From the IMG/VR virus record IMGVR_UViG_3300045116_000679, positions 1-64,000 of that record: DNA of 64,000 nucleotides; one strand, written 5' to 3'. Both the position numbers and the translations under genes were made by a program. A model generated the notes under the pieces. That model did not search any database. It saw only the letters and a program-made list of their open reading frames with translations, and was not told the origin of the DNA. This DNA comes from a virus. Every line of letters starts with the position of its first letter. Positions within the stretch are counted from its first letter, which is position 1. Shown here in pieces: positions 1 through 64,000 of this stretch.

Positions 1-41
1 TCACGGCGAAAACAGGGGTTCGAGTCCCCTTGGGAGCGCCA
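1..41 (+). tRNA. tRNA-Glu, 3' part (partial at window edge)
   Basis: Only the 3' part is inside the window. The T arm is visible (AGGGG at 14-18, loop TTCGAGT, CCCCT at 26-30), followed by the acceptor strand TGGGAGC, discriminator G and an encoded CCA at 39-41. The first bases fit the end of a Glu anticodon (TC) followed by AC GGCG, as in bacterial tRNA-Glu. It is the host gene at the junction and was used as the integration target. The exact anticodon (TTC or CTC) lies outside the window. Confidence 0.85.
1..41. other. attL: left prophage attachment site in the tRNA-Glu 3' end
   Basis: The tyrosine recombinase gene abuts and overlaps the 3' end of tRNA-Glu, which is the usual arrangement for prophages integrated in tRNA genes. 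The identical core is expected again at the right end, beyond the window. The exact core length cannot be set without attR. Confidence 0.75.
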
Positions 42-1176
42 CTGCGCCTAAATTCTCCTTTGTTTTCAAAGACTCGGCTCCGGTGGGACCTTTACCCTCT
101 CCCCCGGTGGGACCCGGCTCGTCGCGCGCGAGGAGTGCCATGGCCCGGTCGGCGAGGCCCGCCCGCTGCGCCGCGCGCGTGTAGCGCTGCACCTCCTCGA
201 TGGTCTGGTGGCCGGTCACGGCCATGATCTCGTGCGGTGTCGCGCCCTGCTCCGCGAGCCGGGCCGCTGTGGCCTTGCGCAGGCCGTGGGCCGAGCAATG
301 CGGTAGGCCGGCCTCGTCGCACCACGCCCGGAAGCGGTTGCCGAATCCGGCGACCGTGAAGGGCTTGCCGTACTCCGTCATCAGGAAGGTAAGCTGCCCG
401 GCCGGCACGCCCGCGATCGCGTCGGCGAGGTCCGGGAACAGCGGGATGTCCACCTCGACCGGCTTGCGGTGCTCGTTCTTCGCCTGGACGTAGCGCAGGC
501 GCCCTCCCCTCACGTGCTGGCGGCCCAGCCGCGTCGCGTCCTCGCGGCGGCATGCGGTGTAGAGCAGGATCGCGAGCGCGAGGCGGGCCTTTGACCCGAC
601 CGGGTGCCGGGCCTCGAATTGCTCGACCTCGTCGAGGGTCCAGCTGTGGAAGCCCTTCGACACGTAGGCGGCCCGCTTCACGTCGCGAGTCGGATCGGCC
701 TCAACCAGATCCTCTTCCATCGCCCACCGGAAAAGCGCGCGCAGCGCCTTCAGCATCGTGTTCGCGGCCGCCGGCGTCTCGGCCTTGGCGTCGCGCAGGC
801 GCCGGACGTGCCGGGCCTGCATCATCGTGATCGGGTGCTCGCCCTTGTCGGCCGCAATCTCCTTCAGCGCGCGCGCCTGCCATCCGCGAGTCGAGGCGTC
901 GAGCTTCTTGTAGGCGGTGCTGGCGAGGTAGGCCTGCATCACGGCCGCGAAGGATCCGGGCTTCACACGCGCGGGCGCGGCCTCGACCGGCTTCGCGGAC
1001 AGCGCCGCCTCATAGGCGCGCTGGAAAGCTGGCGAGCCCGGGCGGTCCGGGAGGCGGACCTTCTTTACCGGGCAACCCGGGAGGCGGCGCCGGAAGTAGT
1101 ACCGGACGTTCCCGTGACGGTCGGTGTCGGCGATGACATAGGGCAGGTCGATTCGGACCACGGCGCTCAGTCCCAC
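1..1176 (-). CDS. int: tyrosine recombinase (phage integrase)
   Basis: 391 residues, a normal length. It performs site-specific integration and excision at tRNA-Glu. There is an N-terminal arm-binding part, a SAM-like core-binding domain at about 73-165, and a catalytic domain at about 175-345. Catalytic residues are visible: Arg in TACRREDA (R210 or R211), H297-G-L-R300, GH at 322-323, and the nucleophile Tyr332 in RYT. The last codons and the TGA stop (bases 3-1) are read from the antisense strand of tRNA-Glu, so the C-terminal tail is encoded by the attachment site itself. It overlaps the upstream excisionase-like gene by 10 bases and is the last gene of the leftward operon. Confidence 0.93.
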   Translation of the reverse strand: MGLSAVVRIDLPYVIADTDRHGNVRYYFRRRLPGCPVKKVRLPDRPGSPAFQRAYEAALSAKPVEAAPARVKPGSFAAVMQAYLASTAYKKLDASTRGWQARALKEIAADKGEHPITMMQARHVRRLRDAKAETPAAANTMLKALRALFRWAMEEDLVEADPTRDVKRAAYVSKGFHSWTLDEVEQFEARHPVGSKARLALAILLYTACRREDATRLGRQHVRGGRLRYVQAKNEHRKPVEVDIPLFPDLADAIAGVPAGQLTFLMTEYGKPFTVAGFGNRFRAWCDEAGLPHCSAHGLRKATAARLAEQGATPHEIMAVTGHQTIEEVQRYTRAAQRAGLADRAMALLARDEPGPTGGEGKGPTGAESLKTKENLGAVALPRGLEPLFSP

Positions 1177-1424
1177 GGGTTCTGCTCCGCATCATCGCCG
1201 CCAAGGGCGTCCCACGCCAAGTCCAGGCGGCGGATGTCCCAGATCACGCACCCATCGATCCGCTTCGCCTTCGGCATCCGGCCGTCGCGCACCATCTCGT
1301 CGAACTTCGACGGGCTGACCCCGACGTACAGGGCCGCCTCCTCGCGCCGCAGCCCTCGCCGGGGCGAGACCGCGATGCGCGGCGCGGGCAGCACGGCGGT
1401 GTCTGCGGTGGGCCGGCGCGGCAT
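1167..1424 (-). CDS. small helix-turn-helix protein, probable excisionase
   Basis: 85 residues with a MerR/AlpA-like winged-helix at about 24-70: REEAALYVGVSPSKFDEMV is the helix-turn-helix and the basic stretch GRMPKAKRID follows. This fold is typical of phage excisionases and small directionality factors. It sits immediately before int with a 10-base overlap, as xis genes often do. Its role in excision is inferred from position. It could instead be a transcription factor acting on the int region. Confidence 0.7.
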   Translation of the reverse strand: MPRRPTADTAVLPAPRIAVSPRRGLRREEAALYVGVSPSKFDEMVRDGRMPKAKRIDGCVIWDIRRLDLAWDALGGDDAEQNPWD

Positions 1425-1427
1425 TCG

Positions 1428-2018
1428 TCACCCCTTCCGCCAGACCACCGGCTGTGCCCCATCCGGCACGCGGTGACGCCCGCGCGCCATCGGGTGGACG
1501 GGGCTGCCGTCCGCCGAGCGCGCGAAGCACATCAGGTCCGGCCAGGGCGCATCGCCGGTCTGCACCTGCTCGCAGACGTGCTCGACGTAATCGGGATCCC
1601 ACGTGCCAGCGCCCCAGCAGGCCACCACGAGCGCCGCGGCCTTCACCTCCCGGACGACGTGGCTCTCGTTCGCCCAGAGCTGGTCACGGGCGTAGTAGTC
1701 CGGCCCGTTCTCCTGCCAGCGCGACCACGCCCGGCAGTCGGCTGGGCAGGACGAGCGGAAGGGATAGAGGTTCACGGCCGTGAAGCCACCGAAGCCCCAG
1801 GCCCGGGCGAAGTGGATCCACCGCCGCACCGTCGGATCGTCGATGCGGTGGCCGGCGGTGCTCGGGTTCAGGCCGATGAAGCACACGTGCCCGCCCTCAC
1901 CCCACGTGCGGGTGAGCGTGTAGCGGTAGGTGCCGCAGCGCGAGAGCGTGGCGGAGCGCTTGATGGTGTCGGCGAAGGCGACGCCGAACAGGTCGCGGGC
2001 CTGGAGGTCAGTGCGCAT
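1428..2018 (-). CDS. DUF1643 family protein
   Basis: 196 residues from the second methionine of the ORF (MRTDLQARDL); four codons upstream another ATG exists. The sequence contains the DUF1643 hallmark FIGLNPSTA, then DDPTVRR and AVNLYPFRS, and later VACWGAG. DUF1643 proteins are common in phages and bacteria and have no established biochemical role that I can name. It overlaps the upstream gene's end by about 10 bases and is co-transcribed with int. Confidence 0.75.
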   Translation of the reverse strand: MRTDLQARDLFGVAFADTIKRSATLSRCGTYRYTLTRTWGEGGHVCFIGLNPSTAGHRIDDPTVRRWIHFARAWGFGGFTAVNLYPFRSSCPADCRAWSRWQENGPDYYARDQLWANESHVVREVKAAALVVACWGAGTWDPDYVEHVCEQVQTGDAPWPDLMCFARSADGSPVHPMARGRHRVPDGAQPVVWRKG

Positions 2019-2286
2019 TCGCCGCCTCACGCTCGATGACGAAGGTCAGCTCGGGCACGTCGGACAGCACGAGGAATCGGGCGTCTGGCCGGTAGTAGGC
2101 CTTCCCCTTGATGAAGCCGACGAGCTCGCCCCGGTCCCCCGTTGGCGGGAAGTCGAACCAGTCGACGTTCAGGAACGCGATCGGATGGCCGCCGCCGAAG
2201 CAGTAGCCGTGCGTCAGCCGCTCCGGCAGCTGGTAGACGTGCAGGCGCCGGCGCTCGGCGAACATGAGGTCGAGATCAGCCGACAT
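2008..2286 (-). CDS. hypothetical phage protein
   Basis: 92 residues starting at MSADLDLMFAERRR; an upstream ATG would add 11 residues that overlap the neighbour. Mixed alpha/beta composition with many aromatic residues (WFDFPP, KAYYRPD) and no recognised motif. It overlaps the genes on both sides by about 10 bases, supporting co-translation in the early operon. Confidence 0.6.
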   Translation of the reverse strand: MSADLDLMFAERRRLHVYQLPERLTHGYCFGGGHPIAFLNVDWFDFPPTGDRGELVGFIKGKAYYRPDARFLVLSDVPELTFVIEREAANAH

Positions 2287-2548
2287 GGTCCACCTCGTCT
2301 GGAGCGGTGCCGACCTCAAGCGCGATCGGCGGCGGGATGTAGCCCAAGATGCGCACCACGACGGGCGCCCCGGCGTTGAGGCGGGCCAGTTCCTCAGGCG
2401 TCGGCTCCCAGGCCGTAACCATGCAGTTCACGCGCTCCGCGCGGCCTGCGTTGGCGAGATCCACCGGCTCATCGCGGATCGGGAGGCCGCTGTACCCCTG
2501 GGCCTTGCCGCAGATGCGGTTCGCCCCTTCGATCATCTTCGCGATCAC
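2276..2548 (-). CDS. hypothetical phage protein
   Basis: 90 residues from a GTG start that overlaps the upstream stop as GTGA (2545-2548); an ATG lies 12 bases further in. The C-terminal half (WEPTPEELARLNAG, then VVVRILG) resembles short phage proteins seen near recombination genes, but I cannot name a function. The longer ORF in this frame is an antisense-like extension with poor composition and was not used. Confidence 0.6.
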   Translation of the reverse strand: MIAKMIEGANRICGKAQGYSGLPIRDEPVDLANAGRAERVNCMVTAWEPTPEELARLNAGAPVVVRILGYIPPPIALEVGTAPDEVDHVG

Positions 2549-2910
2549 TGCCGGCCTCCGGTGGTCGCGGCCGTCGCCAGCGCATCCATCCCGACGCTCA
2601 TCGCCTCGCGTCCGAAGGCGTCCAGTTCCGCTGCGATGAGATCCATGCGCCGGAGGTCGGCCGCCGTGGGCTCGGCGTCGGGGTCCAGGGTGGACATGAT
2701 CGACGAGAACAGGTGCTGGGCTCCTGCCATGAAGGCCCAGCGCATATCGCGCACCTGAGCCTCGCCAGCGTCCGGCGGCACCCACATCGCACGGAGCGAC
2801 GCCCAGCCGGCCTCGATCAGCTTGCCCTCATTCGCGAGACGGCGCGTGATCTCCTCAACGGCGCGCTCCTGCGGAGTCTTCGCCGCTTCGCGGCGCTTCT
2901 GCTCGCCCAT
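2545..2910 (-). CDS. hypothetical phage protein, helical
   Basis: 121 residues from MGEQKRREAAKT. Charged and helical, with a basic N-terminus, then EEITRRLANEGKLIEAG. No known motif. It shares one base of its start with the upstream stop (TGATG) and overlaps the next gene by GTGA. The 57 residues upstream in the same frame are Pro/Arg-rich and look like shadow sequence. Confidence 0.6.
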   Translation of the reverse strand: MGEQKRREAAKTPQERAVEEITRRLANEGKLIEAGWASLRAMWVPPDAGEAQVRDMRWAFMAGAQHLFSSIMSTLDPDAEPTAADLRRMDLIAAELDAFGREAMSVGMDALATAATTGGRQ

Positions 2911-3161
2911 CACCTTGACCCTCCCCCAATCCCCACCGCCGCCTCGATCGCCTGCGCCCGGATCCGCCGCCAGAGGCGTACGGCGGGCGGCGAGCGGTGG
3001 TCGCCCAGCCGCTTGCAGGCTTTCCGGTAGGCGCGGCGCCGGATCGCCGGCAGCGCGGCGAAGTGCGTCCGGCACATCCACTCGGACCGGCCGGCGGGCT
3101 CGATCTGCTCGGCGCGAATCATCTCCCGGCAGCGCGGGACGCAGCAGGCGATGCGGATCAT
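2910..3161 (-). CDS. small Cys-containing protein (possible zinc finger)
   Basis: 83 residues with Cys pairs near the N-terminus (CCVPRC) and CRTH at about 30-33, followed by a strongly basic tail (RRRAYRKACKR). A C-x(n)-C...C-x2-H arrangement could bind zinc and nucleic acid. This is inference; no family recognised. ATGA overlap with the upstream gene. Confidence 0.55.
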   Translation of the reverse strand: MIRIACCVPRCREMIRAEQIEPAGRSEWMCRTHFAALPAIRRRAYRKACKRLGDHRSPPAVRLWRRIRAQAIEAAVGIGGGSR

Positions 3162-3601
3162 GCGCCAGCCCTCCGAGCCGCGACGCCCGCGTTCAGCAGC
3201 GCGACGAGCTCGCGCGCCTGATGGTCGGTCGCCGCCATGAACACCGGTTCATCGCCCCGGTAGACGTTGCGCGGTACGCGGCGGCCGGTGCGGAACTCGT
3301 CCGGTGGGGAAGGGGGCGCCGCGTCGGATCCGGGGCTCGGCGGCGGCGCCGCGGGCTCACCGTGCTCCTCCAGCAGCTGGGGCGGCGGCGTCAGCGAGGG
3401 GAGCCGGAGAGCGGCACGGGCCGCGCGGCACGCCTCGTGAAGTGTCTGGTGGATGCCGTGTTCTTTATCCCCAATCGTGAGGCCCCACCAGATCGTGTCC
3501 CCGGTGGTATTGCAGGACCAGCGGGTGATCTTGGCGGCGTCGCGGCCCCGGACGACTAGTAGAAGCGTTAGGCCGTCGTCGGACATCGTCCAGTCAACCA
3601 T
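3158..3601 (-). CDS. hypothetical phage protein
   Basis: 147 residues from MVDWTMSDDG. The N-terminal half looks like a compact beta-rich domain (LTLLLVVRGRDAAKI). A Pro/Ser-rich linker follows (PAAPPPSPGSDAAPP), then a short helix ATDHQARELVALLNAG that recurs in phage hypothetical proteins. Function unknown. Confidence 0.6.
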   Translation of the reverse strand: MVDWTMSDDGLTLLLVVRGRDAAKITRWSCNTTGDTIWWGLTIGDKEHGIHQTLHEACRAARAALRLPSLTPPPQLLEEHGEPAAPPPSPGSDAAPPSPPDEFRTGRRVPRNVYRGDEPVFMAATDHQARELVALLNAGVAARRAGA

Positions 3602-3818
3602 GACGCACCTCCGCCTTGTCGGCCGCCCGCTGAAGGTCTGTTGCCAGCTCACGCGCCTCGGCCGGGCTAAGCGCCGCCCAGGCGTCCGCCGAGATCGAGC
3701 CGAAGTTGCGCATCACTCCGAGTTCGAGCGTGACCTCGCCGTTGTGCGTACCGACCTGGATGGCGCTGCCGAGTTCCGGCTCGTCGCCCCGGCGGTCGTG
3801 GTAGCTCCGTTCAGCCAC
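3594..3818 (-). CDS. hypothetical phage protein
   Basis: 74 residues from a GTG start (VAERSYHDRRG) that overlaps the upstream gene by 8 bases. The C-terminal helix WAALSPAEARELATDLQRAAD resembles the 'aspartate/alanine-rich' ends of small phage proteins. No function can be assigned. Confidence 0.5.
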   Translation of the reverse strand: MAERSYHDRRGDEPELGSAIQVGTHNGEVTLELGVMRNFGSISADAWAALSPAEARELATDLQRAADKAEVRHG

Positions 3819-4395
3819 GGCCTGCCTCCTCGCGGTAAGCCTGGATGAACATGTCGAGCCAACGCCGCGGCATGAATTGCCCGAACTGGCGATTTGCCTT
3901 CTCGGCCGCACGGAAGGCGGCCGCCGGATCGAGCGGTCGGACGAGCTTGGTTTCCTCGGCGGCGCGGATCTCCCGATCGCGCACCCGCGGCAGCTCGCCG
4001 GCCGGCGTCCGCTTCATCCACGGCTGGAAGGCGGCAAGCTCGTCGAGGCCGGGCCACGTGCCGTTGAAGGTGATCGCCCGGTCATCGAGCGTCACGAACG
4101 CCGACGGCTTGGACACCGGCCACTCGATCAGGTCGAGGACGTGTTGTGCCTCACGGTGGTCGTCGATCACCGCCATGACGTGCATCGTCAGCCAGCCACG
4201 CATGGCGTCGATGCCGCCGGGCTCGGCCGAGCGCGACGAGTAGACCGCGACGCGGAACCGCTCGACGGCTGCGTGCAGGAACTCGACGGCGCCGGTCACG
4301 GGCGGGTCGGGGATGATCGCGGCGCCCTGCCACCCGGATCTGTATGAGTGCAGGACCCCGTCGAAATCGAGCGCAAGGATGGGTTTGCGGGACAT
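3811..4395 (-). CDS. HAD-superfamily phosphatase-like protein
   Basis: 194 residues from MSRKPILALDFDGVLH. HAD motif I is DFDGV (residues 9-13), motif II is the Ser of YSSRS, a Lys in PVSKPSA fits motif III, and LDDRA fits motif IV. This is the layout of small phage HAD enzymes related to polynucleotide or deoxynucleotide phosphatases. The substrate is not shown by the sequence; a role in nucleotide or DNA-end processing is plausible because it lies between the methyltransferase and recombination genes. Confidence 0.75.
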   Translation of the reverse strand: MSRKPILALDFDGVLHSYRSGWQGAAIIPDPPVTGAVEFLHAAVERFRVAVYSSRSAEPGGIDAMRGWLTMHVMAVIDDHREAQHVLDLIEWPVSKPSAFVTLDDRAITFNGTWPGLDELAAFQPWMKRTPAGELPRVRDREIRAAEETKLVRPLDPAAAFRAAEKANRQFGQFMPRRWLDMFIQAYREEAGRG

Positions 4396-4400
4396 CGCCC

Positions 4401-4757
4401 TCACTCCACGGCGGTCAGGGTTGGGTCGGGGGTGGTCGCCTCGGTCGGCCGGACGCCGCGCTCGGCCAAGGCCTCGAGGTCGGGGATCATCTCGGCGCGG
4501 ACCTCGGCGCGGCGGTATTCCCAGCCCGGCAGCAGCTCGTGCCGGTAGAGGCCGTTCACGCGGGAGAGGCCGGGGAGCCCGTCCCAAGTCTCGATCCACA
4601 CGCCGCGCCGCGGGCGGCTGTAGTCGACGTGCATGACGTTGCGGGCGCCGAGCTTGGTGTGATCCGCGATGACGGCGCGCAGCGCGCGGGCGGCGGCCGC
4701 GGCGGCGGCGCGTTCCTGCATGGTCGGCGGCGGGAGGGGCTTCGGGGCGCGCGCCAT
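4401..4757 (-). CDS. hypothetical phage protein
   Basis: 118 residues starting with a Pro-rich stretch (MARAPKPLPPP) followed by an Ala-rich helix and a small beta domain around HVDYSRPRRGVWIETWDG. No recognised motif. It lies 4 bases after the methyltransferase stop and 5 bases before the HAD gene, so it is clearly in the same transcript. Confidence 0.55.
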   Translation of the reverse strand: MARAPKPLPPPTMQERAAAAAAARALRAVIADHTKLGARNVMHVDYSRPRRGVWIETWDGLPGLSRVNGLYRHELLPGWEYRRAEVRAEMIPDLEALAERGVRPTEATTPDPTLTAVE

Positions 4758-4761
4758 CGCG

Positions 4762-7065
4762 TCACTCCGCGGCGAACAGAGGCATGTCGGCCGCAGGCCG
4801 GGCCCGGCGCTCGCGTAGCGCGTCCTCCCGGTAGTTCGCGGCGACCAAGATCTCGGCCATGCCGGGGCAGACCGAATTCCCGCACATGCGGCCCTGCTGT
4901 TCGAGCGTTAGGGGGATGATCGTCCCGTCCTCCAGCTCGCCGCGATCGATCGTGTAGTTCGGCCGGAAACCCTGGGCGTTGAACCGCTCGCGCGGGGTCA
5001 GCATCCGCATGCCGATGTCGACGATGGCATAGGGCTCGCCCTGGATCGTCACCGTCACGACGCCGTGCCGGGGCTTCGCGGTGATCGTGTGCAGCGGGTC
5101 GGTGACCGGCTGTGATGGCAGGCCCTCCCCGTAATACTTCGCCAGGAAGGCGTAGACCGCGGCGGCGTGGTTCCCGCCTCCGGTGGCGGTCGGCGCGGGT
5201 GCGTCGATCGGCGCATCCCGCCGGTCCGAGCCGCGCAGGTTGAGCATATGGGCGGCGACGACGCCCTGCTGGCAGCCCTTCTCCGTGATGGTCGAGACGG
5301 GCTCCTCGGCCGACTTCGCCGGCTGGCCCGGGTGCGACCCGGCGGTGTGCTGCGCGACGAAGGCGGCTACGACGGTCTGCTGTCCGCCCGAGGCGGTGAC
5401 CGTCCGGACCGGCTCCCGGACGTCCGAGCCCGGCTTGATCCCCTCGCCCCGCTCGCTGTTGTGCTGCGCCAGGAAGGCGGCGACGACCGCGGCCTTGCCG
5501 GCACCGCCGGCCGTGATCGTGCCGACCGGCTCATCCGCGGCCGAGCCGATCGACTGACCGAACTGCCGGGACAGGTGGACCGCCGCAAGGCTCCCCTCGT
5601 TCCCGGTAGGCACGATGACCGGCGCCGGCTCGTCCAGGGCGCGGGTCCGCGGCTCCTGGCCGGGGCGCTCGCCGTAGCGGGGGACGAGGAAGGGCGTCAC
5701 CAAGTGCCCGGGGACGTTGTCGCCCGCGGTGATCGTCGCGGTCGGCTCCTCGACGCCGCGGACACGCGGCTCGTGGCCCGCTTTCTCCTGAAAGCGCGGC
5801 GCCAGGAACGGCGCGACCACCGCGATCCCGCCCGCCGTCGCGATCGTGCTGACGGGCTCCTCCGCGCCGTGAACGCCCTTGCGCGCCGGGTCGCCGGAGG
5901 TCTGGTCGACGCGGATCAGATGCGGGGCAACGATCCCGAGCGGCGCCGCGCCGACCCCGCGGGTTTCGCTCGCGTGCGCCGTTACCGTCGCCAGCGGCTG
6001 CTCTATCGGGTGCCCGGTGGCGCCGCGGTTGAACTTGGTCACGAAGGGCGCGACGACCGTGTTGTGGTCCTTCGGGCTGGCCGTGATCGTATGCAGCGGC
6101 GCCTCGATATCCCGGCTCGCGCCGCCCTGCTGAGCGTAGCTGACGAAGGGCGTGACCAAGGCTTCGCCACGGCCGCCGGTGAAGGTCGGGGCCGGCTCCT
6201 CGGCGCTATGCGCGCGACCGCCCGTGCCGCCCCCGTGGTTGACCTGCACGAGGAAGGGCTTCGCCGCGTTGACGACGTAGCGCATCGTCCCCTTGGCGAT
6301 CCGGGCCATCGTGGCGTCCGCGAGCGGCCGGTTGGCGCGGATCCCGTGCTTCACCTTGATCTCGGCCGAGGTCTCGAAGATCGATGGGCAGGGCAGCGAC
6401 CAGTCGATGATCTCGGCCGCCGTGCGCCAGGGCTTCAGCCGCCCGGACCGGACCGCCTCGGACTTCGGGTCGCCGTGGGTCGGCTCCGGCCAGACGATCG
6501 GGCGGCCGTCCCGCCGCGCGATCCAGTAGAGGCGCTTGCGGATCGTGGGCACGCCGAAGTCGCAGGCGCGCAGCTCGCGGTGCTCGACCTTGTAGCCGAG
6601 CGCCTCCCAGGCGCCGACGTACTGCCGGAACGTGGCGCCGCGCTGTAGCGGGCAGGGGCGGCCGTCCTCAAGGAGCGGTCCCCAATCCGCGAACTCCTCG
6701 ACGTTCTCCAGGAAGACCACTTTGGGCCGCTGCCAGCGCGGCAGGCGCTTGACCCAGCCGAGGACGGTCCAGGCGAGCCCGCGGATGTGCTTCTCGCGCG
6801 GCTTGCCGCCCTTGGCCTTGGAGTGGTGCTTGCAGTCGGGGCTCATCCAGAGCATCCCGATCGGGCGATCGCCGCACATCGCGCGAGCGTCGACCGTGAC
6901 GACGTCCTCCTCGATGTGGTGCGTGTCCGGATGGTTGATCCGGTGCATCGCGAGCGCGATCGCGTCGTGATTCACTGCGATATCGGGATCCCGACCGAGC
7001 GCGGCCCGGATGCCCTCGGAAGCGCCGCCGCCGCCCGCGAAGGAGTCGATCACGAGAGGCCGCAT
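4762..7065 (-). CDS. DNA cytosine-C5 methyltransferase with tandem-repeat recognition region
   Basis: 767 residues, about twice the usual length of a C5 methyltransferase. It transfers a methyl group from AdoMet to cytosine in DNA. Motif I is FAGGGGASEG (9-18), the motif IV catalytic Cys is C78 in SPDCKHHSKAKGG, motif VI is ENVEE (120-124), motif VIII is IRKRLYWIARR (175-185), motif IX is LTPRERFNAQGF (689-700), and motif X is GNSVCPGMAE (729-738). Between VIII and IX, where the target-recognition domain sits, residues about 269-670 are about 11 imperfect repeats of 32-47 residues around a core like EEPVSTITAGG. The start ATG overlaps the upstream stop (TGATG). It may protect phage DNA from host restriction. 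Confidence 0.9.
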   Translation of the reverse strand: MRPLVIDSFAGGGGASEGIRAALGRDPDIAVNHDAIALAMHRINHPDTHHIEEDVVTVDARAMCGDRPIGMLWMSPDCKHHSKAKGGKPREKHIRGLAWTVLGWVKRLPRWQRPKVVFLENVEEFADWGPLLEDGRPCPLQRGATFRQYVGAWEALGYKVEHRELRACDFGVPTIRKRLYWIARRDGRPIVWPEPTHGDPKSEAVRSGRLKPWRTAAEIIDWSLPCPSIFETSAEIKVKHGIRANRPLADATMARIAKGTMRYVVNAAKPFLVQVNHGGGTGGRAHSAEEPAPTFTGGRGEALVTPFVSYAQQGGASRDIEAPLHTITASPKDHNTVVAPFVTKFNRGATGHPIEQPLATVTAHASETRGVGAAPLGIVAPHLIRVDQTSGDPARKGVHGAEEPVSTIATAGGIAVVAPFLAPRFQEKAGHEPRVRGVEEPTATITAGDNVPGHLVTPFLVPRYGERPGQEPRTRALDEPAPVIVPTGNEGSLAAVHLSRQFGQSIGSAADEPVGTITAGGAGKAAVVAAFLAQHNSERGEGIKPGSDVREPVRTVTASGGQQTVVAAFVAQHTAGSHPGQPAKSAEEPVSTITEKGCQQGVVAAHMLNLRGSDRRDAPIDAPAPTATGGGNHAAAVYAFLAKYYGEGLPSQPVTDPLHTITAKPRHGVVTVTIQGEPYAIVDIGMRMLTPRERFNAQGFRPNYTIDRGELEDGTIIPLTLEQQGRMCGNSVCPGMAEILVAANYREDALRERRARPAADMPLFAAE
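5056..6261 (-). repeat. about 11 tandem protein repeats in the methyltransferase
   Basis: Core motifs, all within the methyltransferase, lie at residues 287-298, 319-330, 353-364, 400-413, 437-449, 476-488, 509-521, 548-560, 585-597, 619-631 and 653-665. The consensus is roughly (D/E)(E/A)P(V/L)xT(I/V)TAGG, followed by a VVAPFL-like strand. Repeats are diverged at the DNA level, so they are old or selected rather than a recent expansion. Confidence 0.85.
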
Positions 7066-7538
7066 CACTCCCCCCTCCCGGCCGCATCGGCGTTCTGATG
7101 CTGCGCAAGCAGGGCGTTCAGCAGGGCGAGCACCACAGCCGACGGGCCGTCCTCGTGCTCGCCCTTGCCCAGGACAGTGTCCGTCCCGAGCAGGAGCCGG
7201 CAAGAATACGGCAGCTCCATCTCCGCGAGCCGGTGGTAGAGGAAGTTCACGCCGGGCAGCATGCGCTCGACGAGTCCGAAAGCAGCGTCGAGCGGCCCGG
7301 TGGCCCAGCGCAGTTGCCATGCCGGCCATTCCGACCAGACATCATCTTGGCCGGTGAACGGCTTCCGGCCGACGCACACGTAGATTTGGTGGGAGATGCG
7401 CGCTCTGGTGACGAAGGCGCCGTCCGGAGCGATGAACATAGCAGTCAGGTGCGCGCAAGTAATTGGTTCCAACTCGGACCGGGGATGAACAAGTTCGATC
7501 AGCGCGTGCAGCAAGGCGGGACTAGGCAGCGGGTTCAT
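7065..7538 (-). CDS. phage ABA-sandwich-like protein
   Basis: 157 residues. The C-terminal half (LDAAFGLVERMLPG, then CRLLLGTDTVLG and AVVLALLNALLAQ) has the helix-strand-helix pattern of the phage 'ABA sandwich' family of small accessory proteins. Function unknown. It overlaps the ASCH-like gene by 4 bases (ATGA) and the methyltransferase by one base. Confidence 0.55.
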   Translation of the reverse strand: MNPLPSPALLHALIELVHPRSELEPITCAHLTAMFIAPDGAFVTRARISHQIYVCVGRKPFTGQDDVWSEWPAWQLRWATGPLDAAFGLVERMLPGVNFLYHRLAEMELPYSCRLLLGTDTVLGKGEHEDGPSAVVLALLNALLAQHQNADAAGRGE

Positions 7539-7960
7539 GCCGCCCTCCCGGCCGCGAGCGCGTCGAGGTTCTGGATCGCGTGCCAGCGGATCAGCACGCC
7601 CTCGAATTCGTCGATGCCGGGATGCTCAGCGCGCCAGAACCCGGCCATGTCTTCGATCGACTGGAAGCCGTCCGCCCTGGCGAAGGTCTCCATGCTGTCG
7701 GGGTGCAGGAGCTTGCCGCCGACCTCGAACAGCTCTGCGGCGCCGTGCGCCGAGAAACACAGGCGCACCGGCTCGACGGCGGCGCACGTGACTCGCGCCA
7801 GCAGGCGGCAGTGTCGCGTCCGCATGCCGGTATAGAGCTGGATCGGCTCGCCGGGCCGGGCATGGCGCGAGCGGCCGGCCCGCGGCGCCCGGATGGTCTG
7901 CGCCTTGGCGCCCAGCAGGATCGGCTCGGCGAAACGGCTCTTGAAGCTGTAGGCGACCAT
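7535..7960 (-). CDS. ASCH-domain-like protein, copy 1
   Basis: 141 residues. N-terminal YSFKSRFAEPILLGAKAQTIR followed by HARPGEPIQLYTGMRT and RVTCAAVEPV fits the ASCH fold, an RNA-binding beta-barrel related to PUA in which 'IL.G.KTIT.R' is typical. A close paralogue lies at 28236-28622 and shares HARPGE, LQLY-like, GMRT and FARADGF. Possible roles are RNA-related regulation or modified-nucleoside hydrolysis; no catalytic residue can be proved here. Confidence 0.65.
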   Translation of the reverse strand: MVAYSFKSRFAEPILLGAKAQTIRAPRAGRSRHARPGEPIQLYTGMRTRHCRLLARVTCAAVEPVRLCFSAHGAAELFEVGGKLLHPDSMETFARADGFQSIEDMAGFWRAEHPGIDEFEGVLIRWHAIQNLDALAAGRAA

Positions 7961-8475
7961 TACTTTCCCTCTTCGACATCCGCTTCGCCGATGGCGTGAA
8001 TAGTTGCCGTTACTATACGGTCGTAAACTTCAGACGCCAGAACACGCTTAGCGGCCTTCATGAACTCGCGCGCAAAAGTCTCTTTTTGATGCTTTTCACT
8101 TTGTTCTGCTTTGGTAGACCGATCGATTTTGGCCCGAGAAAGTTCTAATTCTAATTTGTGAATATCGTCTATAAGTTGGGCTTTCTTGTTCTGCCAGCCC
8201 GTCCAAATATTACGAGGTACAAAAGTATTATAGAGTGTTCGCTGAGCTATCGCATGGCTTATCTGAGCGTTTAGCTTCGCAAGAGCGGCCTGCAATTCGA
8301 CTTTCCTATGCCGAGCCCGCTCTATCCGCTGCTCAGGCGTCACCGGCTCCGGGGCGTCGCCGCGGGGGGCGGCTTGCTTGAAGGCCGTCGGATCCACGCC
8401 GCCGGTATTGCGGGTGGAATGGAGAGCCGCGCCTAAAGCGCGGGCTTGCGATGCCCGGGATGTTTCCTTGAACAT
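7960..8475 (-). CDS. coiled-coil hypothetical protein, low GC
   Basis: 171 residues. Residues about 45-135 are a charged heptad-like helix (KVELQAALAKLNAQIS and KAQLIDDIHKLELELSRAK). Base composition between about 8000 and 8330 is clearly less GC-rich than neighbours, suggesting separate acquisition. No family recognised. Overlaps the ASCH-like gene start by one base. Confidence 0.6.
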   Translation of the reverse strand: MFKETSRASQARALGAALHSTRNTGGVDPTAFKQAAPRGDAPEPVTPEQRIERARHRKVELQAALAKLNAQISHAIAQRTLYNTFVPRNIWTGWQNKKAQLIDDIHKLELELSRAKIDRSTKAEQSEKHQKETFAREFMKAAKRVLASEVYDRIVTATIHAIGEADVEEGK

Positions 8476-8750
8476 CAGCGCGAGCCCTCCGGCTGCTGCG
8501 TCCGCTCGGTCGCGTCACCGGCAGCGGCCATCACCGACCGGGCGAAGTTCCGGGCTTCGGCGCGCGGGACGGTGATGCAGGCGGTCACCTCACCGTGCTC
8601 GCCCGTGAGGCTGAACGCGATGTCGACCTCGCCGTCGGAGCGGGGCGTCGCGGCGAGCGCCCAGGCGGTGATCGGGTTCGGGAAGGCGATCGGCTCAGCC
8701 GGCGGCGGGTCGCACGCCAGCGCGGCCGCGGGAGCGGCGGTATCAGACAT
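8475..8750 (-). CDS. hypothetical phage protein
   Basis: 91 residues from MSDTAAPAAALAC. A small beta-rich core (VDIAFSLTGEHGEVTACITVPR) followed by a helix. No known motif. Overlaps the upstream gene by 8 bases. Confidence 0.55.
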   Translation of the reverse strand: MSDTAAPAAALACDPPPAEPIAFPNPITAWALAATPRSDGEVDIAFSLTGEHGEVTACITVPRAEARNFARSVMAAAGDATERTQQPEGSR

Positions 8751-9183
8751 CGGCGGTCTCCTTGGGGGTGGGGCGGCTCGCACGCCGCGGTCCGTTGAGG
8801 GGCGAGCGGTTCCAGCGGACCCGGCCCTGGCACTTCGGGCAGGGGATCTCGCCGCTCAGGATGGTCTCGTCGGACGGGATGGCGGCGATCACCGCCATCG
8901 TGAGCCCGAAGCTGGCGGCCATCGCGCGTTCTTCGGCTTCGACGTCATCGACGGTCGGCGTCTGGCGCCGGTCGCACTCGAAAGTCGCGGTTGTCCGGCC
9001 GTTGCACGGGATCAGGTCGAGCCAGCCCGATTTCACGCGCGGACCGCATCGGGCGACGAGGTCGACGCCAGCGGCGCACGGCGGCTGAGCGAGGGCGCCC
9101 CGCCAGTGCTTGCACTGCGCGAGACGCTTCTGCCGACGGCGCGCCGCCAGTTCCTCGCGGGTCGGAATGGGCGCGGCCGTCAC
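8743..9183 (-). CDS. Cys-rich protein with C-terminal zinc ribbon
   Basis: 146 residues from a GTG start that forms GTGA with the upstream stop. Several Cys residues in the first half (QCKHW, PPCAAG, ARCGP, PCNGR, ECDRR) and a CPKCQGRVRW ribbon near the C-terminus. It resembles small phage zinc-binding proteins of unknown function; it may bind nucleic acid. Confidence 0.55.
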   Translation of the reverse strand: MTAAPIPTREELAARRRQKRLAQCKHWRGALAQPPCAAGVDLVARCGPRVKSGWLDLIPCNGRTTATFECDRRQTPTVDDVEAEERAMAASFGLTMAVIAAIPSDETILSGEIPCPKCQGRVRWNRSPLNGPRRASRPTPKETADV

Positions 9184-9425
9184 GATGCGTCCTCCTCGAC
9201 GTACCAGCCCGGATACCGGCCCGGCCCACGCCCGAACTCGCGCGGTGCCGTCGCTATGCGCCGGTGCTCGGCGCAGTAAGGGGAATCGCCGGTGGTGACC
9301 TCGGCGCAGAACAGGTGCTGGCGGGCGTGGAAGCCCGTCACCGGGTAGCGGCACTGATCTCGGCCGAGGTCTGCGAGCTGGACGCCGGGCGCCGGCGCCG
9401 ATCTGATCGCGCGCAGCGCCGTCAT
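9180..9425 (-). CDS. GcrA-like zinc module (C-terminal part of GcrA)
   Basis: 81 residues. CRYPVTG, HLFCAEVTTG and SPYCAEHRRIA reproduce the Cys/His module at the C-terminus of GcrA, the alphaproteobacterial cell-cycle regulator that works with RNA polymerase sigma-70 at methylated promoters. The N-terminal DNA-binding helix-turn-helix of GcrA is absent; a GcrA-like helix-turn-helix is found instead at the end of the protein encoded at 9651-10259. That the two parts cooperate is inference. Confidence 0.65.
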   Translation of the reverse strand: MTALRAIRSAPAPGVQLADLGRDQCRYPVTGFHARQHLFCAEVTTGDSPYCAEHRRIATAPREFGRGPGRYPGWYVEEDAS

Positions 9426-9658
9426 TGCAGGCCTCCCGCGGCTTGCAGCTGGCGGCGCTGCTCATCCCGGTTGCTGACGATCACGGCCGCGAGCCGCCCG
9501 GCGGCCTCGTCCTCTGCATGGGCGAGCGTAAAGGCGGCGACTTGGGCGACGGCGTGCAGGACGCGGTTGACGCGGGCGTGCGGATCCTCGACCTCGGCGG
9601 TCTCGCGCGCGATCACCGCGAGAAGCTGGCAGGTCAGACAGGAGCAGGCGTCATGCAT
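9422..9658 (-). CDS. hypothetical helical protein
   Basis: 78 residues, largely helical and Ala-rich, with CSCLTC near the N-terminus. Overlaps the GcrA-like gene by ATGA and the regulator gene upstream by 8 bases. No function assigned. Confidence 0.55.
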   Translation of the reverse strand: MHDACSCLTCQLLAVIARETAEVEDPHARVNRVLHAVAQVAAFTLAHAEDEAAGRLAAVIVSNRDEQRRQLQAAGGLQ

Positions 9659-10259
9659 GGCGTGCGCCCTGTCGGATGCCTAGGCGCGAGAGCTCGTTTC
9701 GAACCGCGCTATGAGTGACAGGACGTCCACAGATCCGGGTCATGGCCTCGGCGATCTGCGCCGATGTGCGCCCGCTCCTCGTAAGGTCGACCAGCTGCGC
9801 GGTCTGTTCATCGGTCCAGGTGCGCCGTTTCGGGGGGCGGCGTGCGGATTTACGGACCGGAGCCTCGGGCGCGTGAAGCGCCTCGGCCAGTACCGGCACG
9901 CTGATCGGGGCCAGGACGAGGCCCCGGCCCCATACGGTGTCGATGCGGATGCCCGGCGCGCGGCGGTGTAGCTTCGTCCGGATCTTCGACAGGTGGGTGG
10001 TGATCGTCTTGATGGCCGGTTCAGTGTCGGACAGCTGGTAGATCGCCGTCATCAGTGCTTCGTAGGTCATCACCCGGCCGTGGCGCAGGGCGAGCACGAA
10101 GCGCTCCTCGGTTGCGGTAAGGCCCCAGGCGATCGGCGTTCTCAAGTCGCCCGTGATGGCCGCGCGCAGCTGCTCGATCTCGGCGTCCCGCTCGGCCAGG
10201 AGATCCCGCAGGCGGCGGATCTCGGCCGCCGTGGTGGTGGTGTCCTGAGAGTGCATCAT
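9651..10259 (-). CDS. CtrA-like winged-helix fused to GcrA-like helix-turn-helix
   Basis: 202 residues, start ATGA-overlapping the upstream stop. An N-terminal coiled coil (12-36) is followed by an OmpR/CtrA-type winged helix at 45-118, with EPAIKTITTHLSKIRTKL as recognition region and IDTVWGRGLVLAP as wing. That wing is nearly the CtrA signature ETVWGRGYVL. A basic linker leads to a second domain at 147-194 (TWTDEQTAQLV, TSAQIAEAM, SAVRNELSRLG) resembling the GcrA N-terminal helix-turn-helix. There is no receiver domain, so it cannot be phosphorylated like CtrA. It probably binds CtrA-type promoters of host or phage. Confidence 0.7.
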   Translation of the reverse strand: MMHSQDTTTTAAEIRRLRDLLAERDAEIEQLRAAITGDLRTPIAWGLTATEERFVLALRHGRVMTYEALMTAIYQLSDTEPAIKTITTHLSKIRTKLHRRAPGIRIDTVWGRGLVLAPISVPVLAEALHAPEAPVRKSARRPPKRRTWTDEQTAQLVDLTRSGRTSAQIAEAMTRICGRPVTHSAVRNELSRLGIRQGARHA

Positions 10260-10756
10260 GCCGCCGCCCTCCCGGTGTCGGGCCGGCTGGCGGCGCGCGC
10301 CGCGGCTTCCTGGGCGCGGGCCCATTCACGCACGGTGCCGTAGGTGAGGCCGTCGAGAACCGCCAAGGCCGCCGCGCAGCGGTCCGCGTCGAACATCGCG
10401 GCGTGGCACTCGTCGAGCGGGATGCCGAGGCGGTGGGCGAGGTAGGCGTAGGCCCGTTCACGGGCTCGCTTCCGGATCCCGCCTCGCGCTTTCTTGGGCC
10501 GGCCCGCATAGGCGTGATGCTGCCAAGCGGTCTTCCAGATCGGGTCGAAAGCCCGGTGCACGGCCTGACGCGCGGCGCGGACGGGAGCCGTGCCCGGAAT
10601 CCCCATCGGCGCGTGCCCGCCGGCATGGCAGCCGACGTAGCCCTTGCAGGTGTCGCACAGCCATACGGGCTTGCGGGCGAGGTCAGGACGGAGCGGGAAG
10701 ACCTCCCGGCCGTCCGTCAGGCGGGCGAGCGCGCCGCAGCAGCTGGGGGCGCACAT
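10256..10756 (-). CDS. DUF3268-like zinc-finger protein
   Basis: 166 residues. N-terminal CCGALARLTDGREVF, then LCDTCKGYVGCHAGG and a helical C-terminus with DECHAAMFDADRC. These match the 'DUF3268 zinc-finger-containing domain' pattern common in phages of alpha- and betaproteobacteria. The Cys residues (CC, CDTC, CH) probably bind one zinc. It may be a nucleic-acid-binding accessory factor. One-base overlap with the RecT-side neighbour. Confidence 0.7.
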   Translation of the reverse strand: MCAPSCCGALARLTDGREVFPLRPDLARKPVWLCDTCKGYVGCHAGGHAPMGIPGTAPVRAARQAVHRAFDPIWKTAWQHHAYAGRPKKARGGIRKRARERAYAYLAHRLGIPLDECHAAMFDADRCAAALAVLDGLTYGTVREWARAQEAAARAASRPDTGRAAA

Positions 10757-11253
10757 CAGAAGGGGAGCTCCGCGTCCGGGATACCGTCCGCCTTGTTCGC
10801 CGCGCTGATGAGAAGCTCGCGCACCTCGCGCAGACGCTCGATGTGCGGCGCGCGATCATCAGCCCCCGCTTCCGCATCGACGGCCTTGGCCGCGTTGTGC
10901 CCCTTCATCCACCAGAGCAGGTCCGCGAGGTTCGCTGCGATGTAGTAGGCCTCTTCGGCCGGGATGCGGATCTGAGCCATCCCCGGCGGCGGTTCAGCGG
11001 TACGTGCCGGATCCTCGCGCCGCGGCACCCGCGGTGCAGCCTCCTGGTCCTCGGTTTCCGGCGCGCCGGCCACGCGGACCTTGCTGAGGCCGTAGTAGGT
11101 CGACCGGACCTCGGGGTGGGACAGCCCGGCGACGAGGCCAAGCATCTCGTCCCAGAGGAGCCCCGTGACCGTCTGGGCGGCGCCGCCCGTGCCGACCGTG
11201 AGGGCCAGAGTGGTGTCCGCGTCGGCCTTGATGACGATGGGCAGGGCGCGCAT
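10756..11253 (-). CDS. hypothetical protein next to RecT
   Basis: 165 residues from MRALPIVIKADADTT. Contains a helical C-terminal half (AEEAYYIAANLADLLWWMKG). No known motif. It begins one base after the RecT stop, so it is translationally linked to the recombination pair. Confidence 0.55.
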   Translation of the reverse strand: MRALPIVIKADADTTLALTVGTGGAAQTVTGLLWDEMLGLVAGLSHPEVRSTYYGLSKVRVAGAPETEDQEAAPRVPRREDPARTAEPPPGMAQIRIPAEEAYYIAANLADLLWWMKGHNAAKAVDAEAGADDRAPHIERLREVRELLISAANKADGIPDAELPF

Positions 11254-11254
11254 G

Positions 11255-12187
11255 TCAGCCCTCCCGCCCCGCGCCGCGGCGCCCGCGGCCGGAATCGCGC
11301 TCCATCGCGCGCAGGGCCTCGTCGCCGGGGAAATCGCTGGCATCGTCGGTGATGCCGCCCTCGCCCTCCCGATCGGCTTCGGCCGCGGGTTCCTCTGCCG
11401 CCCCGGGCGCGGCGGGCTCCTCGTCCGGTGTCGGATGGTGCTCGATCTGGTCGACGAGCGGACTCTCGACCGGCGCGAACATGCGCGGGTCGCTGCCTTG
11501 GGCGGGCCGGCCGAACGCATACATCTCGTCGTCGCGCCGGATGATGTCGTCCAAGTCGGAGGACATCGGCAGCACCTTGGCGTGGCGGCGCGCGACGGTC
11601 TTGCGCGCCATCTCCTCCCACCACTGCACCCACGGGCCGCTGCCGGACGCGCGGCTCACCTTGCGCACCTTCTCGATCTCGCCGATGCTCATCACCTCGC
11701 GGCTGCGCTCGCCGCTCTTGAGCACCGCCACGGAGTAGGCTGCGATCGGCTTGCCGCGGTCGCCGAGCGCCGGCTTGTGCCGGATGTACGGCTCGTCGCC
11801 GAGCGCGTAGTCGAACTCGTCGTTTTCGAAGGCGACGTGCGCCTCCCACGAGACGATCTCGCCGCTGTTGCGGGCCTTCTTGCGGATGCCCCCGATCATC
11901 GGCATCCACTGGGCCTTGCCGTTGAACTCGACGATCGCGCCCTCGCGCCCGTCCGGCAGCAGGCCATCCTGCGCGGCCCGCATCGCGGCGTTGAAGAACG
12001 ACCGGCGCTCCAGGGTCATCAGCTTGGGGTTGTTCTGCACGGCCGTCGTCAGCACGCGCACGAACCGCTCCACCGGGATGTGCGCCGGCAGCGCGGCCTT
12101 GAACTCGCCCTCCCGGTTGTCGATCTGCTCGCGGATCTGCACAAGCGGGTTGGCTTGGCGGGGAGCGACTGCGGTTGATGCGGCCAT
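11255..12187 (-). CDS. recT: RecT-family single-strand annealing protein
   Basis: 310 residues from MAASTAVAPRQ. RecT features are the helical start QIREQIDNREGEFKAALP, PVERFVRVLTTAVQNNP and GLLPDGREGAIVEFNGK. The conserved IGGIRKKARNSGEI and the AYSVAVLKSG strand follow, then an acidic, Ala/Glu-rich tail (about 240-300). It anneals complementary single strands produced by the exonuclease encoded just upstream (12208-13179), giving a RecE/RecT-type recombination pair for phage DNA repair and circularisation. Confidence 0.9.
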   Translation of the reverse strand: MAASTAVAPRQANPLVQIREQIDNREGEFKAALPAHIPVERFVRVLTTAVQNNPKLMTLERRSFFNAAMRAAQDGLLPDGREGAIVEFNGKAQWMPMIGGIRKKARNSGEIVSWEAHVAFENDEFDYALGDEPYIRHKPALGDRGKPIAAYSVAVLKSGERSREVMSIGEIEKVRKVSRASGSGPWVQWWEEMARKTVARRHAKVLPMSSDLDDIIRRDDEMYAFGRPAQGSDPRMFAPVESPLVDQIEHHPTPDEEPAAPGAAEEPAAEADREGEGGITDDASDFPGDEALRAMERDSGRGRRGAGREG

Positions 12188-12207
12188 GACGGATTCCTCG
12201 TTGCGGG

Positions 12208-13179
12208 TCAGCGGCCCCACCAGGACGGCAGGTCCGTGAGGGCGAGTTCTTCGAGGGGAGCGGGCGCGACCCACGGCTGATCCGGCCCAAAGGCGCGGCG
12301 GGCCGACACGTAGTTCCAGAGCGCGAGGTCGACGGTCTTCTCAGCGATCGTCAGCACCTCGTTGCCGGGCGACAGCACGGTGCCCCAGGTCAGCGGCGCG
12401 TCCCCTGTCGACCAGAACACGAACACGAAGGCGTAGGCCGGCGCGGCGGCGACGCGCGCGAGCCATGCCGGATCGTGGTCGCCGTAGACGCGGCCCTCAG
12501 CGACGAGCCGCGCGAGCTGCCCGCGCGCCTGCAGGTAGGCCGCGGCCTGCACCGGGTAGGACCATTGCGCCAGGGCGCGCCGGCAGTTGTCGGGGAAGCT
12601 CGCGACGCGCAGCGGGCTGACCGATTTCAGGTCCACCACCGCGCGGGGCTTGAGGTAGTCGAACCGGGCCTTCCGGCGCACCGGCTCGCCGTCCACCTCG
12701 TCAGTCCAGACGATCGACACCTCCGGCGCACCGCCGACGAAGCTCGCGAGGAGGTGCGGGTTCGCCAGCACGGTCTCGGCCGCGCGGCGCACCCGGTCGA
12801 AGTCCTCGCCGGGCAGCACGGTCTCGCCGTTCGGCGCAAGCTCGGCGCGCGCCTTCGCGGTGAGGCGGGCCAGATCGTCCGGACGGCGCACGAAGGCCGC
12901 GGCGAAGGCCTGCTCGCCCTCCAGCACCAGCTTGTGCACCGCCTTGCCGAGCGCCTGAGCCGGCGTGGTCTCGTCGGGCGCGCGGTTCGGGTTGAGCGGC
13001 GAGGCGAACCAGTAGTCGGCCGGCTCGGCAGCCAGGCGCTTCAGGTCGGACGAGCCGAGAGCGGAGTCCGCGAAGTAGCGGTCTTCGGCGAGGCCGAAGT
13101 GGATGCCGTCCGCGAGGAGCGCGGGCGGCGCGGAGGTGGCGCCGGGGGCGGCGGAGTCGGGCAGCAGCATCGCCGTCAC
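12208..13179 (-). CDS. RecE-like PD-(D/E)XK exonuclease
   Basis: 323 residues from a GTG overlapping the upstream stop as GTGA; an ATG three codons in is an alternative. Nuclease motifs are ALGKAVHKLVLEG (76-88), Asp174 in RFDYLKP, D183-L-K185 as the D-x-K of the active site, and QAAAY (211-215). This matches the DUF3799/RecE-type exonuclease family, which digests one strand from double-strand ends. It is paired with RecT 20 bases downstream. Confidence 0.85.
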   Translation of the reverse strand: MTAMLLPDSAAPGATSAPPALLADGIHFGLAEDRYFADSALGSSDLKRLAAEPADYWFASPLNPNRAPDETTPAQALGKAVHKLVLEGEQAFAAAFVRRPDDLARLTAKARAELAPNGETVLPGEDFDRVRRAAETVLANPHLLASFVGGAPEVSIVWTDEVDGEPVRRKARFDYLKPRAVVDLKSVSPLRVASFPDNCRRALAQWSYPVQAAAYLQARGQLARLVAEGRVYGDHDPAWLARVAAAPAYAFVFVFWSTGDAPLTWGTVLSPGNEVLTIAEKTVDLALWNYVSARRAFGPDQPWVAPAPLEELALTDLPSWWGR

Positions 13180-13466
13180 GCCCCCACCAAGCCGCCGACG
13201 CGCCGCTCGAACACCGGCCGCGCCTCCATGTGCTCGGCCACCGCCGGGTCCTCGCCTGCCTGCTCGTTTACGAGCCGCGCGATGGCGACCGCGAGCGCGT
13301 GATCCTCCGCGGCGCAGCCGGGGTGGACCGGCAGCACGAGCACCCGCGGCCGGCCGCGCGCGTCGTTGATGACGCGGCTGTTCGCATCGCGCGGGCACCA
13401 GGGCGTCGGCGCGTCGAGCATGGCGAGGGTGGCCGCGGTGGCGGCCTGGGCGGCGGTCGTGCTCAC
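13176..13466 (-). CDS. hypothetical phage protein
   Basis: 96 residues. Ala-rich start, then RVLVLPVHPGC and a helix AEDHALAVAIARLVNEQAG. No recognised family. GTGA overlap with the exonuclease gene and ATGA overlap with the next gene upstream, so part of the same operon. Confidence 0.55.
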   Translation of the reverse strand: MSTTAAQAATAATLAMLDAPTPWCPRDANSRVINDARGRPRVLVLPVHPGCAAEDHALAVAIARLVNEQAGEDPAVAEHMEARPVFERRVGGLVGA

Positions 13467-13741
13467 GCGCGCCTCCCCTCGATGTATGCGCCCGCTGCGC
13501 GCAGCTCCGGCGCCATCACGCTCATGGCGTGGGCCACGACCTGCCGCATCCGCCCGGCCAGCGCCGGCTCGGCGTAGGGCAGCAGCTGCTCGAGGTGCGC
13601 GAGGTCCTGCGCGACGATCAGCAGGGTGGCGGACTGCTCCGCGATCGCCGTGGCGCGCAGTTGCGCCTGGAACGAGGCGAAGGCGGGGAGCGAGGCCGGA
13701 TCGACCGGACGGCGCGTGTCGAGGCGGATGACGGCGGCCAT
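13463..13741 (-). CDS. hypothetical helical protein
   Basis: 92 residues from MAAVIRLDTRRPVD. Two predicted helices (FQAQLRATAIAEQSATLL and HLEQLLPYAEPALAG). No known motif. Confidence 0.55.
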   Translation of the reverse strand: MAAVIRLDTRRPVDPASLPAFASFQAQLRATAIAEQSATLLIVAQDLAHLEQLLPYAEPALAGRMRQVVAHAMSVMAPELRAAGAYIEGRRA

Positions 13742-14145
13742 CAGATGCTCGCCCCCGTCACCTGCAGCCGCATCTCGCGCCGGCCGGCCTCGATGAAGTC
13801 GAGCTCGCCGCACTCGCGCGCCTCCGCCTCCTCGTTCGCGCGCAGACGCCGCTCAAGCGCGGTCGCCATGTCGTCCTCGTCGAGGGGGTTGAGGCTCAGG
13901 TGCTCAAGGGTGAGCAGTTCGAGCCGGATGTCGTCGAGGTGCCGGCGGCAGGAGAACAGCCGCTCGCGCGCCTCGCGGATCACCGCATCGTCGTCGGTGC
14001 CGACCTTCGACAGGCCGGTGTGGCCGCGGTGCAGGCGCTGAACGATGTCATCAAGACGGCGCTCGCAGGCGGCGACGGCATCGCGGGCATGCTGCAGACG
14101 GGTCGCCGGGTCGGGCTTACGGGAGAGGGAGCTGGGCGCGTTCAC
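13741..14145 (-). CDS. coiled-coil hypothetical protein
   Basis: 134 residues from a GTG start in a GTGA overlap. Long charged helices (QHARDAVAACERRLDDIVQR and RRHLDDIRLELLTLEHL) point to a coiled coil. No family recognised; position in the early operon suggests an accessory role. Confidence 0.55.
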   Translation of the reverse strand: MNAPSSLSRKPDPATRLQHARDAVAACERRLDDIVQRLHRGHTGLSKVGTDDDAVIREARERLFSCRRHLDDIRLELLTLEHLSLNPLDEDDMATALERRLRANEEAEARECGELDFIEAGRREMRLQVTGASI

Positions 14146-14243
14146 AGCCCGCCTCCCCAGGTCGTGATGACGAGGAAGCCGATGGCAGCGCACCAGCCGA
14201 GGAACAGCACCCGGCAGAGGTCGCAGGGTTCGCGGCGGCCCAT
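14142..14243 (-). CDS. very small membrane protein
   Basis: 33 residues: MGRREPCDLC then a hydrophobic stretch (VLFLGWCAAIGFLVITTW). Start and stop overlap both neighbours (TGATG and GTGA), which supports it as a real gene despite its size. One membrane segment; role unknown. Confidence 0.5.
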   Translation of the reverse strand: MGRREPCDLCRVLFLGWCAAIGFLVITTWGGGL

Positions 14244-14482
14244 CACAGCGCGCCTCCCCGGTTCATGCTGCGCACCACCGCGCGCGTGCCGAGGTACTCG
14301 ACGCCCTCGACCGGCTTGCGTGGCTCGGACCGCAGCGACGGGGTGAACTTCGGCCCGGTCGCCCACTTCGCCTTGAGGGCGGCGATGGCGTCGGCGCGGC
14401 TCGCGGCGCGCACCGGGCCCTTGTCCGTCTGGAAGTCCCGGAGGTCGCCGTAGCGGGCGACGCGCTTCTCGCGGGCGCCCAT
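14243..14482 (-). CDS. hypothetical basic protein
   Basis: 79 residues, basic (REKRVARYGDLRDFQTDKG). No known motif. Overlaps the genes on both sides by one base. Confidence 0.55.
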   Translation of the reverse strand: MGAREKRVARYGDLRDFQTDKGPVRAASRADAIAALKAKWATGPKFTPSLRSEPRKPVEGVEYLGTRAVVRSMNRGGAL

Positions 14483-14667
14483 CAGAGGATGCCCAGCGCG
14501 AGGCCGGCAGCGCCGCCGGTGAGGCTCAGCGCGGCGGTGAGGGCGGCAGCGAAGGCGGCCCAGAACGAGGCGCGCTCGCGGCGGTGCGCGCGGCGCAGCT
14601 CGCTGAAATCGACGGGGACGACCAGCAGGCCGTCAGCGGTTCGCTGGGAGGGGAAGGTGGTGCGCAT
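14482..14667 (-). CDS. small membrane protein, first gene of the leftward operon
   Basis: 61 residues from MRTTFPSQRTADG; a start three codons earlier (14676) is possible. The C-terminal third is hydrophobic (FWAAFAAALTAALSLTGG then AAGLALGIL), one or two membrane segments. It is the first gene after the leftward promoter; the -10 element is about 27 bases before this start. Confidence 0.55.
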   Translation of the reverse strand: MRTTFPSQRTADGLLVVPVDFSELRRAHRRERASFWAAFAAALTAALSLTGGAAGLALGIL

Positions 14668-14693
14668 CGCGGCCATCCGTGGGTGGATAGCCG

Positions 14694-14721
14694 TTTGTAG
14701 CACAGCTGCAAAAGCCGGCAA
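14694..14721 (-). promoter_or_regulatory. leftward early promoter with operator
   Basis: On the minus strand: -35 TTGCCG (14721-14716), a 16-base spacer, and -10 TACAAA (14699-14694). The spacer holds TTTTGCAGCTGTGC, part of a 16-base sequence (14713-14698) found identically at 16105-16120 in the divergent control region. Around it, TTTGTAGC-ACA-GCTGCAAA (14694-14712) is a near-perfect inverted repeat. A repressor bound here would block RNA polymerase. Confidence 0.7.
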
Positions 14722-14864
14722 GCGGGATTTTAAGTTCAGCTATAACAAGCCTGCTCGCGAACGCGCGACCGGTCCTGTGGATGCGTACCCCTACTACAAA
14801 TTTCGTTCTTGATCCGTTCTCATTCCTGCGACAGCCTGCACCCATCCTCACAGGGAGTAGTTTG
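14722..14864. other. intergenic region between divergent early units
   Basis: About 140 bases with a short AT-rich part (about 14728-14748). It probably contains the promoter of the rightward gene at 14865, but I cannot define convincing -35 and -10 boxes. A Shine-Dalgarno AGGGAG lies at 14852-14857. Confidence 0.4.
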
Positions 14865-15128
14865 ATGGCGATTGAGACCGTCCACGTGGTTCAGAGCTTC
14901 ACGGTGAACGAGTTCGGTGAGTATGGGCCAGACGAACCGCGTGCTTTCAAGACGGCCGCGCAGGCTCGCGACAGGGCGGAGTTCGTCCACGAGGTCGGCA
15001 AGCCGGTGATCGCCTTCTCGCGCTCGGGCGACCCGAAGATCGGCGAGTACGGCGAACCCACCATCTTGGTGCAGCTCGGCGAGATCCCGCCGGATGTGCT
15101 GGAGGCTTTCTGCGGCGAGGGCGTCTGA
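14865..15128 (+). CDS. hypothetical immunity-region protein
   Basis: 87 residues, with a good ribosome site AGGGAG seven bases before the ATG. Contains a helix KTAAQARDRAEFVHEVGKP and a beta-rich end. No known motif. It is transcribed away from the leftward operon and followed by a strong hairpin at 15179-15200. Confidence 0.6.
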   Translation: MAIETVHVVQSFTVNEFGEYGPDEPRAFKTAAQARDRAEFVHEVGKPVIAFSRSGDPKIGEYGEPTILVQLGEIPPDVLEAFCGEGV

Positions 15129-15178
15129 TGGGGCTGCGTCGGTCCGACTCGTCGGCCGCCCGTGCCCCGCCCACGAAA

Positions 15179-15200
15179 AGCCCCGCGCGAGGGCGGGGCT
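15179..15200 (-). terminator. Rho-independent terminator, best read on the minus strand
   Basis: Perfect 8-bp stem AGCCCCGC / GCGGGGCT with a 6-base loop. On the minus strand it is followed by TTTTCG, so it fits the end of leftward transcripts from the repressor side. On the plus strand there is no T run. Confidence 0.6.
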
Positions 15201-15242
15201 GTGGTGCCTGGGCCGGCAGTCAGGCAATATCGGGCGCACGAT

Positions 15243-15497
15243 ATGTCGAAAGGCATTGCCGCGATGAAGACCCGCACATTCGCGTTAGTCGAGATCGACG
15301 AAGATGCAGACCAAATTTTGCATGTATTCCCGAAACAAACTGATACAGACCGAGAAAATTGGAGGCTGAATCATAGCGGAAAAAAGAAGGTTATCGCATT
15401 CGGCGGACAATTAGAGCGTACTGCTCACCAAGTGCTTTATTTAGATGAGGGCATTCATCATCCTTGCGGCCTTGTTCCTGAGATTGGCCGCGAATGA
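15243..15497 (+). CDS. hypothetical protein, low GC
   Basis: 84 residues from MSKGIAAMKTRTF; the second ATG at 15264 is an alternative. A beta-strand start FALVEIDEDADQILHVFP, then a basic middle (NHSGKKKVIAFGG). The gene is clearly AT-richer than the surroundings. It converges with and overlaps the minus-strand gene 15391-15603 by 107 bases. No ribosome site of strong quality. Confidence 0.45.
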   Translation: MSKGIAAMKTRTFALVEIDEDADQILHVFPKQTDTDRENWRLNHSGKKKVIAFGGQLERTAHQVLYLDEGIHHPCGLVPEIGRE

Positions 15498-15603
15498 AAT
15501 GACAGAATGCGCCCATCCGTTTCGGCATGACGGTGCGGGATTCCCGTCCGCGCATGATCAGGGTTGCTACCACGCCGCACTTCGGGCAGGCCACCGACAC
15601 CAT
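15391..15603 (-). CDS. small zinc-ribbon-like protein
   Basis: 70 residues with CPKCG near the start and DDECPHL near the end, plus RGRESRTVMPKRMGAFCHF. A four-Cys/His zinc site is likely. The ribosome site is strong (AGGAG, 6 bases before the ATG on the minus strand). It overlaps the 3' end of the rightward gene 15243-15497. Role unknown; position in the immunity region suggests a regulatory function. Confidence 0.6.
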   Translation of the reverse strand: MVSVACPKCGVVATLIMRGRESRTVMPKRMGAFCHFIRGQSQEQGRKDDECPHLNKALGEQYALIVRRMR

Positions 15604-15635
15604 TAGCGGCTCCTATTCTTATCCGTTCCTAGAAA

Positions 15636-15701
15636 TCACTCCGCCGCCTCACCCACGATCCGCTTCGGCTTGCGAACGGCGCGCTTCGGGAACGGTGTCA
15701 T
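15636..15701 (-). CDS. possible 21-residue peptide after the repressor
   Basis: MTPFPKRAVRKPKRIVGEAA is a short basic peptide whose ATG overlaps the repressor stop (TGATG). Only the translational coupling supports it. Confidence 0.25.
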   Translation of the reverse strand: MTPFPKRAVRKPKRIVGEAAE

Positions 15702-16039
15702 CAGCCATCCGTGCCGGTCTTCTCGCCCACGATGATCCTCATCATGCTGATGATCTGCTCGCGCTGCGCGGGCTGGGCGTGATCCCAGATTGACCAGGGG
15801 GATTCCGTGTCGAGCGGGTTTCGCATGAGAAGATCGCCCGGCTCGCATCGGTAGAGGTCCGCCAGGAATTCGAGCATCGGGCGCGTGTAGTTCGTCTTGC
15901 CCAGTTCGGCCTGGGATAGCGCGCCGGCCGTCACGCCCATCTGCTCCGCCACCTGCTCCAGTGTGAAGCCGCGGTAGTCCCGCCACTCCCGCAGGAACAC
16001 CCGTTTTCGCAGCTTGGGGTTGGCGCGAATTTTACCCAT
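15701..16039 (-). CDS. XRE/CI-like phage repressor
   Basis: 112 residues. Helix-turn-helix at about 23-60: FTLEQVAEQMG, VTAGALSQAELGK, then MLEFLADLYRCEP. This is the Xre/Cro/C1 fold. It lacks the peptidase domain of lambda-type CI, so induction would not be by RecA-stimulated self-cleavage of this protein. It is divergent from the Cro-like gene, with 92 bases between them that contain the operator at 16105-16120. Very likely the lysogenic repressor. Confidence 0.8.
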   Translation of the reverse strand: MGKIRANPKLRKRVFLREWRDYRGFTLEQVAEQMGVTAGALSQAELGKTNYTRPMLEFLADLYRCEPGDLLMRNPLDTESPWSIWDHAQPAQREQIISMMRIIVGEKTGTDG

Positions 16040-16096
16040 GCTTCAATGATGCGCCTGAGAGCGCGCCCGGTGAAGCGAGCACAGCTTCACTCCCCC

Positions 16097-16124
16097 TTGT
16101 CGGTTTTTGCAGCTGTGCTAAAAC
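16097..16124 (+). promoter_or_regulatory. rightward promoter with operator (cro side)
   Basis: TTGTCG (16097-16102), a 16-base spacer, TAAAAC (16119-16124). The spacer contains TTTTGCAGCTGTGC, identical to that in the leftward promoter at 14694-14721, in the same position. Predicted transcription would begin at or next to the ATG at 16132, so the message may be leaderless. Confidence 0.7.
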
Positions 16125-16131
16125 TGAGGCT

Positions 16132-16374
16132 ATGTCGCCTCTCGCCCGCTGGTTCGACCAGCACCCCGACCGCCGCCGCATTGAGCTGGCCCGCTTCGCC
16201 GGGATCACGCCGAGCTTCGTTACGCAGCTCTGCAACGGCAGCAGCAAGCCGGGGCTGACGCTGGCCGTGCGTATCGCGGAGTGGACCGCCAACGAGGTCC
16301 GTCCCGAGCACTGGGCCGAGCCGGGGCCGGCCCGTGGCGCGCAAGCCTTCACCACCGCAGAGGCCGCCCCATGA
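16132..16374 (+). CDS. Cro-like helix-turn-helix protein
   Basis: 80 residues. RIELARFAGITPSFVTQLCN is a helix-turn-helix of the YdaS/Cro type, followed by KPGLTLAVRIAEWTANEV. It is divergent from the repressor and shares its operator. No real Shine-Dalgarno: GAGG lies only 2 bases before the ATG. Probable antagonist of the repressor in the lytic switch. Confidence 0.75.
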   Translation: MSPLARWFDQHPDRRRIELARFAGITPSFVTQLCNGSSKPGLTLAVRIAEWTANEVRPEHWAEPGPARGAQAFTTAEAAP

Positions 16375-16571
16375 TCCGCGCCCTCCTCGCCTGGCTGGAC
16401 CGGCGGATCGATGGGCGAATCGTGGCGCGCGGCTACGAGCGCTTCGAGCGCGAGCGGCAGGCGCTGCCGCCCGGTACGCCGATGCGCGCCTACTACGACG
16501 AGGTAGCGCGCATCGGCGCGGAGGCTCGCGCCCGTGACGCAGCTAAGGCCGCAGCGGAGGGCCGGCGCTGA
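16371..16571 (+). CDS. hypothetical protein after Cro
   Basis: 66 residues; hydrophobic start MIRALLAWLDRRIDG, then charged helices. ATGA overlap with the Cro-like gene. Function unknown. Confidence 0.55.
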   Translation: MIRALLAWLDRRIDGRIVARGYERFERERQALPPGTPMRAYYDEVARIGAEARARDAAKAAAEGRR

Positions 16572-16573
16572 TG

Positions 16574-16810
16574 TCAGTCGGTCACGAACAGGAGGCGCTG
16601 GCAGAACGCCGAGGCCGCGGCCTTCACCTCGTCCATCCCGGGTTCTCGGATGATCTGTCCGGCAATTCTGTTGCGAAGCGCGGCCGCCTGCATCGGGTCG
16701 GTTTCGTGCAGGCGCTGCATCAACTCGCGCACCGCAAGGCTCAGCGCCAGCACTTGGCCCTGAAGTCGAAGGTCGTCGTTGCTCAAATCGTTCTCCTCGG
16801 GCGTGAGCAT
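16574..16810 (-). CDS. hypothetical helical protein on the opposite strand
   Basis: 78 residues from MLTPEENDLSNDDLR; helical (LALSLAVRELMQRL). The plus-strand reading of the same bases is Arg/Gly-rich shadow. It breaks the rightward gene order, so it may be a small leftward unit under its own control. Confidence 0.5.
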   Translation of the reverse strand: MLTPEENDLSNDDLRLQGQVLALSLAVRELMQRLHETDPMQAAALRNRIAGQIIREPGMDEVKAAASAFCQRLLFVTD

Positions 16811-16893
16811 CGGCGCGAGGGGTCGGGCGGCTACCCGGCCCCTCACTTGAACATCGTTGCGTCATCGGTCGCCCTCCACAAGGGAGCTGCTGC

Positions 16894-17475
16894 GTGATTT
16901 CCACCTGCTGCACGCCTCGCCCCGCTGGCGCCCGCGCCTACACCTGCCGCTGTGGCCACCGCTGGCGCCTGACGCAGGACGGCTGGGTGAAGTGCAAGCC
17001 GGACGGACGCATGCCCGCGCTGCGCGGCGCCACCGATCCGCTGCGGGAGGATTTCGTTGCCGACTACGCCGCTGGGCTGAGCATCGAGCGGATCGGCCGG
17101 AAGTACCGCCTTCGCACATCGCGGGTGTCGCGCGCGCTGCGCGCGCGGCCGGACTTCGTGTTGCGTCCGCATGGGCTCCAAATCCGGATGTCCATGGGAC
17201 TGCCGGCCGAGCCTGTCGCCGAAGTCGAATTTCCGCGGATCGAGGCGAGCGAACCGGCGCGCGCGCACCTCGCCGAACAGGTCGCTGGCAACATCTCGCA
17301 CAGCATCCACATCCTTCGCGCCCACGCGCGTCTTGACGGTCCGATCTCGGCCGATGAGGGCCGCGTCGCCGCCGCCCACGCCGCCGGCCTGACCCTCGAC
17401 GACATCGAGACCGTGTTCGCGATCCCGCCGGCCGAGGCCGTCGCCATGATCGCCGCTGGTCACGGGGGGCGCTGA
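16894..17475 (+). CDS. zinc-ribbon/helix-turn-helix protein
   Basis: 193 residues from a GTG with AGGGAG about 7 bases before. The N-terminus has Cys pairs (CC, CRCGHRW), then a helix-turn-helix-like part (DYAAGLSIERIGRKY, RTSRVSRAL) and a second helical half (AAAHAAGLTLDDIETVF). A DNA-binding regulator is likely; target unknown. Confidence 0.6.
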   Translation: MISTCCTPRPAGARAYTCRCGHRWRLTQDGWVKCKPDGRMPALRGATDPLREDFVADYAAGLSIERIGRKYRLRTSRVSRALRARPDFVLRPHGLQIRMSMGLPAEPVAEVEFPRIEASEPARAHLAEQVAGNISHSIHILRAHARLDGPISADEGRVAAAHAAGLTLDDIETVFAIPPAEAVAMIAAGHGGR

Positions 17476-17555
17476 CATGGCGTCTCCCTCACCGCATCGC
17501 GCGGGCCGCGCCCGCGCTACGGAGCCCGCTCCCGCGGGCAGCAGCCCCCGACTTG

Positions 17556-17582
17556 GCACCCCCCTGCTGACCAGGGGGGTGC
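17556..17582 (+). terminator. probable terminator hairpin
   Basis: Perfect 10-bp stem GCACCCCCCT / AGGGGGGTGC with a 7-base loop, 80 bases after the stop of the zinc-ribbon gene. It is followed by ATTTCGGG, so the T run is short. Confidence 0.5.
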
Positions 17583-17884
17583 ATTTCGGGGCCAGAATCC
17601 CCCGACGTGTCGCATCCCGCGGCGCGTGCGCCCGTGCCGTAGCGCCTCACGACCTCTGCGGCGCGGGTGCTCCCTTTCCGATCGCTCCGGTCGAGGCGGC
17701 GTGCGGCCTCCCGGAGGCGAGGGCGAGCGGCGTGATCCGCAGAGACTCGGACCCGCGCCGCTCGCTTTCCTTTTCGCGTGACCGTCAGCCGGCAAGCATC
17801 GTCGGTCGCGCCGTAGTGCCTGCGTACGTCGTCCACCTCCATCTGCAAGCTCTCCCGTGTCGTCTCAAGGACAACACGAGCGGA

Positions 17885-17900
17885 TTTGCAGATGTGCAAA
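17885..17900. promoter_or_regulatory. third operator-like site
   Basis: TTTGCA-GATG-TGCAAA is a perfect 6-bp inverted repeat. With its flank (TTTGCAGATGTGCAAAA) it differs from the 14.7- and 16.1-kb operator by one substitution and one missing T. It ends 21 bases before the start of the rightward operon at 17922. Confidence 0.6.
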
Positions 17901-17921
17901 ACGTCTTTGCGGGTTAGGCCA

Positions 17922-18332
17922 ATGTCGACTGCACAAGTCGCAGAAGCCCGGACTTGGCTGGACCGAATGGTTCAGTGGGAGAGCCGCGGCCCCGGCGACA
18001 CGGACAACGCGCTGCGGCGCGTGGCGAGGCAATCCGGCGTCCAGTACGGCGCCGTGTGGTCGCTGCGCTACCGCGCACCAAAGCGGATCTGGGCGGACGT
18101 CTACGTCGCCCTCAGCACCGCCTATGAGACGGCCCGGCAACGCCAGCTGCAGGCGCTCCAGCATGACATCGACACCACCGCGGCGATCACCGGGCCTCGC
18201 CACCCTGCTGTTGCTGCGGCTCGGGCTGCTCTTGGCCAGGACGCTGAGGGTGCCGCCGGAGTGGAATCCCCGGCGCTGGTGGCGCGAGCGCAAGCGGGAA
18301 CGGCGCGACCGGCGGAGGTGAGCCGTGGCTGA
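17922..18332 (+). CDS. hypothetical protein, first of the rightward operon
   Basis: 136 residues from MSTAQVAEARTWLDR. The middle (ALRRVARQSGVQYGAVWSL) looks like a helix-turn-helix, so it may bind DNA. It follows directly after the third operator-like site. Confidence 0.55.
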   Translation: MSTAQVAEARTWLDRMVQWESRGPGDTDNALRRVARQSGVQYGAVWSLRYRAPKRIWADVYVALSTAYETARQRQLQALQHDIDTTAAITGPRHPAVAAARAALGQDAEGAAGVESPALVARAQAGTARPAEVSRG

Positions 18333-18564
18333 AGGATCTTACCTCTGGCTTCGGCGCGACGGAGCCGGCCTCAACATCCTCACCGACCACGGCGTCTCGC
18401 GCGTGACCCTGATCCTGGATGACGGCCGCGTGATGCTCGCCGTCTCGCAGGCGGGCGGCGGCTGCGCTGACGTGACCCTCGAACCCGACGATGCCCGCCA
18501 TCTCGCGGAGCGGCTGAACCTGGCCGCCGCGGATGTCGAGGGCATCGCGACCGCTGGCGACTGA
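18325..18564 (+). CDS. hypothetical protein
   Basis: 79 residues from a GTG with GGAGG 6 bases before it. Beta-rich (SRVTLILDDGRVMLAVSQAGG) with a C-terminal helix DDARHLAERLNLAAADV. The pattern is common in small phage proteins but has no known function. Confidence 0.55.
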   Translation: MAEGSYLWLRRDGAGLNILTDHGVSRVTLILDDGRVMLAVSQAGGGCADVTLEPDDARHLAERLNLAAADVEGIATAGD

Positions 18565-18619
18565 CCAGCGACCGCCGATCACCCCGGCGGCTGCGCGCCG
18601 CCCAACCTGGAGCGAGCAC

Positions 18620-19051
18620 GTGGCCGAGAAGATGAGCCAAGCCGGAGGCCGGACCGGTGTGCACCACGAGGTGCTGAAGACCCTGATCAGCCGGTGCGAC
18701 AGCCTCAAGGCCGACATGGATTCGTCGCGCGGCGAGCTCGGGTCGCTGATCAAGGATGCCGAGGACACGCACGGCATCAACCGGAAGGCCTTCAAGCTCG
18801 CCCTGCAATGTAACCGCATGGAGGACGACAAGCGGGCCGACTTCATCCGCTCGTTCCGCGACTACTGCAACAAGCTCGGGTTCACCGCGCAGCTCGACAT
18901 GTTCGCCGACGACGAGACCGGCGAGGCTGGCGAAGCCGAGCCGGTCGATGCCGACGTCGCGGCGGCCGAGGCGAACAGCGAGGCGCTGCGCGAGGGCATC
19001 AAGCCCACCGGTGGGCGCAAGAAGGGCGGCTCGGCCGAGGCGGTGCACTGA
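18620..19051 (+). CDS. helical nucleoid-type protein, possibly GapR-related
   Basis: 143 residues from a GTG with GGAGCG before it. A central coiled coil (VLKTLISRCDSLKADMD and GELGSLIKDAEDTHG) followed by NRKAFKLALQCNRM recalls the GapR/DUF2312 layout (coiled coil, then basic helices). Similarity is weak and the tail is acidic (MFADDETGEAGEAEP). Could be a DNA-organising protein; low certainty. Confidence 0.45.
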   Translation: MAEKMSQAGGRTGVHHEVLKTLISRCDSLKADMDSSRGELGSLIKDAEDTHGINRKAFKLALQCNRMEDDKRADFIRSFRDYCNKLGFTAQLDMFADDETGEAGEAEPVDADVAAAEANSEALREGIKPTGGRKKGGSAEAVH

Positions 19052-19054
19052 GCT

Positions 19055-19579
19055 ATGCGCAAGATCCTCGCCCTCGACATCTCGGTGAAGTCGACCGGGT
19101 GGGCCCTCGGCGCGCCCGACAGTGACCCCGGATTCGGCCACTACGGCCTGCCGGACACCGGCGACAACATCGGCAAGCTCCTGGTCCTCTACCAAGACTG
19201 GTTGAACCTGAAGATCGCGGGCGAGGACATCGCGCTGATCATCCTGGAGGCCCCGATCCATCGGGGCCCGAAGACGCACATCAAGACGGCGCGCAAGTTG
19301 ATGTGCCTGTCGGGCGCGACTGAAATGGTTGCCTACCGAGCCGGCATTCGCTGCGTTGAGCAGAATATCTCGACGAACAAGAAGCAGTTCGCCGGTCACG
19401 GGCGGGCTGACAAAGAGATGATGATGCACGTCGCTCGCCGATACGGCTGGGATGTGCAGAGAGATGACGAAGCCGATTCCCTGGCTCTGTGGGTCGGAGC
19501 TGTCTGCAATTTTGCCCCTAAGCACGCTGGCCGCTTCATGACGGGGCCGCTTGGCGCTCGCCCGAGGAGTGCGGCATGA
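19055..19579 (+). CDS. RuvC-like Holliday junction resolvase
   Basis: 174 residues. RNase H-fold acidic residues are placed as in RuvC: D8 in ILALDISVKSTGWA, E65 in LIILEAP, and D138/D141 in RDDEADSLALW. It would cut branched DNA during recombination or packaging. It lies before the helicase genes in the rightward operon and overlaps the HNH gene by ATGA. Confidence 0.8.
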   Translation: MRKILALDISVKSTGWALGAPDSDPGFGHYGLPDTGDNIGKLLVLYQDWLNLKIAGEDIALIILEAPIHRGPKTHIKTARKLMCLSGATEMVAYRAGIRCVEQNISTNKKQFAGHGRADKEMMMHVARRYGWDVQRDDEADSLALWVGAVCNFAPKHAGRFMTGPLGARPRSAA

Positions 19580-20193
19580 CCGAAGAATGGCGACGGCCAC
19601 TGTCCGCCCCGGAATTCGAGGTGTCCTCGCTGGGGCGCGTGAAGCGGGCCGGGAGGCTGATCAGGGGCAGCGTCTGGTCGACCGGTTACATCTATGTGCA
19701 GACGACGGTAGGTGCGACGGCGCCCTGCGGGAAGCGTGCGCTGGGCGTGCATGTCCTCGTGTGTGAGGCCTTCCACGGTCCGCGCCCCTTCCCGCGTGCG
19801 ATCCCGCTGCATGGTGACGGTGGGCGCAATAACAACGCAGCCTCGAACCTGCGGTGGGGCACGCACAAGGAGAACGCGTCCGATCGACGACGGCACGGCC
19901 GCGATCGCCTAGGTGCGGATCATCATGGCGCGAGGCTGATCGATGAGCACGAGGTCATCGCCATCTTCGTGCTGCGTCGCCGCGGCCTGACAGGTGAGGA
20001 GATCGCGGAGGCCTTCGGCCTGAACCGTAACCACGTCAACAAGGTGCTCGCACAGACGGCATGGGCGCACGTGCAGGTGCCGGATTCGCTGCTGATCGGC
20101 GCGGCCGAGGCTCAGGAGCGGTACTGCGGTCGCGCGCCCCGGCACGCAGAGCGGTTCAAGATGGGCGGCCTCGCCCGGGCGGGTGCCGCATGA
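19576..20193 (+). CDS. HNH homing endonuclease (NUMOD4 type)
   Basis: 205 residues. N-terminal NUMOD4-like segment (EEWRRPLSAPEFEVSSLGRV), then an HNH_3 core: HVLVCEAFHGPRPF, IPLHGDGGRNNNAASNLRWG, THKENASDRRRHG. A C-terminal helix-turn-helix follows (LTGEEIAEAFGLNRNHVNKV). It probably cuts a specific DNA site and is a selfish element inserted between RuvC and the next gene; ATGA overlaps at both ends show it is well integrated. Confidence 0.8.
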   Translation: MTEEWRRPLSAPEFEVSSLGRVKRAGRLIRGSVWSTGYIYVQTTVGATAPCGKRALGVHVLVCEAFHGPRPFPRAIPLHGDGGRNNNAASNLRWGTHKENASDRRRHGRDRLGADHHGARLIDEHEVIAIFVLRRRGLTGEEIAEAFGLNRNHVNKVLAQTAWAHVQVPDSLLIGAAEAQERYCGRAPRHAERFKMGGLARAGAA

Positions 20194-20387
20194 CGTGGGT
20201 GCTCACCCATCACGGCGCCGTCGTCGCGCGCGGCACCTACCGGCAGATGATCGAGATCGCCGCGGCCCGCGATGTGCTCGCCCGCGAGTGGCATCCAGAC
20301 GAGACCGAGAAGGCGCCGCGCTGGACGGACCGCTGGTGGACGATCGTGCCGGTTAGCGCGGCTGCAGCGCGGGGGAGGGCGGCATGA
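20190..20387 (+). CDS. hypothetical protein
   Basis: 65 residues, aromatic-rich (WTDRWWTIVPV). ATGA overlaps with both neighbours. No known motif. Confidence 0.5.
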   Translation: MTWVLTHHGAVVARGTYRQMIEIAAARDVLAREWHPDETEKAPRWTDRWWTIVPVSAAAARGRAA

Positions 20388-20965
20388 TCTGGCCCTTCGA
20401 CCCGCTGCCGCCGCTCTCGTTCGACCTTCTGATGGTCGATCCGCCCTGGGCCTTCGCGCTGCGCTCCGGGAAGGGCGAAGCCAAGAGTGCGCACGCGCAA
20501 TACGACTGCATGCCGCTGGATGCCATCAAGGCGCTGCCGGTGGCGGACCTCGCGCGCGGAGACGCTCTGCTCTGGCTCTGGGCGACGCACCCGATGCTGC
20601 CGCAGGCGCTGGACGTCATGGCGGCCTGGGGCTTCTCGTTCACGACGTCGGGCGTGTGGGTGAAGACCACCACGGGCGGCAAGCTCGCGTTCGGCACGGG
20701 CTACGTGCTGCGCTCCGCCTCCGAGCCCTTCCTGATCGGCAAGTTCGGCCGGCCGCGCACCGCGCGCAACGTGCGCAGCGTCATCATGGCACCGGCCCGC
20801 GAGCACAGCCGGAAGCCGGACGAGGCCTATGCGGCCGCCGAAGCTCTCGCGATCGACGCGACGCGCCGGGCGGACCTGTTCTCGCGCGAGTCCCGCGCCG
20901 GGTGGTGCTGCTGGGGCCGCGAGGCCGGGCGGTTCGACGCTGCCACCTCCCAGGCCGCGGAGTAG
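20384..20965 (+). CDS. MT-A70-family DNA adenine methyltransferase
   Basis: 193 residues. The catalytic motif DPPW is at 19-22 (MVDPPWAF); RGDALLWLWATHPMLP and the AdoMet-binding half GVWVKTTTGGKLAFGTG follow, with SEPFLIGKFGRP typical of phage MT-A70 enzymes. It would form N6-methyladenine. With the cytosine enzyme at 4762-7065 the phage encodes two DNA methyltransferases. Confidence 0.88.
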   Translation: MIWPFDPLPPLSFDLLMVDPPWAFALRSGKGEAKSAHAQYDCMPLDAIKALPVADLARGDALLWLWATHPMLPQALDVMAAWGFSFTTSGVWVKTTTGGKLAFGTGYVLRSASEPFLIGKFGRPRTARNVRSVIMAPAREHSRKPDEAYAAAEALAIDATRRADLFSRESRAGWCCWGREAGRFDAATSQAAE

Positions 20966-20969
20966 CCTG

Positions 20970-21302
20970 ATGGCCGAGCCCTACAACCCGAAGCACCCGA
21001 CCCGCCCCGTGCCGCTCGCCCGCATCGTCGAGTGCGCGACGTACGCGATCCGGACGAAGCCGCTGGGCTACTGGTCGTATCTCGCCCGGTTCGCGGACAA
21101 CGACGCCTTCAAGGTCGATCCCTGGCGCTGGATCGACATTCCCGAGGCCATGCAGGACGGGCTCGACCTGCTCGCGGACCTCGCCCGCCTCGCCGAGCTG
21201 CTGCCCGGCGGCGAGCGCGAGGTGCGCCGGATGATCTACGGCCGCCTGGAGGAACTGGAAGCCGCGGCGGCCGAGCGCGAGGTGGAGGCCGCCCATGGGT
21301 GA
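20970..21302 (+). CDS. hypothetical protein
   Basis: 110 residues; a helical protein with KPLGYWSYLARFADNDAF and MQDGLDLLADLARLAELLP. No known motif. Overlaps the next gene by 8 bases. Confidence 0.5.
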   Translation: MAEPYNPKHPTRPVPLARIVECATYAIRTKPLGYWSYLARFADNDAFKVDPWRWIDIPEAMQDGLDLLADLARLAELLPGGEREVRRMIYGRLEELEAAAAEREVEAAHG

Positions 21303-21489
21303 CGTCGTGCGCCTGCGGCCCGAGACCGACCCGAAGGTCGGCCAAGCCTTCATGGCCTACGTGGCCGCGTTCCAGCGCGCCCAGGCCACAGGCAAGCTGC
21401 GGGACATGGCCGAGGCCGTGCGCACCTACGAGGCGTGGCTGGCCCTCTACATTCCGGACGAGGCCTCACGCCGGAGGGTGTGGCCATGA
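21295..21489 (+). CDS. hypothetical helical protein
   Basis: 64 residues; FMAYVAAFQRAQATGKLRD helix. ATGA overlap with the helicase gene, so possibly a helicase-associated factor by position only. Confidence 0.5.
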   Translation: MGDVVRLRPETDPKVGQAFMAYVAAFQRAQATGKLRDMAEAVRTYEAWLALYIPDEASRRRVWP

Positions 21490-22931
21490 GCGGGCGCGTC
21501 GTTCCCTTCGCGCCGTCTCAGGACGAGAGCCTGCCGCACAGCACCGAGGCCGAGCAGGCACTGCTCGGCGCGCTGCTGCTGCATAACGAGCAGCTCGGCG
21601 AGATCGCGGCCCTGGTGCGCCCGGAGCACTTCTTCTGGGCCGATCACCAGGAGGTGTTCGCCTGCATCGAGGCGCTGATCGCCGCCGGCCGCCCGGCGAG
21701 CCCCATCACGGTCAAGAGCTATCTCGGCCGGGACGACATCGCTGGGGAGCCGGCGATGAAGTACCTCGCCCATCTCGCCAGCGCGGCCGCCTCCTGGAAC
21801 GCGCGGGGCTACGCCGACATCGTGCGCGACATGGCCACCCGTCGCGAGATGTACGCGATCGGCCAGGAGCTCATGCAACGGGCTCGCTTCGATCCGGCCG
21901 ACGTCTCCGGCCAAGCGATGATCGAGGAGACCGAGGCTCGCCTGCTCGCCGCGCGCGCGATCGTCCCGCAGCCCCACCTCGCCGGGCAGTCGGCCGCCGA
22001 TGGCTCGGCCTGGATGATGGACCGGATCACCGCTTTACGGACCGGGCAGATTGAGCGGAACTCGATCGCGAGCGGGCTGCCGGACCTCGACCGTGCGACG
22101 AGCGGCGGTTTCCAGCGGGGGCAGCTGTGGCTGCTGGCCGGACGGCCCGGCATGGGCAAGACCGTCGTGATGACGTCACTCAGCCGCTATGCGGCGCGCG
22201 ACGCGGGCGTGCTGGTGTTCCAGTGCGAGGTCACGCGCGATCAGCAATGGGCGCGCTACCTCGCGGATCTCGCCTACCTGCATGGCCATCCGCTGCCGTT
22301 CGGTCGGATCATGGAAGGTACCGACCTGACCGACGAGGAGGTCTGGCGGCTCGACAATGCGCGGCAACGCCTCTCGCGTCTGCACCTTCGGGTCGAATGC
22401 GAGCCGAGCGTTTCGATCGCTCAGATCGCGTTCGCCGTGAAGGCGGAGAAGAAGCGCCTCGCCGCACAGGGCGTGCGTCTTGGCGTGGTGTTCATCGACT
22501 ACCTGAAATTCGTGAAGGTGTCGGACCGCTATCGCGGCAACCGGGTGCTTGAGATCGGCGAGATTTCGGGCGCGCTGAAGCAGATGGCGAAGGCGGAGGA
22601 CATCTGCGTCGTCCTGCTCGCGCAGCTCAACCGCCAAGTCGAGGCGCAGGGCCGCGAGGATCGCCGGCCTACCGTCGCCGACCTGCGCGACTCGGGCGAG
22701 CTGGAGCAGGACGCCGACACGGTGATGCTGCTCTACCGAGACGCGGTCTATCTCGAACGCAAGATCAAGTCTGGCGGCGGCGACGCAGAAACCTCGGCGC
22801 GCCTCATCGACCGGCAGAATAGCCTCGAAATCATCCTCGGCAAGAACCGCTCGGGCCCGACCTGCACCCTGGATCTGTGGTGCGACGTGCCTTCCTCGTC
22901 CATCGCACAGCACGCCAGGGGGCCGGTATGA
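21486..22931 (+). CDS. DnaB-like replicative helicase
   Basis: 481 residues. An N-terminal DnaB domain starts at LPHSTEAEQALLGALLLH; a RecA-like core follows with Walker A GRPGMGKT (219-226), GVVFIDYLKF as Walker B, AQLNRQVE as the sensor loop, and LRDSGELEQDAD with RNSLEIILGKNRSG. It unwinds DNA at the phage fork. The next gene encodes a DUF1376 protein that may load it. Confidence 0.9.
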   Translation: MSGRVVPFAPSQDESLPHSTEAEQALLGALLLHNEQLGEIAALVRPEHFFWADHQEVFACIEALIAAGRPASPITVKSYLGRDDIAGEPAMKYLAHLASAAASWNARGYADIVRDMATRREMYAIGQELMQRARFDPADVSGQAMIEETEARLLAARAIVPQPHLAGQSAADGSAWMMDRITALRTGQIERNSIASGLPDLDRATSGGFQRGQLWLLAGRPGMGKTVVMTSLSRYAARDAGVLVFQCEVTRDQQWARYLADLAYLHGHPLPFGRIMEGTDLTDEEVWRLDNARQRLSRLHLRVECEPSVSIAQIAFAVKAEKKRLAAQGVRLGVVFIDYLKFVKVSDRYRGNRVLEIGEISGALKQMAKAEDICVVLLAQLNRQVEAQGREDRRPTVADLRDSGELEQDADTVMLLYRDAVYLERKIKSGGGDAETSARLIDRQNSLEIILGKNRSGPTCTLDLWCDVPSSSIAQHARGPV

Positions 22932-24094
22932 CTGCCCAGCACGAACTGCCTGCACCGCTGGTGCCGGCCGATACCGACATCTCCGGCTTCGGCTCGTTCA
23001 TGCTCGACGTCGACCGGCTGTTCGCCTCGGAACTCTGGGCGCTCTCCTCCGGCGAGGAGTTCAAGGCCGCGGTCGCGCTCTGGGGCCGGGCATGGCAGCA
23101 GACACCGGCGGGCTCGCTGCCCGACGACGAGCGCCTGCTGGCGGCCTTCTCGGGCGCCGGCAAGCGGTGGCCGAAGGTCCGCGAAGTCGCCATGCGCGGG
23201 TTCGTGAAATGCAGCGACGGACGATTTTACCATCGGGTTTTGTGCGAGGACGTTCTCAAGGCCGCGCGGCTCAAGCGCGAGAGACTGGAGAGAACGCACA
23301 AGGCCTCCGAGGCTCGTCGCCGCAAGGGTGATGACTCGCCAAACCCTCCGTCGAGCGGCAAAAAACTCAATGGAGTCAACGAAACGGGCAATCGTCACGA
23401 TCAACGTCACGATGACCGTAACGATGTACGTGACGACCACCGTAACGATGTACGTCACGAGCACCGTCACGATGCGCACGCGCAGACCGTGACGACCAAC
23501 GTAACGTGCTCCCATAGACAGGACAGGACAGGACCTAACAGTAGAAGAGAATCCCAACCGCCCGCGCTACAGCCAGACCCCGCGAGCCAAGGCCCCGGTG
23601 CCGCGGCCGGGGCGGCGGCCGTGCCCAGGGATTGGAACACCCGGGAGAATTTCGACCGGGTCGAGCGGCGCTGTCGCGAAGTCCTGCCCGGCACCTGGGT
23701 CGTCGACCCGCTCGTCAGCCCGATCGTCCGGCTGGAGGCGGACGGGCTCGACCTGGAGCGTGAGATCATCCCGGCCATCCTCGACATCGTCGCAGGATCC
23801 CGGGTGCCGATCCGGACTTGGTCGCTGCTCGCCAACCGCATCGCCGAGCGCGTCGCCGCTCAGCGCGCCAGCCGCGTTGCGGCCGGTCTCGGAGCCGTAC
23901 CGCAGGCCGCCGCGGCACCCGAAGACCTCGTCGACCTCGGCGCCGCTTACGGCCGGCACAGCGAGGCGTCGCTACGACAGGCCATCGCGAATTTCCGCAG
24001 CACCGGCAACTGGTTCGAGAGCGTTTTCGGACCGCCTCCGGGCGTCGCCGGCTGCCGCGTCCCCGCCCGCCTGCTGATCGCCGAGGCGGCCTGA
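22928..24094 (+). CDS. DUF1376 replication protein carrying an intragenic iteron array
   Basis: 388 residues. The N-terminal DUF1376 (YdaU-like) domain covers about 15-110: GFGSFMLDVDRLFASELW and LPDDERLLAAFSGAG. Residues about 156-190 are a His/Asp/Arg repeat (RHDQ, RHDD, RNDV and so on) written by 12-bp DNA repeats. The C-terminal half has a helical domain (NFDRVERRCREVLPG). ATGA overlap with the helicase gene and repeats inside the gene recall lambda O, so this may be the origin-binding initiator. Confidence 0.75.
   Translation: MTAQHELPAPLVPADTDISGFGSFMLDVDRLFASELWALSSGEEFKAAVALWGRAWQQTPAGSLPDDERLLAAFSGAGKRWPKVREVAMRGFVKCSDGRFYHRVLCEDVLKAARLKRERLERTHKASEARRRKGDDSPNPPSSGKKLNGVNETGNRHDQRHDDRNDVRDDHRNDVRHEHRHDAHAQTVTTNVTCSHRQDRTGPNSRRESQPPALQPDPASQGPGAAAGAAAVPRDWNTRENFDRVERRCREVLPGTWVVDPLVSPIVRLEADGLDLEREIIPAILDIVAGSRVPIRTWSLLANRIAERVAAQRASRVAAGLGAVPQAAAAPEDLVDLGAAYGRHSEASLRQAIANFRSTGNWFESVFGPPPGVAGCRVPARLLIAEAA
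23393..23511 (+). repeat. 12-bp iteron array inside the replication gene (candidate origin)
   Basis: Seven 12-bp units in strict register at 23393, 23405, 23417, 23429, 23441, 23453 and 23465, consensus CGTNACGAYSWM. Two more (23488, 23500) follow after an 11-base interruption. Immediately after come three ACAGG-type units (about 23517-23533). Period and location fit replication iterons. Confidence 0.65.
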
Positions 24095-24135
24095 CCCTTC
24101 ACCCGGCGGCGAGGCCGCCATCGCAGGAGAGACCC

Positions 24136-24582
24136 ATGCCCGACGAAAAGCTCACCCTCAGCCTGGACGCCTCCCGGCCGCTGCTCGTCATGACCACAGC
24201 GAACCTCGTCGCGGCCTACGTCCAGCGCAACGCCGTGCCGGCCGCCGAGCTGCCCGGGCTGATCGCCTCGGTGCACGGCGCCCTGACCAGCCTCGGGCAG
24301 CCCGTGGAGCCCGTGGCCGAAGCGCCCGTCCCGCCGGTGCCGATCCGCAAGACCGTCACGCCGGACGCCATCATCAGCCTGGAGGACGGCCGGCCGTACA
24401 AGACCCTGCGCCGGCACCTCGCCGGGCGTGGGCTCACCCCCGAGCAGTACCGGGCGAAGTGGGGCCTTCCGCGGGACTACCCGATGACCGCCGCGAACTA
24501 CGCCGCGCAGCGCTCCCAGCTCGCCAAGGCGGCCGGCCTGGGCGCCAGCCGGCGCAAGAACCCGCTTCCCGAAGCCGCCTGA
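24136..24582 (+). CDS. MucR/Ros-family transcriptional regulator without zinc ligands
   Basis: 148 residues, AGGAGA six bases before ATG. The C-terminal MucR domain is clear: SLEDGRPYKTLRRHLAGRG, LTPEQYRAKWGLPRDYPM, NYAAQRSQLAKAAGLG. The zinc-binding Cys of Ros (in CLEDG) is Ser here and the second His position is Gly, so the zinc site is lost, as known for some Mesorhizobium homologues. It probably represses AT-rich promoters of host or phage. Confidence 0.85.
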   Translation: MPDEKLTLSLDASRPLLVMTTANLVAAYVQRNAVPAAELPGLIASVHGALTSLGQPVEPVAEAPVPPVPIRKTVTPDAIISLEDGRPYKTLRRHLAGRGLTPEQYRAKWGLPRDYPMTAANYAAQRSQLAKAAGLGASRRKNPLPEAA

Positions 24583-24589
24583 CCGCCCG

Positions 24590-24611
24590 GCCCGGCGCGC
24601 CGCCGCCGGGC
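24590..24611 (+). terminator. weak terminator or attenuator hairpin
   Basis: GCCCGGC / GCCGGGC with an 8-base loop just after the mucR-like stop, followed by TCCCCTCGT. No T run, so this is only a candidate. Confidence 0.3.
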
Positions 24612-24640
24612 TCCCCTCGTCCCGCGTAGAGTGCCCGCCG

Positions 24641-25405
24641 ATGACCCCCAAGCAACGCCGCCGCCGCCGCCGCGACAAGGCCCGTCGCGAGAAGTCCCGG
24701 ATCACGGCTGAGGCCGCCCGCGAGAGCCTGCACCGCCAGGGCGAGCTCGCCCAGGAAGCCCTCGCCGCCATGCAGGCCGACATCGAGGTCGCTCAGGCGG
24801 CCGGAGACGGCGATGCTGCCCAGCCGGCGCCCCAGGAACCCGCGGGCGCCCCACAGCCCGCCCAAGGCGGCGGCAAGCGGCGCAAAACCGCTATCGACGC
24901 CGGACGCCGCTGGCACGTCGTCGTCGCCAAGCCGCGTTTCGCCCGCCGGGCCGTGAAGGATCTCGCCAAGGCCGGCATCCCGGCGGTGCTCACCGACGAG
25001 CGGGTCGAGCTGGTCGAGGAGAACGGCCGGCGCCGGATCGTGCAGCGCCAGCTCCTGCGCCGCGTGCTCTTCGTCGGCCTTACCGCGGCCGCTACCATCG
25101 AGGACGTCCACGATCGCACGTTCTTCGTCCGGGACGCCGTCCGCGATGGCCAGGGCCGCGCGATCCACGTCCCGCCCGCCGAGCTGCAGAACTTCGTCGA
25201 TGGCCTCGCCGATACGCTCACCGAACGCGACCCGAACGCATACGAGGAAGGCGACGAGGTCCGCATCAAGTCCGGCCCCTTCGCTTCGTTCACCGGAATC
25301 GTCGAGGAGGCAGACTTCGCGTCGAGGCGACTCAAGGTAGCCGTGCAGATCTTCGGCCGCGCGAGCCCCGTTGGACTCGACTTCGCCGAGGTCGAGCGGG
25401 CTTGA
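24641..25405 (+). CDS. NusG-like transcription elongation factor
   Basis: 254 residues. A very basic start (KQRRRRRRDKARREKS), an Ala/Pro-rich linker, then an NGN domain (about 90-190: RWHVVVAKPRFARRAVKDLA, RVLFVGLTAAA). A KOW domain follows (201-250: GDEVRIKSGPFASFTGIVEE, VQIFGRASPVGLDFAEVE). The KOW part closely follows bacterial NusG. It lies last in the early rightward unit, just before a 0.6-kb structured gap and the late genes, so it may act as an antitermination factor of NusG/RfaH type. Confidence 0.85.
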   Translation: MTPKQRRRRRRDKARREKSRITAEAARESLHRQGELAQEALAAMQADIEVAQAAGDGDAAQPAPQEPAGAPQPAQGGGKRRKTAIDAGRRWHVVVAKPRFARRAVKDLAKAGIPAVLTDERVELVEENGRRRIVQRQLLRRVLFVGLTAAATIEDVHDRTFFVRDAVRDGQGRAIHVPPAELQNFVDGLADTLTERDPNAYEEGDEVRIKSGPFASFTGIVEEADFASRRLKVAVQIFGRASPVGLDFAEVERA

Positions 25406-26020
25406 CTCACCGTCAGCCCGCGTTTTATGCAGCTGCCAGGAGCAACCTGTGTGCGTAGGCGCTGACGTCCCCGGACCGATGCTTGCCCCCCAGGTCCCGG
25501 CCCACGTTGGCCCCGAGCGGGGATGAGCGAGGCAAAGGGCGGCTTGTGTCGAAAGCAGGCCGGCTCCGACCCCTTCACGAGATCGATGCGGCGGCGTGAT
25601 GAAGCCGGCGAAGCAAGGTGGCCTCGCTGTCATGCCCCTCACGCGGGGAGTGAGTTGAACCGGCCCGCATCGACCGAGACGCAGGACCGACGCTCCGGGG
25701 ATCGGCACCCGTGACGCGAGGATCTGCGGGCGCCGCGGCCGCACACCGCGGCGCCACCCTATTCAGGCGGGAGATCCGCGAGAGCCCGATACCCCTCATG
25801 GGGCAGCAGGGCCGAAGCCCAGCCCGACCACGGACGCCCTCGGGCAAGTCGGGTGAACAGCGGACACGAGTTCGACGCGGCGACACGGTGAAAGGGCTTC
25901 GGCCCTGAGCCTCCGGGCGCTGCAACGCCCGGAGGCAATCCGGCAGCCGTAGAGCGCCCTCCGGGTCCCGGGCGTTCGTGATGTGAGGTTCAGGCCGGGC
26001 CTCACCCGCGTCGAGACCAT
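25406..26020 (+). other. 615-base hairpin-rich gap before tRNA-Met
   Basis: No convincing reading frame. It holds several strong hairpins: GGCGCCGCGG/CCGCGGCGCC (25729-25755), CCCC-TCAT-GGGG (25792-25803), AGGGC-TTCG-GCCCT (25893-25906), a perfect 10-bp CCTCCGGGCG/CGCCCGGAGG (25910-25935), and GTGAGG...CCTCAC (about 25983-26005). It may encode a structured RNA or act as a leader for the late operon. Confidence 0.5.
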
Positions 26021-26095
26021 TGCGGTGTGGGGCAGCGGCAGCCCGTCAGGTTCATACCCTGAAGGTCGAAGGTTCGAGTCCTTTCACCGCAACCA
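26021..26095 (+). tRNA. tRNA-Met (CAT), phage-encoded
   Basis: Complete cloverleaf: acceptor TGCGGTG/CACCGCA, D stem GGGC/GCCC, anticodon stem TCAGG/CCTGA with loop TTCATAC (anticodon CAT at 26053-26055), variable AGGTC, T arm GAAGG-TTCGAGT-CCTTTC, encoded ACCA at 26092-26095. The acceptor starts with a T-A pair and the anticodon stem lacks three G-C pairs, so it is not the usual initiator. It could be elongator Met or, if lysidine-modified, Ile. Confidence 0.93.
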
Positions 26096-26104
26096 ACCAC
26101 CACG

Positions 26105-26407
26105 ATGAGACCGGCGATGTTCGAGATCGCGCGCAGCTCCTGGGCCGTCTACCGCGGATGGCGCCGCCTCGGCTCCGGGCTCCGTGAGAGCATCGGCGCG
26201 GCCGCCGGCTACTTCATCGCCTCGCGCCAGCAGCGCCGCCGCCTTCGCCAGGTGCACAGCCGCGTCGCGGTCCGGCCGATGAAGACCAGCCCCGCCCATC
26301 CCGCCTCGCCCCTCTACGGCGGCCACGTCTATCCGGACACCACCTGCGCCGCCGCGCACGGGCACGCCCCCGCCGGTGGGGATTGCGGCTCGGCCGGCGG
26401 CGAGTAA
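26105..26407 (+). CDS. hypothetical basic protein
   Basis: 100 residues, starting 10 bases after the tRNA; an ATG four codons in is an alternative. Basic helix RQQRRRLRQVHSRVAV, then a Gly/His/Ala-rich tail. No known motif; low evidence beyond position and length. Confidence 0.45.
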   Translation: MRPAMFEIARSSWAVYRGWRRLGSGLRESIGAAAGYFIASRQQRRRLRQVHSRVAVRPMKTSPAHPASPLYGGHVYPDTTCAAAHGHAPAGGDCGSAGGE

Positions 26408-26419
26408 CCGAGAGTCACC

Positions 26420-27070
26420 ATGCCGGCACGCAACAAAGTTTCGCCTATTAAAAGAGCGGCGGCGCCCGAGATCGAGTTGCGCCCCCTCGATGAACTGACG
26501 CCTTACGTTAGGAACGCCCGCACCTACTCGCGGGAGCAGATCGAGCAGCTGAAGCAGTCGATCCTCACCTTCGGCTGGACCAACCCGATCCTGGCGGATG
26601 ACAAGGGCATCGTGGCGGGGCACGCCCGCTCGATCGCCGCGCGCGAGCTGTACGAGGCCGGCGAGACGCTTCGCTTCCCGGGCGGGGCCGAAATCTCGAG
26701 CGGCATGGTCCCCGTCGTCGACTGCACCGGATGGTCGGACGAGAAGCGGCGCGCCTACATCCTCGCCGACAACCAGCTGGCCCTCAACGCCGGCTGGGAT
26801 CCGACGATGCTGAACATCGAGTTCGGTGAGCTCGAGGCGGCGAACTTCGATTTGGCCCTGACCGGATTCACGCCGGCCCAGATCGAGGACTTCGCCGCGG
26901 CTGCCACCTCGCCCCCTGGGGGCGCCGCCAGCGGCATCGAGAACCCGCCGGAAAGCGCCTACCGCGAGCAGTACGGCGTCATCGTGGTGTGCGCCTCCGA
27001 GGCCGAGCAGCGCGACGTCTACGAGCGCCTCACCGGCGAGGGCCTTACCTGCAAGGTGGTGACCACATGA
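26420..27070 (+). CDS. ParB/Srx-like protein
   Basis: 216 residues. A ParB-like domain covers about 18-115: ELRPLDELTPYVRNART, SREQIEQLKQSILTFGW, then IVAGHARSIAARELY (GHxR motif) and VVDCTGWSDEKRRAYILADN. The LADNQLALNAGWD motif is typical of phage ParB-like proteins linked to methyltransferases or other DNA-modifying enzymes. The C-terminus (YGVIVVCASEAEQRDVYERL) is a small alpha/beta domain. ATGA overlap with the ABC/GNAT gene suggests they work together on DNA. Confidence 0.8.
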   Translation: MPARNKVSPIKRAAAPEIELRPLDELTPYVRNARTYSREQIEQLKQSILTFGWTNPILADDKGIVAGHARSIAARELYEAGETLRFPGGAEISSGMVPVVDCTGWSDEKRRAYILADNQLALNAGWDPTMLNIEFGELEAANFDLALTGFTPAQIEDFAAAATSPPGGAASGIENPPESAYREQYGVIVVCASEAEQRDVYERLTGEGLTCKVVTT

Positions 27071-28239
27071 AGGTCTCCGTCCGCAACCGCTGCTCTGACT
27101 TCACGTCGTACCGCGCCGCCCGGGTCAAGAGCCTGTTCAACGCCGAGAACGGCTGCAACTTCGACTTCGACGCCGACCTCGACATCGATGACGACGGCTG
27201 GTCGATCGGCGTCGTGGTGGGGCCGTCGGGCTCCGGCAAGACCTCGATCGGCTCGCGCATCTTCGGCGGCCCCGAGGCATTGTGGGCGCCCGAGTGGCCC
27301 GCCGATCGCCCGCTGGTGGACTGCATCGCCCCCGATGGTGACTTCGACGCGGTGACCTCCGCGCTGGGCTCCGTCGGCCTCGGCACCGTGCCGACTTGGC
27401 TGCGCCCATACGCGGTGCTCTCGAACGGCGAGAAATTCCGGGCCGACCTCGCGCGCCTCGTGGTCGAGGCCCCGGCGGCCGCCGTGGTCGACGAGTTCAC
27501 GTCCGTCGTCGACCGCCAGATCGCGAAGTTCGGCGCCCTCGCCTTCTCCAAGTCGTGGCGCCGCCTCAAGGGCTGCAAGGTCGTCCTCCTCACCCCCCAT
27601 TACGACGTGATCGAGTGGCTGGAGCCCGATTGGGTCTTCGACACGGCGAAGAAGACCTCCGCAAGGGGGCGCCTTCGACGACCTAAATTCGATCTCGAAA
27701 TCTGGAAGACGGACGGCAGTTACTGGCCGTTGTTTGAGCCGCATCACTATCTGAAACTGCCCCGCATGGTCGGGGCGGCCTACTACGTGGGGACCGTGGA
27801 CGGCGAACTCGCCTGCCATCTCGCGGTGTCGTCGGCGAACAAAGGCGGGTCCGCCGAGGCTCGGGCTTGCCGTCTGGTCACCATGCCGGAGTGGCAGGGG
27901 GCCGGCGTCGGCTTCCGGTTCCTGAACGAGATCTGCGCCATGCAGGAGCATGGGTCACCGGACGCCCGACTTCCCGGCCGGTGCACGACCACGATGTTCC
28001 ACACGAGTCACCCGCAGCTGTGCGCGGCGCTGCGCCGGGACAAGCGGTGGCGGCAGGTCAGCTGCAACATGCACGGCGTGAACAAGGGCAAGTCGGCGCG
28101 GACGGTGAAGGAGTCGAAGGCGCGCACGGGGGCGGGCCGCAAGTTCAACGTCGGCGCGACCGGCTATGGCGGACACCTGCGTGCCGCGCAAGGATTCCGC
28201 TACTACGGCGCCAAGGGCCTCGCCGCGGCGGCCGCCTAG
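27067..28239 (+). CDS. ABC-type ATPase fused to a GNAT acetyltransferase
   Basis: 390 residues. ATPase half: Walker A GPSGSGKT (52-59), ABC signature LSNGEKFR (118-125), Walker B VVDE (140-143) in VVDEFTSVVD, and H-loop H178 in LLTPHYD. Transferase half: LVTMPEWQGAGVGFRFLNEI with the QGAGVG acyl-CoA loop at 277-282, and TSHPQLCAAL later. There is no membrane segment, so it is not a transporter. GNAT enzymes include Mom, which modifies adenine in phage Mu DNA, so a DNA-modifying role with the ParB-like partner is possible but unproved. Confidence 0.75.
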   Translation: MKVSVRNRCSDFTSYRAARVKSLFNAENGCNFDFDADLDIDDDGWSIGVVVGPSGSGKTSIGSRIFGGPEALWAPEWPADRPLVDCIAPDGDFDAVTSALGSVGLGTVPTWLRPYAVLSNGEKFRADLARLVVEAPAAAVVDEFTSVVDRQIAKFGALAFSKSWRRLKGCKVVLLTPHYDVIEWLEPDWVFDTAKKTSARGRLRRPKFDLEIWKTDGSYWPLFEPHHYLKLPRMVGAAYYVGTVDGELACHLAVSSANKGGSAEARACRLVTMPEWQGAGVGFRFLNEICAMQEHGSPDARLPGRCTTTMFHTSHPQLCAALRRDKRWRQVSCNMHGVNKGKSARTVKESKARTGAGRKFNVGATGYGGHLRAAQGFRYYGAKGLAAAAA

Positions 28240-28622
28240 CCCCAGTCGATCATCACGCCCTCGAACTCCACCCCGGTGGCGCCACGCGGCGCGTGTGTGT
28301 CGATCCAGAACCGGGCCATGTCGCCCAGGTCCTCGAACCCATCGGCGCGCGCGAAGACCTCCATCTGGCGGGGCGAGAGCGGCGCCCCGGCGACCTCGAA
28401 CAGCTCGACGGGCCCGGCCGGGCCGAACACGAGCCGCACCGGCGTGACCGCGGTGCATGTTGCCCGCCGGATGAGCCGACAGGCCGGGGTGCGCATCCCA
28501 ACGTACAGCTGCAGCGCCTCCCCGGGCCGGGCATGGCGCGGCCGCGGCGCCCGGATTGTCCGGGTCTTGGCGCCGGAGGCCAGGGCGGGTTCGAAGCGGG
28601 CGGTGAACGAGTAGGCGACCAT
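28236..28622 (-). CDS. ASCH-domain-like protein, copy 2
   Basis: 128 residues from MVAYSFTARFEPALASGAKT. Paralogue of the gene at 7535-7960: both share MVAYSF, HARPGE, GMRT, RLIRRATC/RLLARVTC-like, and FARADGF. It converges with the ABC/GNAT gene with a 4-base overlap. The two copies sit in different transcription units, suggesting different timing. Confidence 0.65.
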   Translation of the reverse strand: MVAYSFTARFEPALASGAKTRTIRAPRPRHARPGEALQLYVGMRTPACRLIRRATCTAVTPVRLVFGPAGPVELFEVAGAPLSPRQMEVFARADGFEDLGDMARFWIDTHAPRGATGVEFEGVMIDWG

Positions 28623-28655
28623 GAGCCCTATGTGCTCGCTGGCCGCGAACAAGAA

Positions 28656-28677
28656 AAGGCGGGCCGACGCCCGCCTT
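28656..28677 (-). terminator. Rho-independent terminator (minus strand)
   Basis: AAGGCGGGC / GCCCGCCTT, 9-bp stem with 4-base loop; on the minus strand it is followed by TTCTTGTTC with a T-rich start. It lies 25 bases after the stop of the DUF3489-like gene. Confidence 0.7.
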
Positions 28678-28701
28678 GTCGATGGTCAGCGGATGCGCCG
28701 G

Positions 28702-29637
28702 TCAGGCGGCCGCGGCCTGGGCGGCGGCGGTGTGCAGGAACACCGCGCCCTTGTCGCCCTCGGTCATCGTGACGGTCACGCCCTGGCCGGTGGCCTCGGC
28801 CTCCGCGAAGGTCAGCGCGTCAGCGGCGGTCTCGAACTGGCCGACTGGGATCCAGCGGCCGTCCGCCATCGTGTAGGCCCGCACACCGGCCTCCTCGGCG
28901 GGGACGCCGAACCAACGGGTGTCCGAGCCCTCGCGGCACCGGTGGAGCTTGAGACCGGCACGCTGGGTGGCGCCGAAGAAGCCACCGAGCTTCGTCCAGC
29001 CGGTCAGCGCGCGGATGTCCTCGTTGGTGACCCCGGCATCGGCGCGGGCGGCGGCGACGAGGGCGGCGGACTTGCCGCGGGGCTCGCCGGGGGCCCCGGC
29101 CGAGGTGGGCTTACGGGCGGCGGCCCTGGCGCGGGCGTGGCGGGTCTCGGCGAGCTCGCGGGCCTTGGCGGCCATGCCGGGCCCGCTCTCGATCGCGGCG
29201 GGCTTGCCGGTGATGCGGGCGCGCACCTCAGCCACCAGGGCGCGAGCGTCGAACACATCGTCGGCATTGCGCTCCCGCTCGCCGGCATGCTCGTCCTCCC
29301 GGTCGGCCTCGGCCGCCTCGTCCTCGGCCGAGATGAACGCGGTCACGTGGGCGTCGAACGGCGCCGCGCGGACGACGCGGAGGGTCACGTGGTCGTCGTG
29401 CTGCAGCTCGCCGGCAACCGCCCGCATGGGCGCGGGGGCGGGGGGCGCGACCTGGGTGATGATGGTCGGCGCGCCGTCCTCGATCTCGATCGTCAAGCCG
29501 CGCTCCGCAAGCGCCTCGGCGACCCGCTTCGCGCCGACCTTCACGGACTCGAACCGGCGAGTCTCCTTGCCGGTGACCTGGGTGAACAGGCCGGCGAGTA
29601 CGACGTTCGACAGGGTCAAGAGGATCTGAGTGTTCAT
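28702..29637 (-). CDS. DUF3489-like protein
   Basis: 311 residues. N-terminal MNTQILLTLSNVVLAGLF, a long low-complexity acidic middle (AEADREDEHAGERERNADD), and a C-terminal helix-turn-helix-like part (VTNEDIRALTGWTKLGGFFG) resembling DUF3489. A positively charged linker precedes it. Transcribed alone on the minus strand with its own terminator; possibly a regulator. The late genes start divergently at 29777. Confidence 0.55.
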   Translation of the reverse strand: MNTQILLTLSNVVLAGLFTQVTGKETRRFESVKVGAKRVAEALAERGLTIEIEDGAPTIITQVAPPAPAPMRAVAGELQHDDHVTLRVVRAAPFDAHVTAFISAEDEAAEADREDEHAGERERNADDVFDARALVAEVRARITGKPAAIESGPGMAAKARELAETRHARARAAARKPTSAGAPGEPRGKSAALVAAARADAGVTNEDIRALTGWTKLGGFFGATQRAGLKLHRCREGSDTRWFGVPAEEAGVRAYTMADGRWIPVGQFETAADALTFAEAEATGQGVTVTMTEGDKGAVFLHTAAAQAAAA

Positions 29638-29776
29638 CGGTATTCCTCGTGTGTATCCGGGCTGGACCCCGGGCGATCTGCTTCGCTCAATTCGGTGAGC
29701 CAGATTTGTTTGCTCCTACTTGAGAGCAGAAGCCAGCCCCCGCGCGAGCGAAAACCCAAAAAATCTGGGTAGTAAC
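29638..29776. other. divergent control region before the late operon
   Basis: 139 bases between the DUF3489-like gene and the terminase genes. It contains two short inverted repeats, GCTCA-ATTCGG-TGAGC (29685-29700) and GCTC...GAGAGC nearby, and is AT-richer than its surroundings. The late promoter probably lies here, but no convincing boxes were found. Confidence 0.35.
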
Positions 29777-30286
29777 GTGGCCAAACGATCGAAGCCGGTG
29801 GCGCCGACACCGCCGCCCCCCGAGACCGAGCGCCGCAAAGGCGGGCGGCCGCCGTACGAGCCGACCAAGACCCACAGGGACTCGGTTCAGACGATGACCG
29901 CGTACGGCATCCCGCAAGAGGAGATCGCCGCGGTCCTCGGCATCAGCCACGTCACGCTGCGCAAATACTACGCCCGCGAGATCGCGACCGGGGCCACCCT
30001 GGCGAACTCGAAGGTCGCCGAGGCGCTCTACCTGTCGGCCACGGGTGACGGCCCGCAGAAGGTCACGGCGCAGATCTTCTGGCTGAAGACCCGGGCCCGG
30101 TGGAAGGAACCGCCGAAGGAAGTCAGCGGCCCCGGGGGCGGCCCGATCGCCACCGCGAATGTCGACCTGAGAAACCTCACCGATGAGCAACTTACGGCGC
30201 TCGAGTCTATCTTCAGTGCGCTTGCCGGCGAGCCCGGCGGTGATGATGGCGGCACTGAGAGCGGAGAAGGCGAGGAGGGCGCGTGA
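29777..30286 (+). CDS. terminase small subunit-like protein
   Basis: 169 residues from a GTG; an upstream TTG start at 29720 is less likely. GRPPYEPTKTHRDSVQTM and IPQEEIAAVLGISHVTLRKY form a helix-turn-helix near the N-terminus, as in many TerS proteins that bind the packaging site. The C-terminus is acidic (GDDGGTESGEGEEG). It overlaps the start of the large subunit gene by 44 bases. Confidence 0.7.
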   Translation: MAKRSKPVAPTPPPPETERRKGGRPPYEPTKTHRDSVQTMTAYGIPQEEIAAVLGISHVTLRKYYAREIATGATLANSKVAEALYLSATGDGPQKVTAQIFWLKTRARWKEPPKEVSGPGGGPIATANVDLRNLTDEQLTALESIFSALAGEPGGDDGGTESGEGEEGA

Positions 30287-31727
30287 GGACGAGGCGCGCC
30301 GGATCGCGGAGGATGCCGAGCGGATCCGCGCGCGCTGCACGACGCTTCAGGGCTTCGTCCGCGAGGCGTGGCACATCCTCGAACCCCGGACGCCCTACGT
30401 CCACGGCTGGCACATCGATGCGATCTGCGACCACCTCCAGGCGGTCACTCGGGGCGAGATCAACCGGCTCCTGATCAACGTCCCGCCCGGCTCGTCCAAG
30501 AGCCTCCTCGCCTCCGTGCTCTGGCAGGCGTGGGAATGGGGCCCGGCCGGCCTCGCCTCGATGCGCTACCTGACGACGGCCTTCAACGACGGCCCGGTCA
30601 AGCGCGACACCCGCAAGGCCCGCGACCTGATCGGCTCGGACTGGTACCGGGCGCTCTGGCCGGAGGTGAGGCTGACCCGCACCGCGGAGATGAGCTTCGC
30701 CAACAGCCGGACCGGCACCCGCGAAGGAGTCGCGTTCCCCAGCCTGACGTCGCAGCGCGGCGACCGGCTCATCATCGACGACCCGCATTCGACCGAGACG
30801 GCCGAGAGCCCGGCCGAGCGGCTCAAGACCACCAGGCGGTTCCGCGAGGGCGCGGTCAACCGGCTCAACGACCAGGAGCGGAGCGCGATCGTCGTCATCA
30901 TGCAGCGCCTGCACGAGGACGACGTCTCCGGCACCATCCTCAAGCACGGCATGGGGTACACGCACCTCTGCCTGCCGATGGAGTTCGAGCCTGACCGACG
31001 GTGCGTGACCACCATCGGCTTCCGGGACCCGCGCACCGCCGCGGACGAGCTGCTCGACCCGGCCCGCTTCCCGGCGGCGACGGTCCGGCAGCTGCAGAAC
31101 GACATGGGCAGCTACGCCTACGCCGGGCAGTACCAGCAGCGGCCGGCGCCGCGCGAGGGCGGGCTGTTCAAGCGGCACTGGTTCCCGATCGAGCGCGCCG
31201 CGCCCGCCGGGTGTACCTGGGTCAGGGCGTGGGACTTGGCGGCGAGCGAGGCCAAGGCCGGGAGCCAGCCGGCCTTCACGTGCGGCCTGCGGATCGGGCG
31301 GTCACCGGCCGGCCGCTACTTCATCGACGACGTCCGCCGCGATCGGCTCTCCCCCGGCAAGGTCGAGGAGCTGATCAAGAGGACCGCCCAGCAGGATCAA
31401 GCCGCGCGGCCCGGCTGCCGGATCTCCCTGCCGCAGGACCCGGGGCAGGCCGGCAAGGCGCAGGCGCAGTACCTCGTCGGTCAGCTCGCCGGGTTCGTCG
31501 TTCGGGCCACGCCCGAGAGCGGCGACAAGGTCACCCGCGCCGAGCCCGTGTCCGCCCAGGCCGAGGCCGGCAACATCGTCCTGATCGAGGGGGCCTGGAA
31601 TGAAGCGTTTCTCGATGAGGTCTCGTCGTTTCCAAGCGGCAGCTTCAAGGATCAGGTCGACGCACTCAGCCGCGGCTTCGGTGAGCTCGCGAAGCCGGCC
31701 TACGGGCTACTAGGGGTCCTCGACTGA
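30243..31727 (+). CDS. terL: terminase large subunit
   Basis: 494 residues from MMAALRAEKARR; GTG at 30240 is an alternative start. ATPase: Walker A PPGSSKS (81-87), a TTAFND coupling strand, Walker B LIIDDP (176-181). Nuclease half: WVRAWDLAASEAK (acidic cluster start), YFIDDVRRD, FKDQVDALSRGF near the end. It cuts and pumps phage DNA into the head. The stop shares a base with the portal start. Confidence 0.92.
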   Translation: MMAALRAEKARRAREDEARRIAEDAERIRARCTTLQGFVREAWHILEPRTPYVHGWHIDAICDHLQAVTRGEINRLLINVPPGSSKSLLASVLWQAWEWGPAGLASMRYLTTAFNDGPVKRDTRKARDLIGSDWYRALWPEVRLTRTAEMSFANSRTGTREGVAFPSLTSQRGDRLIIDDPHSTETAESPAERLKTTRRFREGAVNRLNDQERSAIVVIMQRLHEDDVSGTILKHGMGYTHLCLPMEFEPDRRCVTTIGFRDPRTAADELLDPARFPAATVRQLQNDMGSYAYAGQYQQRPAPREGGLFKRHWFPIERAAPAGCTWVRAWDLAASEAKAGSQPAFTCGLRIGRSPAGRYFIDDVRRDRLSPGKVEELIKRTAQQDQAARPGCRISLPQDPGQAGKAQAQYLVGQLAGFVVRATPESGDKVTRAEPVSAQAEAGNIVLIEGAWNEAFLDEVSSFPSGSFKDQVDALSRGFGELAKPAYGLLGVLD

Positions 31728-33598
31728 TGTGGTTCGTCGACACCTTCAAGAATTTGCTCTCCGGGCTCGGGACGGCCCGGGACAAGGCGAGCGCGAATGT
31801 GCACGTCTTCGTCCCGCGCACGCCGGACCAGATCCTGGCCGCCTACCGCGGCAACTGGATCGCCCGGAAGATCGTCGACATCGTGCCCTTCGACGAGCTG
31901 CGCGAGTGGCGCGCGTGGCAGGCCAAGCCGGCCGAAGTCCAGGCGATCGAAGAGGCCGAGAAGACGCTGCGCATCCCCGAGATCCTGCTGCGCGCGCGGC
32001 GGCTCGCACGCCTTCAGGGTGGCTCGGTCATCGTCATCGGGGACGGGCAGACGGATCAGACCGTCCCGCTCGACCCGAAGCGGCTCAAGCAGGGCGGGAT
32101 CAAGTGGCTGGCCGTGTTCGGCCGCTACGAGATCACCCCCGGTGAGCCGATCCGCGACCCGGCCTCGCCCTGGTTCGGCGAGCCGAGAATGTGGGAGCTG
32201 AACACCGACGCCGGTCCTCAGCGCATCCACCCGTCCCGCGTCGTGCGTCTCGTAGGCGCCCCGATCCTCGAGGCGAACCACCTGGCGACCGAGCAGGGGT
32301 GGGGCGACAGCATCCTGCAAGCCGTCTTCGACGCCGTCGATCAGGCGACCTCGTCCGCCGGCTACGTCAACGCGATGCTGCCCGAGGCCAAGCAGGATGT
32401 GATCTTCGTCCCCGGCCTCTCGACGCACCTCTCGACGGCGGCCGGGACGGCGGCTCTGACGAAGCGGTTCGAGTACGCCGCGCAGACGAAATCCGTGCTC
32501 GGGATGCTCCTCCTAGAAGGCGATGGTCGCTCGCCGGAGGGCGAGGTCTACCAGCAGAAGCAGCTCTCGTTCACGGGTCTGCCAGACGTCGTGCGGATGT
32601 TCCTGATGATCGCCTCGGCCGCCGCGGACGTCCCGGCGACCCGGCTCCTCGGCCAGTCGCCGCAGGGGCTCAACGCGACCGGGGACTCTGACACCCGGAA
32701 CTATTACGACCACGTCGCCGCCCGGCAGAAGGTCGAGCTGACGCCCGCAATCGCGCGCCTCGACGAGTACCTGATCATCCACGCGCTCGGCACGCGCCCG
32801 CCTGAGATCTGGTACGAGTGGCGCCCCCTCTACCAGCCGAGCCTCAAGGAACGGGCCGACGCCTTCCAGACCGTCGCCAATGCCATCGGGTCGCTCGCGA
32901 CCGCGGCCGTCATGCCGGACGAGGTCCTGGCCGAGGGCGTGAAGGGCTGGGCGCAGGACAGCGGGTTGCTGCCGGGCATCGACGCCGCCTATCGGCGGGT
33001 CGGGACTCTCGTGCCGCGCCAGGGGAGCGAAGACGACCTCGGGCCGGACGGCCGGCCGATCGCCGGCAGCGGCCGGGATCCTGAGGGCGAGGACGAGCGC
33101 GGCAACGTGGTCCCCTTCCGGCGGGTCGTCGGCGACGCCACGCCGCGCACCCTCTACGTCTCGCGCAAGCTCAAGAACGGCGACGATCTGCTCGCCTGGG
33201 CGCGCAGCCAGGGCTTCACCGACCTGATGCCGGCCGGCGAGTTGCACGTCACGATCGCCTACAGCCGCACGCCGCTCGACTGGATGAAGGCCGGGCAGAC
33301 CTGGCAGGGCGAGGAGCTGAAGATCAGCGCCGGTGGCCCGCGCGTCATCGAGCGGTTCGGCGAGGCGACCGTCCTTCTGTTCGCCTCGGACGAACTACGG
33401 TGGCGCTGGCAGGAGATCCGGGACGCGGGCGCCTCGTGGGATCATCCCGAGTATCAGCCGCACGTCACCTTCACGTGGGCGGCCGGGAACGTCGATCTGT
33501 CCAAGGTCCAACCGTACAACGGTCCGCTGATTTTGGGCCCCGAGATCTTCGAACCGGTCGATGAGGACTGGCGGGCCAAGATCGAGGCCGCCGAGTAG
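31727..33598 (+). CDS. portal protein (DUF1073 type) fused to an Acb1-like anti-CBASS domain
   Basis: 623 residues. Residues 1-430 are a DUF1073-type portal: YRGNWIARKIVDIVPFD, LQGGSVIVIGDGQ, RLLGQSPQGLNATGDSD. After an acidic linker (435-462), residues 471-616 form a 2H-phosphoesterase domain with both HxT motifs, H507-V-T509 (LHVTIAYSR) and H579-V-T581 (PHVTFTW). This is the arrangement of Acb1, the phage nuclease that cleaves the cyclic nucleotides of CBASS defence. Whether the domain acts as part of the portal or after processing is not shown. Confidence 0.85.
   Translation: MWFVDTFKNLLSGLGTARDKASANVHVFVPRTPDQILAAYRGNWIARKIVDIVPFDELREWRAWQAKPAEVQAIEEAEKTLRIPEILLRARRLARLQGGSVIVIGDGQTDQTVPLDPKRLKQGGIKWLAVFGRYEITPGEPIRDPASPWFGEPRMWELNTDAGPQRIHPSRVVRLVGAPILEANHLATEQGWGDSILQAVFDAVDQATSSAGYVNAMLPEAKQDVIFVPGLSTHLSTAAGTAALTKRFEYAAQTKSVLGMLLLEGDGRSPEGEVYQQKQLSFTGLPDVVRMFLMIASAAADVPATRLLGQSPQGLNATGDSDTRNYYDHVAARQKVELTPAIARLDEYLIIHALGTRPPEIWYEWRPLYQPSLKERADAFQTVANAIGSLATAAVMPDEVLAEGVKGWAQDSGLLPGIDAAYRRVGTLVPRQGSEDDLGPDGRPIAGSGRDPEGEDERGNVVPFRRVVGDATPRTLYVSRKLKNGDDLLAWARSQGFTDLMPAGELHVTIAYSRTPLDWMKAGQTWQGEELKISAGGPRVIERFGEATVLLFASDELRWRWQEIRDAGASWDHPEYQPHVTFTWAAGNVDLSKVQPYNGPLILGPEIFEPVDEDWRAKIEAAE
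33137..33574 (+). other. Acb1-like 2H phosphoesterase domain of the portal
   Basis: Two HxT motifs 72 residues apart, in the order expected for 2H phosphoesterases, with DLMPAGELHVTIAYS and PEYQPHVTFTW flanks. Acidic Asp/Gly linker separates it from the portal. In Acb1 the HxT pair hydrolyses cyclic di- and trinucleotides. Confidence 0.75.
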
Positions 33599-33620
33599 GC
33601 GGTCGGCGCCGAAAACTGGG

Positions 33621-33650
33621 TTTCCGGCAGTTTCCGGCAGTTTCCGGCGG
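33621..33650. repeat. three tandem 10-bp repeats before acb2
   Basis: TTTCCGGCAG, TTTCCGGCAG, TTTCCGGCGG, back to back, between the portal stop and the Acb2-like gene. A TTGACA box follows at 33658-33663 but no good -10 could be found at the right spacing. Confidence 0.75.
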
Positions 33651-33713
33651 GTACCCCTTGACACCGACCAATCCCGATAGCGCGCCGCAGCTTTGCTCGG
33701 CCCAGGAGCCACC

Positions 33714-34064
33714 ATGAGCCACGTCGACAGCGCCTCGGACGACCGCACCGCCAACAACGCCGTACGCCACCAGTACCGGGTCCTGAGCGAGGACGAGAAG
33801 GCGAAGATGGTCGCCGTCAAGGATGCCGGGGCGGCGTTCCTGACGCTGCTCGACAGTCTCGCGACGCCTCCGGTGCCCGTCGAGGGTCAGCCCGGCATGG
33901 CGATGGGCACCTTCGACCGCGAGCTGCACATCGCCCGCGAGCGGATCGAGGAAGCGACCATGTGGGCGGTTAAGCACATTACGGCTGATCGTCCCAAGGG
34001 CCGTGTGTCCGACCCGGCCCCGGCCGATACCGGCGGCGTCAGCCTGCGCCCGGCAGGCGCCTGA
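33714..34064 (+). CDS. Acb2-like cyclic-nucleotide sponge
   Basis: 116 residues from an ATG with AGGAG 5 bases before it. VRHQYRVLSEDEKAKMVAVK and RERIEEATMWAVKHITA are the hallmarks of the Acb2/Tad1-type helical family, which binds and sequesters the CBASS signalling nucleotides. It directly follows the portal with the Acb1-like domain, so the phage likely has two anti-CBASS activities side by side. Binding residues cannot be verified here. Confidence 0.8.
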   Translation: MSHVDSASDDRTANNAVRHQYRVLSEDEKAKMVAVKDAGAAFLTLLDSLATPPVPVEGQPGMAMGTFDRELHIARERIEEATMWAVKHITADRPKGRVSDPAPADTGGVSLRPAGA

Positions 34065-34069
34065 CCGCG

Positions 34070-34339
34070 ATGCGGATCTCGGTCGACGAGCGCGACCCCG
34101 GGCACCGGCTCCATGCCGAGGCCAAAGCCCAGGGCATCGACTTCATCGTGACGCTCGACGGCGTGCGGCAGCTCGAAGCCATCACCGCCGACGACCTGAG
34201 CGGCGAGGTTGTCCGGCACGCGGTCGACGCGCTCGGCAACCTGAAGCTCGATCCGGCCCGGCCCGGGGAGGCGTTGCGCGAGACCGTTCGCGGCCGCGTC
34301 CGGATCATCCGCAAGCACCCGTACTGGCGCCAGGACTAA
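34070..34339 (+). CDS. hypothetical protein in the head region
   Basis: 89 residues; RISVDERDPGHRLHAEAKA and FIVTLDGVRQLEAITADD, then RVRIIRKHPYW. No known motif. TAATG overlap with the head protein gene downstream. Confidence 0.5.
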   Translation: MRISVDERDPGHRLHAEAKAQGIDFIVTLDGVRQLEAITADDLSGEVVRHAVDALGNLKLDPARPGEALRETVRGRVRIIRKHPYWRQD

Positions 34340-35139
34340 TGCGCTACGACCTCGCCGCCTTGGCCCGCCGCCGGGGCGTCCGCCGCAAGGCCATCGTGTT
34401 CCGCCCGATCGAGCCGACGCAGGCTCTGGCCGGGCTCCTGGCGGCGATCGGCGAGGATCTGGTGCGCGAGGCCGAGACCGGCATCCGTGAGGCGCTGCTA
34501 CCCGTCTACGCGCCGCGGCCGGTGCTCACGCAGGACGATACCGCGAGCACCGTCGGGGACGCCCTGGCGACGGTCGCGACCGGCCTGAGGCGCCTCGCGC
34601 TGATGATCGGCCCCAAGGTCCGGGAATGGGCCGTCAGGGTCGAGGAGTGGCACCGCCCGCGGTTCGCGGCCGGCGTGAGGGCGGGCACCGGTGCGGACGT
34701 CGTTGCCTTCCTGACCGCGCCGGACGCCGAGGATCAGGTCTCTGCCGCGGCCGAGTGGGCGGCATCGCTCATCACCAGCCTGAGCGAGGACCTGCAGAAG
34801 GAAGTCGCCTCGCTCACCTGGGCGGCCTACGCGCAGCAGACCCCGCGCGAAGAACTGGCCAAGCAGCTGCAGGAGCGCCTCGGGATCGCGCACAACCGCG
34901 CCCGGTTCATCGCCCGGGACCAGACGACGAAGCTCGCCGCCGCGCTCGACCGGATGCGCCAGCAGGAAGCGGGCATGGACCGATACCGCTGGCGCCACTC
35001 CGGGAAGCTGCACCCCCGGCCCGAGCACGTCGCCCGGGACGGCAAGATCTTCCGCTGGTCGGATCCACCGGCCGGCGGGCACCCCGGCACGGAGCCGAAC
35101 TGCGGCTGCCGTGCGCAGGCTTACCTCTCACTGGACTGA
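34339..35139 (+). CDS. Mu F-like head morphogenesis protein
   Basis: 266 residues. The C-terminal SPP1-gp7/Mu-F domain is clear: RARFIARDQTTKLAAALDR, MDRYRWRHSGKLHPRPEH, KIFRWSDPPAGGHPGTEPNC, CGCRAQAYLSL. These proteins sit at the head-portal junction and are ejected or bound to the capsid. Position right after the portal is usual. Confidence 0.85.
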   Translation: MRYDLAALARRRGVRRKAIVFRPIEPTQALAGLLAAIGEDLVREAETGIREALLPVYAPRPVLTQDDTASTVGDALATVATGLRRLALMIGPKVREWAVRVEEWHRPRFAAGVRAGTGADVVAFLTAPDAEDQVSAAAEWAASLITSLSEDLQKEVASLTWAAYAQQTPREELAKQLQERLGIAHNRARFIARDQTTKLAAALDRMRQQEAGMDRYRWRHSGKLHPRPEHVARDGKIFRWSDPPAGGHPGTEPNCGCRAQAYLSLD

Positions 35140-35143
35140 CCCC

Positions 35144-35653
35144 ATGCTGCGAACCCCTCGCCTACTCGCCAGCGCCTTGCTGGTGCTGACGCTCGTCGCG
35201 GGCTCGGCTGGTGCCCGCCAGTATCTGAACTCAGGGGGCCGCGGCGAGGTCTCTCAGGGCGTCGTGCCAGAGGTCGGCGACGCGGCGGTCAGCGCCTCGA
35301 ACCCGCTGCCCGTTACGATGTCGTCGGGCGGCACCACCACCTCGGGCGCCCTGCAACCGCCCACCGCGGCCGCCGGCAAGATCGTCGCCACCTCCGTTGC
35401 GCTGACGTCCAACACCTCGACGCAGCTCGTGGCGGCCAACGTCGAGCGCATCGGGGTTGAGATCCAGTGTGACGGCACCGGCGTGGTCGGGGTCTCGCGC
35501 ACTGGCGCGACGCTCACCAGCGCCACAGCCGCGCCCCTGGTCATCCCGAGCGGGTCGTATCCGCTCTACACCATGCCGATCGCCACCCTCACCGCGATCA
35601 CCGCATACACCGGCACGGCGCAGACCTGCCGCGTCACGGAGTACCTGCGTTGA
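35144..35653 (+). CDS. secreted or surface protein with signal peptide
   Basis: 169 residues from MLRTPRLLASALLVLTLVAG. A clear Sec signal peptide (n-region Arg, hydrophobic stretch, AGA near the cleavage point) is followed by a beta-rich Thr/Ser/Val body (TSGALQPPTAAAG, TAITAYTGTAQTC). This is odd inside a phage head operon. It might be a capsid decoration or a lysogenic-conversion protein; I cannot tell. Confidence 0.6.
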   Translation: MLRTPRLLASALLVLTLVAGSAGARQYLNSGGRGEVSQGVVPEVGDAAVSASNPLPVTMSSGGTTTSGALQPPTAAAGKIVATSVALTSNTSTQLVAANVERIGVEIQCDGTGVVGVSRTGATLTSATAAPLVIPSGSYPLYTMPIATLTAITAYTGTAQTCRVTEYLR

Positions 35654-36993
35654 TGCTGCGTCGCGTCGTCCTCGCGCTCTGCGGACTGCTGGTCGCGACC
35701 GCGGCCGGCGCGCAGATCCTCCCCGGCCGCAGCCCAGGCTTCAGGTCGGGCTTCCAGTTCATCGGCGCTGGCGGCTTCCCCACGCCCGGCGCCGTGGTCG
35801 ACTACGACTTCCGGAACGACCGCTACACCGGCCCGGCGATCTCGGTCACGCGCTCATCGGCGGCCTATGTCGATGACGCTGCCGGCAACTGGACGCTCGT
35901 CCCGGCGAACACCCTGCGGCGGTCCAACAAGGGCGCCCTGATCGAAGGCGCGCAGACGAACGCGATCCGCAACAACTCCATGCAGGGCGCCGTGGTCGGG
36001 AGCCCTGGGACGCTGCCGACGAATTGGGGCCTTACCTCGGGCGGGCTGACACTTTCCGTTGTCGGCATTGGCACAGAAAGTGGCATTGATTATATCGATG
36101 TCCGATTCAGCGGTACGCCTTCAAACACCTTTGCCCAGCTCTTCTTTGAGACGAGCACAGGGGTGGCTGCGGCTGCTGGGCAGATTTGGACCGCATCATT
36201 CTTCCATAAACTAGTTGGCGGATCGTTAGCGAATATCTCTGCTATTAACTGCCAGTCTGCAATAATTGGCGGCTCAGGAAGTGTCTCTGTCCCATTGGCG
36301 CCTGGAATGTCCGCCCTGGGGCAGAATAGAGCATCCGCCACGGCTACTGCTGGCGCGGGTGCGACGAATGCGCGACCGGCGATGTCGTTGGCGCTGACCG
36401 TTGGCGCCGCGGTGGACTTCACCGTCCGCATCGGCTGGCCCCAGCTAGAGCAATGGTCAACGAGCGTCACGTCGGTCGGCGGCGCGTCCTCGCCCATCCG
36501 CACCACCGGGGTGGCAGCGACCAGGGCGGCCGATGTGGTGACTGGAGTACTTACATCCGCTTTGAGCACGCTGTCATTGGCTGGTGTCGTGCAGCCGATT
36601 ATCCCGACACTTTCAGGCGGAATTCTGCGGGTTGGGACGGCGAGTGATCGCATAGATATCAGGGCGAGTTCAACTACGGGCGCCGCTTTCCAAGCGCAGC
36701 CCGTGGTCGGCAGTGCGGCGCAGGCGCAGCTCAATGCTGCGGCCGGGTCGTTGCCGGCAGCTACACGCAATGCGTTTGCTTACGCAGGCACGAGTGGCGA
36801 TCAAGCGGCGTCGATTGCGGGAGGCGCTATTGTCTCCAACGCTCCCGCATTATTCCCCACGGCTACTGCGCTGACGGTGGGAGGCGGCGGGCAGCCTTGG
36901 AACGGCTACATCGAACGCCTCGTCATCTATTCGGCCCGTCCGTCGAACGCACAGCTGCAGACCCTGTCCACCCTTTCGAATTGGGGCGGCTGA
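35653..36993 (+). CDS. phage head-spike fibre-like protein with signal peptide
   Basis: 446 residues from MLRRVVLALCGLLVATAAG. The signal peptide is followed by VVDYDFRNDRYTGPAISVTR, AYVDDAAGNWTLVP and GALIEGAQTNAIRNNS, the pattern of 'head spike fibre' proteins that carry a lectin-like fold. The last part (WNGYIERLVIYSARPSN) resembles a LamG end. The part at about 36060-36800 is less GC-rich than its flanks. Its location next to capsid genes fits a head fibre. Confidence 0.65.
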   Translation: MLRRVVLALCGLLVATAAGAQILPGRSPGFRSGFQFIGAGGFPTPGAVVDYDFRNDRYTGPAISVTRSSAAYVDDAAGNWTLVPANTLRRSNKGALIEGAQTNAIRNNSMQGAVVGSPGTLPTNWGLTSGGLTLSVVGIGTESGIDYIDVRFSGTPSNTFAQLFFETSTGVAAAAGQIWTASFFHKLVGGSLANISAINCQSAIIGGSGSVSVPLAPGMSALGQNRASATATAGAGATNARPAMSLALTVGAAVDFTVRIGWPQLEQWSTSVTSVGGASSPIRTTGVAATRAADVVTGVLTSALSTLSLAGVVQPIIPTLSGGILRVGTASDRIDIRASSTTGAAFQAQPVVGSAAQAQLNAAAGSLPAATRNAFAYAGTSGDQAASIAGGAIVSNAPALFPTATALTVGGGGQPWNGYIERLVIYSARPSNAQLQTLSTLSNWGG

Positions 36994-37409
36994 TGATGCG
37001 CGACCTCCTCTTCCGCTTCTCCGACGAGGCATCCGCACATGCTGCCCTCGACCCGCTCGGGTTCGGGTCGGCCGAGGGATGGGACCAGTCGCGTGTGCTG
37101 CCCGTCTCGCTGATGGTCGACTGGATGCCCGGTCCGGTCGACCCGGAGACGGGCGTCCCGACCAAGATCCCGGTCCGCGCGGAGGGCTACTGGATCGTGG
37201 TCTCCGTCGCCGGCGACACGGACGCGCTCTATGCGATCCCGGAGTGCATGCGCGAGGCCGACCGCGAGGCGGCGGAGCGGCACGAGCCGTATGTCATCCG
37301 CGAGCGCTTCACCGCCGAGCAGCTGGCCGTGCCGTGGTCGATCACGCCGCAATGGTGTGGTGTCCAGTACCGCCATCCGCAGGATCCCCCCGCCGATGCT
37401 GCGTCGTAG
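36993..37409 (+). CDS. hypothetical protein, head region
   Basis: 138 residues from MMRDLLFRFSDEASAHAAL. PVRAEGYWIVVSVAGDTDAL and YVIRERFTAEQLAVPW. No signal peptide, unlike its neighbours. It overlaps the next gene by 14 bases. No known motif. Confidence 0.5.
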   Translation: MMRDLLFRFSDEASAHAALDPLGFGSAEGWDQSRVLPVSLMVDWMPGPVDPETGVPTKIPVRAEGYWIVVSVAGDTDALYAIPECMREADREAAERHEPYVIRERFTAEQLAVPWSITPQWCGVQYRHPQDPPADAAS

Positions 37410-37824
37410 CCTGATCCTGGCCGCGCTCGCGGCCGTCCTCAGCTTCGGATCGGTCCGGGCGGGCCTCGATGTGCCGCCATCCGCGAATAGCGGCATGGTC
37501 CTGCCGATGCCGTTCGTGCGGTCCGGCGATCCCTACTTCCTGGCCGCCGGTACGGCCCCGCGTCAGTATGAGGTTTCGCAGCCGCCCGGCACGACGAGCT
37601 ACCGGTTCGTCAACCCGTGCGAGGTCGACATCCGCATCAAGACGGTTGCCAGCAAGACCGAGTCTGTGACGGCGACGACGGGCACGCGGTTCCTCGCCCG
37701 GTCGAGCGAGACCTTGGCGTCAACCGTGCCGCTGAGCAACCCGCGCATCGTCTCGATCATGACGGTGAGCGATCCCGGACCGGCGGGGTGCGTGACCGAG
37801 CTGCAGTACGGGAACGGGACATGA
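37396..37824 (+). CDS. secreted or surface protein with signal peptide
   Basis: 142 residues from [20 protein letters not shown], a Sec signal peptide. The body is short and beta-rich ([30 protein letters not shown]). Two Cys could form a disulfide. ATGA overlap with the collagen-like gene suggests they act together. Confidence 0.55.
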
Positions 37825-38654
37825 CGATGCGCCTCGTCTCGGCCGCCCTGGCCGTCGCGCTCGCGCTGACGCTCGCGCCGAGCGGCGCGGGTGCCCGCGG
37901 GATCGCCAGCCCCGGCGTCGGCCGAGCCGGCCCGCAGGGTGAGCCAGGACCTCAGGGGGAGCCCGGGGCGCGTGGCGAAAAGGGAGACAAGGGCGATGCG
38001 GGCGCGCACGGCGCGAGAGGCGAAGCGGGACCGCAAGGACTACCCGGCCCCGCGGGTGAGCGCGGCCCGGCTGGGTCCGCTGGGGCTCAAGGTGTCCCTG
38101 GACCAGCTGGTCCGATCGGCCCGGCTGGACCGAAAGGCGAAACCGGGCCGCAGGGTCCGCAAGGCCCCCAGGGTGCCGCCGGCAGTCAGGGCGCGGTTGG
38201 ACTTCCTGGTCCTGCTGGGCCGCAAGGGCTGAAGGGCGACACGGGGGCCACCGGCGCGGCGGGGGCGCAGGGGGTGCCGGGCCCTACCGGGCCGGCCGGG
38301 CCTACGGGTCCGGCTGGGGCGCCTGGACCCGCCGGCCCAACTGGCCCAACGGGTCCCACTGGCGCGGCCGGCGCTCCGAAGCGCGTCGAGCGCTACACCC
38401 GGCCGGCTAACACCTCGGGCGTGGCTACCTATACGTGGCCGGCCTGCACCGCGGAGGCCGACGTCGAGCCGATCATCGGCTGGGCGACCATCAACGGCCT
38501 GACCCAGATGGTGACCGGCGGCGTCACCTCGCAAACCCTCTCGGGCGCAACGGTGGCGGTGAAGGTCAGCCAGGGGACGCTTGCCCTCGCGGCCAGCCCG
38601 TTCCGAGACGCGCCGTCCGGTACTCAGCTCACCATCCGCGTGATCTGTCCATAG
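37821..38654 (+). CDS. collagen-like protein with signal peptide
   Basis: 277 residues. Signal peptide [20 protein letters not shown], then roughly 50 Gly-X-Y triplets at about 30-190 ([19 protein letters not shown] and so on). A small beta-rich end follows ([28 protein letters not shown]). Collagen-like segments in phages usually trimerise fibre proteins. Export by a signal peptide is unusual for a virion part. Confidence 0.75.
37905..38378 (+). repeat. collagen-type GXY codon repeat
   Basis: Run of Gly-Pro/Ala/Glu/Thr triplets within the collagen-like gene. High-GC 9-bp repeats such as GGCCCGGCC vary along the run, so length may be unstable. Confidence 0.7.
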
Positions 38655-38663
38655 GTCATCCCC

Positions 38664-39896
38664 ATGCAGTTCTTCGACAAGTTGAGCCTCGGCGCGCCCG
38701 CCGAGATCGCGAACGCTCGTTCGGCGCGCAACGGCTCGCTGATCGTGCAGGCTCGCGCCGCCCGGGGCGGGAATATTCAGGACTACCTCGGGGCCGAGGT
38801 CGGCCGCCCGGATCTGCCGATAGTGCGGGTCTACCGCGACGCCGACGAGGTGTTTCGGGCCGAGTCCCTGCGCACCTTCGGCCACAAGGCCGTGACGCTC
38901 GATCACCCCGCCAGCCCGGTGACCACGAAGACGTGGCGCTCGGTGGCGCGCGGGCATGTCGGCGACGAGGTCGTGCGCGACGGCGAGTTCGTGCGGATCC
39001 CCATGATGGTCGCCGATCAGGAGGCCATCGACGCCGTGCAAGGCGGCAAGCGCGAGATTTCGGTCGGGTACTCCTGCGACCTCGACTTCACCGCGGGCAA
39101 GACGGCCGACGGCCGCGAATACGACGCCCGCCAGATCAACATCGTGGTCGACCACGTCGCGATCGTGGATCGCGGCCGCGCCGGCCCCGACTGCCGCATC
39201 GGCGATCAGCGCCCCGCCGAGGCGAAGACCATGCGGGCGCTCGATCAGCAACCCCAGCAGAAGGACCCGCGCCCTATGACCGAGCGCACCATCGTGGTCG
39301 ACGGCCACTCCATCCTCGTCTCCGACGCCGCGGCCATCGCGTTCGCCGGTCAGGCGAAGCAGATCGGCACCCTGACGGCCGACAACCTCTCGCTCACCGC
39401 GCAGCTCAACGACGCCCGCACCGCGCACGCGCAGGCGATCACGGTCAAGGATGGCGAGATCGCCACCTTGCGCACCACCATCGAGACCAAGGATGGCGAG
39501 ATCGCCGCCCTGAAGCGTCAGCTCGAAGACGCCGCGTCGCCGGCCGCTCTCGACGCCGCGCTCGTCGCCCGCGAGGCGGTGGTCTCGGTCGCCAAGATCG
39601 TCCTCGGCGACGCCTTCTCGCCGGTCGGCAAGACCGACGCCCAGATCCGCCGCGAGGTCGTCACGGCCAACCTCGGCGACGAGGCCAAGGCGATGACCGA
39701 CGCCGAGATCACCGGCGCCTTCAAGCACGCCGCGACCACCGCCAAGCCCCGCGACGTCCTGCGCGACGCGATCGCGGGCGGCGTCAAGCCCGTCGGCGGC
39801 GCCGGCACGCAGGTTCAGGACTCTGCCTACGAGGAGCTGCGCGGCCAGTACGGCGAGGCGTGGAAGCAGCGGACCGGCACCGCGGCCGCCGCCTGA
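38664..39896 (+). CDS. prohead protease with C-terminal scaffold (DUF2213 type)
   Basis: 410 residues. The N-terminal half is a DUF2213-like prohead protease: FGHKAVTLDHPASPV (catalytic His in DHP), REISVGYSCDLDF (Ser), NIVVDHVAIVDRGRAG. The C-terminal half (from about 205) is a coiled-coil scaffold: TLTADNLSLTAQLNDARTA, GEIAALKRQLEDAAS. A Met at residue 205 (39276) with AAGGAC about 10 bases before could start a separate scaffold, as lambda Nu3 does inside C. Confidence 0.8.
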   Translation: MQFFDKLSLGAPAEIANARSARNGSLIVQARAARGGNIQDYLGAEVGRPDLPIVRVYRDADEVFRAESLRTFGHKAVTLDHPASPVTTKTWRSVARGHVGDEVVRDGEFVRIPMMVADQEAIDAVQGGKREISVGYSCDLDFTAGKTADGREYDARQINIVVDHVAIVDRGRAGPDCRIGDQRPAEAKTMRALDQQPQQKDPRPMTERTIVVDGHSILVSDAAAIAFAGQAKQIGTLTADNLSLTAQLNDARTAHAQAITVKDGEIATLRTTIETKDGEIAALKRQLEDAASPAALDAALVAREAVVSVAKIVLGDAFSPVGKTDAQIRREVVTANLGDEAKAMTDAEITGAFKHAATTAKPRDVLRDAIAGGVKPVGGAGTQVQDSAYEELRGQYGEAWKQRTGTAAAA

Positions 39897-39965
39897 CCGG
39901 CGGCTGAACACCGGGGCTCCTGACGGGGCCTCTCACCCCCAACCGCAACAACGGAGACAGCGGCT

Positions 39966-40412
39966 ATGCCGACCGTTCAGAGCAGCTACGCGGCCACTCA
40001 GGCCCGCGCCTACGAGGGTATGCAGGGCGATATGAGCCCTCCGGACATCCAGAGCCGGATCATCGAGAACGTGGCCGGCATCGGCTTCGGCAAGGCGGCC
40101 TACCAGGGCACGACCGAGCAGGGGATCGACACCACCGGCTCGATCTTCGTCGGCGTGACCCTGGCCGACAAGAATGCCCGCCCGAACGCCGCCGGAACCG
40201 ACCTGCTCGCGAAGGGCGATACGGTCCCGGTGATGCAGAAGGGCGACGTGTGGGTAGTCGTCTCCGGCGCGGTGACGCTCGGCGCCGCGGCGTTCGTGAC
40301 GCCCGCCGGTGCCTTTACCGCGACCTCGGCCGGCAACACCGCGATCAAGGGTCAGTTCTTGACCGCGGCGAGCAACGGGCAGCTCGCCCTTCTCAAGCTC
40401 AACCTCCCCTGA
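39966..40412 (+). CDS. capsid decoration protein (DUF2190 type)
   Basis: 148 residues: MPTVQSSYAATQARAYEGMQ, AAYQGTTEQGIDTTGSIF, VPVMQKGDVWVVVSGAVTLG. Short beta-rich proteins of this type sit directly before the major capsid gene and decorate or cement the head. Confidence 0.75.
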   Translation: MPTVQSSYAATQARAYEGMQGDMSPPDIQSRIIENVAGIGFGKAAYQGTTEQGIDTTGSIFVGVTLADKNARPNAAGTDLLAKGDTVPVMQKGDVWVVVSGAVTLGAAAFVTPAGAFTATSAGNTAIKGQFLTAASNGQLALLKLNLP

Positions 40413-40465
40413 TCCGGCTTCCACGGATCTTCCCCCCAGCAGCATTGCAAGAGGAGTCGCTGACC

Positions 40466-41413
40466 ATGCGTGGCCAGTACACTGTTGACGCTCTGCGTGC
40501 CCTGGCCTTTCTGGTCAGCCAGCAGGCGTATATCGAGCCCGTCGTCTACCGGACGCAGTACCCGGCGGTTCGCTACCCCCGCCTGATCCCCGTCGATACG
40601 AACGCCCCCGAGTGGATCCCCTCGGTGATGTACTTCTCGATGGACACGGTCGGCGCGGCCAAGTGGCTGTCCGGCAACGCGCACGACGTGCCCCGGGCCG
40701 ACGTGCTGCGCAACCAGTTCGAGACCTCCGTCTCGATGGCCGGCATCGGCTACGGCTACGACCTCGAAGAGCTCGGCAAGGCGCAGCTGCTCGGCATGCA
40801 GCTGACGACCGACAAGGCCGCCGCGGCCCGCCAGGGCTCCGAGGAGTTCATCGACCGCGTCGCCCTGTTCGGCGATACGGCCAAGGGCTACTCCGGTCTG
40901 CTCAACCACCCGAGCGTCACGGCGGGCTCCGCCCCGGCGACCGGTTCGGGCAGTGCCACGACGTTCGCGAGCAAGACGCCCGAGCAGATCATCGGTGACG
41001 TGAACACCGCGCTCACCGGGATCTTCACGGGCTCGCTCAACATCGAACTCGCGGACACCCTGCTGTTCCCCTACGAGCACCTGACGGCGCTCAGCACCCG
41101 GCGGATCGACACCGCGAACCAGACGACGGTCCTCGAATGGATCCGTCGGAACAACATCTACACCCTGGAGACCGGGCAGCCGCTCGACATCATGGGTGTG
41201 CGCGGCTTGGAGACCGCCGGTGCCGGCGGCACGGCCCGCATGATGGCCTACCGGCGTGACCCGACCGTCCTGAAGCTCTGGCTCCCGATGCCGTTCCGGT
41301 TCTTCCCGGCGTGGCAGACCGGTCCCTTCCGCTTCGACGTGCCCGGCGCCTTCCGCCTCGGCGGGGTCGACATCCGCCGCCCCGCGGCCTGCCGCTACCT
41401 CGACGGCATCTGA
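40466..41413 (+). CDS. major capsid protein (DUF2184 type)
   Basis: 315 residues, ATG with GAGGAG 9 bases before. DALRALAFLVSQQAYIEPVV start, YPRLIPVDTNAPEW, ETSVSMAGIGYGYDLEEL, GDTAKGYSGLLNHPSVT (a stretch typical of phage major capsids), and YRRDPTVLKLWLPMPFRFF near the end. It builds the icosahedral head. Confidence 0.88.
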   Translation: MRGQYTVDALRALAFLVSQQAYIEPVVYRTQYPAVRYPRLIPVDTNAPEWIPSVMYFSMDTVGAAKWLSGNAHDVPRADVLRNQFETSVSMAGIGYGYDLEELGKAQLLGMQLTTDKAAAARQGSEEFIDRVALFGDTAKGYSGLLNHPSVTAGSAPATGSGSATTFASKTPEQIIGDVNTALTGIFTGSLNIELADTLLFPYEHLTALSTRRIDTANQTTVLEWIRRNNIYTLETGQPLDIMGVRGLETAGAGGTARMMAYRRDPTVLKLWLPMPFRFFPAWQTGPFRFDVPGAFRLGGVDIRRPAACRYLDGI

Positions 41414-41503
41414 TCCGGCGGCCCGGTCGCCGGGCCACGGGACGAGACTATGGGCGTCCGCCGACGCCTCCCCCTCTACGAAGCTGCCGCAGGAGGCATC
41501 GCG

Positions 41504-41899
41504 ATGGTCGAGCACACGAACCGGGCGAAAGGCCCGCGCATCATCTATACGAAGGGCCCGGACGAGACGCCGGTCGCGCGCACCCTAGCCCCGGGCGAGA
41601 CCGCCGACGTCGAGCTGTTCAAGGCGGTCGACAAGGACCCGGTCGTCAAGGCGTGGGTCGATGCCGGCGAGCTGGTCATCGGCTCCGGCGCGGCGGCCGA
41701 TTCCTCGAATGACCAGGGCGGCGGGTCGCAGGACAACGGCGGCGACCAGGGCGGCCAGCAGGCCCCCGACTTCGACGCCATGGGCGAGGACGAGCTGCGC
41801 GCCTACCTCAAGGCCCGCGGCATCACCCCCGACGGCCGTGTCGGCCGCGCCAAGCTCATCGAGGCCGCCAAGGCGGCGCCGGTCGAGCCGACGGCCTGA
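41504..41899 (+). CDS. hypothetical head-tail region protein
   Basis: 131 residues from MVEHTNRAKGPRIIYTKG with AGGAGG before it; an upstream in-frame ATG exists at 41450. A Gly/Asn-rich acidic middle (NDQGGGSQDNGGDQGG) and a SAP-like end (GEDELRAYLKARGITPDG). The SAP-like motif suggests DNA binding; exact role unknown. Confidence 0.55.
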   Translation: MVEHTNRAKGPRIIYTKGPDETPVARTLAPGETADVELFKAVDKDPVVKAWVDAGELVIGSGAAADSSNDQGGGSQDNGGDQGGQQAPDFDAMGEDELRAYLKARGITPDGRVGRAKLIEAAKAAPVEPTA

Positions 41900-41902
41900 C
41901 CT

Positions 41903-42268
41903 ATGGCCTATACCGCGCCGACCGCCTCTGATCTGAGGACGCGCTTCCCCGCCTTCGCGGCGATCGGTGACGTGCCCGTGACCGCGGCGCTGGCCGAGGC
42001 TGAGACGCGTGTCGATGCCTCATGGCCGGACGCCCTGCGGACTGCGGGCGCGCTCTACTACGCCGCGCATATCCTGACCCTGGACGGGCTCGGCACCAGC
42101 ACCGAGGCGCAGCTGGCGGGCTTCCGCCGCCTACGGATCGGCAGCCTGGAATTGGAGAGCGCCTCCGCGGGCGCCGCGGCTGCCGACCTCCTGCTGCAGA
42201 CCAGCTACGGCCGCCGCTTCGCCGACCTCGCGCGGGGGGTGAGCGGCCCCGGCATCCTGGTGGTGTGA
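41903..42268 (+). CDS. head-tail connector (DUF4054 type)
   Basis: 121 residues: YTAPTASDLRTRFPAFA, VTAALAEAETRVDASWP, AHILTLDGLGTSTEAQ. The order and motif layout match DUF4054 connectors that follow the capsid gene. Confidence 0.7.
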   Translation: MAYTAPTASDLRTRFPAFAAIGDVPVTAALAEAETRVDASWPDALRTAGALYYAAHILTLDGLGTSTEAQLAGFRRLRIGSLELESASAGAAAADLLLQTSYGRRFADLARGVSGPGILVV

Positions 42269-42621
42269 TGGGCCTTCTCGACGGCGGTCTTCAGGCGGTG
42301 TTCGCGGGCGCGTTCGGGCCGCTGTTTCTCGACGGCGTCCTGCATGTCGCGACCACCACGCCCGACGGCCTGGGCGGCTATACCACCACCACCGTCGACC
42401 ACCCGGTGAAAGGCATGGTCGACGGCTACTCTGAGGGCTACCGGACCCGGTTCGGCATCCCCGACACCGACGTCCGCCTGATCGTTCTGCAGCATGGCGT
42501 CGGCGCGGTTCCAAGTACGGACGGCGAGATCACCCTGCGCGGCGCCCGCTGGCGCATCGTCGGGCCGATCGAGCAGGATCCAGCGCAGGCCGCCTGGACC
42601 ATGCGGGCGAGGCCCGCCTGA
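42268..42621 (+). CDS. head-tail joining protein
   Basis: 117 residues: MGLLDGGLQAVFAGAFGPLF, YTTTTVDHPVKGMVDGYS, TLRGARWRIVGPIEQDP. A small beta-barrel typical of head closure proteins. ATG overlaps the previous stop. Confidence 0.65.
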   Translation: MGLLDGGLQAVFAGAFGPLFLDGVLHVATTTPDGLGGYTTTTVDHPVKGMVDGYSEGYRTRFGIPDTDVRLIVLQHGVGAVPSTDGEITLRGARWRIVGPIEQDPAQAAWTMRARPA

Positions 42622-43070
42622 TGGCGACCGTGCACGTCAACTTCGACGGCATGGAGCGCCTGCGCGCCTCGGTTCGCGCGGAGGTCGGGCGCACGGTCTA
42701 TGCGGCGGCGGACCTCGTTGCTTCCGACGCGGCCCTGTCGATCGTGCGGGGTTCGGTTTCCGGCGCCGGCCACGTGCCCAGCCGACCGGGCGAGCCTCCG
42801 AACGCCGACACCCGGCAGCTCGACACGAGCATCATCGTGCAGCCGGACCTCGCGAACCTGCGGGCGACGGTGGTCGCTCAGGCGCCCTACGCCGTTCATC
42901 TCGAATACGGGACGCAGAAGATGGCGGCTCGCCCCTATCTCCGGCCGGCGCTCATCCGGAACCAGGATGAGATGCAGGCCATGATCGCCGCCGCCGTCGC
43001 GCGTGCCACGCGGCAGCTCAGCATCTTCGGGCGCGCTCGTGCCGCGCTGAGCCGTCTCTTCCGGCGCTGA
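42621..43070 (+). CDS. HK97 gp10-like tail-joining protein
   Basis: 149 residues: NFDGMERLRASVRAEVG, PSRPGEPPNADTRQLDTSI, PYAVHLEYGTQKMAARPYLR, PALIRNQDEMQAMIA. The EYGT...AARPYLRPAL segment is characteristic of the HK97 gp10 family. Confidence 0.8.
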   Translation: MATVHVNFDGMERLRASVRAEVGRTVYAAADLVASDAALSIVRGSVSGAGHVPSRPGEPPNADTRQLDTSIIVQPDLANLRATVVAQAPYAVHLEYGTQKMAARPYLRPALIRNQDEMQAMIAAAVARATRQLSIFGRARAALSRLFRR

Positions 43071-43073
43071 CCC

Positions 43074-43496
43074 GTGCAGGAACTCTCGAACGCCCTCGCC
43101 GCCGTGATGATCGGCGACACCACGCTGACGGCGCTGCTGGGCACCTTCCAGGGCGGCCCGAGCGTCCTGACCAAGCGGCCCGTGCCGGAGGCGGCGCGGC
43201 GGCCCATCGCGCTTGCCGCCACAACCGTGTCCGACCTGCCGGCCGACATGATCGGCCCTGCGGTGGGTCGGATGATCGAGCGCGACATCGCGGTGATCGG
43301 CGGCCCGGACCACTACGAGCGCGTGGTCCTGGCGGCCGAGCGCATCCGCAACCTGTTCCACCGCAACCGCTTCCCGGTCGCCGGCTGGGGCAACCTGATG
43401 GTGCTGGCCCGCGGCCCGATCGACGGTCCGGCCGACACGCCCCAGGACATCGCCCGGATCGTCACCCTGCAGATCCGGCTCCTGCGCTTCTCCTGA
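43074..43496 (+). CDS. tail completion protein
   Basis: 140 residues from a GTG. ELSNALAAVMIGDTTLTALL and DHYERVVLAAERIRNLFHR fit small tail terminator proteins (DUF3168-like position between gp10-like and tail tube). Motif similarity is weak, order is strong. Confidence 0.6.
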   Translation: MQELSNALAAVMIGDTTLTALLGTFQGGPSVLTKRPVPEAARRPIALAATTVSDLPADMIGPAVGRMIERDIAVIGGPDHYERVVLAAERIRNLFHRNRFPVAGWGNLMVLARGPIDGPADTPQDIARIVTLQIRLLRFS

Positions 43497-43592
43497 CGCT
43501 TTCGGCGCGCCGCCGCGCGCCCCGCCTTCACCAGCCCTTCGGCAAGGCCCCCAAGGCGCTCCTGCGCCGCATCCTGACATCGGAGCAGAGCT

Positions 43593-44777
43593 ATGCCCTA
43601 CCAGACCGGGCGCAATATCGCTGTCGCCTACGCCGCGGAGTCGACCTTCGGCACCATCGCGGGCGCCGGCACGTCGAAGATCTTCCGCCCGAACTCGGGC
43701 TCGATCAGCCTGACCAAAGAGGCGATCCGCTCGAACGAGAACCGGCGCGACGGGCAGATGACCCGCGGCCGGCATGGCTCGCGGTCCGTCGGCGGCTCCT
43801 ACACCGGCGACCTCAGCCTGGGCTCCTACGACGATTTCATCCAGGCGGTGATGCGCGGCACCTTCGATGCCCCGCTCGCGCTGAGCGGCCTATCCCTGAC
43901 GGCGGACAACGCCGCGCGGACCATCACGCGCTCGGCCGGCTCGTGGATCACCGACGGTGTCCGCGTGGGCGACGTCGTGCGCTTCGGTGCCTGGACGACC
44001 ACGGCCAACAACAACAAGAACTTCCGCGTCACCGGCCTGACCGCCACGGTGATGACCGTGGCCGAGGCCCCGACGACGGTCGGCACCGCGCAGACCGCCA
44101 TCACCCTCTCGCGGCCGAAAAAGGTGCTCATGGGCACGACGCCGCGCTCGTTCACCATCGAGGAGAGCGAGATCGACATCGACGGCTCGGAAGTCTTCCT
44201 GGGCTGCCGGATCGGTCAGATGCAGTTGCGGCTCGCGCCGAACGGCATGGCGACCGTCACGTTCACGATCGTCGGTCAGGACATGCAGGTCATGACCGGC
44301 GCTCAGTCGCCCTACTTCACCTCGCCGGTTGCGACGACGTCGATCGGCATGACGGCGGTCGAGGCGGCCATTCGGCTCGGCAACGGTGACATCCTCGACG
44401 CGACGTCGCTCGATCTGTCGATCAACCTCAACGCGGCTGGGCAGGCGGTGGTCGGTAACGTGCTGACCCCGGACGTGTTCACGAACCTCGCGACGGTCGA
44501 GGGTTCGATCACGGCGCTGCGCCAGGACGTCACCCGCGTGCAGAGTTTCCTCAACGAGGATCAGCTGTCGCTCCACCTGATGTTCACCGAGAACGAGACG
44601 GAGCCGAAAGACTTCTGCTCGTTCTTCCTCGGCAACATGAGCCTGTCGAGCGCGACCAAGTCGGAACTCGGCTCCGATGGCCCGCGCACGCAGCAGCTCT
44701 CACTCCTGGTCGGCGTCGATGAGCGGGGCGGCGCCTTCGACAACACCACCGTCAAGTACCAGACGAGCGCCCCGTAA
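43593..44777 (+). CDS. major tail tube protein
   Basis: 394 residues: YQTGRNIAVAYAAESTFGT, SISLTKEAIRSNENRRDG, GGSYTGDLSLGSYDDFIQA. The 'AYAAESTFGT' and 'NxRRDGQ' features are typical of phage tail tube proteins of siphoviruses. Forms the tail tube. Confidence 0.85.
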   Translation: MPYQTGRNIAVAYAAESTFGTIAGAGTSKIFRPNSGSISLTKEAIRSNENRRDGQMTRGRHGSRSVGGSYTGDLSLGSYDDFIQAVMRGTFDAPLALSGLSLTADNAARTITRSAGSWITDGVRVGDVVRFGAWTTTANNNKNFRVTGLTATVMTVAEAPTTVGTAQTAITLSRPKKVLMGTTPRSFTIEESEIDIDGSEVFLGCRIGQMQLRLAPNGMATVTFTIVGQDMQVMTGAQSPYFTSPVATTSIGMTAVEAAIRLGNGDILDATSLDLSINLNAAGQAVVGNVLTPDVFTNLATVEGSITALRQDVTRVQSFLNEDQLSLHLMFTENETEPKDFCSFFLGNMSLSSATKSELGSDGPRTQQLSLLVGVDERGGAFDNTTVKYQTSAP

Positions 44778-44845
44778 GCGCCCGGCTGACCGCAGGCGCA
44801 ACCTTCCTCGGGGCGTCGCGCCAGCCCCCGACCTGAGAGCCCGAC

Positions 44846-45097
44846 ATGGCCAAAGTACCCCCGAAGGAAGCCGCGGTCCGCGAGGCCGCGAAGACGCTCG
44901 CCGCCGCCGTCCGCGAGGCGCGCGCCGACGGCTACACCGTCGTGCTGCCGACCACGCCCGAAGGTCTCGAAGCGATCGAGATCAGCGAGACGGCGGCCCG
45001 CCACACCGACGCCCAGCCGATCGCGCTGACACCGGCCCCGGCCGGCTCGCGCGTCGAGCGGCTTGCCCCCGAGGCGCCGGCTGAGACCGCGCGCTGA
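44846..45097 (+). CDS. hypothetical protein between tail tube and chaperone
   Basis: 83 residues. A helix-strand-helix (AVREAAKTLAAAVREARAD, YTVVLPTTPEGLEAIEI) with a Pro-rich end. No known motif. Confidence 0.5.
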   Translation: MAKVPPKEAAVREAAKTLAAAVREARADGYTVVLPTTPEGLEAIEISETAARHTDAQPIALTPAPAGSRVERLAPEAPAETAR

Positions 45098-45219
45098 CCC
45101 GCTGCCCGCCGCCGCGGGCTCACCCGTCGCCGCTGCGTGACCCTGATCCCGGGCACGCGGGGCGGCACGAGGGGGCGGTACGGCGGTGCCGTCCCCTCAC
45201 TCTCCCGCCGGAGATCGAT

Positions 45220-45669
45220 ATGGACCTCTCGAAATTCGACACCGCCAAGGCCGCCGCGAGCGGCGCTCTCCTGCAGCTGCGCGATCCCGCCACCGACGCC
45301 CCGCTCGTGAACGAGACCGGCGAAGCGGTCGGCATCCTGCTCGCCGGCATCGACAGCGAGCAGTATCAGCAGGCGCTGCGCGCCCAGCAGAACCGCCGCC
45401 TCGCCAAGCGCGGGCGGAAGGCCGGCACGCTCACGGCCGAGGAGTTGGATGCGGACGGCCTCGAACTGATCGTCGCCTGCACGCTCGGCTTCCAGAACGT
45501 CGTCGTGGATGGCGCGGCGGTCGAGGCGACGCCCCAGGCCGCGCGGGCGTTCTACAAGCGATTCCCGCCCTTCCGTGAGCAGGCCGACGAGTTCATCGGC
45601 GAGCGCAGCCATTTTTTGGCGAAGTCCTCGACGACCTCGCAGCCTACGCCGAGCACCAATTCGGTCTGA
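45220..45669 (+). CDS. tail assembly chaperone, short form (gpG analogue)
   Basis: 149 residues: MDLSKFDTAKAAASGALLQL, SEQYQQALRAQQNRRLAKR, FPPFREQADEFIGERSHF. It lies between the tube and tape measure genes. A slippery T_TTT_TTG at 45612-45618 near its end allows a -1 shift to the longer product ending at 46001. Confidence 0.75.
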   Translation: MDLSKFDTAKAAASGALLQLRDPATDAPLVNETGEAVGILLAGIDSEQYQQALRAQQNRRLAKRGRKAGTLTAEELDADGLELIVACTLGFQNVVVDGAAVEATPQAARAFYKRFPPFREQADEFIGERSHFLAKSSTTSQPTPSTNSV

Positions 45670-46001
45670 GCGCGAGGCAGCCGGACGGCACGACCGCGCG
45701 CGAGCACTTGGAACGCGCGGTCGAGAACGCCCGGACCGAGGAGCGTCGCCGAGCCCTTCAGGAGGAGCTTGACGGCCCGCCGGCTCCCGAAGGTGCGGAG
45801 CACCTGTGGGACACCTTCATGCGGATCTCGACGCGGCGCGGGTCGACCGGCTTCGGCGCCGCGCCGCTCTCGTGGTCCGATCTCGACGCCTTCGTGCGGA
45901 TGACCCGGTGCCCGCTGAGCCCGTGGGAGATCGAGGTCATCGAGCGCCTGGACGACCTGTTCATGGCCGAGCAGGCGCGGGCGGTGAAGGCGGGGAAGTA
46001 A
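45220..46001 (+). CDS. tail assembly chaperone, frameshifted long form (gpGT analogue)
   Basis: Predicted product of a -1 programmed frameshift at T_TTT_TTG (45612-45618). After residue 133 the -1 frame is open from 45618 to the stop at 46001, adding about 127 residues (FGEVLDDLAAYAEHQFGL, then REHLERAVENARTEERRR, WDTFMRISTRRGSTGF). Total about 260 residues. Two products from one gene are the rule for tail chaperones. The downstream frame also has a weak internal Met at 45708. Confidence 0.7.
45612..45618 (+). other. programmed -1 frameshift heptamer T_TTT_TTG
   Basis: The heptamer is in frame with the chaperone (CAT TTT TTG). A slip of one base back gives TTT GGC GAA, which opens the longer frame. 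It occurs where phage tail chaperones always shift. Confidence 0.75.
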
Positions 46002-46065
46002 GAGGAAAGGGTGCCAAACTTTCGCGCAAATTGCACGAGTGCGGAGGTTTGCATTCGTTCAAGGG

Positions 46066-46392
46066 TTAGGATTTAGCATCGCTGCTGTTGCCGTCTAAAA
46101 CCCCAGTGCGCTCAAGAATGCTGCGCAGATCCTTTAATAGAGCGCGCGTTACCTCTCGATTGTATTTGTTACCGTAGCTTTTATCCTTCTCGACCGAAAC
46201 GCTGATTTGATCAAGAAGGCCCGCAACAGAGTGTTGTGGCGGGAATTTCTCCTCCAACGCCTTGACAATGAGCGTGTTCATGGAAACGCCCTGCGTTTCG
46301 GCGGCCGCCGCTATGCGGTCGCGCAAGCCAGGCGGCATGCGAACCTGGAAGCGTTCGGCGAGGTCGCTCGGGAACTTGCTGTCGGGCTGCAT
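46066..46392 (-). CDS. Arc-like repressor 1 (minus strand)
   Basis: 108 residues from MQPDSKFPSDLAERFQVRMP. A ribbon-helix-helix of Arc type: strand FQVRMPPGLRDRIAAAAE followed by SMNTLIVKALEEKF. The rest (LDQISVSVEKDKSYGNKYN) is helical. It is divergent from the second Arc-like gene. The gene is much less GC-rich than its surroundings. In P22 such a pair (Mnt, Arc) controls the antirepressor; that is the likely role here. Confidence 0.75.
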   Translation of the reverse strand: MQPDSKFPSDLAERFQVRMPPGLRDRIAAAAETQGVSMNTLIVKALEEKFPPQHSVAGLLDQISVSVEKDKSYGNKYNREVTRALLKDLRSILERTGVLDGNSSDAKS

Positions 46393-46436
46393 ACCCCGTG
46401 ATGTCAAATCGCACGCACCATTTCCATGGGTGCGAG

Positions 46437-46485
46437 TTGACACCATCGCAGGTGCCGCGTAGCTTATGAGTGCGACTCGCACTCA
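46437..46485 (+). promoter_or_regulatory. promoter and operator for the second Arc-like gene
   Basis: TTGACA (46437-46442), 17-base spacer, TAGCTT (46460-46465). Overlapping the expected start is a perfect 9-bp inverted repeat TGAGTGCGA-C-TCGCACTCA (46467-46485). A second half-site with the same GTGCGA core lies at about 46431. This is where an Arc/Mnt-like protein would bind. Confidence 0.75.
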
Positions 46486-46495
46486 AGGAGATATC

Positions 46496-46693
46496 ATGTA
46501 TCCGAGCGAGGCGGCGCCAAGGCTTCTCGTCCGTCTTCCCCCTGACCTGAAAGACTTCGTTGTGAGCGAAGCGCAGCGTAACGGCTCATCGCAGAACAGT
46601 GAGGTCATTCGCGCCGTCAGGGAGCGGATGGAGCGCCAGAGGCTCCAAACGAAAGCGGCCCCGGAAGGTGCTGGAACACCCGCCGAGGCCTGA
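46496..46693 (+). CDS. Arc-like repressor 2 (plus strand)
   Basis: 65 residues, ATG with AAGGAG 5 bases before. RLLVRLPPDLKDFVVSEAQ and RNGSSQNSEVIRAVRERME form a ribbon-helix-helix like Arc. It is followed by the twin-arginine and antirepressor genes in one rightward unit. Probably regulates that unit. Confidence 0.8.
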   Translation: MYPSEAAPRLLVRLPPDLKDFVVSEAQRNGSSQNSEVIRAVRERMERQRLQTKAAPEGAGTPAEA

Positions 46694-46722
46694 CAGCCAC
46701 CCCAACCCGCTGAGGAAGAAAG

Positions 46723-47076
46723 ATGGCCTGCACCAAGTCTACCACAGGTCCCGTGACCCGCGCCATCCAGGCGATGCGCAACGATACCCCCACCCTCATC
46801 GTCCCGCGCCGTGGGTTCATCGCGAGAGCGCTCGGCTTCACGGCCGCAGGCGCCGCGCTGAGCGTGCCGGTGCTGGCGGTCGAGACGCCGGCCGACCGCA
46901 TCGCCTACCACCGCGCCGAACTCGAGAAGGCATTCCGCGAGTACTACGCCAGCGCACCAGTGATCGTGCGGAGCAACGACCTCACGCGCGAGTACTTGCT
47001 GGAGCGTCAGCCGACCAGCGTGGCGTGCCTGATGTTCATGGCGGGGCCGGTCGAGGTTCAGGGAGGTCGGGCATGA
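46723..47076 (+). CDS. protein with a twin-arginine-like signal
   Basis: 117 residues. IVPRRGFIARALGFTAAGAA is a twin-arginine signal-like start, with RRGFI followed by a hydrophobic stretch and ALSVPVLAVE. The rest (ELEKAFREYYASAPVIV) is short and helical. Its location between Arc-like repressor and antirepressor genes is unusual. ATGA overlap with the antirepressor. Confidence 0.5.
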   Translation: MACTKSTTGPVTRAIQAMRNDTPTLIVPRRGFIARALGFTAAGAALSVPVLAVETPADRIAYHRAELEKAFREYYASAPVIVRSNDLTREYLLERQPTSVACLMFMAGPVEVQGGRA

Positions 47077-47636
47077 CTGAACTCGTTACCGTTCCCTTCC
47101 ATGGCGACACGCTGTTTTGCGCTCGCGAGGAGCGGCGGATCGGCGTCGCAATCAAGCCCATCTCGGACCGACTCGGCCTCTCGTGGTCGGGGCAGTACGA
47201 GCGCCTCAACCGCGATCCGATCCTCGCCGAGGGTATTCGCGTAACACGAATGCCTTCGGTGGGCGGCGAGCAGGAGACCGTGACCCTCGACCTTCCGCTT
47301 CTGCCCGGGTGGCTGTTCGGGGTCAGCGTGAAGCGGGTCAGGGCCGAGTGCCGCGAGGCGGTGCTCCTCTACCAGCGCCGCTGCCACGACGTGCTCCATC
47401 GGCACTTCTTCGGCGGCGAGGAAGGGAGGGCCGTCGTGGCCACTGCTCCACACCCTGCCCATGAGGAGCCGATGCGGGTTCGCCGCCAACTCGTGACCGA
47501 GGCTCGCCAGACCTTCGGGGTTCGGGCGGCGGGCAGTCTGTGGTTTGCTCTCGGCTTGCCGGTCGTCCCCGAGATGCACGAGCCGCCCCGGCAGGGCGAC
47601 TTCGGATTTACCTACACGGCGCGGCCGCTGCCGTAG
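47073..47636 (+). CDS. phage antirepressor (P22 Ant N-terminal type)
   Basis: 187 residues. Residues 1-115 form the P22_AR_N domain: VPFHGDTLFCAREERRIGVA, IKPISDRLGLSWSGQYERL, LPLLPGWLFGVSVKRVRAEC. Antirepressors inactivate the prophage repressor and trigger or permit lytic growth. Together with the two Arc-like proteins it reproduces the P22 immI arrangement. Confidence 0.85.
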   Translation: MTELVTVPFHGDTLFCAREERRIGVAIKPISDRLGLSWSGQYERLNRDPILAEGIRVTRMPSVGGEQETVTLDLPLLPGWLFGVSVKRVRAECREAVLLYQRRCHDVLHRHFFGGEEGRAVVATAPHPAHEEPMRVRRQLVTEARQTFGVRAAGSLWFALGLPVVPEMHEPPRQGDFGFTYTARPLP

Positions 47637-47778
47637 CGCCATCCACCACCACACCAGAGATCCCGCCGTTCCAGGGCGGGCAGAGCGCGACGTTTCAGGG
47701 CTTCAGCGGCCCCGGCGTCGCATGTGCGACCCCTGACGCGCTCCGGGCCTGGAAGGCCGGGCGCCGCTGGAGACCATC
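47637..47778. other. intergenic region, 142 bases
   Basis: Between the antirepressor and the next gene. No strong motif seen; a short GC hairpin-like stretch lies at about 47668-47690. It may hold a promoter for the two-gene module. Confidence 0.3.
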
Positions 47779-48534
47779 ATGGCAAAGAAGACCGAAGACA
47801 CTGCCGAGATCAGCATCGTTCCCCTGCGCCGCGGCTCGGTTCGGCTGCGGATCATCGGACAGACGCCGTTGTTCCAGAACAGAATGGCGAACAAAGCCAA
47901 GCAGCAGCTGCTGGTCGGCGGCCAGAGAAAGAGCAAGGCCGATCGCGCTCAGATCAAGCACAACCCGCTGCAGGAGTACCGCGACAGCGCCGAGATCCTG
48001 CCGGCCGGACCGACCGCTCTTGGTCTGCGTGTCGTCGCGGTGAAGGCGGCCATGGCGACGGCCGCCCTGGAGACGCCCGGGCTCACGAAAACGTCGGCAC
48101 AGCGGCTGATCTTCATGCCGGGCGATCATGTTCCTCTCTACGGTACGCCGCAGCTTCGTATGGATGTGGTCCGGTCTGCCGACATCAATAGAACGCCAGA
48201 CGTGCGCACCCGGTGCTTCCTTCCGAAATGGGGCGCAGAAGTTGAGGTGCAGTTCATCGTCCCGCAGCTCTCGGTAATTTCTGTTGTGTCGCTCCTCTGC
48301 AACGCCGGCGTTCTGGTCGGGGTGGGCGATTATAGACAAGAGAAAGGCAAGGGCGCCTTCGGCAGCTTCCGAGTGCTCGGCGAGGGCGAAGACGATGACG
48401 AGTGGGACGACCTCGTTGCGAACCACGGGCGTGCCGCCCAGGAAGCCGCGCTCGCTGACCCAGCTTATGCGGACACCGACACTCGTGACCTGATGGAGTT
48501 CTTCCACGCCGAGACCAAGCGGAGGGCTGCCTGA
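47779..48534 (+). CDS. unknown phage protein with RAMP-like layout
   Basis: 251 residues. VRLRIIGQTPLFQNRMANKA, then VRTRCFLPKWGAEVEVQFIV and LVGVGDYRQEKGKGAFGSFR near the end. A beta-rich body with a Gly-rich loop before GSFRV recalls RAMP/Cas7-like RNA-binding proteins and a phage family I have seen with a 'TPLL.N' start. This resemblance is by eye and weak. The central part (about 48180-48330) is AT-richer. TGATG overlap with the next gene. Confidence 0.5.
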   Translation: MAKKTEDTAEISIVPLRRGSVRLRIIGQTPLFQNRMANKAKQQLLVGGQRKSKADRAQIKHNPLQEYRDSAEILPAGPTALGLRVVAVKAAMATAALETPGLTKTSAQRLIFMPGDHVPLYGTPQLRMDVVRSADINRTPDVRTRCFLPKWGAEVEVQFIVPQLSVISVVSLLCNAGVLVGVGDYRQEKGKGAFGSFRVLGEGEDDDEWDDLVANHGRAAQEAALADPAYADTDTRDLMEFFHAETKRRAA

Positions 48535-49040
48535 TGGCCAAGTTCACCAAGGCGCTCCGCCAGCAGATCGTCCAGGAGTTTGCGACCCGTCACAACGGCC
48601 GCTTCAACCCGGAAAGGTTCGTGGAGGAGGTGCGCCGGAAGGGCGCGAGCCATCCGGCCTACGAGTGGTTCGAGTGGGACCGGAACCGTGCGGCCCTGCA
48701 ATGGCAGATCGAGCAGGCGCGCGAGTTCGCTCGCGACCTGCGGATCGTTTTTACAGTCGAGGAGGTCGGGCGCCGCAAGCCGATCACGGTCAACACGGCC
48801 ATGCCGATGGTGCTGTCGCCCGTGAACGAGCGGAAGGCCGGCGGTGGGTACTATCTGGTCGATCCGGCCGATCCAGCGCACCTCGCCGAGCACTGTCGGC
48901 AGGCAGCCACCGCTCTGCGGGCGTGGCTCGGCCGGTACGAGGCGGCGGTCCGCCACTCCGGCACGACGCCAGAGGCGATCAACAGGATGGTGACGGCGCT
49001 TGAGGCCGTGGCCCCACCCGCGGAGCCGGAAGCGGCATGA
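48534..49040 (+). CDS. unknown phage protein, partner of the previous gene
   Basis: 168 residues: KFTKALRQQIVQEFATRHNG, AYEWFEWDRNRAALQWQIEQ, ARDLRIVFTVEEVGR, ending in a helical, Ala-rich tail. The 'EWD..KAA..YR..QAR' type motif recurs in phage proteins encoded next to the family above. No biochemical role known. Confidence 0.55.
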   Translation: MAKFTKALRQQIVQEFATRHNGRFNPERFVEEVRRKGASHPAYEWFEWDRNRAALQWQIEQAREFARDLRIVFTVEEVGRRKPITVNTAMPMVLSPVNERKAGGGYYLVDPADPAHLAEHCRQAATALRAWLGRYEAAVRHSGTTPEAINRMVTALEAVAPPAEPEAA

Positions 49041-49463
49041 ACGAGACGGGCGAGCCGGCTCTTGCCTTGCCCGGCTCGGCGGATGGCGCGGAAAGGCAGG
49101 CATGGCACGGCAAGGACTGACGCGGCTAGGGCAGTTCTGGAGCGGCGAGACGCGGCAGGCGAGGCGCGGACTGGCCGGGAGTGTTAAGGCAAGGCCTGGC
49201 CAGGCGAGGCGCTTCTCGGCAGGCGAGGCTGGGAGTGACCAGCCGGGGTCAGGTGTGGCCAGACTAGGCAGGTAAGTTGCGTAGCGCTGAGCCGGTTGCC
49301 CAACCGGCTGGCGGGGATCACGGCAGGGCAGGCGGGGTACGGCCCGACTTGGCGCGGCGAGCATTGGAAGGCATCGTCAGGCAAGCCTGGCGCGAACAGG
49401 CATGGAGAGGCCAGGTGCGGCGGGGCCAGTAATGGCGTGGCCGGGCGAGTCCAGGCAGGCAAA
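49041..49463 (+). repeat. low-complexity GGC/AGGC-rich stretch without a clear gene
   Basis: About 420 bases made of AGGC, GGC and ATGGC-like units, strongly G-rich on the plus strand. CAGGCGAGGC occurs three times (49156, 49201, 49220). ORFs here translate to Arg/Gly/Ala-rich low-complexity peptides (for example ARQGLTRLGQFWSGETRQAR) and are not convincing genes. It could give a repetitive RNA. Confidence 0.6.
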
Positions 49464-49491
49464 GGAAGAGGCGGTGCGACCCGCCTCTTCC
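49464..49491. terminator. strong hairpin, probable bidirectional terminator
   Basis: Perfect 11-bp stem GGAAGAGGCGG / CCGCCTCTTCC with a 6-base loop. It ends the low-complexity stretch from one side and lies 14 bases after the stop of the secreted-protein gene on the other. T runs are short on both strands. Confidence 0.6.
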
Positions 49492-49505
49492 TCCCTTGTG
49501 CTTCG

Positions 49506-49961
49506 CTAGGCTTGGCACGCGCTGATCATCTTGTCATACAACCTATTCGCTCCAGCCATATTAATATCTTCATTTATGATGCCGCCAACAAAAGTTAGCG
49601 TCTGGAATCGAAGTCGCCTAGCAGTTAGTGCTGCTGAAAACTCTTGACCGGTAAACTCTAATATTCCTGACCGTTCTTCTGCGCGCGATGGAAGCCTCAT
49701 TCCGCTTGAGGCGGCATCATCAATCCTATATTCGTATCCCTTTAGTCCACCACGATTTGTGTAAATGATATATAGGGCACCTCTCGATATCTGAACGGTG
49801 GTATTGCCTTTGGGGGTGAGAACACAGGTTGTTTTGTCCGAGAAACTGTCAACGGTTCTTCTCATCTCCCAAGCGCCGTCCCGCGCCACTACAGGCCCTA
49901 GTCCCTGTGCTTGTGCGGAAGCGCTGATCACAGTCGCCGCGACCACCAAAGCCAATCTCAT
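49506..49961 (-). CDS. secreted protein, probable lysogenic-conversion gene
   Basis: 151 residues from MRLALVVAATVISASAQAQG, a Sec signal peptide with cleavage after AQA; a strong ribosome site GGGAGGGG precedes the ATG. The mature part has beta strands (ALYIIYTNRGGLKGYEYR, LRFQTLTFVGGIINED) and one Cys pair (TTCVL, SACQA). AT-richer than the phage. It stands alone on the minus strand with a terminator, typical of a moron. Confidence 0.65.
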   Translation of the reverse strand: MRLALVVAATVISASAQAQGLGPVVARDGAWEMRRTVDSFSDKTTCVLTPKGNTTVQISRGALYIIYTNRGGLKGYEYRIDDAASSGMRLPSRAEERSGILEFTGQEFSAALTARRLRFQTLTFVGGIINEDINMAGANRLYDKMISACQA

Positions 49962-50109
49962 CAACCCCTCCCTGACTCCCGCCCCATCTGGCGCGCGCAG
50001 GTCTGAGGGCAACACCAAGGCCAAGCACACGGAGAGGGTCGACGAGGGCGCATCGGAGGGCGTCGCAAACCCAACCCGGCTTGCGTATATTGTGCCACGG
50101 AGGCGAACC
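49962..50109. other. divergent control region
   Basis: Between the secreted-protein gene and the Fic module. A TATATT box at 50086-50091 could serve the rightward unit; the -35 (TCGCAA at 50063) is weak. Confidence 0.35.
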
Positions 50110-50694
50110 ATGGGCTTTGCGGCGCTGGCCGAGACACTGGATCGATATGCGGATCTGCCAGACGTGTCGTCCCTCGCGCCGGCGTTTCGCGACAAGGCGG
50201 ATCTGGACGGTATCGCTCGGGACGTCCGCAGAGTTGATCAAGCCATGCTGGCGCTGCGCCTCCAGTTCGGTAATTATGAAGCCGCACTAAATAGTATAAT
50301 TGCAAATGAATTCGATCATCTGAGCTACGAAGAAGCAAAAAAATTCGTCGATAGTATTGAGGATCTTAATCGTTCTCGCAAAGAATGGCGCGAGCGAATG
50401 GATGCTAGCTTCAATGCGGAAATGACGAGTGTTATGCCGCTTGTTGAGGCCATCCCAAAGTACGCGCGAAAGCAAATCCGTAAACATCTCAAAATCATGG
50501 CGGACGCTAGAACGAGAACGGCAACGCGCAGCGTCCAACTAGAGCATACCGTCGCCGGCATCTGTGAGGAGTTGCGGTCGAGATTGGAGGTCAGGGCCGC
50601 CGAGAAGGCTCGGGCCGAAAGAACGAAGCACGACGCTCTCTTCGAGCGCTCCATCGCCCGCTTCCCGGTGATCACGGACTACCTTGCCCGCTGA
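50110..50694 (+). CDS. unknown protein, probable partner of the Fic/Doc toxin
   Basis: 194 residues, ATG with GGAGG 6 bases before. Long helices: FRDKADLDGIARDVRRVDQA, EEAKKFVDSIEDLNRSRKEW, ARKQIRKHLKIMADARTRT. It is not a Phd/AbrB-type antitoxin and has no DNA-binding fold that I can see. It overlaps the Fic/Doc gene by 11 bases, as antitoxin-toxin pairs do. Part of the gene is AT-rich. Its antitoxin role is inference. Confidence 0.55.
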   Translation: MGFAALAETLDRYADLPDVSSLAPAFRDKADLDGIARDVRRVDQAMLALRLQFGNYEAALNSIIANEFDHLSYEEAKKFVDSIEDLNRSRKEWRERMDASFNAEMTSVMPLVEAIPKYARKQIRKHLKIMADARTRTATRSVQLEHTVAGICEELRSRLEVRAAEKARAERTKHDALFERSIARFPVITDYLAR

Positions 50695-51079
50695 TCCTGT
50701 CGAGCCCGAGTGGTTCACCGCCGACCAGATCGAGCGCCTGAACGAGTTGCTGGTCGCGCAGACCGGCGAGAACCACGTCGTGCTCAGCCGCTCCCTGCTT
50801 GAGGGGGCGGTCGCCCGGCCACAGAACCTCTGGGCCTACGAGGGCGTGACGGATCTGGTGATCCTGGCCGTCCGCCTCCTCGAAGGGATAGGCAAGAACC
50901 ACTGCTTCGAGCAGGGCAACAAGCGCACCGCCTTCCACGCCGCCGTCGCCTTCCTCGACCTGAATGGGTCTCCGGTCGATCTGCCGGATACCGAAGCGAA
51001 TGCGGCCCTGATCCGAGACCTCATCGTCGGCCAAGTGGACGCATCCCGCGTCGAATCTGTCTTTAAAGCGGCAATCTAA
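50684..51079 (+). CDS. Fic/Doc-family toxin-like protein
   Basis: 131 residues from a TTG start that overlaps the upstream gene. The Fic motif is H73-CFEQ-GNKR81-TAF, close to the Doc form HxFxxGNKR. EGVTDLVILAVRLLEGIG and FLDLNGSPVDLPDTEANAAL follow as in Doc. Doc phosphorylates EF-Tu and stops translation; Fic members AMP-ylate proteins. Inside a phage it may enforce maintenance or limit other phages. Confidence 0.8.
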   Translation: MPADPVEPEWFTADQIERLNELLVAQTGENHVVLSRSLLEGAVARPQNLWAYEGVTDLVILAVRLLEGIGKNHCFEQGNKRTAFHAAVAFLDLNGSPVDLPDTEANAALIRDLIVGQVDASRVESVFKAAI

Positions 51080-51153
51080 CCGCAAGCTCCTGAACCGAAT
51101 TCGAGTTCATCTGACCCGGCCCAGCGCGTCGGGTCTCCAGTCGTGGAGACATC

Positions 51154-54100
51154 ATGTCTTCAGGTGTTCCTGTAATCGCAGGCGTCGCCGTCGAAGTCGT
51201 TGCCGACCTTTCGACCTTCGACGCCGGCATAGCGCGCGCGCAAGCATCCGCCCGTACCGCGGGCGCGGTGATTGCGGCCGACCTCGGCAAGATCGAGGCA
51301 GCGGAGCGGCGTGTCGGGGCGGCATCGGAGGAGGTCGCGCGCGTCGGAAAAGCGGCGGCCAACAGCGCCACCGCGACCGAGCGGCTTGCTAAGGGTCTTG
51401 AGGCGGCCGAGCGGGCAGCCAAGGCGGCAGCGGCAGCTGGCGGTGGCGCCGGGTCGGGCGGCTCTGGTAGCGGCTCTGACCGTGGCAAGCGCGCGGCCGA
51501 GGAGGCCGCTGCCGCGAACGAGAACCTGCGCAAGACCACGCGCCTCGCCGCGCACGAGGTCTCGAACCTGTCTGCCCAGCTCGCAGACATCACTGTGCAG
51601 TTGGCTGGCGGCCAGAGTCCATTTCTTGTTTTGCTTCAACAAGGATCACAGATTGCGCCAATACTTGGAAGTAGAGGCGTTGCAGGTTCTATTGCGGCAA
51701 TCGGTCAGACGATCTCAAGCATCGTCTCACCCACCGTCGCGATCTTCAGCACCCTGACAGCCGCCGTGATCTACGGATACAGTGCTTGGTCGAGGTATGA
51801 CGACGCGCAACGTTCGGCGCTGACGACGCTCCAAGGTCTAGGCCGCAATCTCGGCATGACTGTGAGCCAGTTCGAAGACCTAGCGCGCTCGGCCGCTGCG
51901 GCTGGCAACATGTCCACGCGGCAAGCCGGTGACCTTGCAACAGCCCTCGCGCGAACGGGCCGCATTGGACCTGAAAACATTCGTCGCATCATTGAAGTGT
52001 CGAAGGATCTTGCAGCGACGCTCGGCACTGATCTCGACAGCATCAAGGACAAGCTGGGCACCACGTTTGGCAGCGCTGAAGGTATCGACAACCTGAACCG
52101 GCAGCTTCGATTCCTCGACGCGAACACGTCGGACGTGATCGACAGCCTGTTCCGGCAAGGTCGGGCGCAGGACGCGATCCGCTTGGCTCTCGAAAAGCTC
52201 CCAAGCTCCCTCGCACGGTACGAGCAAAGTCAGTCTGCCGTCGCGCGCGGGTGGGAAGCGGTCAAAACTGCCGTGTCTGAAGCTGATCTCGCGGTTGGTC
52301 GCTTCATCGACCGCATCGTTCGCGGGCCGTCGGCGGCCGATCGGCTCAGAGAGCTGGAGGGGCGGGTCAAGGCGCTGCGCGAGGCGGCAAGCCCGGACCT
52401 GACCGAAGCCGGGGCGATGACACGGACGATCCTCGCGACGAGGCCGATACCCTCCACGCCTTCCACGCAGCCTAGCCGCAACCAGCAATTGGAGAAGGCT
52501 GAATCTGATCTGTTCGACCAACGCGAACAGATGCGCGCGAACATGCGTCTTGAGATGGAGCGGGCGGCTGATCGCAAGCGACAGGACGAGATCAACAGGA
52601 CCACCCAGTCTCTACGCGACGAAATCAAGGCTCTGATGCCGGGTACGCAGCAGTGGCGCGAGCGCAAAGATGCACTGGAACTGTTCGAACGCGCCGCTCA
52701 ATCATCTGACGCCGAAATGCGCAAGCAGGCTCTGGGCGTCAAAGGCTTTGCGGAAGCTCAGGATATTCTTCAGCAAGCCCAAAAGAGTGCGACCAACGCG
52801 CAAGGTGAGGCGCTGACGCAGGCTGAGAAGGCCGCTCGCCAGCGCGCGATCGATCTCGCTGACGCCAGAGCGGTCACTGATGCCGATCGCGCCCGGGTGG
52901 CTCGAATGCGTCAGGAGCAGCAACAGATCGGGCAGCTTGCCACGGGCGCTCAAGCGAGGGAGGACGCCGAGCACGCGGCGAGAATGGAGCTGGAAAGGTC
53001 CGAGGCGCAGGTGCGCGCTATGATTCGGGCCCAGCAGGCCGAAGGACAGGAGCTTCAGGCCCGAATCAATCTCCTTGGGCAAAGCAGTGAAGCGCAGGCC
53101 GTAGCCGCAGCGCGTCAGCGCGCGATCAACGATCTAACATTGCAAGGCAAAGACACAACATCTGCTCTCTCTCAGGAGTACATTGGTCTTATAGAGGCAA
53201 ATGCTCGACTGAGCCTTTCATATGAGAAAGCGCGGGAAGCTCAACAGCGACTTGTCGAAGGCCAGCGCCAGATCGGGCAGATGTTCTCATCGTTCCTGAA
53301 CGACATTCTGTCGGGGACCGGCCGCCTCTCGGACGCCTTCGCCAACATCGGACGATCCATCACGAGCAGCGGCCTTCAGGCAATCCTGACCGGTGAGGGC
53401 GGGATGGCGACGCTGCTCGGCACCGCGCCCACCGAACGCGGTCAGCTCGGCGGTCTACTAGGCGGCAACCTCGGCATCTTCAGCGGGACCATCAAGGATG
53501 CCGTCCGCGAGGGCACGACGCTCGGCACGAAGCCGCTGAGCGAGTCCTTCGAGTTTCTGCGCGACACGCCCCTCGCCGGGTTCACGGGTCGCCAAGCGCT
53601 CGGCATCGGCGGCGGCGCGCTGGCCATTGCGAGCGCGTACGGCACCGGCACCAACGCCAGCAGCCGCATGGGCGCGCTCCTCTCGGGGGGCGTCAGCGGC
53701 GCGCTCGGCGGTGCCCTGATGGGCGCGCAGGCGGCTTCCATCGGCGGCCCGGTGGGCGCTGTCGCAGGCGGTGTGATCGGCGCGGCCCTGTCCCTCTTCG
53801 GCTTCAACGACGCCGAAAAGCAGCGCATCAAAGAAGCAAAGAAGCAGGCCGAAGAAGCATATCAGGCAGCTAAATCCCAGATCGACGCCCTACGCGCCCA
53901 GTTCCGTGGCGAAATACAGGGCGCTCTCGGCCAGTCTATCTCACAGGCTAACCAGCAAGCTTACCAAGCAATGCAGGTCGCAGCGAAGGCTGGGCGTGAG
54001 GCCGAGGCGAATGCGATCTACCAGGATTTCCAATCCTTCACCGGCCGCGTCAAGCGCGAGTTCGCGGCGGCGTTCGAGGGCAACCTGTCGGCGCTCTCGG

Positions 54101-56307
54101 CCGGGCTCGGCACGTCCTCGCCGTTCGTGCAGGCGCGCGACCAGATCCGGGCGCTCGGGGACTCGCTCCTCGGCTTCGTGAACGACACCGCCCTGGCATT
54201 CAACGGGAACACGGAAGCCGTCGGGCGCGCGGCCGCCGCGGCGTTCGAGATGGCCAAGGCCAGCATGGCCGTCGAGCCCGAGCTGTCGGACACCGCCCGG
54301 CGCCTGGAAGAGATCCGCGGCAAGGGCGCGGCGCTCGCCGAGGTGATGACGAAGCTCGGGATCAGCGCGGCCGATGCCGCCACCATCGTCCGGCAGCTCA
54401 CCGACACCGCGCTCGCCGACCTGCGCGACACCTTCTCGGGCGACCTGACCCGCAGCCTGCGGGAGGCTCAGGGCAAGTCCTTCTTGAACGAGGCCGCGGA
54501 CCTCGTGAAAGAGGTGGCGACCCTGCGGGCCGACGCCGCCTCGCTCGGGCTCGGCACGGGCGATGTGGACGCCTACTTCACGGCGGCCGCGCAGCAGCTC
54601 GTCGACCAGTCCCAGCTTGCCGGCGATGCCTTCCAGGAACTTGCGCGACTGTTCCCCGAGCTGACCGGCCGGGTGCGCGAGTACAGCGAGGCGGCCGTGA
54701 ACGCCGCCGACCTGACCGCGGCCGCCTCCCGCCGCCTGGGCTACGGCGATCGCCTATTCGCCGCCGGCAACGACACCTCGACGTTGCAGGGCGCGCTCGC
54801 CGCGCAGGAGCGCGAGTTCCAGCAGGAGCGCGAGGAAGAGATCCGCGCGGGCGGGCAGGCGCTGCTCGACTTGGAGCGCGCGCAGTACGCCGAGCGCGCG
54901 GCGCTGATCACCGAGTTCGCGGAGCGCGCGGCCGAGGCCGAGCGGCAGCGGTACGAGGAGGCGGTCGAGTTCCTGTCCGGCGCCGCCCGGACCATCCGGC
55001 AGTTCCTCGACAACCTGACCTCGGGCTCGGGCTCGACCCTCTCGCCGCAGGCCCGGCTCGCGGCGGCGCAGAGCCAGTACGCAGCGCAGCTCGCCGCGGC
55101 GCAGGGCGGCAACCGGGACGCGCTCTCCGGGATCACCGGGAACGCCTCGAACCTGCTCGACGCCGCCCGCGCCTATTACGGCTCCTCGGCGGGCTATCAG
55201 GCGATCTTCGGGCAAGTGCAGTCGCAGCTCGGCGCGCTCCCCTCGCAGGTCTCGCCCGAGCAGTTCATCGTCAACGCCATCGACACGTCTCGCCAAGCGA
55301 CGGTCGACGCCCTGACCCTGACCCGCACGGCGCTTCAGGCCGGGCTACAGGCCAACAGCCCCGTGCTGATCGCGCAGGCGCTCGATGCGTCGTTCAACAC
55401 GCTCGACACCAGCCTCGACGGGCTCCTGTCCGCGCAGGAATTCCTCGTCGGGCTCGGTCCGCTGGCGACCAAGGCCGAGCAGCAGCAGGCCCGGGATATC
55501 TTCAACGCGATCGATGCTAACGGCGACGGGCAGCTCGACAAGCTCGAACTGGTGCGCGCCCGCGCCGCTGGCATCGAGGTCTCGACCGGGGCCACCAAGA
55601 ACGCCGTCGATCAGGGGAACGAACTCGCCTCGCAGACGCGGGCGCTCATCGACGCCGGCAACGCTCTGTCCGGCACCGGCAACACTCTCGCAACCACCGC
55701 GAACGGCATCGCCCAGACGCAGAGCGATTTGCTCGTCGCGATCCGAGACGTCCAGACACTTCAACGCCTGCAGCTCGAAGCTTTGAACGGCCAGTTCAGC
55801 CTCAATACGACGCTGTTCATCGGCAACCGGCAGCTCGACAACAACATGGTCACGGCGCTGAACAAGATCGTCTACAACACAGCGCTCACCGATAACGCCA
55901 GGAACGCCGCGCAGGGCGTGTACGCCGAGGGCGGCTGGGTTACCGGTCCGGGCACCGGCACGTCAGACAGCATCGTGGCCCGGCTCTCGAACGGCGAGTT
56001 CGTGATGCGCGCCGCGATGGCGCGGCAGTACGGGCCGATGCTGGAAGCCATGAACGACAACCGCTTCCAGATGCCGGCCATGCCAGTGCCGGTCGCGGCG
56101 GGCGGGGACGGCGCGGCGATGGCGGCGGCCGTTGGCTCGCTCCGGGGCGAACTCGTCGCCTTGCGTGCCGAGGTGGTGCGGCTGCGGCAGGCGACGGTGG
56201 CGGGCGCGGTCGAGACCCGCGATGCGGTCGAGCAGAACACCGCCGTGACCGAGGTGGGCAACCGCGCGGCAAGCCGGGCGGATCTCCGCCGCGGCCGGGC
56301 GGCCTGA
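51154..56307 (+). CDS. tail tape measure protein with EF-hands
   Basis: 1717 residues. N-terminal tape-measure domain (LSAQLADITVQLAGGQSPFL, VAGSIAAIGQTISSIVSP), long coiled coils (for example MRQEQQQIGQLATGAQARED), hydrophobic Gly/Ala stretches around 820-885, and the end NGEFVMRAAMARQYGPMLEA typical of tape measures. Two EF-hand loops occur at residues 1418-1429 (DTSLDGLLSAQE) and 1454-1465 (DANGDGQLDKLE). It sets tail length and is injected into the host. Confidence 0.92.
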   Translation: MSSGVPVIAGVAVEVVADLSTFDAGIARAQASARTAGAVIAADLGKIEAAERRVGAASEEVARVGKAAANSATATERLAKGLEAAERAAKAAAAAGGGAGSGGSGSGSDRGKRAAEEAAAANENLRKTTRLAAHEVSNLSAQLADITVQLAGGQSPFLVLLQQGSQIAPILGSRGVAGSIAAIGQTISSIVSPTVAIFSTLTAAVIYGYSAWSRYDDAQRSALTTLQGLGRNLGMTVSQFEDLARSAAAAGNMSTRQAGDLATALARTGRIGPENIRRIIEVSKDLAATLGTDLDSIKDKLGTTFGSAEGIDNLNRQLRFLDANTSDVIDSLFRQGRAQDAIRLALEKLPSSLARYEQSQSAVARGWEAVKTAVSEADLAVGRFIDRIVRGPSAADRLRELEGRVKALREAASPDLTEAGAMTRTILATRPIPSTPSTQPSRNQQLEKAESDLFDQREQMRANMRLEMERAADRKRQDEINRTTQSLRDEIKALMPGTQQWRERKDALELFERAAQSSDAEMRKQALGVKGFAEAQDILQQAQKSATNAQGEALTQAEKAARQRAIDLADARAVTDADRARVARMRQEQQQIGQLATGAQAREDAEHAARMELERSEAQVRAMIRAQQAEGQELQARINLLGQSSEAQAVAAARQRAINDLTLQGKDTTSALSQEYIGLIEANARLSLSYEKAREAQQRLVEGQRQIGQMFSSFLNDILSGTGRLSDAFANIGRSITSSGLQAILTGEGGMATLLGTAPTERGQLGGLLGGNLGIFSGTIKDAVREGTTLGTKPLSESFEFLRDTPLAGFTGRQALGIGGGALAIASAYGTGTNASSRMGALLSGGVSGALGGALMGAQAASIGGPVGAVAGGVIGAALSLFGFNDAEKQRIKEAKKQAEEAYQAAKSQIDALRAQFRGEIQGALGQSISQANQQAYQAMQVAAKAGREAEANAIYQDFQSFTGRVKREFAAAFEGNLSALSAGLGTSSPFVQARDQIRALGDSLLGFVNDTALAFNGNTEAVGRAAAAAFEMAKASMAVEPELSDTARRLEEIRGKGAALAEVMTKLGISAADAATIVRQLTDTALADLRDTFSGDLTRSLREAQGKSFLNEAADLVKEVATLRADAASLGLGTGDVDAYFTAAAQQLVDQSQLAGDAFQELARLFPELTGRVREYSEAAVNAADLTAAASRRLGYGDRLFAAGNDTSTLQGALAAQEREFQQEREEEIRAGGQALLDLERAQYAERAALITEFAERAAEAERQRYEEAVEFLSGAARTIRQFLDNLTSGSGSTLSPQARLAAAQSQYAAQLAAAQGGNRDALSGITGNASNLLDAARAYYGSSAGYQAIFGQVQSQLGALPSQVSPEQFIVNAIDTSRQATVDALTLTRTALQAGLQANSPVLIAQALDASFNTLDTSLDGLLSAQEFLVGLGPLATKAEQQQARDIFNAIDANGDGQLDKLELVRARAAGIEVSTGATKNAVDQGNELASQTRALIDAGNALSGTGNTLATTANGIAQTQSDLLVAIRDVQTLQRLQLEALNGQFSLNTTLFIGNRQLDNNMVTALNKIVYNTALTDNARNAAQGVYAEGGWVTGPGTGTSDSIVARLSNGEFVMRAAMARQYGPMLEAMNDNRFQMPAMPVPVAAGGDGAAMAAAVGSLRGELVALRAEVVRLRQATVAGAVETRDAVEQNTAVTEVGNRAASRADLRRGRAA

Positions 56308-56318
56308 GGCGGCGCCCC

Positions 56319-57854
56319 GTGACCATCTACACGCTCGAGGTCCAGGCGCACACCGGCGTCGAGGTGCGCACGTTCTACGCGGCCGACCGCCGCTACACCA
56401 CGCGGCCGACCGATACGCCGGCCAACCAGCATTTCCGGGCGACGATCAAGGATCCGGGCAACCTCGAACGGTTCCTGTTCGGTCAGGGCTCGACCACCGG
56501 CCAGAGCAGCATCGGCGTCGGCGAGGTCGTGCTGGTCAACGCCGACGGGCGCTATGACACCTGGGCGAATTACGCCTTCGACGGGCGGCCCTGCATCATC
56601 AAGGCGATTCCGGTCAACGGCGCCGGCAAGCCGCTCGTGTCCTACGCCGCAGCGCCCGTGCTGGTCCGCGGCACCGTCGAGAGTGTGGACCTCACCGACG
56701 TCTACAGCACGGTGCGGCTGCGCCTCTACGACCGCCTGTCAGACCTCGACCGGCCGCTGCTGACAGACCGGTACGCCGGCAGCACCACCGGCCCGGGGGC
56801 CACCGCCGAGGGCACCACGGATCTCGCCGGGACGGTCCGCCCCCGGGTCTACGGCACCGTGCGCAACATGGCGCCGGTTGACGTCAATCCCTTCGACCTC
56901 ATCCGGCAGGTGTCGGATGCGAAGTGCACGGCGATCACCGTCTACGACGGCGGGCTCGCGCTCACCCCGGCCGCCGACTTCCCCTCGATCGCGGCGCTAC
57001 AGGCCGCCACGATCGCCCCCGGGCAGTACGCGACGGCGCTGACGCTCGGCCTGTTTCGCCTCGGCGGCTCGCCGGCCGGTGTCGTCACCGCCGACGTGAC
57101 GGCCGACGGCCCGAACACCGCTGCCGGTATAGCGCGGGCGATGCTGCTCGATGCCGGGCTGTCCAGCGCGGATCTCGACGGCGCGAGCTTCGACGCGCTC
57201 ACGGCCGCGAACGGAGCGCCCTGCGGCTATCTCGTCGGCGACGACCGAAGCGTGCTTCAGGCCGCGACGGACGTCCTGCGCAGCGTCGGCGGCTGGATCG
57301 TCCCGCGTGGCGACGGCGCATTTCAGGTCGGCCGGCTGCAAGCGCCGTCCGGCGCGCCGGTCGCGTCGCTGGCGGACTGGCAGGTGCGGGGCTCGGTCCA
57401 GCGCCTTGCGCCGGCGGACAGCAACCGGGGCGTGCCGGCGTGGCGCGTCGTGGTCCGCTACGGCCGCCTCGCGCGCCCCCTGACCGAGGGCGAGATCGTC
57501 GGTGCCGTCGACCCCAGCCGCCGCGCGGCACTCAGCCTCGCCTATCGCGAGGCGGTCGCGGAGGACCCCTCGATCAAGGCCCGGCACCTCATGGCGCCGG
57601 AGATGACCTTCGAGACGTACCTGACCGAGACGGCGGACGCCCAGGCCGAGGCGGCGCGGTTGCTCGCGATCTACGGCACGCGCCGGGCGATCTGGCGTGT
57701 GCAGCTCGATCAGGAGACGGCGCGGGACGTCGGCCTCGGTCAGGTGGTCTCGCTCACACTTTCCCGCGCGCTGCGGTCCGGCGCCCTGCTCGTCGCGATC
57801 GGTCGCATCGACGACTGCGTCAACGACCGCGTGCAGCTCGACCTCTGGGGATAG
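56319..57854 (+). CDS. tail-tip protein (baseplate hub-like)
   Basis: 511 residues from a GTG. VQAHTGVEVRTFYAADRRYT, KCTAITVYDGGLALTPAADF and WRVQLDQETARDVGLGQVVS. Mixed beta structure and position after the tape measure fit a distal-tail or hub protein. No enzymatic motif seen. Confidence 0.65.
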   Translation: MTIYTLEVQAHTGVEVRTFYAADRRYTTRPTDTPANQHFRATIKDPGNLERFLFGQGSTTGQSSIGVGEVVLVNADGRYDTWANYAFDGRPCIIKAIPVNGAGKPLVSYAAAPVLVRGTVESVDLTDVYSTVRLRLYDRLSDLDRPLLTDRYAGSTTGPGATAEGTTDLAGTVRPRVYGTVRNMAPVDVNPFDLIRQVSDAKCTAITVYDGGLALTPAADFPSIAALQAATIAPGQYATALTLGLFRLGGSPAGVVTADVTADGPNTAAGIARAMLLDAGLSSADLDGASFDALTAANGAPCGYLVGDDRSVLQAATDVLRSVGGWIVPRGDGAFQVGRLQAPSGAPVASLADWQVRGSVQRLAPADSNRGVPAWRVVVRYGRLARPLTEGEIVGAVDPSRRAALSLAYREAVAEDPSIKARHLMAPEMTFETYLTETADAQAEAARLLAIYGTRRAIWRVQLDQETARDVGLGQVVSLTLSRALRSGALLVAIGRIDDCVNDRVQLDLWG

Positions 57855-57857
57855 GGC

Positions 57858-58724
57858 GTGCCGCAGAAGAACATCACTCTCATCTACGAGAATTTCGCCG
57901 ATCGCGGCCAGTTGAGCGGCGGGTCGTGGCGCTCGTCGTTGCCGCTGACGAACCTGCAGACGCCCCACCTCCCCGAGATCGCGCGCAGCGCCTCCGCGGC
58001 GGCGGGCTCGACGTGGTTCAACGCGCTGCTGACGACGGACCAGCCGATCGGCGGCATCGTGGTCGGCCCGGTCAACGCCACGATCAACGCCACTGCTCGG
58101 ATCCGCGCCTTCACGAGCAGCAGCTACACGACCACGCTCTACAACAGCGGGGTGATCCCGTTCCCGGGCATCCTCGACGAGACCGTCGAGCTCGAATGGG
58201 AGGATGACGGGTACTGGGACGGGGACGTGCGCGGGTTCGGCGACGCACTGTCGGGCGCGTACCTCTTCCACCTCCCACCGGCGCCCGTCGTCTCGCGTTA
58301 CTGGCGCATCGAGCTGTTCGATGAGGGCAACCCGATGGGTTACCTCAACATCGGCCGGCTACTGATCGGCCGGCGCTGGCGGCCGGAGCACAATTACGAC
58401 GAGGGCGACAACGGCCTTTCGTTCGAGGCCCTGACCGACCAGGAGGAGAGCCGGTCGGGCACCAAGTTCTTCAACCCGCGCAACATGCGCCGGGTGTTCC
58501 AATTCTCGTTCGGCCGTCTGCCGGACACAACGTCATTCGCCGAGGTCTTCCGCATTGCTACCCGCTCGGGCCTGCACAATCAGGTCGCGGTGATCCCGAA
58601 CCCGGACGATCCCAACACCTTTCAGCGGGAGGCGCTGCTCGGAACGCTGCGGCAGCTGCCGGGCCTGCGCAGGTTCAGCACGCCGGACTTCGCCACTTCG
58701 TTCGTGATCGAAGAATCCCTGTAA
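57858..58724 (+). CDS. tail-tip protein
   Basis: 288 residues: KNITLIYENFADRGQLSGGS, VSRYWRIELFDEGNPMGYLN, IGRLLIGRRWRPEHNYDEG. A beta-sandwich pattern resembling distal tail or carbohydrate-binding modules. Three bases separate it from the previous gene. Confidence 0.6.
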   Translation: MPQKNITLIYENFADRGQLSGGSWRSSLPLTNLQTPHLPEIARSASAAAGSTWFNALLTTDQPIGGIVVGPVNATINATARIRAFTSSSYTTTLYNSGVIPFPGILDETVELEWEDDGYWDGDVRGFGDALSGAYLFHLPPAPVVSRYWRIELFDEGNPMGYLNIGRLLIGRRWRPEHNYDEGDNGLSFEALTDQEESRSGTKFFNPRNMRRVFQFSFGRLPDTTSFAEVFRIATRSGLHNQVAVIPNPDDPNTFQREALLGTLRQLPGLRRFSTPDFATSFVIEESL

Positions 58725-58737
58725 AGGAAGCCTGTAG

Positions 58738-61035
58738 ATGCCGTTCACGGCTCAGGAGGCGGCGGCGCTTCAGCGCCTGCTCGCCTACTATGACGGGGAT
58801 AACCCGTACGATCCGGATACCAACCCGGGCGGAATGCGGCTCGGCGGGCATCGCTTCAACTTCGAGCCCGCCCTGCAGGACGTCGCTCGTGTCGCCGCTG
58901 GCATGGGCGCGCTCGTCGACCAAGCCCTGGAGGCGATCGAGGACGCGATCGCGGTGTACGGCAGCGCGGAAGCGCTCACGGCCGCCGTCGTCGCAGCCCA
59001 GGCCGCCGCGCAGCAAGCGGCGGACTATGCCGCGAACGGATATCTGCGCTTCACCTCTCTGGCCGGCCTCTCGGCCTACACGCCGAACCGGCAGCCCCCG
59101 GCGGGTGGGTTCTACTACGCCGAGGTGGAGGGGGACGGGAGTAACGACGGGGCCTATCGCTGGGCGCCAGGCGGCCCGTGGGTCCGCTACAGCCTGCTGA
59201 CACTTCGGCAGGCGATCGCCGCCGCGCCGCAGGCCGCCGTCGATCTGATCGCCACCAAGGGCGTGACCTTCCCGGGTGGCGGCGAGATCGGCCATGCCGT
59301 CCCGACGAAGACGCGCAGCGCCCGCCGGTTCTGGTTCAAGATCAAAGACCAATCGGAGCGCACCGTGGCGGGCGTCGACCCGGACGGGGTGTGGTACGCT
59401 TTCCGCCTCGCGATCGACACCCTGAAGCGTACCGGGCGGTCGGTGCCGGCCTTCGCCGAGCCGATCAGCGACCTTCGTCGCCGGGTCGCCATCGGTATCC
59501 GCCCCGGCGGCCGAGTGCTGCTCGGCGGTCTCGACCTCGTCGTGCGGCGCACCCGGGCACGCTCGGTCCCAGCCTTTGCGGACGCGCTTCGGGATCTGCG
59601 CCACCGGACCGGGTTTGGCGTGCAGCCGGACGGGCGGGTGCGGATCGCGCCGTCGCTGTCGTCCGGCCCGGCCATCGGTGAGGCGCTGACCCCGCCGGCC
59701 GACGCCATCACCAGCTCGGTCGGCAAGGTCATGGGGCTGCGCTATGGCCGCAGCGGGCTCGTGGCCGCGACGGTCTGGGAGCGATCCTCCCTCATGGCCT
59801 ACGACGTGCTCCGCCGCCGCGGAGGGCGGCGCACGGCCCTCGTAGACCATCCGTCACCTCTGCGGGTGGTGCTCGGCTACGGGCAGTCGCAGTGGATGCT
59901 GTCCGGCGCCTCCGTCGCTGCCCTGACGACCCCGCTCTATCCGCACCACTGCGTGATGTTTCCGGAGCATCACGACGCGGGCGCCGGGGCGACGATCGCG
60001 GCCGATATGCGCGAGTTCACGCCGCTGGTCGATGCCGTGGGCGCGATCCCGTGGCTCGGTACGGCGGTCGGGTTCGCGATCGAGGGGCGCGACCGCCTCG
60101 CCGGCCGGGATAGCCCCGGCCTGATGGTCGGCGCTCACCATGCCGGCGGGCAGCCGCTGACGACGTTCGTAGTCGGCACGCAGGCGTACACCAACCTGCT
60201 CGCCCTGGCCCGGGCCGTGGTCGCGACCGCCGCCGCCTACGGCCGATCCGTCGTGTTCGATGTCTCGTTCATCCAGGGTGAGAGCGGCCCCTACAATCAA
60301 AGCCAGTGGGTCACCCTGTTCACCTCGCTGGCGGCCTCGATCCGAACCGACCTGCAGGCGATCAGCGGGCAGACCCGGGCGCCGTACATCCTGCTCAGCC
60401 AGATCAACGGCAACGACAACGCCACCGGCTTCACGGGGGTCGAGTACGCACAGGTCGACGTCGGCCGGTCCCTGGCGGCCAGCGGCGTCATCCTCGCCGG
60501 GCCGATGTATCAGTGCCCGCTCTCCGACGAGATCCACGGCAGCACGATCGGCAGGATGGTGCTCGGCGACCTCCTGTCCGAGGTGTACGCCCGCGTCGTC
60601 ACGCTCGGGCAGGCGTTCGCGCCGCTGTGGCCGACATCGACCGTCCGCACCGGCAACCTCATCGATCAGACGTGGAACCTGCCCCCTGGCACGTCGGCCC
60701 TGGCCTGGGATGATGGGTCGACCTCCCCGCAATGGGTGCCGTCGCTCACCAACCGGGGCGCGACCTACGAGGACAGCACGACCTCCGCGACGATCACCAG
60801 CGTGGCGATCACCGGGGCCAACACCACCCGCATCACGCTCTCCGGCACGCCGACCGGCGCGAACAAGGCCGTTCGCTGGGGCGTCGGCTCCGACACGCTC
60901 GTCGATGGCTGGGCCGGCCCGCGCACGCAGCTCATGGCCGTGTCTACGGCCCCGAGCGTCTTCGCCCCTCTCGGCTACGCCGTGCCGAGCGCCGTGCGCC
61001 ACTACGCCGTCAAGACCAGGGACAACGCAACATGA
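58738..61035 (+). CDS. tail fibre with SGNH/SASA-type esterase domain
   Basis: 765 residues. N-terminal attachment part (1-100) with an Ala-rich helix, then three imperfect repeats of about 50 residues at about 200-305 (RSVPAFAEPISDLRRRVAIG and RSVPAFADALRDLRHRTGFG). The esterase domain is at about 375-615: block I Y381-GQS384, QGES (513-516), and the D-x-x-H of the last block in LSDEIHGSTIG (D597, H600). It probably removes acetyl groups from surface sugars during adsorption. ATGA overlap with the next gene. Confidence 0.8.
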   Translation: MPFTAQEAAALQRLLAYYDGDNPYDPDTNPGGMRLGGHRFNFEPALQDVARVAAGMGALVDQALEAIEDAIAVYGSAEALTAAVVAAQAAAQQAADYAANGYLRFTSLAGLSAYTPNRQPPAGGFYYAEVEGDGSNDGAYRWAPGGPWVRYSLLTLRQAIAAAPQAAVDLIATKGVTFPGGGEIGHAVPTKTRSARRFWFKIKDQSERTVAGVDPDGVWYAFRLAIDTLKRTGRSVPAFAEPISDLRRRVAIGIRPGGRVLLGGLDLVVRRTRARSVPAFADALRDLRHRTGFGVQPDGRVRIAPSLSSGPAIGEALTPPADAITSSVGKVMGLRYGRSGLVAATVWERSSLMAYDVLRRRGGRRTALVDHPSPLRVVLGYGQSQWMLSGASVAALTTPLYPHHCVMFPEHHDAGAGATIAADMREFTPLVDAVGAIPWLGTAVGFAIEGRDRLAGRDSPGLMVGAHHAGGQPLTTFVVGTQAYTNLLALARAVVATAAAYGRSVVFDVSFIQGESGPYNQSQWVTLFTSLAASIRTDLQAISGQTRAPYILLSQINGNDNATGFTGVEYAQVDVGRSLAASGVILAGPMYQCPLSDEIHGSTIGRMVLGDLLSEVYARVVTLGQAFAPLWPTSTVRTGNLIDQTWNLPPGTSALAWDDGSTSPQWVPSLTNRGATYEDSTTSATITSVAITGANTTRITLSGTPTGANKAVRWGVGSDTLVDGWAGPRTQLMAVSTAPSVFAPLGYAVPSAVRHYAVKTRDNAT

Positions 61036-61817
61036 CCACGCTGCTGACCGACTTCGGCAACTCGGCCCTCCCCAAGGACGGCTACCTCGATGACGTCCTG
61101 CGGGAAGTCCCGAACCTGACCGCCTGGGCGCGCGCCCAAGCGGGCGAAGTGACGATCGCGAACACCGATCGCATCTTCACCTTCAACGACAAGATTACGG
61201 CAGGCCAGTTCACGTTCACGCAGTCTACCGACGCGAACCGCCCGACGCTGCTCGGCAATCAGATCAACGGCTACTCGGCCGCCAACTTCGATGGCACGAA
61301 CGATTTCCTTGTGTGGTCGCTGCCGCTTCCCGACACAACGCAGGCGTTCTCGATCGCGGCTCTGTTCCGGCAGGACGCGACGCAGGACTTCGGTGCCATC
61401 ACCAGCAGGTTCACGTCGGGCACGAACAAGGCCATGTCGATGATCTGCACGCCGACCGGCCTTGAGCTGCAGCACGGAGACTACACGTCGGATACGACCC
61501 GGCCCGGCGTGATCGCGGCCAAGCACGTCAAGGGGCAATGGACGCTGGCGATCCTGTCCTCTGATACGCGGGTTGTCCGTGGGCGGGTGAACGGGGTCGA
61601 TTATGATCCCGTAGCGACCAACAACCCGAGCAACACGAACTTTTTCGCGCTCGGATCGGCGAATTCCGGCGGCGCCAGCTTCCCGTTCAAGGGGCAGATC
61701 GCAGGATTCAAGTTTTTCAATATCGATATCCTAGCGCCGACCGGCATCGATATACTCTCGGCGCTCGAACGATATGCCGTCGAGACCTATGCCCTGCCGT
61801 TCCGCGGCGCGTACTGA
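61032..61817 (+). CDS. LamG/concanavalin-like tail fibre protein
   Basis: 261 residues. SAANFDGTNDFLVWSLPLP, FSIAALFRQDATQDFGAIT, VRGRVNGVDYDPVATNN and FKGQIAGFKFFNIDILA are the pattern of a LamG-like jelly roll. Sugar binding at the tail tip is likely. Confidence 0.75.
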   Translation: MTTLLTDFGNSALPKDGYLDDVLREVPNLTAWARAQAGEVTIANTDRIFTFNDKITAGQFTFTQSTDANRPTLLGNQINGYSAANFDGTNDFLVWSLPLPDTTQAFSIAALFRQDATQDFGAITSRFTSGTNKAMSMICTPTGLELQHGDYTSDTTRPGVIAAKHVKGQWTLAILSSDTRVVRGRVNGVDYDPVATNNPSNTNFFALGSANSGGASFPFKGQIAGFKFFNIDILAPTGIDILSALERYAVETYALPFRGAY

Positions 61818-61829
61818 GGGGCGGCGGGC

Positions 61830-62411
61830 ATGGCCGATTTCGAAGGTCTCCCGTCCAGCGCGAGCGCGGCTGAAGTGGCGGCGGGCTCCGGTCGCGGGTT
61901 CGTCCGGGCCGACCGCTTCGACGCCGCGCTGCTCGGTCGGCTCGGCACAGTGTCGGCGACGGCGGCTGAGATCGTCGCCGGGACGCGGACCGACCGCGTG
62001 CCGACCGTCGCGAGCCTTGCGCAGGCACGGCACGACCTCCCTGCCTTCGTCGCAATGGGGGCGGCCACGGCAGCGGTCGGCGTGCAGACGTGGCAGCAGA
62101 AGCCGCTCGACATCGGCAGCGGCTTCAACGCCGGGACCGGGCGCTTCACGGCCGCGCGTGCCGGTATCCATGTCTTTCACGCATCCGTGCTGATGGCGCC
62201 TATCGGAGCCGCGGCGCAAGTTATCACGATCCGGCGGAATGGTACAAAGCCGTATGGCAATGCCACTTTCGCCAACGCCACCGGCGTATATGCGCAGATC
62301 GCAACTTCCGTAATCTACGACCTAGCGGTGAACGATTACGTCGACCTCTACTCAGACACGGCCCTGTTCCAAGGCACCGAGTTTAGTGTCTTTATCGGCT
62401 GGATGAGGTAA
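61830..62411 (+). CDS. C1q-like fibre protein
   Basis: 193 residues. The C-terminal half (GFNAGTGRFTAARAGIHVFH, ASVLMAPIGAAAQVITIRR, FSVFIGWMR) matches the C1q/TNF-like jelly roll found at the ends of fibre proteins. It probably forms the trimer head that meets the receptor. Confidence 0.7.
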   Translation: MADFEGLPSSASAAEVAAGSGRGFVRADRFDAALLGRLGTVSATAAEIVAGTRTDRVPTVASLAQARHDLPAFVAMGAATAAVGVQTWQQKPLDIGSGFNAGTGRFTAARAGIHVFHASVLMAPIGAAAQVITIRRNGTKPYGNATFANATGVYAQIATSVIYDLAVNDYVDLYSDTALFQGTEFSVFIGWMR

Positions 62412-62414
62412 GCA

Positions 62415-62687
62415 ATGGATATTGTTGTTCCCCTCACGGATGCCGAGGCGCGGGCGCTCTCGACCGTGATGGTTGATCCTCAGGAATGGGCCGCCAACGC
62501 CGTGCGCGAGCGTGCCCGGGTCGCCTCCGAGGCGATCATCGCCTCCGAGGTGCAGGCGCTCATCGCAGCCGGCGAGCCGATCCCCCCCACGGCCGACGAG
62601 ATCATCGAGAGCGCGTTCGCGAGCGGCCGGGCCGTACCCGCCGCCGAGCAGGCCGGGGCGGCTGAAGACGCACCGCTGCCGGCGTGA
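62415..62687 (+). CDS. small protein, possible fibre chaperone
   Basis: 90 residues: MDIVVPLTDAEARALSTVMV, ASEAIIASEVQALIAAGEPI. Helical and acidic. Position directly after fibre genes fits a fibre assembly factor, but no motif proves it. Confidence 0.5.
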   Translation: MDIVVPLTDAEARALSTVMVDPQEWAANAVRERARVASEAIIASEVQALIAAGEPIPPTADEIIESAFASGRAVPAAEQAGAAEDAPLPA

Positions 62688-62788
62688 CCCTCGGCGACTT
62701 CCTCGTCGCGCTCCTCAGCGTTCCGCTCTGGGTCGCCGTTCTCTACGGCGCTGCCTGCCTGATCGGCTGGTGGGCGAGCCGAAGCTGA
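62684..62788 (+). CDS. small membrane protein in the lysis region
   Basis: 34 residues from a GTG overlapping the previous stop (GTGA). One hydrophobic segment (DFLVALLSVPLWVAVLYGAA) and a short cytosolic tail. Too short for the usual ORF limits. Possible holin or antiholin. Confidence 0.5.
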   Translation: MTLGDFLVALLSVPLWVAVLYGAACLIGWWASRS

Positions 62789-62811
62789 CCCTCACTCATC
62801 GGAGATCCGTC

Positions 62812-63486
62812 ATGGTTGCCATCATGACGCCGCTCGGCATAGCGGCGCTGAAGTCGCGCGAAGGCGTCAAGCTCAAGGCATACAAGGATTCGGTCGGCGT
62901 CTGGACGATCGGCTACGGCCACACCAAGGGCGTGAAGCCGGGACAGGTCATCACGATGGCCGAGGCGGACGCGTTCTTCGCCGACGACCTCGCCAGCCAT
63001 GCCCTGCCGATCCTCTCCTGCATCAAGGTCCCGGTGGCGGACCATGAGCAAGACGCGCTGATCTCGATCGCCTTCAACATCGGCGTGGCGGGCTTCCGGG
63101 GCTCGACCTTCCTGCGCCTGCTGAATGCGGGCGACCGGGCGGGCTGCGCCAAGGCGATCATGGCCTGGACGAAGAACAAGGAGCTGATCAGCCGCCGCAC
63201 GGCCGAGCGCGACCAGTTCCTGACGCCCTATAGCCGCGCCGCGCCCAAGGCGCGGAGCACGGACGCCCGGCCGGTCTCGGCGCCGGTCCCGCCGGTGCAG
63301 ACAGTGCCGATCGCCGCCCAGCCCGTCCCTGCGCCGTCTATGCAGCCGATGGCGCCGAACGCCGCCAAGCCGCCCGTGCCGGACACCGCGCCCGTCCCGC
63401 GTCCGCCCGCGGCCCCGGCTGCGGCGAAGCCTTCGGACGGCTTCTGGCTGTCTCTCTGGTACGCCATCACCGGCAAGAGCGCGTGA
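62812..63486 (+). CDS. endolysin (GH24 lysozyme)
   Basis: 224 residues. T4-lysozyme-type catalytic triad: E17 in SREGVKLKAYKD, D26, and T32 in VWTIGYGHT. SIAFNIGVAGFRGSTFLRLL completes the core. The C-terminal third is Pro/Ala-rich and ends in a short hydrophobic segment (FWLSLWYAITGKSA). No signal peptide. It degrades peptidoglycan at lysis and needs a holin. Confidence 0.9.
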   Translation: MVAIMTPLGIAALKSREGVKLKAYKDSVGVWTIGYGHTKGVKPGQVITMAEADAFFADDLASHALPILSCIKVPVADHEQDALISIAFNIGVAGFRGSTFLRLLNAGDRAGCAKAIMAWTKNKELISRRTAERDQFLTPYSRAAPKARSTDARPVSAPVPPVQTVPIAAQPVPAPSMQPMAPNAAKPPVPDTAPVPRPPAAPAAAKPSDGFWLSLWYAITGKSA

Positions 63487-63593
63487 TGTCGATTGGCCAA
63501 GCCGTCGCCGAGGTCGCGCTGCTGATCGTCGCCGTCCTCGCCTTCGCCGCTCTCGTCTCCATCGCCGTCCGCCGGTTCCTGGAACCGCACTGA
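63486..63593 (+). CDS. small membrane protein after the endolysin
   Basis: 35 residues: MSIGQAVAEVALLIVAVLAF, then AALVSIAVRRF. One membrane segment with a basic end. TGATG overlap with the endolysin gene supports it. Holin-type or spanin-related; undecided. Confidence 0.5.
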   Translation: MSIGQAVAEVALLIVAVLAFAALVSIAVRRFLEPH

Positions 63594-63642
63594 CCCCGCG
63601 CCGGCCGGGCTCGCCGCGCGCCTTCCCCACATCGAGGATCAC

Positions 63643-64000
63643 ATGACCCGCAAGCCCCTGCTCGCGGCGCTGGCGCTCGCCTGCCTCGCCGCCGTCATCC
63701 TGCCGCTCACGGCCTTCGCCGCCGAGGTCGGCACGGTCGGAGACACCGCCGTCGTGCTCCCGTGGGGGCAGTGGGTGGTCGCCATCGCCGAGACGGCTAA
63801 GGAGGTCCTGATCCCGGTCGCCATCGCCTTCGTCACCGCGATCGTCGGCCGGCTCGGCTGGTTCGTGCAGATGTGGTTCACCCAGCAGCGGATCGACCGG
63901 ATGGTGCGCCTGGCCGCCGACTACGCGGTCAACGCCGTGAAGGGCGCGGCCGCGGGCAAGACCGCGAGCATCGACATCGCGCCGATCCTGCTCCGTGTCG
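63643..64000 (+). CDS. membrane protein, possible holin (partial)
   Basis: Open to the end of the window. It starts MTRKPLLAALALACLAAVIL with a signal-anchor or signal peptide, then PVAIAFVTAIVGRLGWFVQM as a second membrane segment and a basic amphipathic helix (QQRIDRMVRLAADYAVNAVK). This layout fits phage holins. The end lies beyond base 64000. Confidence 0.6.
   Translation, partial: MTRKPLLAALALACLAAVILPLTAFAAEVGTVGDTAVVLPWGQWVVAIAETAKEVLIPVAIAFVTAIVGRLGWFVQMWFTQQRIDRMVRLAADYAVNAVKGAAAGKTASIDIAPILLRV

Follow-up and report, generated by a model that had tools for sequence, protein, structure and literature searches.

Introduction

The closest described counterpart of the locus reported here is VIPR (Viral Interference Programmable Repeat), presented in a 2026 bioRxiv preprint (PMC13142463), the only VIPR paper found in our literature search. 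The system is carried mainly by phages and prophages and consists of the RAMP protein Vipr, a vap gene and vrRNAs of 9–16 YNNGG repeats; double-stranded DNA is recognized by the NN pairs of these RNAs, which skip one base at each step. Both repression and the restriction of phages by VIPR were demonstrated in Escherichia coli, binding of repetitive phage RNA by Vipr was shown experimentally for the SUSP1 and Pseudomonas fulva systems, and vap1 strengthens protection in SUSP1; seven types have been published, with the SUSP1 and P. fulva prophage systems assigned to type II (PMC13142463). As an RNA-guided principle, VIPR has only recently been described; it may be ancestral to CRISPR and has hitherto been characterized mainly in two gammaproteobacterial phage systems.

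Here we analyse a locus in a 64,000-nt stretch of an IMG/VR virus record (IMGVR_UViG_3300045116_000679, positions 1–64,000; hereafter, the window), which also contains terminase, portal, head and tail genes. As in the SUSP1 and P. fulva systems, this is a phage-borne two-gene locus encoding a putative RAMP-fold Vipr with a Gly-rich loop, and it shares with VIPR an alternating GGY/NN array and, judging by the guides of its relatives, the one-base-skip code with the wobble position skipped and targets in competing phages. We conclude with high confidence that the locus is a VIPR system, composed of a Vipr RAMP protein, a Vap-like accessory protein and a downstream array that would give rise to + strand vrRNA guides. 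The original prediction had taken the module for a candidate undescribed system and had anticipated that a protein binding a repetitive phage RNA would be new. The system belongs, instead, to the published VIPR systems; such binding is what the preprint reports for SUSP1 and P. fulva (PMC13142463), in line with the idea of an RNA-binding protein, whereas the claim of novelty is not supported. What the locus and its relatives add is an extension of VIPR to a distinct alphaproteobacterial phage clade.

Organization of the locus

The two genes lie on the + strand and overlap at TGATG, where the vipr stop meets the start of the partner gene (Table 1). The 420 bases that follow had been described as AGGC-type units without a real gene; the open reading frames over this stretch are, indeed, of low complexity only, but the unit is a different one, namely, GGY followed by NN, 5 nt in total. 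The period-5 autocorrelation of the stretch, 0.459, exceeds that of dinucleotide shuffles (0.307; z = 7). The signal returns at distances 10, 15 and 20, with nearby distances, for example 6 and 7, being depleted, and the best two period-5 windows in the entire 64 kb are located here, at 49091 (z 6.7) and 49321 (z 5.0). Neither Tandem Repeats Finder nor a repeat search detected the array in the window, because the NN positions vary, and the Rfam scan of the window matched a tRNA alone.

The arrays were parsed with a hidden Markov model (HMM) with the phases G-G-Y-N-N, in which guide borders appear as a one-base slip, GGCA|GGC. In the window, this parse yields guides of 11 (A), 12 (B), 9 (C), 7 (D) and 11 (F) NN pairs and one block of about 5. 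GGCAGGC separators at 49095–49101 and 49154–49160 flank guide A, and the latter, together with that at 49218–49224, flanks guide B; read as codons, the two guides correspond to [IM]T[NK]LAY[HQ]LA[DE]A and [DE]ALRV[NK][NK]L[HQ][DE]AS, respectively. The GGY scaffold is degenerate in spots (GGA, GAC, GTT, TTC), and the block at approximately 49366–49401 is irregular. The closing hairpin that had been noted at the end of the array is present, albeit with 12 rather than 11 bp (arms 49463–49474 and 49481–49492; folding z = −4.0 on the + strand and −4.8 on the − strand), and a − strand ORF, 49506–50195, converges on it. The hairpin ahead of sub-array 1 is no more stable than shuffled sequences and is put forward by analogy with the covarying hairpin at 49290–49309.

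Table 1. Features of the VIPR-like locus (positions in the 64,000-nt window).
Feature	Position	Strand	Description or basis
vipr	47779..48534	+	251-aa predicted RAMP (Cas7/Csm3-fold) protein, Gly-rich loop GVGDYRQEKGKGAFGSF
vap-like partner gene	48534..49040	+	168 aa; 21 aligned sequences
Candidate upstream hairpin CGAGCCGG...CCGGCTCG, ahead of sub-array 1	49051..49078	+	by sequence
vrRNA-like sub-array 1, GGY-NN repeats, three guides	49083..49272	+	HMM parse; period-5 autocorrelation
Guide A	49102..49153	+	AT AC AA CT GC TA CA CT GC GA GC
Guide B	49161..49217	+	GA GC CT CG GT AA AA CT CA GA GC TC
Guide C	49225..49266	+	GA TG GT CA GG CA GT CA TA
Hairpin AGCCGGTT-GCCC-AACCGGCT, then conserved GATCACGGC..GGCAGGC	49290..49309	+	covariation with relatives
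vrRNA-like sub-array 2: guide D, short degenerate block, guide F	49319..49465	+	HMM parse
Guide D	49334..49365	+	GG AC CC TT GC GA TT; within sub-array 2
Guide F	49402..49453	+	AT GA CA GC GG CA AT GT CG GA CA
12-bp terminator-like hairpin AGGAAGAGGCGG/CCGCCTCTTCCT, array end	49463..49492	.	folding

Vipr and its partner protein

The vipr product (P0001) matches nothing in Pfam, NCBIfam or PADLOC and is assigned, as are all 25 relatives (25/25), to phrog_4652, a family annotated 'unknown function'. In a single phmmer search, the SUSP1 Vipr chain 36pp_D was among the weak matches (E 0.13), and a profile built from the 25 relatives matched the same chain in the PDB at E 4.3e-4. The similarity lies mainly in the G-loop half of the protein, over the stretch that runs up to the Gly-rich loop. 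This loop is almost invariant across the 25 relatives, and its residues 181–193 are poorly ordered in the AlphaFold2 model obtained from the relatives' alignment (pLDDT 80, pTM 0.74); a single-sequence model was unusable (pLDDT 33). Among the Foldseek matches listed against the PDB, nearly all are Csm3/Cas7-type RAMPs, those from VIA-align point the same way (best Z 8.5), and one BFVD match carries the annotation 'Cas system-associated RAMP superfamily protein'. Structural Z scores of about 7–8 are modest if taken alone; it is the uniformity of the structural match list combined with the sequence match to Vipr that argues for the RAMP/Vipr identity. Sequence profile and model thus support a RAMP/Cas7-like first protein homologous to SUSP1 Vipr, as the original prediction had proposed by eye, and the structure prediction that it had suggested as a check returned a Csm3/Cas7-type RAMP fold.

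The partner protein falls into phrog_15946 in 20 of the 21 sequences, again a family annotated 'unknown function', and matches neither any family of known function nor any entry in PADLOC. Its gene is kept in nearly all Vipr-bearing relatives, although it was not recognized in three loci (L030–L032).

Recurrence and array structure in relatives

Vipr relatives with 43–86% identity were found at 40 loci, 34 of them on viral contigs and 6 in species genomes, the latter including those of Microvirga, Bradyrhizobium, Methylobacterium and two uncultured alphaproteobacteria. The three-part arrangement, for which a search in other phages had been proposed, recurs throughout: the strongest period-5 stretch is located just past vipr or the partner gene in 22 of the 22 non-redundant loci, beginning in each case 0.7–1.7 kb from the vipr start, and several loci carry an extra array between the two genes. 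Across the arrays of the window and its relatives, the phase composition is G 0.90, G 0.75 and Y 0.85, followed by two mixed positions, and the guides comprise approximately 7–12 NN pairs between one-base slips. In close relatives, array blocks have been retained, relocated or deleted against a background of similar or identical vipr and partner genes, and the array therefore behaves as a set of modules. In three loci (L018, L022 and L024), for instance, array blocks that are 90–97% identical are nevertheless reordered, with vipr and the partner gene being 81–91% identical. A more distant Vipr-like match (L075:3480-3719, 29% identity, E 3e-4) was observed in a phage contig retrieved via a DnaB-type helicase.

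The second hairpin of the window, followed by GATCACGGC..GGCAGGC, stands before arrays in the window and in six relatives, and in four loci (L002, L006, L029 and L036) the covarying hairpin precedes the first downstream array. In an alignment of the window hairpin with seven from relatives, compensatory changes occur in 7 of the 8 pairs and 96.7% of the cells are paired, versus 77.4% in shuffles (0/500) and at most 44% in slid versions, the eight hairpins having been excised and aligned by hand, a choice that favours structure. The structured 3′ tail of type II vrRNAs was not found. Several of the relatives' arrays end with strong hairpins, some with T runs, which by eye resemble intrinsic terminators. 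Two features appear to set the alphaproteobacterial clade apart from the SUSP1 and P. fulva systems as described in the preprint: several guides are joined by GGCA|GGC slip separators, and a covarying hairpin is seen before the arrays rather than a demonstrated 3′ tail.

Targets of the guides

We compared 149 unique guides with phage DNA at skips of 0–3 bases, using guides with shuffled NN order as the null. Against the DNA of near relatives there was a slight excess at skip 1, with 13 guides at E < 0.1 versus 5.3 in the null, and matching at skip 0 was no better than with shuffled guides. Skip-3 matches from a separate comparison were dropped, as they proved to be duplicate copies of the arrays themselves. 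The second target set consisted of phages retrieved through an unrelated gene, the DnaB-type helicase of the window, and among these one guide (L004:5623-5678) stood out, with an in-frame 20/22 match to a GpA terminase gene in L051. Independently of this match, its 20-base skip-1 pattern has seven exact matches in the viral collection, all within the GpA large-terminase motif GVDTAK[DE]AIYA, and that of a second guide (L036:6572-6622, 18 bases) has 36 matches, located in the portal motif DIRNYYDHI when in frame; the in-frame counts, 7/7 and 32/36, sample the same conserved families more than once and do not represent independent observations. The portal guide matches the window's own portal gene at 16/20 and had no match in 48 Microvirga genomes.

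A further guide from the first of these arrays (L004:5515-5573) matches the tape-measure genes of 4 of 110 Methylobacterium genomes with 2–3 mismatches, compared with none for the reversed control. No other guide had been used to retrieve the matched prophages. In one of them, the same tape-measure gene is also matched (17/18) by the guide that follows in the array, and an earlier guide matches a tail-tube gene (13/14), a match that is weaker alone. Among these prophages, guide L025:5469-5557 also matches the DUF5906 primase VPAGKDERRFCVLDV at 30/34 (E 8e-9), the best match of a guide family from other arrays (the L013–L026 group). At skips of 0, 2 or 3, or with shuffled NN, no guide reached E < 1e-3 in the Methylobacterium prophages. 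One prophage type (L204–L206 and L209–L211, Methylobacterium) is matched by guides from two groups of VIPR arrays, in the tail-tube and tape-measure genes by the L004 array and in the primase gene by the L022/L025 group, and, from these sequence matches, looks like a common enemy of VIPR arrays.

All six decoded guides are mRNA-sense and in frame, and the base passed over is the wobble base of the codon; the in-frame bias is partly a matter of ascertainment. The 9–17 dinucleotides of these guides spell codon positions 1 and 2 of conserved phage motifs, which argues for the one-base-skip code, and by sequence the relatives' guides appear to conform to noncontiguous recognition with 1 nt skipped. 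They thereby provide independent, annotation-blind support for this code and reveal the genes under attack, namely, those for proteins of rival phages that serve in packaging, portal, tail and replication, at conserved motifs. In this respect, too, the clade differs from the SUSP1 and P. fulva systems, for which the preprint describes satellites and lysogeny regulators as targets: the targets of the relatives are mostly late genes (terminase, portal and tail) plus primase.

The window's own guides were searched in approximately 110 Methylobacterium genomes (A, B and F), 397 order-level genomes (B) and the viral collection (A and B, exact patterns), and no confident target emerged for guides A, B, C, D or F. 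The exact 10-NN patterns of guides A and B had no match in the viral collection. Guide B had none in 109 Methylobacterium genomes and a single match with three mismatches, about the number expected by chance, in the 397 genomes, in an ORF with no sign of phage origin. Guide A yielded a 19/22 in-frame match to a KilAC antirepressor gene of Methylobacterium pseudosasicola (L181:1411-2136, − strand; peptide ITKLALLLVEA), which we regard as a lead only, considering that the reversed control gave three matches and that homologues match no better. Guide F had 27 matches at three mismatches versus 0 for the controls (109 genomes); the eight inspected were scattered, several of them antisense to longer ORFs, and none is claimed as a target.

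Proposed mechanism and alternative explanations

For the window locus, we infer transcription, complex formation, DNA binding, repression and target identity by homology. Transcription of the array on the + strand would produce vrRNA guides, and, by extension of the SUSP1 work, the RNA would be covered by Vipr subunits, each of which holds one GGY and exposes one NN. The exposed NN pairs would then bind double-stranded DNA on its template strand in the pattern NN-x-NN-x, passing over one target base at each step, and the complex would block transcription of the genes of competing phages. The likeliest action is a transcription block of the late and replication genes of rival phages. Since the skipped base corresponds to the wobble position, a guide directed against an invariant protein motif would be broad in spectrum, and silent mutations would offer little escape from it.

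Several other explanations deserve consideration. The stretch could be a decayed or neutral low-complexity tract adjacent to a phage RNA-binding protein and devoid of guide function, which would fit the imperfect GGY of the window and the lack of a convincing target for any of its guides; yet loci with Vipr identities of 43–86% retain the periodicity and the slip separators as well as the hairpin and the closing hairpin, and the guide with exact terminase matches is embedded in a GGY scaffold as degenerate as that of the window, which makes a neutral tract very unlikely. That the targets lie in coding sequence and in frame might suggest that the guides are antisense RNAs against the mRNAs of rival phages. 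However, the sense orientation of all six decoded guides implies pairing with the template DNA strand, not with the message, and thus favours DNA over mRNA targeting, and binding of double-stranded DNA has been demonstrated for SUSP1 VIPR (PMC13142463); antisense action is, consequently, exceedingly improbable. A CRISPR reading, in which the protein would be a class 1 subunit and the spacers of an aberrant CRISPR array would be contiguous, has next to no chance of being correct. The nearest fold is, admittedly, that of Csm3/Cas7, the class 1 backbone subunits with which Vipr shares an RRM/RAMP fold with a Gly-rich loop, but the window contains no CRISPR-size direct repeats, neither protein matches the PADLOC defence library, contiguous matching is not above that of shuffled guides, and the guide is a 5-nt alternating array.

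Within the VIPR interpretation, the NN composition of the 149 unique guides resembles that of codon positions 1 and 2, with a purine-rich first base, a G-poor second base and depletion of TA and AG. This could reflect frame- and strand-aware guide acquisition that copies codon positions 1 and 2 at conserved sense-strand motifs, in which case one guide would cover many diverged phages despite synonymous changes. We consider such acquisition unlikely; plain selection and ascertainment are the likelier source of the in-frame sense bias, because it is the in-frame guides alone that keep matching homologues after divergence.

Genomic neighbourhood

Just upstream of vipr are two divergent ORFs for Arc/HicB-type ribbon-helix-helix regulators (46066–46482, − strand, and 46466–46693, + strand) and a P22-type antirepressor gene (47076–47636), whereas a Fic/Doc-like toxin gene (50684–51079, + strand) lies between the array region and a 1717-aa ORF of tape-measure size. 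A homologue search with one of the window's tail genes found none. In the portal protein (31727–33598, + strand; PF06381, E 9.5e-114), a domain at the C-terminus (residues 474–617) matches the anti-CBASS protein Acb1 (PF23474, E 3.9e-44), and the protein is possibly a portal–Acb1 fusion.
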